A model generated the notes under the pieces. It was not told the origin of the DNA. It saw only the letters and a program-made list of their open reading frames with translations, and did no database searches. Below, in pieces: positions 1-34,925 of a stretch of DNA of 34,925 nt. Within the stretch, counting starts at the first letter, position 1, and each line of letters opens with the position of its first letter. Both the position numbers and the translations under genes were made by a program. Source of the stretch: Candidatus Woesearchaeota archaeon (GTDB lineage: Archaea; Nanobdellota; Nanobdellia; Woesearchaeales; CG1-02-33-12); assembly GCA_018399355.1 (NCBI GenBank), contig JAGYOA010000004.1, positions 1 to 34,925 on the forward strand. The letters are read 5' to 3'.

Positions 1-1986
1 AAGAGAAGTATATTATGTTTAATATTAATTCTACTTGTTTTGCCTTTCTGTAATGCAGATGAGTCATGGATATATCAAAGCGAGAAGATGGTTATTGATT
101 TAGGAATATCTTCAACAATAAATATTATTCCTGAAAGCCCAAACTATTATGTTGATTATATAAAAGCAAAAATTTCTTTTTTTCCAGATGATGGATTTCA
201 GCAAAAATTGTTAAGTTTTCAATCAAACCCTGACTCAATGAAAAAAGAGGAGGTTATTGAGTTTAACTGGAAAGAGCCTTACAATGAAAAACTTAAATTT
301 TCTTTGGATTACAGTGTGCAAACAGAAAACAAAATAATGGAAATAAGAAAAAAGGTTGACTTCCCAATCGTCTCTTTAGATGGTAGATATTTTGGTTATA
401 CAGAGCCATCTGAAAATTTTGATATAAATAATGATATAGTTATGCTTGCATCTGAAATAGTGCAGGGTGAAGATGATTTGTATGTTGCAACGCATAAAAT
501 TGCCTCATGGGTAAGTGAAAATGTTGAATATGACTTGAAATATGGAAATACAACAGAAAAAGCATCGTGGGTTTTAAAAAATAAGAAAGGAACCTGTGAT
601 GAGATATCTGCCTTGTTTATATCATTGTGTAGGGCTGTTAAGATTCCTACAAGATATGTTTCAGGAATAGCATACTCAAACATTCCTGAAATAGAGGGTT
701 TTGGAAACCATGCATGGGCAGAAGTTTACTTTCCAGAATATGGATGGGTTCCTTTCGATGTTACATACAAGGAATTTGGGATGATAAACCCTACACATGT
801 AAAGATGAAAAGTTCTTTTGACTCAAGAGAATTATCCACAAGCTATGAATGGAAGGGAAGGAACTTTAAAATACAAACAGAATCTCTTGATGTAAATGCA
901 AATGTTGTGGATTATTCTGGGAAAAAGATGCCAATGGTGAATATTAAAACAAAATTTTTTGAGGATAACATAGGATTTGGCTCTTATAATATTATTGAGG
1001 CAAGTATTGAAAACTTAAGGAATTATTATATTCCTGTGAGGATATTCCTTTCTGCGCCTAATGAGATTTATGTTGAGCAGGAAAAAAGCAGAGGATTTAT
1101 TGTTAAGCCTTATGAAACAAAAAAGATATATTGGGTTTTAGAACTCACAGATGACTTAAAAAGAAATTATGTTTACACTATTCCTTTAAGTGTTTATGAC
1201 TCGATGAATTCTTCATCAACATCAACCTTTACCTCTAAGTCAAATAATTTAGTTATATCAAAAAAAGAGATTGAGGATGTTCTTGAAAGTATGATTGAAC
1301 AAGATAAAAAGGTTTATTCAAAAAATATTGAGCTTAGATGCAGCGCAGATAAAGAAGAGTATTATAGTGATGAAGAAAAAAAGGTAACCTGTTATGTAAA
1401 GAATACTGGAAATGTTATCCTTGAAAAAGTGGATGTTTGCTGCGATAAAATATGCAAAACAATCAATATGGGAATTGCTCAGGAAAAAACAGTGATTTTT
1501 TCAGATAAAGTCTATGAAATTGGAAGGCAGCAATCAAAAATAAACGCAAAAAGCAGTGATGTATCAAAAACAGAATATTTAAGGTATGATGTCCTTGATT
1601 ATCCAACTATTGAAATAATAAATATAACTTATCCAAAACAAGTTAAATACAGGCAAGAATATGAAATAAGTCTTTTTGTAAACAAAACATCTTATTCAAA
1701 TCCTAAAGAAGTAAATATTGAGTTAAAACAAAATAGATTTTCAAATGAATGGTTGATTGGTGAGATGAAAGAAGGCCAAATAATCAACATAAATCTCAAC
1801 TCAAAAACATTAAGGCAGGGAGAAAACAATTTTAATATAATCGCAAGCTTTAAAGACAACAAGGAAAATACATACAAAGAGGAAAGCAGCTTTTCAATAA
1901 ATCTTGAAAAACTAACATTTATTGAAAAAGTAGAATCCTTTTTTTATTCCATTGAAATTTGGCTGGATAACTTAATTAATAAATAG
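1..1986 (+). CDS. Secreted transglutaminase-like (cysteine protease fold) protein, 5' end outside window
   Basis: Catalytic triad context GTCDEISALFISLCRAVKIPTRYVSG ... NHAWAEVYFPEYGWVPFDVT. The frame stays open to base 1 and encodes KRSILCLILILLVLPFCNAD (signal-peptide core), so the TTG start at 40 is probably not the true start. Confidence 0.85.
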   Translation, partial: KRSILCLILILLVLPFCNADESWIYQSEKMVIDLGISSTINIIPESPNYYVDYIKAKISFFPDDGFQQKLLSFQSNPDSMKKEEVIEFNWKEPYNEKLKFSLDYSVQTENKIMEIRKKVDFPIVSLDGRYFGYTEPSENFDINNDIVMLASEIVQGEDDLYVATHKIASWVSENVEYDLKYGNTTEKASWVLKNKKGTCDEISALFISLCRAVKIPTRYVSGIAYSNIPEIEGFGNHAWAEVYFPEYGWVPFDVTYKEFGMINPTHVKMKSSFDSRELSTSYEWKGRNFKIQTESLDVNANVVDYSGKKMPMVNIKTKFFEDNIGFGSYNIIEASIENLRNYYIPVRIFLSAPNEIYVEQEKSRGFIVKPYETKKIYWVLELTDDLKRNYVYTIPLSVYDSMNSSSTSTFTSKSNNLVISKKEIEDVLESMIEQDKKVYSKNIELRCSADKEEYYSDEEKKVTCYVKNTGNVILEKVDVCCDKICKTINMGIAQEKTVIFSDKVYEIGRQQSKINAKSSDVSKTEYLRYDVLDYPTIEIINITYPKQVKYRQEYEISLFVNKTSYSNPKEVNIELKQNRFSNEWLIGEMKEGQIININLNSKTLRQGENNFNIIASFKDNKENTYKEESSFSINLEKLTFIEKVESFFYSIEIWLDNLINK

Positions 1987-2439
1987 TTTTAAGGCAAGCG
2001 CAACAAGCAAAAACCAAAAATAACTGAAGAATATTTTCTTGAAAACAAAAAAGATATTGTTTTTTATTAATTTAGATGCAAAAACAGAGCCAATTGGAAA
2101 TCCGTAAAGAAAGATTAAGGAAGCCACTAAAAGGAAAGTGTTTGTGTTTTTTGAGCTAAAGAAAAAAACAAACCCAAGAAGAAAATATATGATTTCTTTT
2201 TTTATGTTTATCTCCATCAGTAGTATTAAGACAGCATAAGCAAAAAGTTTCATATAAACATTAACATTAAACATCTTAAGTAAGGCTATAAGGATAATCA
2301 AAAGTATTATCTTCTGCATCAAAACAAAGTATTTTTTTCCTGGCTTAAGCTCTTCTTTTGCTGAAAATGCCAAAATAACGCCAAAGAAAAGCCCAAGAAA
2401 GCAGACAATTAAGGTTAAAGAATAATTTAAGAGTTCCAT
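1972..2439 (-). CDS. Multi-pass membrane protein, unknown function
   Basis: 155 aa, strongly hydrophobic with several TM segments; convergent with and slightly overlapping the transglutaminase gene. Confidence 0.6.
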   Translation of the reverse strand: MELLNYSLTLIVCFLGLFFGVILAFSAKEELKPGKKYFVLMQKIILLIILIALLKMFNVNVYMKLFAYAVLILLMEINIKKEIIYFLLGFVFFFSSKNTNTFLLVASLIFLYGFPIGSVFASKLIKNNIFFVFKKIFFSYFWFLLVALALKLFIN

Positions 2440-2476
2440 TTAATTTGAAAAATATAGATAATATAAAAAGATATTG

Positions 2477-2728
2477 CTATTTCCACTCGCTGTGGCCAAA
2501 CTGAATCAAAAGGTCTACTTTAAGATCTTTTAGTTGAGTAGGAATATCACAAGCTCCAAAACATGAACCGCCCCATATTAAAACCTGGGCCTTAGTTTTC
2601 TTCTCTATTTCATGCTGTATGTTTTTTGCTTCTGGCTTTAATCCGTCTGCAAGCTGTATGCAGACTAGTTTGGCCTTTTCTTTTTTTATCTTTTCAACGA
2701 CCTTGTCAATCTCTAAATCATAATCCAT
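2477..2728 (-). CDS. Truncated Dph2-like protein (N-terminal domain only)
   Basis: 83 aa with QLADGLKPEA...GGSCFGACDIP...DLLIQFGHSE, matching the first domain of archaeal Dph2 (diphthamide synthesis); stops directly after the GHSE motif. Confidence 0.65.
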   Translation of the reverse strand: MDYDLEIDKVVEKIKKEKAKLVCIQLADGLKPEAKNIQHEIEKKTKAQVLIWGGSCFGACDIPTQLKDLKVDLLIQFGHSEWK

Positions 2729-2750
2729 AAAACAAAAAAACAGAATTCAG

Positions 2751-2757
2751 TATAAAA
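2751..2757 (-). promoter_or_regulatory. Candidate TATA box for the Dph2-like ORF
   Basis: TTTTATA on the minus strand, about 23-29 bp upstream of the ATG at 2728, the usual spacing for a leaderless archaeal transcript. Confidence 0.4.
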
Positions 2758-2767
2758 GCCTTTCTAA

Positions 2768-3409
2768 TTATTTATTATTTAATATTTTGTCCATTAATTT
2801 ATAAATCTTGTCTGCATCGTTTTTTGGTATAAGCTGGCAATTTTCATAAATCCTGTTTTTGATTTCTTCTGCTTTTTTAGAATTATTTTTTATTCCTTTT
2901 AAACAGTTTATATAATCTAGAATTTTGTCAATTGATTTAGAATGACTGTACTCAATAAAATAAGTGCTGACCATATCTTTAAGAAGAGGTAACTGATTTA
3001 AAAGAAATTTTGTTTTTTCAACATCTTTCCCCAATCCTTTGTAACAAGTTATAACATTGGAAAAGCTTTTCATAGATATTTCCATCCATTCATGGTCATT
3101 TTCTTTAACTGCCATATCAAAACAGAGTTTTCCAAAGAAATCAAATGTCACTGCTGCCCCTGATCTGTGATTTTTTATATAGTCATCTGAATAGAATACT
3201 TCTTCTCTTACTGAATCCTTGTCTATCTTTTTATAGATTGTTGATTTATTTAAGAGTTCTATTCTTTCCGCAAGAAAATCTCCTATAGTATAATCTTTTT
3301 CTAGATTAGATTTTAAAAGATTAACTGGAAAACGTTTTTGTAAAACTATTTTTTCCAGACGCGTGATGTATAATTTATGTTTTTCAGGAGTTATATTTAT
3401 GTATTCCAT
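2768..3409 (-). CDS. Hypothetical protein, paralogue of the next gene
   Basis: 213 aa; shares EKDYTIGDFLAERIELLNK with the adjacent ORF. Confidence 0.65.
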   Translation of the reverse strand: MEYINITPEKHKLYITRLEKIVLQKRFPVNLLKSNLEKDYTIGDFLAERIELLNKSTIYKKIDKDSVREEVFYSDDYIKNHRSGAAVTFDFFGKLCFDMAVKENDHEWMEISMKSFSNVITCYKGLGKDVEKTKFLLNQLPLLKDMVSTYFIEYSHSKSIDKILDYINCLKGIKNNSKKAEEIKNRIYENCQLIPKNDADKIYKLMDKILNNK

Positions 3410-3412
3410 ATT

Positions 3413-4198
3413 CTAAAAGATATTTTCAATCGCGGATTTTATCTTGCTTTGGTCTAATTCCAAAAATTTTGAATTTGTATACACTTCTTTTGTTGTCTGC
3501 TGAACTTTTTTAGAATTAACATCTAACCCTTGTTTTTTATAATCTCTTATATGATTTATTCCGCACAAAACATACTCTGTCAGTATCCTATTCTGCATTT
3601 CTTTAGAATTAATGTCTTTGTTTTCTTCTGCATATTTATTGATAATATCAATCCAGTCTAATGGATGGTATAAAAAATAAGGAAGAGTAATCTCATTTTC
3701 ATCTGTTTTTTTTATCAAGGAATCAATTTTTTTTTCATGGTTAAAGTAATCAAAAAGCATTTCCTGAAAGATAGGGATATTATCTGAAATCATTTTATAT
3801 TCTTTTGACCGATTGTTTTTTATCTTTTCTTCACATTTGCTAGCATATAAAAAACATTTTTTGATTAAATCAGAATATCTCTTATCTTGAAATTTTCCTG
3901 ATAAAGCAAGAGATTTTTGACCAGCATTTCTGTATCTTATTGATGCATATCCAGGCTTTTCTTTATTTTTGTTATTTGCCATATCTATATCCTTCATAAT
4001 TTCCTGATTGTGTTTTTCTAAAGAAATATTTGGGTTATTCACAATCTCAATTGTTTCTGCAAGAAAATCTCCTATAGTATAATCCTCTTCCAGCTTAAAT
4101 CTTAAAAGATTGGATGAATATCCTTTTTTTATTGCTATCTCTTCTAAATTTTTTATATCTGATTTCTGCTTCTCAGTATTTGTATTTTCATATTTCAT
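3413..4198 (-). CDS. Hypothetical protein, paralogue of the 2768-3409 gene
   Basis: Shares EEDYTIGDFLAETIEIVNN. Alignment of MKYENTNTEKQ with MEYINITPEKH supports the ATG at 4198 rather than the track start at 4216. Confidence 0.65.
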   Translation of the reverse strand: MKYENTNTEKQKSDIKNLEEIAIKKGYSSNLLRFKLEEDYTIGDFLAETIEIVNNPNISLEKHNQEIMKDIDMANNKNKEKPGYASIRYRNAGQKSLALSGKFQDKRYSDLIKKCFLYASKCEEKIKNNRSKEYKMISDNIPIFQEMLFDYFNHEKKIDSLIKKTDENEITLPYFLYHPLDWIDIINKYAEENKDINSKEMQNRILTEYVLCGINHIRDYKKQGLDVNSKKVQQTTKEVYTNSKFLELDQSKIKSAIENIF

Positions 4199-4212
4199 TT
4201 TTCTTAAAAATA

Positions 4213-4764
4213 TCATTCTTTGTTTTTTATGTTTGTTTTAACATAAACAGTATAAATCCCTTCACCTTTTTTAGTTACTGAAGCCATGAAAAGCAATGCA
4301 TCCTTTTTGTTGTATTTTAATGCAGATGCAACTCCTTTGATTTTATTTTCAATTCCATAGTTTGCACATGAAGCAAAATCAGGAGTTTCATCGCTTTTGA
4401 TTTCAAGTTTTAAGAATGCATAATCAAATCCATCAACAAAGCAAAGAGTCTGTCCATCTACTTTTTTTTCATATCCTTCCCATACTCCTATTTTAACATA
4501 ATTTGGCATTTGCTCATGAAAATTAAGGTTTATTTCATCGCTTAATTCTTGGTATGGATTTTCTGATTCCTCATTTACTTTTGCATTTTCAGTGATTTTA
4601 ACAGAAGGAGATATGTTGTCATTGACCTTTTCTTCTATTGTTCCCTGCTGTGCGAAGACTCCTGTGCTGAGAACAGCACTGACTAAAATAGTACCTCCTG
4701 CTATATAGGCTGCTTTCTTTATGTCTGACATCATGCTTTTATATTTTTCAATCATTTTAATCAT
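4213..4764 (-). CDS. Secreted or membrane-anchored hypothetical protein
   Basis: 183 aa; N-terminal hydrophobic segment AAYIAGGTILVSAVLSTGVFAQQ resembles a Sec signal peptide or anchor. Confidence 0.55.
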   Translation of the reverse strand: MIKMIEKYKSMMSDIKKAAYIAGGTILVSAVLSTGVFAQQGTIEEKVNDNISPSVKITENAKVNEESENPYQELSDEINLNFHEQMPNYVKIGVWEGYEKKVDGQTLCFVDGFDYAFLKLEIKSDETPDFASCANYGIENKIKGVASALKYNKKDALLFMASVTKKGEGIYTVYVKTNIKNKE

Positions 4765-4806
4765 CTGTAAATTCGCAATCCAATTAAAAAAGAATAAAAA
4801 TTAAAT

Positions 4807-5031
4807 TTAATCTGAATGTGGTCTTTCTTTATTATAACCTTCATTAATCTCTTTAGCGTTATATATGGAACTGTTAGTATTATATATGTCTCCTTCTGGA
4901 CCTGTAACAAATTCATGTTTCCCTGAAGTTTTACTAGGAATCTTTTTACTCATGTTTAAACAATGCTCATCTTCCTCGGTAAAAACAAGGTCTATTGAAT
5001 CTGTTTTTTTAATTTCTTTTTTATTTTCCAT
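4807..5031 (-). CDS. Small hydrophilic hypothetical protein
   Basis: 74 aa; preceded by the SD-like GGAGGGATAAATATG on the minus strand. Confidence 0.45.
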   Translation of the reverse strand: MENKKEIKKTDSIDLVFTEEDEHCLNMSKKIPSKTSGKHEFVTGPEGDIYNTNSSIYNAKEINEGYNKERPHSD

Positions 5032-5191
5032 ATTTATCCCTCCACTGTTTTTTAATCCCAGAACAAGCCCGGGATTTTACTGAGCTAAAGCAATTATAAA
5101 TATTTATCGCTCAGTTAATTTAATAAGTAAAAGGAAATACTAGTATTTAAATCTTTCTATTTTGTTGTTACATATAAGTAGTAAAATAGAA

Positions 5192-5545
5192 TTATAACTT
5201 TATTTTTTTGATTTTTTTCTCTTTATTGTAAGGAAATCTCATGTATTTTTTGCATTCAAGGCAGTAATAAACAACCTTGCCATCTTTCAGCCTTACCCTG
5301 CAGTTTAGATTAGGCATAAGAAACTTATAACAGTGCTTGCAGAACTGCTTTTGTAATCTAGAAGGAATTCTAACCTTATACTTCATGGCTATCTTTCTTG
5401 CGAGCTCAACATACCTATTTGCAAGAATTTTATTTTTTTTGAAAACCTCATTGGCCTCATTAAAAAGAGTCTCAATCCTTTCAAGGGCTATCTTCTTTTG
5501 GCCTGAACTTTTCTCTTTATAACTCCTCATATGCCTTAAAAACAC
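5192..5545 (-). CDS. rnp4: Ribonuclease P protein component 4 (Rpr2/Rpp21 family)
   Basis: ANRYVELARKIAMKYKVRIP + zinc ribbon FCKHCYKFLMPNLNCRVR...YYCLECKK. Confidence 0.88.
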   Translation of the reverse strand: MFLRHMRSYKEKSSGQKKIALERIETLFNEANEVFKKNKILANRYVELARKIAMKYKVRIPSRLQKQFCKHCYKFLMPNLNCRVRLKDGKVVYYCLECKKYMRFPYNKEKKIKKIKL

Positions 5546-5606
5546 TTAAGGATATATTAAGCTTTTGTTATATACCTCCTCAAATTAATTAATAATTTTA
5601 CAAAGA

Positions 5607-5614
5607 TTTATATA
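5607..5614 (+). promoter_or_regulatory. TATA box for the 124-aa ORF
   Basis: TTTATATA 24-31 bp upstream of the ATG at 5638. Confidence 0.45.
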
Positions 5615-5637
5615 GATTATAAAATGATTGTAATCAT

Positions 5638-6012
5638 ATGAAACTAAGATGGATAATAGGGGTTATTATTGTTTCTTTTATTGTTCTTGGATTTGTGATT
5701 AGAGTTTTTCCTCCTTTGGTAGGTTGCACTGCGATGGGTTGCCCTTGTGGAAATATCTCTGGTGAAAGACCCTGCAATAGTTGTTCATTCTCTGAACCTA
5801 TTTTTACGACAGGTATATTAAATATTATGCAACAATGTAAGACACAGGAGATAATCACTTGTGAAGATGGTGTTCAAGTTGATTCAAGAATAGATTTAGA
5901 GAACAAACAATGCAGGACTGAATGTTACCTCTTTTGGTTTAAAATAAGGAATATTGGCAAAAGTTCTGAAGAAGAAACTATTATTAGTAGTAAAAATAAT
6001 ATCCATTCTTGA
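5638..6012 (+). CDS. Membrane-anchored Cys-rich hypothetical protein
   Basis: N-terminal TM KLRWIIGVIIVSFIVLGFVIRVF, then an extracytoplasmic Cys-rich segment; TATA box at leaderless spacing. Confidence 0.55.
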   Translation: MKLRWIIGVIIVSFIVLGFVIRVFPPLVGCTAMGCPCGNISGERPCNSCSFSEPIFTTGILNIMQQCKTQEIITCEDGVQVDSRIDLENKQCRTECYLFWFKIRNIGKSSEEETIISSKNNIHS

Positions 6013-6022
6013 TTAATTGATT

Positions 6023-7696
6023 CTAAATACCTCTCTTTGTATATTTTGTGTGCAGAAGTTCCTCGGCCTTCTCACTCAAAGGCCTTCCTAAATATTCCTT
6101 GTACAAAAGCTTTATTGCAGGGTTTTCATAGGAGCGTCTTATTATCTTGTTTTCATCATTGACATAAAGGGCCTGCATTCTTTTTTTGATAATTTCTTTA
6201 GTTGTAGGAATCGGCTGGCCTCCTCCTCCAATGCATCCGCCGGGGCAGGACATAACTTCAATAAAGTCATACTTGCACTCTCCTTTTTTTATCTGCTCAA
6301 GAAGCTCTTTTGCATAATGCAATCCATTAACAACAACAAAGGTTAAATCATGGCCATTAATCATTATATTCCCTTCCTTAACATTTTTTAATCCCCTTAT
6401 CTGATTGAACTCAAGGATTTCTAAATCCTTTCCTGTTTCCAGCTCGTAAGCAGTCCTCAATGCCGCTTCTGTTACTCCTCCTGTTGCTCCAAAAAGAGTC
6501 GCGGCTCCTGATGAAATTCCTAAAGGAGCGTCAAAATTATCCTCCTTTAAATTATTAAAGTTTATTCTGTGATTTTTTATCATCCTGGCAAGTTCTCTTG
6601 TTGTTAATACATAATCAACATCTTTGTTTAGTTCTTTTCTCTGTGCTTCAAATTTCTTTGCAGTGCAGGGCATTATACTTACAACAACTGCATTTTTCTT
6701 TTTTATCCTGCTGTTTTCAATATAGTAATTTTTTAAAACTGCCCCAAACATCTCATGAGGGCTCTTGCATGTGGAAACATGATTTAATAATTCTGGATAG
6801 AAATGCTCTATGTATTTTATCCATGCAGGGCAGCATGAGGTTATCATTGGCAGGTTTTTATTTTTTTTAACCCTTTCAACAAGCTCTGTTGCCTCTTCCA
6901 TTATTGTTAAATCAGCCCCAAACTGGGTGTCAAATACTTCTTTAAAACCGAGTTTTCTTAATGCAGACACCATCTTTCCTGTAACTAAAGTTCCTGGTTC
7001 TAATCCAAATTCCTCTCCTAATGAAGCCCTAACAGCAGGGGCTGTCTGGACAAAAACATGCTTGTTTTTCAATGCCTTTTCAACATCTTTTATTGAGTCT
7101 TTCTCATATATTGCATTTACAGGGCAAGCCAAAATACATTGCCCGCAATGAATGCAGACAGAATCATCTATTCTTCCCTCAAAAGCAGGTGTTATTTTCG
7201 TGTGGTATGAACGATATGCAAAGTCAATTGCGTTTACGTTTTGCATCTCACATGCCTGAATGCACTTTCCGCATAAAATGCATTTGTTGTCATCCCTTGC
7301 TATTCCTATTCCTTCATTAGGATTGTGTATCTTTCCTATTGTTGAGAACCTTGTTTGCCTAACTCCTACATCCTTGGCAAGAACGCAAAGCTCATGTTTT
7401 TTTGTTTGTGTAAGATGTTCTTTGTGCTCTGAAATCAAAAGCTCTGTGTTGATTTTCCTTGCTTTTAAAACGCGCTGTGATTCTGTGTCAATAACCATTC
7501 TTTCTTTGACTTTTGTTGAGCATGAAGGCATCATTTTTCCATTAACTTCTACAAGGCAGACGCGGCAAACTGATTTTGGATGAAATCTCTCGCTGTAGCA
7601 TAGAGTTGGAATTTTTATTCCTTGTTTTTTTGCAACCTGAAGTATTGTCTGCTCTTCTTCGCACTTTATTTTTTTTCCATTAAGGGTTATTTTCAT
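6023..7696 (-). CDS. hydA: [FeFe]-hydrogenase catalytic subunit (NuoG-like N-terminus + H-cluster domain)
   Basis: H-cluster motifs TSCCPAW...STCKSPHEMFG (L1), MPCTAKKFEAQ (L2), EVMSCPGGCIGGGGQP (L3); N-terminal 2Fe-2S ferredoxin domain; CILCGKCIQAC and CIHCGQCILACP 2[4Fe-4S] domain. Confidence 0.95.
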   Translation of the reverse strand: MKITLNGKKIKCEEEQTILQVAKKQGIKIPTLCYSERFHPKSVCRVCLVEVNGKMMPSCSTKVKERMVIDTESQRVLKARKINTELLISEHKEHLTQTKKHELCVLAKDVGVRQTRFSTIGKIHNPNEGIGIARDDNKCILCGKCIQACEMQNVNAIDFAYRSYHTKITPAFEGRIDDSVCIHCGQCILACPVNAIYEKDSIKDVEKALKNKHVFVQTAPAVRASLGEEFGLEPGTLVTGKMVSALRKLGFKEVFDTQFGADLTIMEEATELVERVKKNKNLPMITSCCPAWIKYIEHFYPELLNHVSTCKSPHEMFGAVLKNYYIENSRIKKKNAVVVSIMPCTAKKFEAQRKELNKDVDYVLTTRELARMIKNHRINFNNLKEDNFDAPLGISSGAATLFGATGGVTEAALRTAYELETGKDLEILEFNQIRGLKNVKEGNIMINGHDLTFVVVNGLHYAKELLEQIKKGECKYDFIEVMSCPGGCIGGGGQPIPTTKEIIKKRMQALYVNDENKIIRRSYENPAIKLLYKEYLGRPLSEKAEELLHTKYTKRGI

Positions 7697-8814
7697 TTTA
7701 ATTTTTCCTGAAACTCATTTTTAAAATACTTAAACTCTTTCATAATATGGTTTACAGAGGACTGGCCAAGCCCGCATAATGAAGTATCTCCTATAACACC
7801 GCATAATTCCTCTAAAAGCTTGAGATCTTTTCTTTTTGCTTTGCCTAATGAAATTTTCTGCAGCAGCTCAAGAACCCTTATATTTCCTTCCCTGCATGGA
7901 GTGCATTGCCCGCAGCTCTCAAACTCAAAGAATTTTGAGATTATTGCTGAGATATCAAGAATGTTTCTTGTCTCATCAACAAGAATTAATGATGACGCCA
8001 GCATAGCTCCTTTTTTTCTTATCGGCTCACAGTCAAGTATTAAGTTTTCATCATAGGGAATGCATCCGCCATAGCATCCAAAGTAAATTGCCTTTATTTT
8101 GTTTTTTGGTCTTGCCATTTGAATTGCTTTTTTTAATGGAATTCCAAGAGGAAGCTCGTAAACTCCTGGCTTTCGAACATCACCTGAAATGCAAAAGAGT
8201 CTCCAGTTATCATTCCAGTTCTTGTCAGTGAAAATTAAGGGAAGGTTTGCAAGGGTTTCAACATTATCAACCAAAGTAGGCATTGCAAAAAGCCCTTTTC
8301 TTGATGGAAAGGGGGGTTTTATCCTTGGATTTCCCCTTTTGCCCTCTATTGATTCTATGATTGCTGTCTCATCACCGCAGACATATGCTCCTCCCCCTAT
8401 TATTATATGAAAATTAAAGGTTATGTTAATCTTTTTCATTGCTTTTTTTGCAGCTTGAATTGCTTTCTCTATGTTTGGCTTTAGATAAGAATACTGGCCC
8501 CTAAGATAGATATACCCTTCTTCTGAGTTTATTGCCCTTGCAGCAATGAGCATTCCTTCTATTACATTTAAAGGGTTTTTTTTAAGAATAAATCTGTCTT
8601 TAAAGGTTCCGGGCTCGCCCTCATCTGCATTGCATATTATGTATTTTTTTACTCCTTCTCTTGACATTGTCATTTCTATTTTTTCACCAGTTGGAAAATT
8701 AGAGCCTCCTCTTCCTTTAAGTTCTGATTTTTTTATTTTCTCTTTGATTTCCTCTGGACTCATCTGCATTGCTTTTCTCAGCCCATTAAACCTTGTTTTT
8801 CTTAATATTTTCAT
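7693..8814 (-). CDS. hydB: NuoF-like NADH/FMN-binding subunit of [FeFe]-hydrogenase
   Basis: GRGGSNFPTG, NADEGEPGTFKDR, GGGAYVCGDETAI, ESCGQCTPCREG...LCGLGQ; 4-bp overlaps with both neighbours. Confidence 0.93.
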   Translation of the reverse strand: MKILRKTRFNGLRKAMQMSPEEIKEKIKKSELKGRGGSNFPTGEKIEMTMSREGVKKYIICNADEGEPGTFKDRFILKKNPLNVIEGMLIAARAINSEEGYIYLRGQYSYLKPNIEKAIQAAKKAMKKINITFNFHIIIGGGAYVCGDETAIIESIEGKRGNPRIKPPFPSRKGLFAMPTLVDNVETLANLPLIFTDKNWNDNWRLFCISGDVRKPGVYELPLGIPLKKAIQMARPKNKIKAIYFGCYGGCIPYDENLILDCEPIRKKGAMLASSLILVDETRNILDISAIISKFFEFESCGQCTPCREGNIRVLELLQKISLGKAKRKDLKLLEELCGVIGDTSLCGLGQSSVNHIMKEFKYFKNEFQEKLK

Positions 8815-9296
8815 CTTAACCTTGATATTATCTTTTTTATTTTATGTTCATTTAAATTGCCATAAACTTGATCATTTATCATCATTGCAGGAGATTTGTC
8901 GCAGCAGCCAAGACATGAGACAATTTCCAATGATATCTTTTTGTCTTTTGTTGTCTGGCCTGATTTTATATTTAATAATAACTCAAGAAATTTTATCAGT
9001 GTTACTAAATTATTGAGATAGCAGGAAGGGCTGTTGCATATCCTTATTATGTGTTTTCCCTTTGGCTCTGTGTAAAGCATGTCGTAAAATGTTATTACGC
9101 CGTAAATTGTTGAGAATGGAATCTTTGTTTTTTTAGCTATTTCATGGGCTGTGTTTTTTGAGATATATCCAAATTTTTCCTGTATTTTGTACAATAAAGG
9201 CAGAAGAAGAGGTTTTCCATCAGGCCCTTTAATAACTTCATCTATAATCATGCCAATTTCATCTGAAGACATCATCCACCTCTTTTTTGCGGCCAT
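8811..9296 (-). CDS. hydC: NuoE-like thioredoxin-fold 2Fe-2S subunit of [FeFe]-hydrogenase
   Basis: FGYIS, YGVITFYDMLYTEPKGKHIIRICNSPSC...VSCLGCCDKSPAMMIND (C-x4-C ... C-x3-C 2Fe-2S ligands). Confidence 0.92.
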   Translation of the reverse strand: MAAKKRWMMSSDEIGMIIDEVIKGPDGKPLLLPLLYKIQEKFGYISKNTAHEIAKKTKIPFSTIYGVITFYDMLYTEPKGKHIIRICNSPSCYLNNLVTLIKFLELLLNIKSGQTTKDKKISLEIVSCLGCCDKSPAMMINDQVYGNLNEHKIKKIISRLR

Positions 9297-9353
9297 TGAT
9301 TGAAAGGCTGGCCAACCAAAACATAAACAATAAGAAAGAAAACAAAAGGGCCC

Positions 9354-9361
9354 TATAAATA
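9354..9361 (-). promoter_or_regulatory. Candidate TATA box of the hydCBA operon
   Basis: Minus-strand ATTTATAG about 58-65 bp upstream of the hydC ATG, in an otherwise AT-rich spacer. Confidence 0.4.
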
Positions 9362-9388
9362 ATTTATGATTTTAAAAAAAGAAAAAAA

Positions 9389-9736
9389 TTATTCTGGAGA
9401 GGAACGTGGAATATCAGATTTCTCCTCTTCAGTCATTCCTTCTATTCCTGTTTTTGCTTCCTCAAACTCTACTTTTTCAATACAACAAACTAATCCTTGA
9501 CCAAGATCTCTTTCTATTTCTGTATCTGTTAAACAATCACTCCTTTTTTCTACTGTGCCTCCTTTTCCAATGCATTGTGCTCTGGCCATTGCCTCAGATT
9601 GTGTTGTATCCTTGTCTTGTCTCCAGGTTCCAATTCCACCTGTAAATATTAATATCAAAACCACCATAACAACCAGCACAATTGCTGCAATCACAATTGC
9701 GTTCATTGGCATGCTTTGCGCTTTTTTGCTTTTCAT
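9389..9736 (-). CDS. Prepilin-like secreted protein A (paralogue of the next gene)
   Basis: MKSKKA/QSMPMNAIVIAAIVLVVMVVLILI fits a PibD-type signal followed by a pilin-like hydrophobic helix; Cys motif C..KGG...C...GLVCC. Confidence 0.75.
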   Translation of the reverse strand: MKSKKAQSMPMNAIVIAAIVLVVMVVLILIFTGGIGTWRQDKDTTQSEAMARAQCIGKGGTVEKRSDCLTDTEIERDLGQGLVCCIEKVEFEEAKTGIEGMTEEEKSDIPRSSPE

Positions 9737-9738
9737 TT

Positions 9739-10020
9739 TTATTCTCCTCCTGTAATTTCCTCAGCAGCTGTAACACAACAGACTAGATTGTCTATATTAT
9801 CATCATCAATATGATCGCAGTTACCTTCTATTATATTTCCTTCTGTACATGCACTTTGAGCAACACATTCTCCTCCTTTTGCCTCACACTTTTGGATATC
9901 TCCTACAAAATTGCCCATACTGCCTGTGTATATCAAGATAAGAACTACCATTACTACAAGAACTATGGCCGCAATCACAATTGCATTCATTGGAAGGCCT
10001 TGGCCTCTTTTTTGTTTCAT
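9739..10020 (-). CDS. Prepilin-like secreted protein B
   Basis: MKQKRG/QGLPMNAIVIAAIVLVVMVVLILI; helix essentially identical to the downstream paralogue. Confidence 0.75.
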   Translation of the reverse strand: MKQKRGQGLPMNAIVIAAIVLVVMVVLILIYTGSMGNFVGDIQKCEAKGGECVAQSACTEGNIIEGNCDHIDDDNIDNLVCCVTAAEEITGGE

Positions 10021-10091
10021 TTTTTCACCTCATGTTTAATATAATGTTTATATCTTGGTTTTAGCTATTCTAGTATTTAAAATTATCGCTA

Positions 10092-10571
10092 TTAGCTGCA
10101 TATATCAAGGGTTATAAACAATGTTCCTCTGTCAGTTGGAATAGGGTATGTTTTTGATACTCTGTCTGACCTTGGCCGGCATCTATCTATATTCTCTATT
10201 GTATCTCCTCCTACAGTATATGCCTTGAAATTATATTGCTTTTTCCATTCATCAAGAGTGTTGTTGAAAATATTCCTTGAAACCTGCTGTATTTTACTGC
10301 AGGAGTCCATTCCATCATTGCACTCTATTCTCTGGAATCCTGCGCAGTCCTGAAATAACTCTGTCATAGAACTTTTCTTGCAGTCTGTTGTTGTCTTAAG
10401 CAGAACATTTATCATATTTGATGCAAGCTCTGAATCAACATAATTTTTTTTAGGATCTGAGTCTGAATCATTTAACACAACAAACTTAACAAAAAAAAGC
10501 AAACCAACAGTTATAAGGAGAACTATTATAACCAGCCCCACTATTTCTGCCTGTGATTTTTTTCCAATCAT
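10092..10571 (-). CDS. Prepilin-like secreted protein
   Basis: MIGKKS/QAEIVGLVIIVLLITVGLLFFVKF N-terminus; extracytoplasmic C-terminus with Cys. Confidence 0.7.
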   Translation of the reverse strand: MIGKKSQAEIVGLVIIVLLITVGLLFFVKFVVLNDSDSDPKKNYVDSELASNMINVLLKTTTDCKKSSMTELFQDCAGFQRIECNDGMDSCSKIQQVSRNIFNNTLDEWKKQYNFKAYTVGGDTIENIDRCRPRSDRVSKTYPIPTDRGTLFITLDICS

Positions 10572-11075
10572 TTAATCATAAACCTCAACAGTCAATACTC
10601 CAAAACCATAAGAGTTGCTTACAGCATCGTAAAGCGAAACAGGAACTTTTATAGAAGACAAAGCCCTGCTGTTTGTTTTTGTTCTTTCATATATTGTCCA
10701 TTCTGAAACAGAAGGATATATCTTTTTGATATGTATTTTGCTGAATCCAAAGCTATCAAAATAATACTCATTTTTTATCTTTTGATTGGAAGAATCATTA
10801 AGTATGCTAGACAATGCCTCTACTTTTAAAACATCAAAGCAGTCATCAACAACTATGTTTGCAGAAGTGGAAGAAGTGCACTGAAGCTCAGGAAGAAAAG
10901 AAACTAATTGAGCTGTTTGTATTGCCTTAAGCTGAAACTGCTCCTTGCTTGCATCGCTGACAGATGTATTGGCAACTCTTGCATAAAAAATAAGTCCAAA
11001 TCCAATTAATACAAAGAATATAAGAAGCACAGCTATTGTTTCAAACATCTTAATTTGAGCTTTTTTGTTTTTCAT
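10572..11075 (-). CDS. Prepilin-like secreted protein
   Basis: Start placed at M28 of the track ORF (11075), giving MKNKKA/QIKMFETIAVLLIFFVLIGFGLIFY; the longer start would run into the upstream gene. Confidence 0.7.
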   Translation of the reverse strand: MKNKKAQIKMFETIAVLLIFFVLIGFGLIFYARVANTSVSDASKEQFQLKAIQTAQLVSFLPELQCTSSTSANIVVDDCFDVLKVEALSSILNDSSNQKIKNEYYFDSFGFSKIHIKKIYPSVSEWTIYERTKTNSRALSSIKVPVSLYDAVSNSYGFGVLTVEVYD

Positions 11076-11076
11076 T

Positions 11077-12051
11077 TTAGTATATTGTTGGGCAGGATGA
11101 TGACTGCAGATAATTATTATATTTTTCAAGACTTTCCTTGGAATCTTTAATATCACCTATATTGTTTATGTTGTAATCAACTGTAAACGGAGTGAGAGGA
11201 TAATAGGACCTACAAATTGTGTTAGAGTATTCTTCTCTTAAAATTTCAGTTCTTTTTCTATAGACCATACTTACAATATTCATTTTTTCCATTGCCTTTT
11301 CCATATTGCACTTGTAATTTTCAGCATCTTGGCTGAACATTGCACCTATGATCATTTCATTTCCAAGATAAGGCATTTTCCTCACAGGCTCAAACCTTAT
11401 TCCTGATTTTTTGTAAAATTCTATCTCATTATTAAGAGAGTCAACATGCACTGCAACAACCTCCTTATCTTTCATGTTGCCTGCAAAATCAGGCAATGAA
11501 ATATCCTCTGGATAAACATTATCAAAAAAAACAAAGCTAAGCTTGTGTCCTGTTTTCCTTAAGCTGGAAACATCATCAATAAGTTCCTTGTTTATTCCTG
11601 TTGGAAGCATTGAATAAATCTCTTTTCCCTTGTCTGAATCCATAATAACATACTTGAAATCAGGAGTGGTTATATAAAGAAAATTAGAGATATGATAGGG
11701 ATAAGCCCATGATAAAGACCAGGTAATCATTGTTCTTCCCTTGATTAAATCAGGAGCAAAAACTATTTTGTTTTTTGTTATGTCGCTTGTTATACTTCCA
11801 ACTGAGATTGAATTGCAGCTTACCTTAATCTCTGTATCTGGAATGCTTATCGGATTCACTGTATTTGCGCTTACCTCTGCACCAGACATTATAGTTTGCA
11901 TATTAGTAAGAATATTGTTTGCTATATTGGTTTCTGAATTGTCTTTAAGCTTTAAAACAACTGAACCAAAAAACAATAATATAAGAACTCCTGCTATTAA
12001 AATGAAAACCCAGTTAAACTGTACATCAATCACCCCTTTTCTTGAACTCAT
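11077..12051 (-). CDS. Prepilin-like / membrane-anchored secreted protein
   Basis: Start placed at M23 (12051), giving MSSRKG/VIDVQFNWVFILIAGVLILLFFGSVVL; avoids overlap with the upstream 1419-aa ORF. Confidence 0.65.
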   Translation of the reverse strand: MSSRKGVIDVQFNWVFILIAGVLILLFFGSVVLKLKDNSETNIANNILTNMQTIMSGAEVSANTVNPISIPDTEIKVSCNSISVGSITSDITKNKIVFAPDLIKGRTMITWSLSWAYPYHISNFLYITTPDFKYVIMDSDKGKEIYSMLPTGINKELIDDVSSLRKTGHKLSFVFFDNVYPEDISLPDFAGNMKDKEVVAVHVDSLNNEIEFYKKSGIRFEPVRKMPYLGNEMIIGAMFSQDAENYKCNMEKAMEKMNIVSMVYRKRTEILREEYSNTICRSYYPLTPFTVDYNINNIGDIKDSKESLEKYNNYLQSSSCPTIY

Positions 12052-12073
12052 TTTTAATATCTCAATTAAGAAA

Positions 12074-15000
12074 TTACTTTTTCTTTTTCTTGTATTTTTT
12101 AAGCTCTGCAGTTGCAACTACAGATAATTTTTCAAAAACATCCTTTGGTCTTTTTTCTTTCTTTGAAGCTGGTTTTTTTGTTTTCTTTGAAGATACAGTT
12201 TTAGTTGTTTTCTTTTTAGTTGTTTTCTTTTTTTCTGTTTTTTCAGGTTGTTTTAAAGTTTCTGTTTTTCCAATATCCATTCTTGAATGTATCTTGCTTC
12301 CTGCATCGCTCTTAGGAGAAGAAAAGGTGCTGAAAATCTTGTCATGTTCCTTAAACCTCTCCCTATCTTTTCTTAAATTATCCATTGCCTGTTTTCTTCT
12401 TAATTCAATTGAACTTTCATGAGGAGTTAATGAAGGAGGAGGTCTGTAAGAATTTCCTGGGTTTGGTTTTGGTTGAATTGGCTTAAAGTTTGTTGTTGTG
12501 AATGAACTTGTTGGCTTGGTTTTTTTCTTTTTGTTTTTAAAAACAAGAAGATATAATAACCCTGATACCAAAAAGATTATTCCAATTATTAAAAGGAACC
12601 ATGGCCAAAATCTTGATTCTGAAACATCTGGTTCATCATCTATTGGTTCTTCTTTTATATGTTCATCAGATGTTGGTTTTGAGGGAGTAGGAGGTGTATA
12701 TTCCTCACATCTGTTAAATTCATTGCAATATCCTGACTCACAATCGGATTTTTCATCACATTTCTTACCTATAGCACATTTTTTATCTTTAAATTCTGCG
12801 CAGTATCCCCCACAGTCAACATCTGTTTCATCTTCATCTAATTTATTGTTTGAGCATGAATCCACTCCAATGCAAATGCCATCACATTTTCCTGAAGTGC
12901 AGTCTGAATTATCCTCACATTCCTTTCCTTCTATGCATGGATCACAAGATCCTCCACAGTCAGTATCTGTTTCATCGCCGTTTTTTACACCATCAAAACA
13001 GCTTGGCTCTGCGCACATATTGCTTGAGTTGCAAAAACCGCTATGGCAGTCACTATCTTCTGAACAATTTTTTCCCAATCCACATTCAGGGCAAATTCCT
13101 CCTCCGCAGTCAGTATCTGTTTCATATCCATTCTGTATATCATCATAGCATGTTGCAGGTTTTTTCAATGAATCAACAATAACCCCATCACTTTGTCCTG
13201 GCTGGCCTACTGATCCTGCCCTATTTGATGCTTTTACAAAAAAGAAATATTTTGTTCCTTCTGTAAGGTTAAGGTCTTCTTTATTATGGTCTTGGTCAAC
13301 CCAAATAAACATATCTTCATCATGGCTTTTTGTCCAGTTAACAATAATATTTTCTGATTCATCCTGTATTTTATAAAGGAAGTAATCAACTCCTGATAAT
13401 GGCCTTTCATACAATTCCCATTTAGCTCTTATCTTGTTTGTGTAGTAAGAATATTCAGGGAAATCATCTATGTTGCTTGTATCATCAACTACTGGTATGT
13501 TTACAGGCGCTGTATCAACAATAAATTGCGCTACTTCATTTGCGCTATTTCCGCCACTATGGCACTCTACATGATAAGTATGTGTGCCATCATTAAGATT
13601 ACTTATGGTTGTCTTATGCTCATATCCTCCTGAACCTAATCTTTCTTCTATATTGGAGGAAGTATTGCCGTAGAAACATTCTGAGTCCTTGTTTGTTTTT
13701 ACTTCTAAATAAACATAAGACTCATTGTTGTATTTTTTTGTGATTATTTCAATTTCAATTTCTGCATCAAGATCAACATTAACTGTTATTTCTTTTGTAT
13801 CAGATACAATCTCTGCCCTGTTCATGCATGCTACATAGTAAGAATATGAATTCTTTTCTTCGCTGTCTATGGTAATTGTTGCCTGATGGGCATCTTTGAA
13901 TATATTTTTATCAAAATCAGGAAATTTATTTTCCATCAGCTCATAATCCTGTTCTGTTGTATCATACCTACATATTGTTTTGTCATCAGTTCCAACAACT
14001 AGTACAGTTTCAAGAGGATATTCAATTATTTTTGGCGCATAATAAGTGTGTATAACTGGTTTTGAAGAATCCACTGAAAGCTCAAAATTATATGTGTTTC
14101 CGTCCGCATCCCAATAACCATCATAACATTTAACATAAAGTTTAGTTGTTTTTCCTTCAATTAATTCATAATCTGTTTTTTTGTGCTCTTCTCCTCCTGT
14201 AATTTCAAAATCAATCATATGCTTGTAGTTTAATATTCTATCATAATATTTGCATTCTGCATCATGGTCTGTTAACAGAACTATATCAAATGGGCTTTTG
14301 TCTGAAACGCCGTAACTAGGCTCAGCAAGTTCTATGTAAGGTCTGCACTCTCCCCCTAAATCAACAACAACCTCTCCTATTTGTTCATCTTTTTCCTTGT
14401 TAAAGCAGAGTATGTCTCTTGTGCACGCAGGGTCATCTTTGGTTATTTGAACAGAATCATCATAATCATTGCAGTCTAATCCCAGGCAATAACCATCTTC
14501 ATCATTATCTATTGCCTCTCCTTTTTCATTAACCTCGCAGCCCAAAGGAGTCCACTCTTCTTCATCAATAGGATTCAACACTTCATCTCCATCCTGATCA
14601 GGGTCAAATTCATCAGGATTTCCATCTCCATCATAATCGCTCATGCAAACCCCTTCCCAACAGGCATATCCTTCCCCACAGTCTGAATCTTCCTCACAAT
14701 CTGAATCAGGGCAAGTGCATTCATCTGTGCATCTTCCAGGGCAGGCATCATCATCTGTTCCGTCACATTCCTCAAGCCCTTCTCTTATATTATTCTGACA
14801 TTCAGAAGGAATTTCCCTGCATGTTAGGTCTCCAAGGCATTCATAACCTTCAGGGCATGGACATGCTACACAATCATAAGACAATTCACCATCACGGCAG
14901 AATTGGGATGTTGTCTCATTACATTCTCCATCCTTTGTTCCGTCTTCGCAATCTCTAGGTTCAGTTTGAAATTCGCAATGGCTTACATCAAGCCATTCTG

Positions 15001-16282
15001 ATTCATAGGCATCGTAATTTGATTGTCCTTCTGGATATTGAGGATAAAGGCGAAACATTATTTTTCCTGTAAGGTGTTCAACACATTCGCTTTCAGTTAA
15101 ATAATAAAAGGCAACAAAAAAAGAATTCCCTTCAACAGATGTTTCAGATAGAGTAACATCTACATCACATGAGCCGTCTTCTCCTCCTGTGCCATCCTCA
15201 TCATAAAATAAATCAATTTCATATGAAATAGCCTCTTCATATTCTCCCCAAGTGAGAAGTACATAATCGCAGCTTTCTAAGGTTGCCTTGAAATCTGCGG
15301 CTGTAACTGCAATTTCCTCGCATGATAAGGTTGTAGGATTATAAATTTTTCCAGGGGGGCAGTAAGCGCAGCATTTATTATTCCCTTCAAATGTTGTTCC
15401 TCCATTTTCTATTTTGCACCATTCGTCTGATGGTTCTCCAATGGAATATGATTTCCAAATAACATCATTACCTAAATCATAATTTGAGCAGTTTGTACTG
15501 CATGAAGAAAATCCAGTTTCAATATAACTTGATAATGAACTCATATCAAGGTTGAAGGGAAGACCTGAATTATTTTCGCATGAATCACATACGGGAGCCC
15601 CCACACATTTTTGCGCTTTTGAGCAGTAATATGTTTTTGGTGGGCAGTATATGCAACAATGTGTTCCCTGACCTGAACATAGAGTGCACCAATCACTTGT
15701 TCCTAAATTATATTCAACTAGATTAGGAGCATCTGGACACCCATATGCACATGTGGCAAATCCTTCTCCTACTGAAGATTCATCATAATCAACTAAAGAT
15801 ATAGCGCCAGAACCACATCCTCCTTGTTCCATAGTGCATGGAGTAACGCATGGAACAGAACAGCAGTTAGGACAACCATCAGGAGGATTAACCCAACAGT
15901 CTGGACAAACATCATTTCCCGTGCATTTATAACCTTCATATGGTGAATCACCACAACTTTTTGGAACGCACCAGCTATCACAAGTTTCATCTACAATATT
16001 TCCTTCATCATCATAAACATTTTTACAATTACATGTGCCTGAACGTTTCATATTATCTGGGCAAGAACTAAAACATGCTGCATCTAAAGGAGGATCATAT
16101 GGCGCAGGGTTTGATGCTTCGCAGAAACCTTCACAAGTTTCATCTGGTGGTGTGAGTTCCTCCTCAGGAGTAGAAGGAGAGTTATTAAAAAGTAACCATA
16201 ATATCCCCCCAATACCTAAAACTACTACAGCAGTTAAAGGATCAAATCCTTTTTTGTTTTTTCTGATCTTTCTAAGATACAT
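12074..16282 (-). CDS. Giant Cys-rich surface protein, prepilin-like N-terminus, C-terminal TM and Lys-rich cytoplasmic tail
   Basis: Probable start MYLRKIRKNKKG/FDPLTAVVVLGIGGILWLLF (track start 16333). Many Cys, acidic Ca-binding-like segments, three DETDxDCGG repeats, TM RFWPWFLLIIGIIFLVSGLLYLLVF, tail EKKKTTKKKTTKTVSSKKTKKPASKKEKRPK...KKYKKKKK. Confidence 0.85.
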   Translation of the reverse strand: MYLRKIRKNKKGFDPLTAVVVLGIGGILWLLFNNSPSTPEEELTPPDETCEGFCEASNPAPYDPPLDAACFSSCPDNMKRSGTCNCKNVYDDEGNIVDETCDSWCVPKSCGDSPYEGYKCTGNDVCPDCWVNPPDGCPNCCSVPCVTPCTMEQGGCGSGAISLVDYDESSVGEGFATCAYGCPDAPNLVEYNLGTSDWCTLCSGQGTHCCIYCPPKTYYCSKAQKCVGAPVCDSCENNSGLPFNLDMSSLSSYIETGFSSCSTNCSNYDLGNDVIWKSYSIGEPSDEWCKIENGGTTFEGNNKCCAYCPPGKIYNPTTLSCEEIAVTAADFKATLESCDYVLLTWGEYEEAISYEIDLFYDEDGTGGEDGSCDVDVTLSETSVEGNSFFVAFYYLTESECVEHLTGKIMFRLYPQYPEGQSNYDAYESEWLDVSHCEFQTEPRDCEDGTKDGECNETTSQFCRDGELSYDCVACPCPEGYECLGDLTCREIPSECQNNIREGLEECDGTDDDACPGRCTDECTCPDSDCEEDSDCGEGYACWEGVCMSDYDGDGNPDEFDPDQDGDEVLNPIDEEEWTPLGCEVNEKGEAIDNDEDGYCLGLDCNDYDDSVQITKDDPACTRDILCFNKEKDEQIGEVVVDLGGECRPYIELAEPSYGVSDKSPFDIVLLTDHDAECKYYDRILNYKHMIDFEITGGEEHKKTDYELIEGKTTKLYVKCYDGYWDADGNTYNFELSVDSSKPVIHTYYAPKIIEYPLETVLVVGTDDKTICRYDTTEQDYELMENKFPDFDKNIFKDAHQATITIDSEEKNSYSYYVACMNRAEIVSDTKEITVNVDLDAEIEIEIITKKYNNESYVYLEVKTNKDSECFYGNTSSNIEERLGSGGYEHKTTISNLNDGTHTYHVECHSGGNSANEVAQFIVDTAPVNIPVVDDTSNIDDFPEYSYYTNKIRAKWELYERPLSGVDYFLYKIQDESENIIVNWTKSHDEDMFIWVDQDHNKEDLNLTEGTKYFFFVKASNRAGSVGQPGQSDGVIVDSLKKPATCYDDIQNGYETDTDCGGGICPECGLGKNCSEDSDCHSGFCNSSNMCAEPSCFDGVKNGDETDTDCGGSCDPCIEGKECEDNSDCTSGKCDGICIGVDSCSNNKLDEDETDVDCGGYCAEFKDKKCAIGKKCDEKSDCESGYCNEFNRCEEYTPPTPSKPTSDEHIKEEPIDDEPDVSESRFWPWFLLIIGIIFLVSGLLYLLVFKNKKKKTKPTSSFTTTNFKPIQPKPNPGNSYRPPPSLTPHESSIELRRKQAMDNLRKDRERFKEHDKIFSTFSSPKSDAGSKIHSRMDIGKTETLKQPEKTEKKKTTKKKTTKTVSSKKTKKPASKKEKRPKDVFEKLSVVATAELKKYKKKKK
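12703..13150 (-). repeat. Three tandem Cys-rich repeats (about 50 aa each) within the giant protein
   Basis: CYDDIQNGYETDTDCGGGICPECGLGKNCSEDSDCHSGFC / CFDGVKNGDETDTDCGGSCDPCIEGKECEDNSDCTSGKC / CSNNKLDEDETDVDCGGYC...CAIGKKCDEKSDCESGYC. Confidence 0.85.
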
Positions 16283-16372
16283 TAATATTCCTCTTTTTCG
16301 TTTTCTTTTTATGTTATTATGGTTTTTATACAAATCTCTATATAAATCTTTTTGTTTTTATATCTGTTTATT

Positions 16373-17620
16373 TTAAATAATTGAAAATGCCTCTCCACTC
16401 ACATACACATTGAATGTTTGGCAATCTCTGTTGTTTGTATTGGTTTTTTCATGCGCGCAAACATTTAATTCAACAAATTTTTTTTCAAAATCTGGGTCTC
16501 TGACTATGTAAGGCAATTCAGGCGAATATGTAAATATTATCTCATCCTCATCAGGGTCATCTGCAATAGGATTTATGTGCTCTTTGGTTATCCTTGCTCC
16601 TGTTATAGCTTCTAAACCAGAAAATATAATGGTTGGTAAGTAAATGAAACGCAGCGCAGGGGGTCTGTTCTCCCGGGCAAACCTGAATTCATAAGGCTCT
16701 GTGTAAAGCAGTGAATTATTATCATAAACAATGATTATATCTTCATCTTCATAAACATTTTTTTCTCTGGATACTCTCATCCCTTCCTTAAGTTTAGGTG
16801 AATCTGGGTTAGTTATGTTAAACAATATGTCTGTTATATCCTTGTTTATTGTAAATTCTGTTAAATCATAAATTTTTCTTAATCTTATTTCAGGGTTTGA
16901 ATAAAAATAACTGACATTTGTTTCCATTCCTATTGATTTCTTTTCTATTAAGAGAGGATATTCAAGGATGGAAAAAACTTCATCTTCTGTAATTATAAAA
17001 GATATATTTATTTTTCCTTCATTTATATAAAATCCCTGATTTTCAAATATACTGAAGTTAATATTTTTCTCAAGATAATTAAGGATATAATGTTCCATTT
17101 GCGCCCTGATTGAAATTGCTGAACTGTTTAAATCAGGCAGGTTACTTTTACCAAAAAAACCTGAAAACCTTGGATTTCTGCCAAGAGTGGTTTCTGCAAG
17201 ATAGGGATAAAATTTCCATGGGTAAAGGGGAGTATCTGGGAAATAATAATTTTTTATTATTTCATTTTCTTTTTCTATGCAGTATGAAACATTATGCCTG
17301 TCTTCATAAGTGGGAGTAGATGTATCATAAGTTATAAATTTTGAAGGATCAGGAATAGGCCCACCCTGGCTTTCATAGATATAACCTCCCTGTCTTCCAA
17401 TTAAGTAAAGGCCTTTTTTGGTTGCATCATCAAGCTGTGTTGTTATATAATTTGTTACTGGAAGTGCTTCTTTTGGGATTTTCTGTGCTTTTATTATTCC
17501 TTCCTGGCTTATTTGTTTGTATGATGAGCCTTTAAAATAAAAGTAAATAATTGCTGATGCAAGTAGAATAATACCTAGAATTATGTAAACTGTTACCTGT
17601 CCCCTCTTTTTTTTAAGCAT
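16373..17620 (-). CDS. Prepilin-like secreted protein, 415 aa
   Basis: MLKKKRG/QVTVYIILGIILLASAIIYFYF N-terminus followed by a large extracytoplasmic domain; first gene of the same-strand cluster. Confidence 0.75.
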   Translation of the reverse strand: MLKKKRGQVTVYIILGIILLASAIIYFYFKGSSYKQISQEGIIKAQKIPKEALPVTNYITTQLDDATKKGLYLIGRQGGYIYESQGGPIPDPSKFITYDTSTPTYEDRHNVSYCIEKENEIIKNYYFPDTPLYPWKFYPYLAETTLGRNPRFSGFFGKSNLPDLNSSAISIRAQMEHYILNYLEKNINFSIFENQGFYINEGKINISFIITEDEVFSILEYPLLIEKKSIGMETNVSYFYSNPEIRLRKIYDLTEFTINKDITDILFNITNPDSPKLKEGMRVSREKNVYEDEDIIIVYDNNSLLYTEPYEFRFARENRPPALRFIYLPTIIFSGLEAITGARITKEHINPIADDPDEDEIIFTYSPELPYIVRDPDFEKKFVELNVCAHEKTNTNNRDCQTFNVYVSGEAFSII

Positions 17621-17664
17621 CTTTATAAACCAAATAAATATTTATATTAAAACCTTTCGATAAG

Positions 17665-18309
17665 TTAATTGTTTTTATATAGTTTAAAGATATTTTCAAG
17701 TGAATCCTTTGCTTCCTTGGGGTGCATTCCAAAACTTGTAAAAACACTTTTTAAATCATAAAAGGTTCTCATCTTATATGGATCATCAGCAAAAGATGCA
17801 ATAACAGATCCAACATTATATTTTCTGCACAGTCTTATATTCTGCATCATTCTTCCTATTATCTGTGTTCTCAGCATTTCTTTTGAATCCAAAATAGATG
17901 ATAATGAAAATCCAATTAAAATATTGTTTTTATTGGCAATATCACATAAAATATGGTTAAGCCCTGAGTTGCGGCTGTGCATTGAGTCTTTTTTTGCTGT
18001 TTTCTCAAGCTCAAAAATAACAGCCGGCTTTCCTTTCTCAAAAACATGTCTGTTGTCTTCAGGTGACTTGCATAAAACTAGTTTTGTTATCTGTCTTGCT
18101 TTTCTTACATCTTTTGGTTCTGAAATAATTGCTGTAAAAAGATTAACCTTTGTCTTTTCCTTTATCTTTGATATAATTTCTTTTTTTTCAAGAAAATCCT
18201 TTTTATTTTTAAGGTTGTAAGCAAAGCAAAGGCCTTCAATTCCTAGCTTCTCGGCCATTTCAATAAACCTTTTCTCATTTTTATCTGGAAAAATAATATC
18301 AACAAACAT
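17665..18309 (-). CDS. rnp3: Ribonuclease P protein component 3 (Rpp30)
   Basis: Rpp30/PHP-like pattern: MFVDIIFPD...AEKLGIEGLCF..., GLNHILCDIANKNNILIGFSLSSIL, RTQIIGRMMQNIRLCRKYNVGSVIASFADDPYKMR. Confidence 0.85.
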   Translation of the reverse strand: MFVDIIFPDKNEKRFIEMAEKLGIEGLCFAYNLKNKKDFLEKKEIISKIKEKTKVNLFTAIISEPKDVRKARQITKLVLCKSPEDNRHVFEKGKPAVIFELEKTAKKDSMHSRNSGLNHILCDIANKNNILIGFSLSSILDSKEMLRTQIIGRMMQNIRLCRKYNVGSVIASFADDPYKMRTFYDLKSVFTSFGMHPKEAKDSLENIFKLYKNN

Positions 18310-18342
18310 CTTAATTCTAACCTTTTTTTGTGTTTAAATAGT

Positions 18343-19191
18343 TTACCTTATTTTTGTTATAATACTGCACGCATTGCAAATCTTGTTTTTTGACGGCTCT
18401 TCGCATATTTCGCAAAAAGATATTTCGCCTTGTTTTTCAAACTCTTTTTTTATATCAGGCAATATTTGTAAAAACCATTTTATTATGTTTTCATTTGTTT
18501 TTTTGTTTTTTCTCTGAAAATCAATCAATTCATTCCTTACTATCTCCCGGTAAGATGATTTTGCGTAGGGGCATCTTTCATATGCAACTGGAAATTTTTT
18601 CTTTTTTGAATAAGAGATAATCTCCTCTTCTTTGCAAAAATAAAGAGGTTTTACTCTTGGAACAAACTTTTTGCTTTTCTTTACTCCGCTTATTGGCCCG
18701 AGTCTTGACAAAAGCTCAATATTCCCCCTTAAAAGATTCATAAAAACTGATTCTGCCTCATCATCAAGGACATGGCCAGTTGCAACCTTGTCTGCCTTAA
18801 GCTCTTTGGATTTTTTATTTAATAGATACCTCTTTAATATCCCACATATTGTGCAGTAGGGCATATCAATTCCCTTTGATTTAAGAATTTTGTTTATCCC
18901 AAACAAAGTATGCCCAAACTCTTCCTTAAAAGAATACTCATAAAGCCTGATTTCGTTTTCCTTGCAGAATTTTCTCAGGTTTTCAATGTTTTTACTGCTT
19001 GACTCCCTTGCCTTTATTGATGGGTTTATTGTTATTGCATTTATATTATAACCTAATTTCTTTAATATATGGGCAAGAGTTGTGCTGTCCTTCCCGCCAG
19101 AGCAGGCAACAAGAACATAATCTTTTTTTGAAAATAGGTTATATTTTTTTATTGTATCTCTAACTTTATTTTCAATTTTTTCATAGGCCAT
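18343..19191 (-). CDS. TtuA/Ncs6-like tRNA 2-thiolation PP-loop ATPase, lacking N-terminal zinc finger
   Basis: VLVACSGGKDSTTL PP-loop, YCTICGILKRYLLN, ATGHVLDDEAESVFMNLLRG, RCPY, C-terminal CEICEEPSKNKICNAC. Confidence 0.88.
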   Translation of the reverse strand: MAYEKIENKVRDTIKKYNLFSKKDYVLVACSGGKDSTTLAHILKKLGYNINAITINPSIKARESSSKNIENLRKFCKENEIRLYEYSFKEEFGHTLFGINKILKSKGIDMPYCTICGILKRYLLNKKSKELKADKVATGHVLDDEAESVFMNLLRGNIELLSRLGPISGVKKSKKFVPRVKPLYFCKEEEIISYSKKKKFPVAYERCPYAKSSYREIVRNELIDFQRKNKKTNENIIKWFLQILPDIKKEFEKQGEISFCEICEEPSKNKICNACSIITKIR

Positions 19192-19281
19192 AATGATATG
19201 AATGAAACAATAGTTTATAAAAATGACCTTTTATTACAATAATTCTTATAAATTCTTAAATTTTAATTGTATTTCCTAAAA

Positions 19282-20397
19282 ATGGAAAAACAGCCAATAA
19301 CCAAAAAAATATCAGTTAATAATCTGCTTTACCAACTTGCAATAATCTGGTTTAATACGTGCAAAATAAAAAAACTGGAAGTTGAAGGAAAAGAAAACAT
19401 CCCTAATGAAGGGTATTGTATATTTGCTGGAAACCACGCAAGGCTTTTAGATCCTTTGGCATTTTACAGCAAAGTTCAAAAAAGGCCTTTTCTTGCAAGA
19501 GATGATTTTATAGATGATATAAGCCCTAAATTAGGAGGATTTGGGCCTAGGATTAACAAAAAGAAGTATGATGTAAACTGGGTGGTTAACTCAGTATTAA
19601 ACTATGTGTTTGATTCAATTCCAGTAAGAAGAAAAGGTATAAAGCCAACTCAATTAAAAACAGCAAAAAGAAAATTCAAGGAAAAAGAGTCTATTGTATT
19701 TTTTCCAATGGGAACAAGATCAACTACTGGCTCAATATATGATATATATAATTCTTCTGATGAGAGAACTCCTGGAAAATTAATTGACAGCTTACAGAGA
19801 ACAATAGGTGGGCCTGCTTACATAATTCCTTTTGCATTAAGCTATGATGAAATAATAAATTATGGAACTGTTTCAATAGGAAATCCTTTTCATATCCTTA
19901 CAGAAGGAGTAAAGGTAAATGATAAAAATCTTTTTTATGATAATTCTGTAGAAAAAATCATGGAAAAGATAGGAAAGCAGACAAAGATTTATAGTGACAG
20001 CATACTATCCACAATAATAACAAATGCCTGCAAAGACCTTGATGAAACAGAAAAATACCATATAAACACGGATGTTTTATCAAATGCATTTGAGGATTCT
20101 GTTTATGCAATAAGAGAAAACAAAGAAATAAACCTTTACAAAAGCCTTGAAGAAAAAGGATTCAGGGAAAAATGCTTAAGAAAGTTTATTGAATGGACAT
20201 GGGAAAAAGGAATTATTAGTTATATTGAGGGCAACATATTAAATATAAAAGAAATAAAGAGGTGGCCAGAAAGAAAAAAATTCCCTAAGAAAGATGTTAA
20301 TATGCTTTATTTATACAACAAATCAAAACATATAAATGGATTAGAGGGGATTATTTCACAGGTAACGAATGATTATAAATCTTCTTTAATTTATTAA
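19282..20397 (+). CDS. PlsC-like 1-acyl-glycerol-3-phosphate acyltransferase family protein
   Basis: NHARLLD (HX4D), VFFPMGTRST (FPxGTRS). ATG at 19282 preferred over TTG 19267; TTATAAAT lies about 29-36 bp upstream. Confidence 0.75.
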   Translation: MEKQPITKKISVNNLLYQLAIIWFNTCKIKKLEVEGKENIPNEGYCIFAGNHARLLDPLAFYSKVQKRPFLARDDFIDDISPKLGGFGPRINKKKYDVNWVVNSVLNYVFDSIPVRRKGIKPTQLKTAKRKFKEKESIVFFPMGTRSTTGSIYDIYNSSDERTPGKLIDSLQRTIGGPAYIIPFALSYDEIINYGTVSIGNPFHILTEGVKVNDKNLFYDNSVEKIMEKIGKQTKIYSDSILSTIITNACKDLDETEKYHINTDVLSNAFEDSVYAIRENKEINLYKSLEEKGFREKCLRKFIEWTWEKGIISYIEGNILNIKEIKRWPERKKFPKKDVNMLYLYNKSKHINGLEGIISQVTNDYKSSLIY

Positions 20398-21205
20398 TAT
20401 AACTAGAACTAAACCCAACAAGGGGCCTCAAAACCATTGTTTTAATCTCTCTCTCTTTGAAATTTTCAAGTGTTTCACCGATGACAACTGCCTTTGCATT
20501 ATTTTCTTCTGCAATCTCATCAATTTCTTTAACATCTTTTATTATCCTTAACTTTTCATTGCGGCCACAGGAAAACTTGTCAATAACTGAAATATCAGTT
20601 TTTTTCATTGAAACAGGAATAATTGAACATCCGCGCTTCATTATTAACAATGATGCAATCAATGAATTCTCATCCTCTATAAAAGAAACAACTTTTCCCT
20701 CACAACCAACAGGAAGCCCTCCTAAACCCTTTATTTTATCATTAAAAACATAGGCTTTTTCATTTATCTCAATTCCAAGATTAACATCATAATTTTTTAA
20801 ATCAACCTTTTTATTAATGTTTTCACATATAAAACCTCCAACTTTTTTTTCAATCTCAACAGAATTAATCTTAAAATTCTTGTTTGCGCGTTGTGCAGAA
20901 ACCCTGAAAGTCTTGAAATCAATATCTTCCAGAATTTCAAGGGCCTTTTTATTTATTTTATCAATATCTAAATCAACATTTGAAGAATAACTGAAGGAGG
21001 ATATTCCAAATATGTTTTTAAGAAAATCAGTTTTTTCATTTGTATAAATCAATATTCTTCCTCTTGGTTTTTCTATTTTTTCATAAATTATGTTTTGTTT
21101 TTTAAAATAATACTTTATATTGTCAACCAGATAGTTTTCAAACATGGGCCTGTTCTTTCCTTTTAACCCTATTTCAGAATACCTAACCAAAACAACATTT
21201 TTCAT
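20351..21205 (-). CDS. ThiI-like protein (NFLD-THUMP + degenerate PP-loop domain)
   Basis: VRYSEIGLKGKNRPMFE, FRVSAQRANKNF, GLPVGCEGKV...MKRGC, LRPLVGFSSSYI; PP-loop signature absent. Confidence 0.82.
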   Translation of the reverse strand: MKNVVLVRYSEIGLKGKNRPMFENYLVDNIKYYFKKQNIIYEKIEKPRGRILIYTNEKTDFLKNIFGISSFSYSSNVDLDIDKINKKALEILEDIDFKTFRVSAQRANKNFKINSVEIEKKVGGFICENINKKVDLKNYDVNLGIEINEKAYVFNDKIKGLGGLPVGCEGKVVSFIEDENSLIASLLIMKRGCSIIPVSMKKTDISVIDKFSCGRNEKLRIIKDVKEIDEIAEENNAKAVVIGETLENFKEREIKTMVLRPLVGFSSSYINKLKKIYNHSLPVK

Positions 21206-21330
21206 ATTTTTAAAAAATTTTTTTGATTTATATTAGTTTGGTTTTGTCATATTGTGTGGTAGTTAATATTATACTCGACCACAGAAAAGTATTTATACTA
21301 ATGTTGATTTTAACCATAAGTATGTTAGAT

Positions 21331-21378
21331 ATGGGACTATTTAAAGTGTGTAGAGTTTTGTTTAGTCCAATGTCCCAT
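21331..21378 (+). other. Two overlapping inverted repeats in the long leader of the 116-aa gene
   Basis: ATGGGAC (21331-21337)/GTCCCAT (21372-21378) and GGACTA (21334-21339)/TAGTCC (21363-21368); the left arms share bases. Confidence 0.5.
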
Positions 21379-21524
21379 GTTATTAAGCTGACATCAATCG
21401 ACTGCTATAATAACAAGACATGGTAAGAACCCAACAAAAAACCTGGGTGCTTGCAATGTTTTGTTTTTCTAAAAATTTTAGATTATTGCAAACGCCCAGT
21501 AAAAACCAATAAAAGGTGGTAAAA

Positions 21525-21866
21525 ATGGAAAAAACAAGCTGGGAAGCAAGATGTCCTGTATGCAAGGACATCATAGACAATCCAATGTGTGAAGGATGTC
21601 TTGAAAGCGAGGTTGAGGAATGGCTTTCAAGCAAGGGTTTCAAGTATGTTGATATTTTAAGAAAGAGTATGCCCTATCTTGAAAGAGAAGACTCCAGCTT
21701 AAACTGCATAAAATGTGGTAATCCAGTGAATATATGTACCTTTTGTTTTATGAGAGAAGTGAAAGAGATAATAGAGGAAAAAATGCCTGAGCTATTGCCT
21801 GAGTTCAACAAGTTTTTTGGCTTTAGCTTGTGGAGAGACTACACAAAAATAAAGATTCCTGCCTGA
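21525..21866 (+). CDS. Small protein with two C-x2-C...C-x2-C zinc-binding motifs
   Basis: CPVCKDIIDNPMCEGC and CIKCGNPVNICTFC; SD-like GGTGGT just before the ATG at 21525 (track start is a GTG at 21516). Confidence 0.65.
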   Translation: MEKTSWEARCPVCKDIIDNPMCEGCLESEVEEWLSSKGFKYVDILRKSMPYLEREDSSLNCIKCGNPVNICTFCFMREVKEIIEEKMPELLPEFNKFFGFSLWRDYTKIKIPA

Positions 21867-21867
21867 A

Positions 21868-22350
21868 GTGATGGAGCAAAACATGAATGTAAATTACAGA
21901 AATTTGGATTTAAAAACAAACAGCAAGCAAGAATATCCTGACTTTAATAGTCCTGATACTATTGCAAAGATAGTAAACAATCTTATGAATGAAAAAAAAG
22001 ATAAGCTGTTTGAAATAAAAGGGTTTGAAAATGATAAAGGATACTGTATAAGCATAGGAGATCCAATGTATAATCATCCTGTTTTAATAAAAAATTTTTC
22101 AATAAAACCAACAGAAAATATAATGCTTTGTAACTTAAAGATGAATATATATGATAAAGGAAAGGATATTGAAAGGTTTTTTATTTCAGTGGATGGAAAT
22201 AAATATAACAATTTTGTTATGAATAAAATTAATAAAGGAATTGAAGGTAGAATTCAAGGAGAAGTTCCAAGAGGTAATCACACTATTCTTTGCTTTTTTT
22301 ATGACAATGCAAAAAATGAAACAATAGGAATATTAAATTACAAAAAATAA
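21868..22350 (+). CDS. Hypothetical protein
   Basis: 160-aa ORF immediately downstream on the same strand; ATG at 21871 is likelier than the GTG at 21868. Confidence 0.5.
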   Translation: MMEQNMNVNYRNLDLKTNSKQEYPDFNSPDTIAKIVNNLMNEKKDKLFEIKGFENDKGYCISIGDPMYNHPVLIKNFSIKPTENIMLCNLKMNIYDKGKDIERFFISVDGNKYNNFVMNKINKGIEGRIQGEVPRGNHTILCFFYDNAKNETIGILNYKK

Positions 22351-22351
22351 G

Positions 22352-22555
22352 TTATTTTTTTAGCTTGCTTAATTCTTCAATAAGCTTCTCTGCATCAAGG
22401 TCATAGTTCTCGCATATTTGGCCGAGAGTAAGCTCATTCATCTCAAATTGGGCCATTGGGCAGCTTACACAAGGCACATCGTGCTCTGAAAGAACCTCAT
22501 TTGCTCCTTTTAATTCCATTATTTCCCCTAATTTTGTTTGTTTTGTTATTTCCAT
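22352..22555 (-). CDS. DUF1858-like (hybrid-cluster-protein-associated redox disulfide) domain protein
   Basis: 67 aa: LSEHDVPCVSCPMAQFEMNELTLGQICENYDLDAEKLIEELSKL with a CxxC motif. Confidence 0.65.
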   Translation of the reverse strand: MEITKQTKLGEIMELKGANEVLSEHDVPCVSCPMAQFEMNELTLGQICENYDLDAEKLIEELSKLKK

Positions 22556-22663
22556 TTTAATTTGAATTCTTTGGTTGTTTATATTTCTTTTGATAAAAAA
22601 ATAATCAAAAGGTTTATTAATTCAAACAGTAATTAAAAGTTATAAAATATTTGGGGTGGTAAT

Positions 22664-23401
22664 ATGTGGATATGGTTAGGACTTCTTGTTGTTTTTATTG
22701 CAGCAGGAATAAAGGTTGTTAATGAGTATGAAAGAGGAGTTAGGTTTACTCTTGGGAAATATTCTGGGGTTATTATGCCTGGACTAAGGTTTGTTATACC
22801 TATATTACAGACATGGCAGAAAGCTGATATAAGAACAAAGGCTATTGATGTTCCAGACCAGGATGCAATAACAAGAGACAATGTTTCTATAAAAGTGAAT
22901 GCTGTTTTATATTATAAAGTTGCCCAAGCAGAAAGGGCTATAATCCAGGTTGAGCATTATGGATATGCTGTTTCTCAGTTAGCCCAGACAACAATGAGGG
23001 ATGTTGTTGGAGAAGTAAGCTTAGATGATTTGTTAAGCAAAAGAGATTCTGTCTCATCAAAGATAAGAATGATTGTAGATAAGGCAACTGATCCATGGGG
23101 AATAAAAGTTGAATCTGTTGAGCTGAAGCATGTTGAGCTTCCAGAAAACCTAAAGAGAGTTATTGGAAAAGAGGCAGAGGCAGAAAGAGAAAAAAGAGCA
23201 GTGATAATAAAGGCAAGTGGAGAAGTTATTGCAGCAAATAACATGGCCAAGGCGGCAAAAACCCTTGCTACAGCTCCAGGAGCACTGCACTTAAGAACAC
23301 TGCAGAGCATAAATGATATAAGCTCTGACCAAAGCAATACAGTAGTATTTGCAGTTCCACTAGAAGCACTAAGAGCTCTTGAAAGCATGAAGAAAAAGTG
23401 A
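22664..23401 (+). CDS. SPFH domain / stomatin-like protein
   Basis: VNEYERGVRFTLGKYSGVIMPGLRFVIPILQ, DIRTKAIDVPDQDAITRDNVSIKVNAVLYYKV; SD-like GGGGTGGT before the ATG. Confidence 0.9.
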   Translation: MWIWLGLLVVFIAAGIKVVNEYERGVRFTLGKYSGVIMPGLRFVIPILQTWQKADIRTKAIDVPDQDAITRDNVSIKVNAVLYYKVAQAERAIIQVEHYGYAVSQLAQTTMRDVVGEVSLDDLLSKRDSVSSKIRMIVDKATDPWGIKVESVELKHVELPENLKRVIGKEAEAEREKRAVIIKASGEVIAANNMAKAAKTLATAPGALHLRTLQSINDISSDQSNTVVFAVPLEALRALESMKKK

Positions 23402-23570
23402 TTTTTGGGCTTCCAAAAGAAATAAAGGTATAATTTTTTTATTTTATTTTTTCCTTTGAAGTTTTCTAGTTAAATTAAAGGAATATTATAAAAAAGTATA
23501 GATTTCTCCTCTTCAATTATAAAACAAGAAAAACAGATTAGTATGGTTTTACCTATCCTAATATAAAAAA

Positions 23571-23600
23571 TTTCCAGTGGAAATAAGGGGGTGTCATAAC
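23571..23600 (+). promoter_or_regulatory. Origin recognition box (ORB) 1
   Basis: TTTCCAGTGGAAATAAGGGGGTGTCATAAC: the archaeal mini-ORB dyad TTCCA(N)TGGAA plus G-string. Confidence 0.75.
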
Positions 23601-23653
23601 AGTAAAAATTTCATATTTAAAAAACAAGCAAGCAAAAGCTTTATAATGAGGTT

Positions 23654-23682
23654 TTTCCATTTGAAATTAAGGGGGTATAACC
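23654..23682 (+). promoter_or_regulatory. Origin recognition box (ORB) 2
   Basis: TTTCCATTTGAAATTAAGGGGGTATAACC: same layout and orientation as ORB1, start 83 bp away. Confidence 0.7.
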
Positions 23683-23713
23683 TTTTTAAAATATAGTTAG
23701 CTAAACAAAAGAA

Positions 23714-23720
23714 TTTATAA
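23714..23720 (+). promoter_or_regulatory. Candidate TATA box of mcm
   Basis: TTTATAA about 39-45 bp upstream of the mcm ATG at 23759. Confidence 0.4.
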
Positions 23721-23758
23721 AGAAGTTTTTTTATTGTTTTTTAGGGTAGGTAGTTAAG

Positions 23759-25777
23759 ATGGATGCTTCAGAGCAAATAAAAAGATTTTATAATTTTCTT
23801 GAAAAAAATTATCAGGATAAACTTCTGGAAAATATCAGAAGAGGGAAAAACTTCCTTATCATGGATTTTTCCAAGCTTTCTATGTTTGACCATGAACTCG
23901 CTGAAGAGATTCTTGAGCAGCCAGAAGAAACAATAAAGGCAGCTGAGATAGCAGTTGAGCAGTTTGAATTGCCTAGCCCCATAAAAAGATTCAGAATAAG
24001 ATTAACTAATATACCTGAAGACCAAACAGTTGCAATAAGACATATAAGAGCAATGCATATAGGAAAACTTATTGTTTCAAAGGGGATTGTAAGGCAATCC
24101 TCTGATGTAAGGCCTCAGACTGTATCAGCAAAGTTTGAATGTCCAAGCTGTGGCAACACAATTTCTATATTGCAGACAGGCCAAAAATTCAAAGAGCCAA
24201 CAAGATGTTCATGTGGAAGAAAGGGAAAATTCAGGCTTTTAAGCAAGGAGCTTGTTGACTCACAGCGTATTGTTGTTGAGGAAGCACCTGAATTTCTTGA
24301 TGGAGGAGAGCAGCCAAAGCGTATATCTGTTTTCTTAAGAGAAGACCTTGTAGAACCAGTAATGGAAAGAAAAACCACTCCTGGAAGCAAAATTTTAATA
24401 GCAGGAATATTAAAAGAGCTTCCAATTAATTTAAGAGAAGGGGGAACTTCAACAAGGTTTGATATTATTATTGAAGCAAATTATATAGAGCCAATAGAAG
24501 AAACATTTGAAACTATTGATATAAGTGAAGAAGATGAAAAAGAAATAATAAGCCTTTCAGAAGATCCTAAGATATATGAAAAGCTTGTAAAAAGCATTGC
24601 TCCTTCTGTTTATGGCCACGAAGACATAAAAGAGGCTCTTGTTCTGCAGTTAATGGGGGGAGTGAAAAAAGAAAGAAATGACGGCACAATAACAAGAGGA
24701 GATATGCATATCCTTCTTGTTGGTGACCCAGGAGCTGCAAAAAGCACCCTTCTTATATTTATGTCGCATGCAGCCCCAAAGGCAAGATATGTTGCTGGAA
24801 GAGGTGCAAGCGGAGCTGGATTAACTGCATCTGTTGTAAGAGATGAATTTTTAAGAGGATGGGCTCTTGAAGCAGGAGCAATGGTTCTGGCTAATGGTGG
24901 TTATTGTATGATAGATGAAATGGACAAGATGAGCACAGAAGACAGGTCTGCGCTGCATGAAGCATTATCACAGCAAAAAATCAGTATAAGCAAGGCAAAC
25001 ATACAGGCAACCTTAAGGGCAGAAACAACTGTCTTGGCTGCAGCAAACCCTAAATTTGGGAGGTTTGATCCTTATCAGCCAATTGCCCAGCAGATTGATT
25101 TGCCTCCTGCATTGATAAACAGGTTTGACTTAATATTCCCTGTAAGAGACCTGCCAAGCAGGGAAGTTGATGATAAGATTGCAAGCCATGTTTTAAATAT
25201 TCAGCAGAGTATGAATATAAGAGAGCCTGATATATCAATACCTTTACTTAAAAAATATGTCGCTTATGCCAAGCAAACCATAAAACCAAAGCTTACTGAC
25301 AGTGCAATAGAGGAAATAAAAAATTTTTATGTTGAGCTTAGGAATATGGGTACAGATGAAGAGGGAATAAGGCCAATCCCTATATCAGCAAGGCAGCTTG
25401 AGGCCTTAGTCAGATTTGCAGAGGGTTCAGCAAAGGTAAGACTGTCAAAAAAAGTTACAAAATCAGATGCAAAAAGAGCAATAAGAATCCTTAAATACTG
25501 TCTTATGCAAGTCGGTTTTGATTATGAAACTGGCCGCATTGATATTGACAGGATTTCAACAGGAATTCCTGCAAGTCAGAGAAGCAGAATAGTGCAGGTT
25601 AGGGAAATAATAAATGAGCTTGAAGGCACATTCGGAAAAACAATTCCATTGGAAGATATAATAAGCTCTGCCTCTGAAAAAGGAATAGAGGAAGCAGAGG
25701 TTGAAGAAATAATAGAAAGGCTTAAACGCTCAGGAGATATATTTGAGCCAAAAAGAAATTTTTTAAGCAAGCTTTAA
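23759..25777 (+). CDS. mcm: MCM replicative helicase
   Basis: Zinc motif CPSCGN...RCSCGRKG, Walker A GDPGAAKST, Walker B CMIDEMDKM, arginine finger region INRFDLIFPVRD, C-terminal winged helix. Confidence 0.97.
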   Translation: MDASEQIKRFYNFLEKNYQDKLLENIRRGKNFLIMDFSKLSMFDHELAEEILEQPEETIKAAEIAVEQFELPSPIKRFRIRLTNIPEDQTVAIRHIRAMHIGKLIVSKGIVRQSSDVRPQTVSAKFECPSCGNTISILQTGQKFKEPTRCSCGRKGKFRLLSKELVDSQRIVVEEAPEFLDGGEQPKRISVFLREDLVEPVMERKTTPGSKILIAGILKELPINLREGGTSTRFDIIIEANYIEPIEETFETIDISEEDEKEIISLSEDPKIYEKLVKSIAPSVYGHEDIKEALVLQLMGGVKKERNDGTITRGDMHILLVGDPGAAKSTLLIFMSHAAPKARYVAGRGASGAGLTASVVRDEFLRGWALEAGAMVLANGGYCMIDEMDKMSTEDRSALHEALSQQKISISKANIQATLRAETTVLAAANPKFGRFDPYQPIAQQIDLPPALINRFDLIFPVRDLPSREVDDKIASHVLNIQQSMNIREPDISIPLLKKYVAYAKQTIKPKLTDSAIEEIKNFYVELRNMGTDEEGIRPIPISARQLEALVRFAEGSAKVRLSKKVTKSDAKRAIRILKYCLMQVGFDYETGRIDIDRISTGIPASQRSRIVQVREIINELEGTFGKTIPLEDIISSASEKGIEEAEVEEIIERLKRSGDIFEPKRNFLSKL

Positions 25778-25778
25778 A

Positions 25779-26465
25779 ATGCCAGAACCTCAAAAAAGAC
25801 AAATTGCGTGTAAGGTGCGCGTTTCAGACCTCACTGAAGGAGATTATATAAAAGAAGAGGGATGGAACCCTAATTATATTTTTACAAAAAAAGGAGAAAA
25901 AATATCAAGGGTAAATCTGATTGCAGCAGTAATATCTATAAATAATGAAGGTAGTTATAATTCTGCGGTTGTTGATGACGGCACTGGAAGTATTTCATTA
26001 AGGTCTTTTGAGGAAAATCAGCAAATAAAAAGTCTTGATGTTGGTGATGTTGTTTTAGTTGTGGGCAGGCCAAGAGAGTATGGTTCTGAAAAATATATTA
26101 TGCCTGAAATAATAAAAAAAATTGAAAACAAAAAATGGATTGATGTAAGAAAACTAGAGCTTGATATAGAAGAAAATAAGAAGAAAGAACTTAAAGAAGA
26201 TATAAAGGAAAAACAAGATACAAAAAAAGAAAAAGAATATGCAGTTGAAGAGATTGATGAAAACACAAAATCAGAAAATAATATGGGAAAAGACCATGAA
26301 ACTGTTTACAATAAGGTTAAGGAGCTGGATAAGGGCGATGGAGCAGATATTGATGAAATAATAAAAAAATCTAAATTAAGCAATGCTGAGGAAATAATAA
26401 AAAAGTTTATGATGGAAGGAGAGATGTTTGAGATAAGGCCCGGTAAAATAAAAATCTTAGAATAA
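25779..26465 (+). CDS. RPA-like OB-fold ssDNA-binding protein with C-terminal winged helix
   Basis: OB pattern ISRVNLIAAVISINNEGSYNSAVVDDGTGSISLRSFEE...VGDVVLVVGRPREYGSEKYIMPEIIKKI, acidic/basic linker, WH-like C-terminus; directly follows mcm. Confidence 0.8.
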   Translation: MPEPQKRQIACKVRVSDLTEGDYIKEEGWNPNYIFTKKGEKISRVNLIAAVISINNEGSYNSAVVDDGTGSISLRSFEENQQIKSLDVGDVVLVVGRPREYGSEKYIMPEIIKKIENKKWIDVRKLELDIEENKKKELKEDIKEKQDTKKEKEYAVEEIDENTKSENNMGKDHETVYNKVKELDKGDGADIDEIIKKSKLSNAEEIIKKFMMEGEMFEIRPGKIKILE

Positions 26466-27314
26466 TAAAGGAGTCACATAAACCTCAAGGAGAGCTGCGA
26501 ATAATAAAATTACTATTGCAATTATCACTAAGTTTGAAGTATCAAGAAGTATTTTCTCGTATTTTTTTGTTCCAAGGTCATGATTTATGACTGCTATTGA
26601 GATTACTGAGCCTGCTATTCCTCCAATAAAATAAGCTGCAATCTCTGGTATTCCATGAAGTGCGTATCTCAGTAAGCCAATTGGTACAGCGGCAAAATAA
26701 TGTGCTATTGATGTGTATCCTAGTTCTGCTGCTCTGTTGCTTATGTTTATTCTTATGAAGCTTCCAATTGCAGCTCCAATCACCGAGGCATTCCAGGTAA
26801 GAATGAATATTGCGCCAAGCCCGTATATGAAAGCAAATATAATGCAAAAAACCAAAACCTTTAGGTTATTTGAAAATATAGCCCAAAAAATATTAAGACC
26901 ATAATAAAAATTTCCTGTGACACTTGAGTTTATGCTTGCTATAGTCTGGCTTTGCACTGAAAATGCATGTTGGGCCATATCATTAGGAAGCAGGGCATAA
27001 GCCAAAGAGAATGTTATTACAAAACCAATAAAAAGAAAAATAAGAAAAGAAAGCACCTTCCAGTGTTCTTTTAACAGGGTTACCTCATCATCCACAACCA
27101 TATCTTTTTTTTCTTCTAATTTTATTATATTATAAATTAAAGGGGCGCAGACAAGTGCAGTTAAAAAAACCATAACCAAGCTAACATATTCAGCAAAAAC
27201 CCAATAACTTAAAAATAGTGCAACTCCTGAATATAACATTCCAATAAAAATCATGTGCCAAGGTTTTCTTTCAGCTGTAATAGGATTTATTATTGTTTCC
27301 AGAACCATATCCAA
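26457..27314 (-). CDS. Stage II sporulation protein M (SpoIIM/DUF95) family membrane protein
   Basis: NNLKVLVFCIIFAFIYGLGAIFILTWNASVIGAAIG...HGIPEIAAYFIGGIAG. Confidence 0.82.
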   Translation of the reverse strand: MDMVLETIINPITAERKPWHMIFIGMLYSGVALFLSYWVFAEYVSLVMVFLTALVCAPLIYNIIKLEEKKDMVVDDEVTLLKEHWKVLSFLIFLFIGFVITFSLAYALLPNDMAQHAFSVQSQTIASINSSVTGNFYYGLNIFWAIFSNNLKVLVFCIIFAFIYGLGAIFILTWNASVIGAAIGSFIRINISNRAAELGYTSIAHYFAAVPIGLLRYALHGIPEIAAYFIGGIAGSVISIAVINHDLGTKKYEKILLDTSNLVIIAIVILLFAALLEVYVTPLLF

Positions 27315-27365
27315 TATTTTTTCTGTGAAATTTATATATGTTTTGTTTTTTGATTTTCAGATAAA

Positions 27366-27373
27366 TTTATATA
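27366..27373 (+). promoter_or_regulatory. TATA box of aIF2-beta
   Basis: TTTATATA 25-32 bp upstream of the ATG at 27398. Confidence 0.5.
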
Positions 27374-27397
27374 TCAACCAGGGTTCCACTAAGTAAA

Positions 27398-27805
27398 ATG
27401 GATTATGAAGAAATGCTGAAAAAAGCGAGAAAAGAGCTTCCTGATATAAAAAAAAGTGAAGAAAGGCTGGAAATTCCTAAAGTATTGGGCCACATACAGG
27501 GGAATAAAACAGTTATATCAAACTTCCACCAGATAGCAAATGTTTTGGGAAGAAAGCCTGAGCATCTTTTAAAATACCTTCTTAAAGAGCTTGCCACTCC
27601 TGGAAGTCTCAAGACCAATGCCCTTATTTTGGGTAGAAAGATTTCTGCACGGCTAATAAATGAAAAAATTACAAGTTATGTTGAATTGTTTGTGGTTTGC
27701 CATGAGTGCAAAAGGCCTGACACAAAGATAGTAAAAGAGGGAAGTGTAACATTTATGAAATGTCTTGCATGCGGCGCAAGGCACCCTATAAAAACAAAAA
27801 TATAA
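27398..27805 (+). CDS. eif2b: Translation initiation factor aIF2 beta subunit
   Basis: VISNFHQIANVLGRKPEHLLKYLLKELATPGSL...VVCHECKRPDTKIVKEGSVTFMKCLACGARHPI. Confidence 0.95.
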   Translation: MDYEEMLKKARKELPDIKKSEERLEIPKVLGHIQGNKTVISNFHQIANVLGRKPEHLLKYLLKELATPGSLKTNALILGRKISARLINEKITSYVELFVVCHECKRPDTKIVKEGSVTFMKCLACGARHPIKTKI

Positions 27806-27806
27806 A

Positions 27807-28106
27807 ATGATAGTGAAAAAGCATGTTGTTGAAGGAGGAAGACTTATTCTTTGTGTTTGTGATGAAGACATAATTGGAAGAAAATTTCATACAGATGATT
27901 TCAAGCTTGATTTAAGCTCTGATTTCTACAAAGGTGAGAAAAAAACAGAGCAGGAAACAATAAACTTAATTGAGGCAGCTTATATGGTAAATCTTGTGGG
28001 AAATAAATCAGTTGATCTTGCATTAACATTAAACATAATATCAAAACAGGATATAATCAAAATAGATAATATTCCTTATGTCCAGGCAGTAAGCATGGAA
28101 AATTAA
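27807..28106 (+). CDS. DUF424 family protein
   Basis: LILCVCDEDIIGRKF...DFYKGEKKTEQETINLIEAAYMVNLVGNKSVDLAL...IDNIPYVQ; next to aIF2-beta. Confidence 0.8.
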   Translation: MIVKKHVVEGGRLILCVCDEDIIGRKFHTDDFKLDLSSDFYKGEKKTEQETINLIEAAYMVNLVGNKSVDLALTLNIISKQDIIKIDNIPYVQAVSMEN

Positions 28107-28109
28107 ATT

Positions 28110-28415
28110 TTAAATAATTAATGTTCTTATTATTAAATATATGATTATTCCTCCAATTAATTCAGTTACTGGATGGATTATTGATATTTTTTTATTGCAA
28201 CACCTAGTTCTGCCTTTTAAAATTATATAATTTATAATTGGAAGATTTTTATGCCAAAAGGATATTTCTTTTCCACAATTTTCACAATAGCATTTAAATA
28301 AACTCCCAATTTTATGGTTCTTAAATAGTCTATAGGCTAAAGTGTTGATTGAACCCATCATAATAATACATAAACACAATAAAATTAAATTGGAAATTAT
28401 TGTTTTTATAACCAT
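28110..28415 (-). CDS. Orphan prepilin-peptidase N-terminal (A24_N/PilD methyltransferase-type) domain protein
   Basis: GSINTLAYRLFKNHKIGSLFKCYCENCGKEISFWHKNLPIINYIILKGRTRCCNKKISIIHPVTELIGG resembles bacterial PilD N-terminal domain; no A24 peptidase domain follows. Confidence 0.7.
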   Translation of the reverse strand: MVIKTIISNLILLCLCIIMMGSINTLAYRLFKNHKIGSLFKCYCENCGKEISFWHKNLPIINYIILKGRTRCCNKKISIIHPVTELIGGIIIYLIIRTLII

Positions 28416-28452
28416 TTTGTTTAATTTTTTCTGTGGCTAATAAACATTGAAA

Positions 28453-31400
28453 TTAACCAAACCACTTGCCTAATCCTTCCTGCTTTTCTTTTTCCTTGCC
28501 AAAAACATCATCAACCCTTCTTTGGGTTAATTCTAATGTTTGTTTTAAATAAACAGGAACATCATACTTATTGGCAAGGCTTATGCTTGGCTTTAAATAC
28601 TTGATAATTGATCCTTCAGATATTGTAAATATTATTTTTCCGCCGCACTTATCACACTTTCCCATTAGAGGGGGCCTTCTGAACTTTTTGTTGCACTTAA
28701 CACACCTAAATTGCTGCATTGAAAATTTTCTTAGGTTTCCTTTTATATCTTTTATAAAATGTTTGTCAATAACCATTGTAGCAACTTCTGTCTGGTTGAC
28801 TGCCCTTATTTTTTCAGCAAGTTCCATCTGGCCTTTTAATTTGTCTTCCATAGATGGAATCTCTTTGTATGAAGAGCATAATATTCCTGAGTTCATATTT
28901 TCAACAGGATGTGTAAACCCCATTTTTTCGTATTGTTTTTCTGTTCCTAATCTGGTGTTTATTTGTTCTATTTTAACATCATAAGGGGTTTTATATTGCA
29001 TGCATGCCTCATAAAACTCGAGAGGATATTTCCATGCAACATCTAGGTCAAAAAACATGTCATCAACTTCTGCAGGAATAACCTTTGATGTGATAACAAG
29101 GCATGCATCCTGTGTTGAACCGCGGTGTGCAGGAAGAAACTGCCTTGAAAAATTAAGGAGAGCATCCATTAAAAGCATAACACTTGCTTCATCACCATCA
29201 CAATCTCTTCTCGTTGCTGCATGAATCATTGGATGTGCATAGAATCCCTGTGTTTTTGAAAATCCTAAAATCCTGCAGACTGTTCCTGCAGATGTATGGG
29301 GAGCAAGGGCAACAACAAGCTGGCCGGCAAGCTCATCAGGAGATTTTATTTTATAGTAAGGATTTAATTGATAAATCTTGGAAAGAAGGTCATCAATAAA
29401 ATTAGCAACATTAAACAAAACTATATCGGCGCCAAGCTCACTTGAGTTAGGGCAAGAGGGAAGTATAATATCCTGGGGCATTATTTCAATAACCTGGTTT
29501 TCATCAATTATTTCCTTGCCATAAATATCTTTTACATATCCCAATTGTTTTAATTTTTCTATTGATGTCCTTATTTCTTTTGGTTTAAAATGAGTTATAG
29601 GAAGCTGTGTCATATCATATCTTGTAGTTCCGTCTTTGTTGACATAAATATCATGCTCTGCCCTTAATATTCCTTTTATTAAATGCTCAGGAATGTGATC
29701 TTTGTTGGAAGTTCCCCTAACTCCTTTTATTAAGTCAGGACATGTCTTAATCTTTAATTTTTTCATAGAATAATCAAAATATCTCTTAATATCAACGCTT
29801 TGTATTTTGTATGGTTTTGCTTCCCCATGTTCACATTTTTCTTTTTCGATATCCCCACAAATGTTGCAATAATACATTTTTTTTGTTTTCGAACCACATT
29901 TTTCACATACTGAAAAAATAGTTTTATTATCACATTTAGGGCATTTATACAAAGGGAGCTCTGCTGTTATCTTTCCATTTTCAATTGCTGCCTGAAAACA
30001 TCTTAAACGATCCCCTTCATCACCAACAGGAAACAATACATGTGGGCTTCCTGTAAGCTTTCTCATTTTTGCTTTTTCAGGCCTTCCCATCCTTGCACCA
30101 ATAAATATCCCTGCCTTGTCCATTACTTTTATACTGGAAATTAAATTTATTATATCAAGAACATTCTTATCCTTGTTTTCTTGAACTATTTTTTTTGTTT
30201 TTTCAATATCCTGTTTCTCATTTATATTTAAATTTGAAAGCAATGCAACTGCATCATTTCCCTCAATAACTACAAACTCATTTGTTGCAACGTTGTGCTG
30301 CACCCCAAGATTTTCAAGTATTTTTTTTGGCTCTTTTCTTAATGGAAGCACTAATTTTAATTTTTCTTCTGTTATTATCTTCATTTCATCAATCCAATTT
30401 AAAAAAACAATAAATTCATCAAAAGAAATTGTCTTCCAGTAAAAGGTATAGCTTGGATGTAGGGGTATCTTTAATTCTTCTGAAATTTTTATTGACAAAT
30501 TTGCACCTGGCTTTATATAAAAATAATTTTTTATTATGCTGTTAATTTTTTCTTCATCTATTTCTAATAAGTTTGATAGCTTTGTTGTGTCTAAGCTTCC
30601 AAATGTGTCAACAACAGCCTTTTCAAGATCCTGCACCCACCATTCTTCACAATATCCAGCAGGAGCAAGAATATGGCCTCTGTTAAAAAAGTCGCCGTAA
30701 TTAAAAAGGATATCCCCAAGAAAAATTATTTCCTTTATTTCATCAACATATTTTTTAGCTTCTTTTTCAGAATCAATTCTTATAACTCTTCCATCTTTAA
30801 GCTTTACTGTTGGGCCCTCTATTGAATTGCATGGGTTAACTGTTGTTGCTTTTCCCGGTCTTTCAATCTTTAGCTGCGTTCCTGTTGCTATATAGCCGTT
30901 TAAGACTACCATTGTTGCAGGATTGATGTTTGATGATGAATATCCTGATGTTCTTGAGCGGCCGTATCTCAATCTAAATCCTCCTGTTCTCATTGGAAAT
31001 GCAAGAATTGGCCTTCCTGCAACTAAATCCTGTATAAAGGTATAGTTAGGAGATATTTTTTCATTTTCCTTATTTACCTTGCCCCTTGCCTTCATCTTTT
31101 TTTGAATTTCTAAAAACTCCTCAAGAAAATCCCAGTGCTCAAGCTGAAAATCATGGCCCCATTTTGAAAGCCTGTTCCATAATTTTGCTGCTTTTTGGGA
31201 CAGGCATTCTGCTACAACAAGACAGAAACCCCCTCTTATTCTGTTTGTGGGTATTCTTTCAATATCTTTAAAGTTTGATACTTCAATACTTTCAGTAGGG
31301 TCGCCGTCAATCTGAACTGGAAGTTTTTTCAATAAAAATTCAAGTTCTTTTTCGCTGGGAAGATATTGTAAGTTAGTTGCTCTTTCATGATAATCAAATG

Positions 31401-31998
31401 TTTCCCTTATCATCCTATTTATTTCTATTTCTGTAGGGTCATAAGTGGAATAACCCATTTTTTTTCTTACATAATCTGCAATCAAAACAGAAACAGAGCC
31501 TCCTGTTCCCCCTGCGCTTCTTATAGGTCCTGAGTATTTTATTGCAAAGTATTCCTTATTATCCTGTTTTCTTGTTCTTATCTCAATTCCAACAAAGCCT
31601 TCTAAAGGAGATGCAACTGTACCCATTGTTATATATGCAAATCCCACCCTTATTCCTACTTCTATTGCTTGTTTTTTATTTTCAAATTTACAGAATTTTT
31701 CCTGCGCAATCTCAAGTGCTATTGTCAATGCAACTCTCCATTCCTGAGAACCATATTTTTTTTCAAGCTCAATTATTCTTTCTGATATTCCTGAATTTAT
31801 TATTTGGGGGGCAACTGTTGAAACAAGGCCTTCAACACGTTCGGCCATGTTTTTTGCAAGAGGTATGCTGACTTCATCTTCTGGGTCATATCCTTTTTTT
31901 CTTGCTTTTCCTGCAATTTCATAGGCCTTTTTAACTTCAACATCTATTTTATTGATGTAATCTCGGATTTCAGAGCTTGTTTTAATATCTTCTACCAT
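28453..31998 (-). CDS. polC: DNA polymerase D large subunit DP2
   Basis: GPIRSAGGTGGSVSVLIADYVR, RTGGFRLRYGRSRTSGYSSSNINPATM, RRDCDGDEASVMLLMDALLNFSRQFLP, zinc fingers. M5 of the track ORF (31998) is a likely start because it follows the DP1 stop (track start 32010). Confidence 0.96.
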   Translation of the reverse strand: MVEDIKTSSEIRDYINKIDVEVKKAYEIAGKARKKGYDPEDEVSIPLAKNMAERVEGLVSTVAPQIINSGISERIIELEKKYGSQEWRVALTIALEIAQEKFCKFENKKQAIEVGIRVGFAYITMGTVASPLEGFVGIEIRTRKQDNKEYFAIKYSGPIRSAGGTGGSVSVLIADYVRKKMGYSTYDPTEIEINRMIRETFDYHERATNLQYLPSEKELEFLLKKLPVQIDGDPTESIEVSNFKDIERIPTNRIRGGFCLVVAECLSQKAAKLWNRLSKWGHDFQLEHWDFLEEFLEIQKKMKARGKVNKENEKISPNYTFIQDLVAGRPILAFPMRTGGFRLRYGRSRTSGYSSSNINPATMVVLNGYIATGTQLKIERPGKATTVNPCNSIEGPTVKLKDGRVIRIDSEKEAKKYVDEIKEIIFLGDILFNYGDFFNRGHILAPAGYCEEWWVQDLEKAVVDTFGSLDTTKLSNLLEIDEEKINSIIKNYFYIKPGANLSIKISEELKIPLHPSYTFYWKTISFDEFIVFLNWIDEMKIITEEKLKLVLPLRKEPKKILENLGVQHNVATNEFVVIEGNDAVALLSNLNINEKQDIEKTKKIVQENKDKNVLDIINLISSIKVMDKAGIFIGARMGRPEKAKMRKLTGSPHVLFPVGDEGDRLRCFQAAIENGKITAELPLYKCPKCDNKTIFSVCEKCGSKTKKMYYCNICGDIEKEKCEHGEAKPYKIQSVDIKRYFDYSMKKLKIKTCPDLIKGVRGTSNKDHIPEHLIKGILRAEHDIYVNKDGTTRYDMTQLPITHFKPKEIRTSIEKLKQLGYVKDIYGKEIIDENQVIEIMPQDIILPSCPNSSELGADIVLFNVANFIDDLLSKIYQLNPYYKIKSPDELAGQLVVALAPHTSAGTVCRILGFSKTQGFYAHPMIHAATRRDCDGDEASVMLLMDALLNFSRQFLPAHRGSTQDACLVITSKVIPAEVDDMFFDLDVAWKYPLEFYEACMQYKTPYDVKIEQINTRLGTEKQYEKMGFTHPVENMNSGILCSSYKEIPSMEDKLKGQMELAEKIRAVNQTEVATMVIDKHFIKDIKGNLRKFSMQQFRCVKCNKKFRRPPLMGKCDKCGGKIIFTISEGSIIKYLKPSISLANKYDVPVYLKQTLELTQRRVDDVFGKEKEKQEGLGKWFG

Positions 31999-31999
31999 T

Positions 32000-33592
32000 T
32001 TAATTTCCAAATTTTAATATTTTTACATCTCTTGTTTGTAAATTAATTATAGGAACTCTTGATGGTTCAGGGTGATGTCCTACTTTTTCCTGAAAAGATG
32101 TTTTGCTTTGCCAGCATGAGCCGCAAATCATTGTAACATTTTTATAGTTTGCAACTGATGTTTTATGTATATGACCAGTAAGAAAAAAATCAGGCACTTT
32201 GTTTATAACCAAAGGGTCTATCTTAACATCAGGTATATAGAGCGTTGATGTATGTGTAGGGGCCAAATGCCTTTTTTGCAATAAAAATTTCATCATTAAA
32301 TCAGCCCTGTCATAACCTCCATTGTTTCTTATAGATTCCACATTTGCCATATAATAATCAAAAGAATATCCATGATAAAGCAATACATCAAAACCAGGAA
32401 AATCATTTGTTGCTCCTATATTAACAACAGAGGGGTTTGAAACCAGGATTGTATTTGGAAGGTCCCATATTGGCTTTGCAAAATCCTTGTATAAAACAGG
32501 CTGGGGCTCTGCAATGCGCATAGCATCATGGTTTCCAGGGCATATTATTATTTTTATATTTTCAGGTATTTTTTTTAAAAATTCAGCACATCCTTTGTAT
32601 TGTTCATATATATCTTTTACAACAAGCTCTGTTTCCTGGCCTGGATAAATCCCAACACCATCAACAAGGTCTCCTATAATAAATATATATTTCACGTTTT
32701 TTGCAATATTTCTTTGTTTTTCATTTCCTGTTTTTTGGTTAATCCATTCAATAAACTTGTTGAAATCTTGTTCAAGAAAGTTATTTGAGCCGTAATGAAT
32801 GTCAGAAAGGCATATTGCATATCCTTCATAAGGTGCTTTTTTTAATTCTTTATTTAGTGGGATGTCTGGAAAGATTAAATTGTTTGTAAAAACAATGTTT
32901 TGGCCGCTTACCCCAACTATACCTATAACTTCATCATGAACAATATCTTTTGCAGGGTTATAAATCTCAGACTTGTTTTTGTTTATCAAAACATTAACAG
33001 AACCTGTCTGATCTTCCAGAGTAATTAATAAATTATTATTTTTTGTGTATTTTTTTTCCATCACTGTTCCAATCAAAGAAATGTTTTCCTTTTCTTTTTT
33101 GTTTTTAATCCTGCTTATAGACATCAGGTTTTGAAATTCCTGTCTGTTTTTTAATATATCCTCTATAGATTTATATCTTGCATTAAACAATGAAACAAAG
33201 TCTTGAACATCCCTTTTTTTTGATTCTTCTTTATATGAAAATATAATTTTTACATCAGAAAAATCTGGTTTTTCTTTTTGTTTTTCATTTTCAGTGGAAA
33301 TATCAAGAAATTTTTCATATAAACTGTTGTTTCTCTGTTTTTCAGACAAAACTTTTAACCTTTCAAACTCCACCCAATTGGTTTCCTTATTATTTTTATT
33401 ATTTAATATTTTATAAGAATCATTGTTTAAAAAAAGAAAATCATCATTAATTTTATCTTCAGAGATAAGTTTTATTAATTCTTCTTTGTTTGTATTTTCT
33501 TTTATTTTATCAATAAAACCAGGACTTACTAAGATGTTTTTTCTTAAAAAGAAATCTACTATCTCCTCTTGTTTATTAAAATTATTTTCCAT
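32000..33592 (-). CDS. polB: DNA polymerase D small subunit DP1 (Mre11-like exonuclease)
   Basis: Phosphoesterase motifs SDIHYGS, GDLVDG, PGNHDAMR, YHGYSFD, TGHIHKT; OB fold VNVLINK; N-terminal helical domain. Confidence 0.95.
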   Translation of the reverse strand: MENNFNKQEEIVDFFLRKNILVSPGFIDKIKENTNKEELIKLISEDKINDDFLFLNNDSYKILNNKNNKETNWVEFERLKVLSEKQRNNSLYEKFLDISTENEKQKEKPDFSDVKIIFSYKEESKKRDVQDFVSLFNARYKSIEDILKNRQEFQNLMSISRIKNKKEKENISLIGTVMEKKYTKNNNLLITLEDQTGSVNVLINKNKSEIYNPAKDIVHDEVIGIVGVSGQNIVFTNNLIFPDIPLNKELKKAPYEGYAICLSDIHYGSNNFLEQDFNKFIEWINQKTGNEKQRNIAKNVKYIFIIGDLVDGVGIYPGQETELVVKDIYEQYKGCAEFLKKIPENIKIIICPGNHDAMRIAEPQPVLYKDFAKPIWDLPNTILVSNPSVVNIGATNDFPGFDVLLYHGYSFDYYMANVESIRNNGGYDRADLMMKFLLQKRHLAPTHTSTLYIPDVKIDPLVINKVPDFFLTGHIHKTSVANYKNVTMICGSCWQSKTSFQEKVGHHPEPSRVPIINLQTRDVKILKFGN

Positions 33593-33624
33593 TTTTTAGG
33601 TAAGAAGAGCTTATCTTGATTAAT

Positions 33625-34836
33625 TCAAGTTAATCCTAACCCTTCCTCTAAGATCTTCTTTATTTTGGATTCAGATGCAGACCTTATTGCAAGGGATATT
33701 TCCCTTGTTCTTCCGTAACGGCCCTTTGATATAACCTTTGCATTTATTATTCCAAGCATATCAAGTTCAGCTATTATATCAGAAACTCTTCTTTGGGTTA
33801 ATGGTCTTAATCCTGCCCTAAAGCATGTTCCCTTATAAACTTCATAGGCTTTTCCAGTAAATATTATATTGTTTTTTTTGGTATAAAGTGATAATATTGA
33901 ATGAAGCACTGCCTGAAATTGTTTTGGTTGTGTTGTTATTATATCCATGATACGGTCTCTTTCAATCTTGTCTTCAGCATCATCTATGTGTTTTATTTTA
34001 ACCTGTGTATATCCATTTCTCTCTGCGAGTTCACCTGCAACCCTTAAAAGCTCTAATGCACGCCTTGCATCTCCATGCTCACGGGCAGCATAAGCAGAAC
34101 ATTTTTCAATCACACCTGGCTCAATAACTTGTTCATTAAAGGCCTCTTTTGCCCTTTGATTTAATATATCCTGTATTTGAAGGGCATTATAAGGGGGAAA
34201 CAATATCTCTTCCTCTGATAAAGATGATTTAATCCTTGGATCAAGATTATCAACAAAAATCAAGTCATTTGATATTCCTATTATAGATATTTGGGATTTT
34301 TCAAGCTCTGCATTTATTCTTGTTAAATTATAAAGCAGCTCATCACCAACTTTCTTAACAAGCTGGTCTATTTCATCTAAAACAATTATTAAAAGTTGTT
34401 TTTCACTGTCAATTGTATTGAAAAATATTTTGTATACTTCATCAGTTGGAAGGCCTGTAGGAGGTATTTCTTTGCCAAACTCCCTTACAAGCTGGGCCAT
34501 TAGCCTGTATTCTGTATCAGCAACCTTTCTAAGCTTGCAATTAATATAAATAAGCTTTAAAGGTATTTTTTCTTTTTTTGCTATTTCTGACATCTGCTGT
34601 ATAGTATATTTAATGGAAAGTGTTTTTCCAACCCCTGTTTTGCCGTAAACAAACAAGTTTGATGGCTTTTCAAGCCTTAATGAAGGTCCTAATATGCTTG
34701 CTATCTGCTGTATTTGGTCATTTCTATGCAAAATAAGCTCAGGAAAGTAGGTTGAAAGGAATATCTGCTTGCTTTTAAACAAGGATTCCTTACTTAAGAA
34801 TTTTTCAAAAAAACTACCTAACCCCTTTTGTACCAT
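33625..34836 (-). CDS. cdc6: Orc1/Cdc6 replication initiator
   Basis: Walker A YGKTGVGKTLSIKY, Walker B LLIIVLDEIDQL, sensor AAREHGDARRALELLRVAGELAE, C-terminal winged helix LTQRRVSDIIAELDMLGII. Confidence 0.96.
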   Translation of the reverse strand: MVQKGLGSFFEKFLSKESLFKSKQIFLSTYFPELILHRNDQIQQIASILGPSLRLEKPSNLFVYGKTGVGKTLSIKYTIQQMSEIAKKEKIPLKLIYINCKLRKVADTEYRLMAQLVREFGKEIPPTGLPTDEVYKIFFNTIDSEKQLLIIVLDEIDQLVKKVGDELLYNLTRINAELEKSQISIIGISNDLIFVDNLDPRIKSSLSEEEILFPPYNALQIQDILNQRAKEAFNEQVIEPGVIEKCSAYAAREHGDARRALELLRVAGELAERNGYTQVKIKHIDDAEDKIERDRIMDIITTQPKQFQAVLHSILSLYTKKNNIIFTGKAYEVYKGTCFRAGLRPLTQRRVSDIIAELDMLGIINAKVISKGRYGRTREISLAIRSASESKIKKILEEGLGLT

Positions 34837-34842
34837 TTTTTA

Positions 34843-34864
34843 CTCCATATGAAAATAAGGTTTA
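34843..34864 (+). promoter_or_regulatory. ORB-like element in the cdc6 promoter
   Basis: CTCCATATGAAAATAAGGTTTA resembles TTTCCATTTGAAATTAAGGGGG but the G-string is reduced to GG. Confidence 0.35.
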
Positions 34865-34893
34865 GTATTTCATATAAAAAACTTGTTATTTTA

Positions 34894-34922
34894 GCCACCC
34901 ACCCCTTGATTTCAGATGAAAG
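34894..34922 (-). promoter_or_regulatory. ORB-like element upstream of cdc6
   Basis: Minus strand CTTTCATCTGAAATCAAGGGGTGGGTGGC aligns with ORB2 (TTTCCATTTGAAATTAAGGGGGTATAACC). Confidence 0.5.
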
Positions 34923-34925
34923 CTG

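Follow-up and report, generated by a model that had tools for sequence, protein, structure and literature searches.

In the closest described systems, the cdc6-linked origins of Pyrococcus, Sulfolobus (oriC1) and haloarchaea, an Orc1-1-type initiator is encoded beside a region bearing ORB or mini-ORB elements, which consist of a dyad followed by a G-string (PMC2643942; PMC4010727). The linkage of cdc6 to the gene for DP1, as in Thermococcales, and the neighbourhood of mcm and aIF2-beta are known in other archaea (PMC2643942). Saccharolobus Orc1-2, an Orc1 paralogue, is a promoter-binding regulator of DNA-damage genes that binds its own promoter too (PMC9738581), and the ORBs of Haloarcula hispanica oriC2D lie outside the origin proper, yet close to it, and are thought to control initiation (PMC3936714). 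Almost nothing has been described of DPANN replication origins in the open literature that we searched, and the way in which archaea adjust their supply of helicase to initiation is, to our knowledge, little understood.

The window, the whole stretch of 34,925 nucleotides analysed here, forms one contig in a draft genome of 0.92 Mb; when MCM sequences are compared, its named relatives are Woesearchaeota/Nanoarchaeia MAGs. A replication island in the window comprises mcm, an OB-fold protein gene and aIF2-beta, with DP2, DP1 and orc1/cdc6 on the opposite strand. The replicative helicase gene mcm (23759–25777, plus strand; 672 aa) has a Pfam MCM P-loop match at 1.8e-89 together with OB, lid and archaeal WH domains. 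The gene upstream of the mcm spacer is of the SPFH/band-7 type (22664–23401, plus strand; Pfam Band_7, 9e-40). The PolD large subunit, DP2, is encoded at 28453–32010 (minus strand; Pfam PolC_DP2 domains, best 2e-125), and the small subunit, DP1, is encoded behind cdc6 at 32000–33592 (minus strand; Pfam DNA_pol_E_B and Metallophos). Elsewhere, the window encodes an [FeFe]-hydrogenase large subunit with a C-terminal small-subunit domain beside a NuoF-like subunit (6023–8814), here in an archaeal genome, and contains a 1419-aa open frame (12074–16333) with no Pfam match at 0.001.

The initiator gene orc1/cdc6 (33625–34836, minus strand) matches TIGR02928 with 423 bits; no other strong homologue was found in the genome, and no other TIGR02928 match exceeded the cut-off. 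Its best PDB matches are S. solfataricus Orc1-1 (2qby_A) and A. pernix Orc1 (2v1u), and its winged-helix region is nearly the same in sequence as that of these ORB-binding Orc1-1 proteins; that is, the genome encodes a cognate initiator with a predicted ORB-reading winged helix.

The spacer between the end of the SPFH gene (23401) and the start of mcm (23759) is 357 bp long, and the earlier note had placed two same-orientation ORBs within it. Both are present: ORB1, ATTTCCAGTGGAAATAAGGGGGTGT (23570–23594, plus strand), scores 33.1 bits on an order-wide position weight matrix built from 70 sites across the order, the family's own among them, and ORB2, TTTTCCATTTGAAATTAAGGGGGTA (23653–23677, plus strand), lies 83 bp downstream and scores 26.8 bits on the same matrix. 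Each fits the dyad TTCCA-N3-(T)GGAAA followed by the G-string. A search with TTTCCANNNGAAATNAAGGGGGT, allowing up to three mismatches, returned these two sites and no others in the window, against 0.03 sites expected from shuffled sequence; two sites were reached in none of 100 shuffles. With a second model, trained on the ORBs of other families only, the family's own being left out, ORB1 ranked first in the 0.92-Mb draft genome (match 23569–23594, E 3.3e-5) and ORB2 second (match 23653–23678, E 3.1e-4); the third-ranked match (18.6 bits) fell within a coding frame. The note had named many equally good matches in coding DNA as evidence that would speak against the pair, and this pattern was not found genome-wide. 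ORB1 and ORB2 are genuine ORBs, that is, predicted Orc1-binding boxes.

Across the rest of the window, the order-wide matrix exceeded 15 bits only at the site upstream of cdc6 (21.5). A degenerate third ORB-like site, GCTTCCAAAAGAAATAAAGGTATAA, is located in the mcm spacer at 23409–23433 (plus strand; 14.2 bits on the order-wide matrix). The weak string at 23411, which the note had suggested may be a degenerate copy, is real but degenerate (E 0.06 genome-wide under the other-families model), and most genomes of the family have a similar degenerate site some 160 bp before ORB1. Other ORB-like matches in this genome fall inside coding frames and seem to be chance matches; they are those in C6 (within a pyruvate:ferredoxin oxidoreductase-like gene), C72, C28 and C82. 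A single ORB-like dyad also occurs in this genome between FtsZ-like and diphthine-synthase-like genes (C45:2640; L333, about 1506).

On the cdc6 side, about 10–11 kb from the mcm ORBs when measured from the cdc6 start (34836), an ORB, GCTTTCATCTGAAATCAAGGGGTGG, is found upstream of the gene (34899–34923, minus strand; 21.5 bits), and the contig ends 2 bp further on. A weak inverted ORB-like site (34841–34865, plus strand; 10.1 bits) stands beside the cdc6 start and is a possible autoregulatory site. The contig thus ends 89 bp past the cdc6 start, inside the cdc6 promoter (34837–34925), and an inverted partner ORB is expected from relatives to lie beyond that end: most relatives with enough upstream DNA carry a plus-orientation ORB about 75–240 bp, and an inverted ORB about 190–640 bp, upstream of cdc6. 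Such an inverted pair is the canonical archaeal origin design. In many relatives, a weak half-ORB in inverted orientation also lies near the TATA box and start of cdc6, which suggests autorepression.

The mcm ORBs are conserved within the family and, in a related arrangement, in many families of the order. ORB1 and ORB2 are kept, with their 83-bp spacing, in all nine family genomes. In the order's other families mcm is preceded by tbp, and one to four ORBs on the same strand, spaced mostly 81–86 bp apart, lie upstream of the tbp–mcm pair, about 700–970 bp before mcm; some families of the order have no ORB at tbp–mcm. We also sought ORBs at the relocated tbp of the family studied here and found none. 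Because tbp in this family sits elsewhere without ORBs, the ORBs have stayed with mcm. Tracts of 0.1–0.4 Mb from nine relatives contain ORBs of at least 20 bits solely near cdc6 and upstream of tbp–mcm. Even in G050, where cdc6 and tbp–mcm are 38 kb apart, strong ORBs are still confined to these two places; G027 has no ORB at its split mcm.

Related motifs were observed at other loci. In G011 and G012, pairs of full ORBs 22–25 bp apart lie away from both mcm and cdc6 (L342, 2024–2049; L343, 2043–2065). In the family studied here, three to four tandem TTCCA-N3-GAAA dyads, 19–23 bp apart and without a G-string, stand directly upstream of a dUTPase gene (contig C14, L346, 935–990; L340, L341 and L344), and G003 has similar tandem dyads upstream of a ribonucleotide-reductase-like gene (L345, 1968–2014); both gene names come from reading translations, not from a family search.

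The position of the ORBs relative to the core promoter is conserved across lineages. The TATA box of the mcm promoter, TTTATAAA (23714–23721, plus strand), begins 36 bp after ORB2 and shows the highest conservation of any block in the spacer (0.93 column identity); within the family, most of the remaining spacer is less conserved than ORB1, ORB2 and the TATA box. When the distance is taken from the end of the proximal 25-bp ORB to the start of TTTAWAWA, 21 of 34 genomes place the TATA box at exactly 50 bp and nine, this genome included, at 36 bp, in AT-rich DNA where each promoter contains several TATA-like strings. The 50-bp distance is shared by 15 of the 25 genomes outside the family, a count reached in none of 5000 draws of a jittered-offset null (mean maximum 3.9), although the genomes are related and not fully independent, so that the counts yield no clean probability. 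These genomes span many families, and the remainder of the spacer has diverged. The 14-bp difference between 36 and 50 bp corresponds to no whole number of helical turns. A composite ORB–TATA pattern matches about half of the order's genomes and few in the rest of the class, some cdc6 promoters being among the matches; the reversed-pattern control gave no matches.

Taken together, the fixed ORB–TATA distance, the single orientation of the boxes and their retention with mcm after tbp had left give good sequence support to the Orc1-controlled promoter that the earlier note had offered as one of two readings. On balance, we consider it probable, if not by far, that the mcm spacer is an Orc1-responsive (tbp–)mcm promoter with an array of Orc1/Cdc6 boxes, set inside an origin island, and that it may join in initiation. 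Orc1, whose gene lies 10 kb away and has an ORB-bearing, probably autoregulated promoter, would bind the mcm boxes as it does at origins and would thereby modulate mcm transcription. Such binding would more likely stimulate or gate TBP/TFB loading than block it, because the ORBs lie 36–50 bp upstream of the TATA box and not on it; to favour activation over repression is guesswork based on position. The supply of helicase, and of TBP as well in most families, would then track the level or nucleotide state of the initiator. The array may also take part in initiation, since both ORB clusters lie in one island, which carries the skew switch in G017, the one complete relative. The initiator thus probably controls the helicase gene beside, and perhaps as part of, the replication start.

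The alternative that the note had put first is that the mcm spacer is itself a chromosome replication start, either the origin or a second one beside a cdc6 origin, at which the ORB array would load MCM; we regard this as possible but doubtful. Its one clear skew case is G017, a complete chromosome in one contig. There, sampled third-position GC skew has mostly negative values between about 145 and 771 kb and positive values from 791 kb onwards, round the circle, as far as about 100 kb. One skew switch thus falls within the cdc6–mcm island and one opposite it on the ring. The best switch, at 780–781.5 kb, is at the tbp–mcm ORB (781,466), and a switch at the cdc6 ORB (764,086) loses about 11 units of fit (bootstrap about 1%), although the G017 mcm ORB is a single, weaker copy. 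The skew therefore leans towards an origin in the island, with the mcm side favoured in this genome. The skew of G024 also best fits the mcm side, and the confinement of strong ORBs to the cdc6 and tbp–mcm regions in the sampled relatives' tracts is as an origin there would have it. However, the skew of G058 points to the cdc6 side, that of G053 lies closer to mcm with a poor fit, G021, G027, G020 and G019 do not fit well, and the switch does not have the same sign in all genomes; the sample comprises nine relatives, the present genome is a draft, and signals of this kind can be displaced by rearrangement or by the draft state of an assembly. The window's own GC skew tracks gene direction and is unusable as origin evidence. 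The architecture of the spacer also differs from that of a cdc6-linked origin: it is not directly adjacent to cdc6, whose promoter has an ORB of its own, and its ORBs all share the plus orientation, whereas the inverted pair stands at cdc6. The AT-rich unwinding segment that had been proposed around the boxes did not stand out, since the AT content of the spacer (0.762) is ordinary beside the 0.69–0.85 of the window's other intergenic stretches; composition was dropped as evidence for an unwinding element, and by this measure the spacer has no special one. Finally, a fixed ORB–TATA distance is no known requirement of an origin. The mcm spacer is a candidate origin, favoured by the switches of G017 and G024 and opposed by G058, by the poor fits of most others and by the inverted pair at cdc6.

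The boxes could instead serve as an initiator sink, titrating Orc1 near the origin and so limiting re-initiation, as proposed for H. hispanica oriC2D. Lying 8–40 kb from the cdc6 ORB pair, they would be replicated soon after it, and an ORB-rich region that lowers oriC2 activity provides a precedent (PMC3936714); we nevertheless judge a sink improbable, since the array has just one to four boxes and titration would need no fixed ORB–TATA distance and no position before mcm in many families. Still less probable, and in our view very much so, is that the boxes are the operator of a dyad-binding regulator other than Orc1. The tandem dyads lacking a G-string before dut in this family and before the ribonucleotide-reductase-like gene of G003 indicate that the dyad alone may have another reader, but the mcm boxes are the full dyad and G-string found in the cdc6 promoter, and the genome's Orc1 retains, as far as its sequence tells, the ORB-reading type of winged helix.

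An extension of the Orc1-responsive promoter reading, which we put forward tentatively and consider unlikely as it stands, is that the initiator of this order of DPANN archaea runs a small S-phase-like regulon, in which ORBs in register with TATA boxes would control tbp–mcm and cdc6 and, in the family studied here, related tandem dyads would act before dut or a ribonucleotide-reductase-like gene. If true, the level of the initiator would set the supply of helicase, TBP and dNTPs jointly. In the largely open literature that we searched, we found nothing on point on an Orc1-controlled mcm promoter or tbp–mcm operon, nor any description of an ORB–TATA module at tbp–mcm; we know of no such module described. 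A fixed ORB–TATA module before tbp–mcm offers a concrete, testable example in which an initiator would act as a transcription factor with its own helicase and a general transcription factor as targets. It also points to where the origin island of a large uncultured lineage probably lies.

Compared with the known systems, the locus shares with the cdc6-linked origins the same dyad and G-string and an Orc1-1-type initiator beside an ORB-bearing region, and with Thermococcales the cdc6–DP1 linkage (PMC2643942; PMC4010727). It differs in that its boxes stand at mcm, in one orientation, about 83 bp apart and in register with a TATA box, whereas the inverted pair stands at cdc6. The proposed control of transcription by an Orc1-family protein resembles that by Saccharolobus Orc1-2; unlike Orc1-2, a non-initiator that is without the ORB-reading arginines and reads ANTTTC, the sole strong Orc1 here keeps an initiator-type winged helix, and its predicted sites are full ORBs. 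As in oriC2D, ORBs lie outside, yet close to, the origin proper, but oriC2D is a case of titration, is situated downstream of oriC2-cdc6E and has neither a fixed promoter geometry nor a position at mcm. By analogy, the arrangement also recalls the DnaA boxes in the bacterial dnaA promoter, which serve autoregulation (PMC3936714): in both, initiator boxes lie inside the promoter of a replication gene, although the initiators are unrelated and the target here is the helicase gene, together with tbp in most families.
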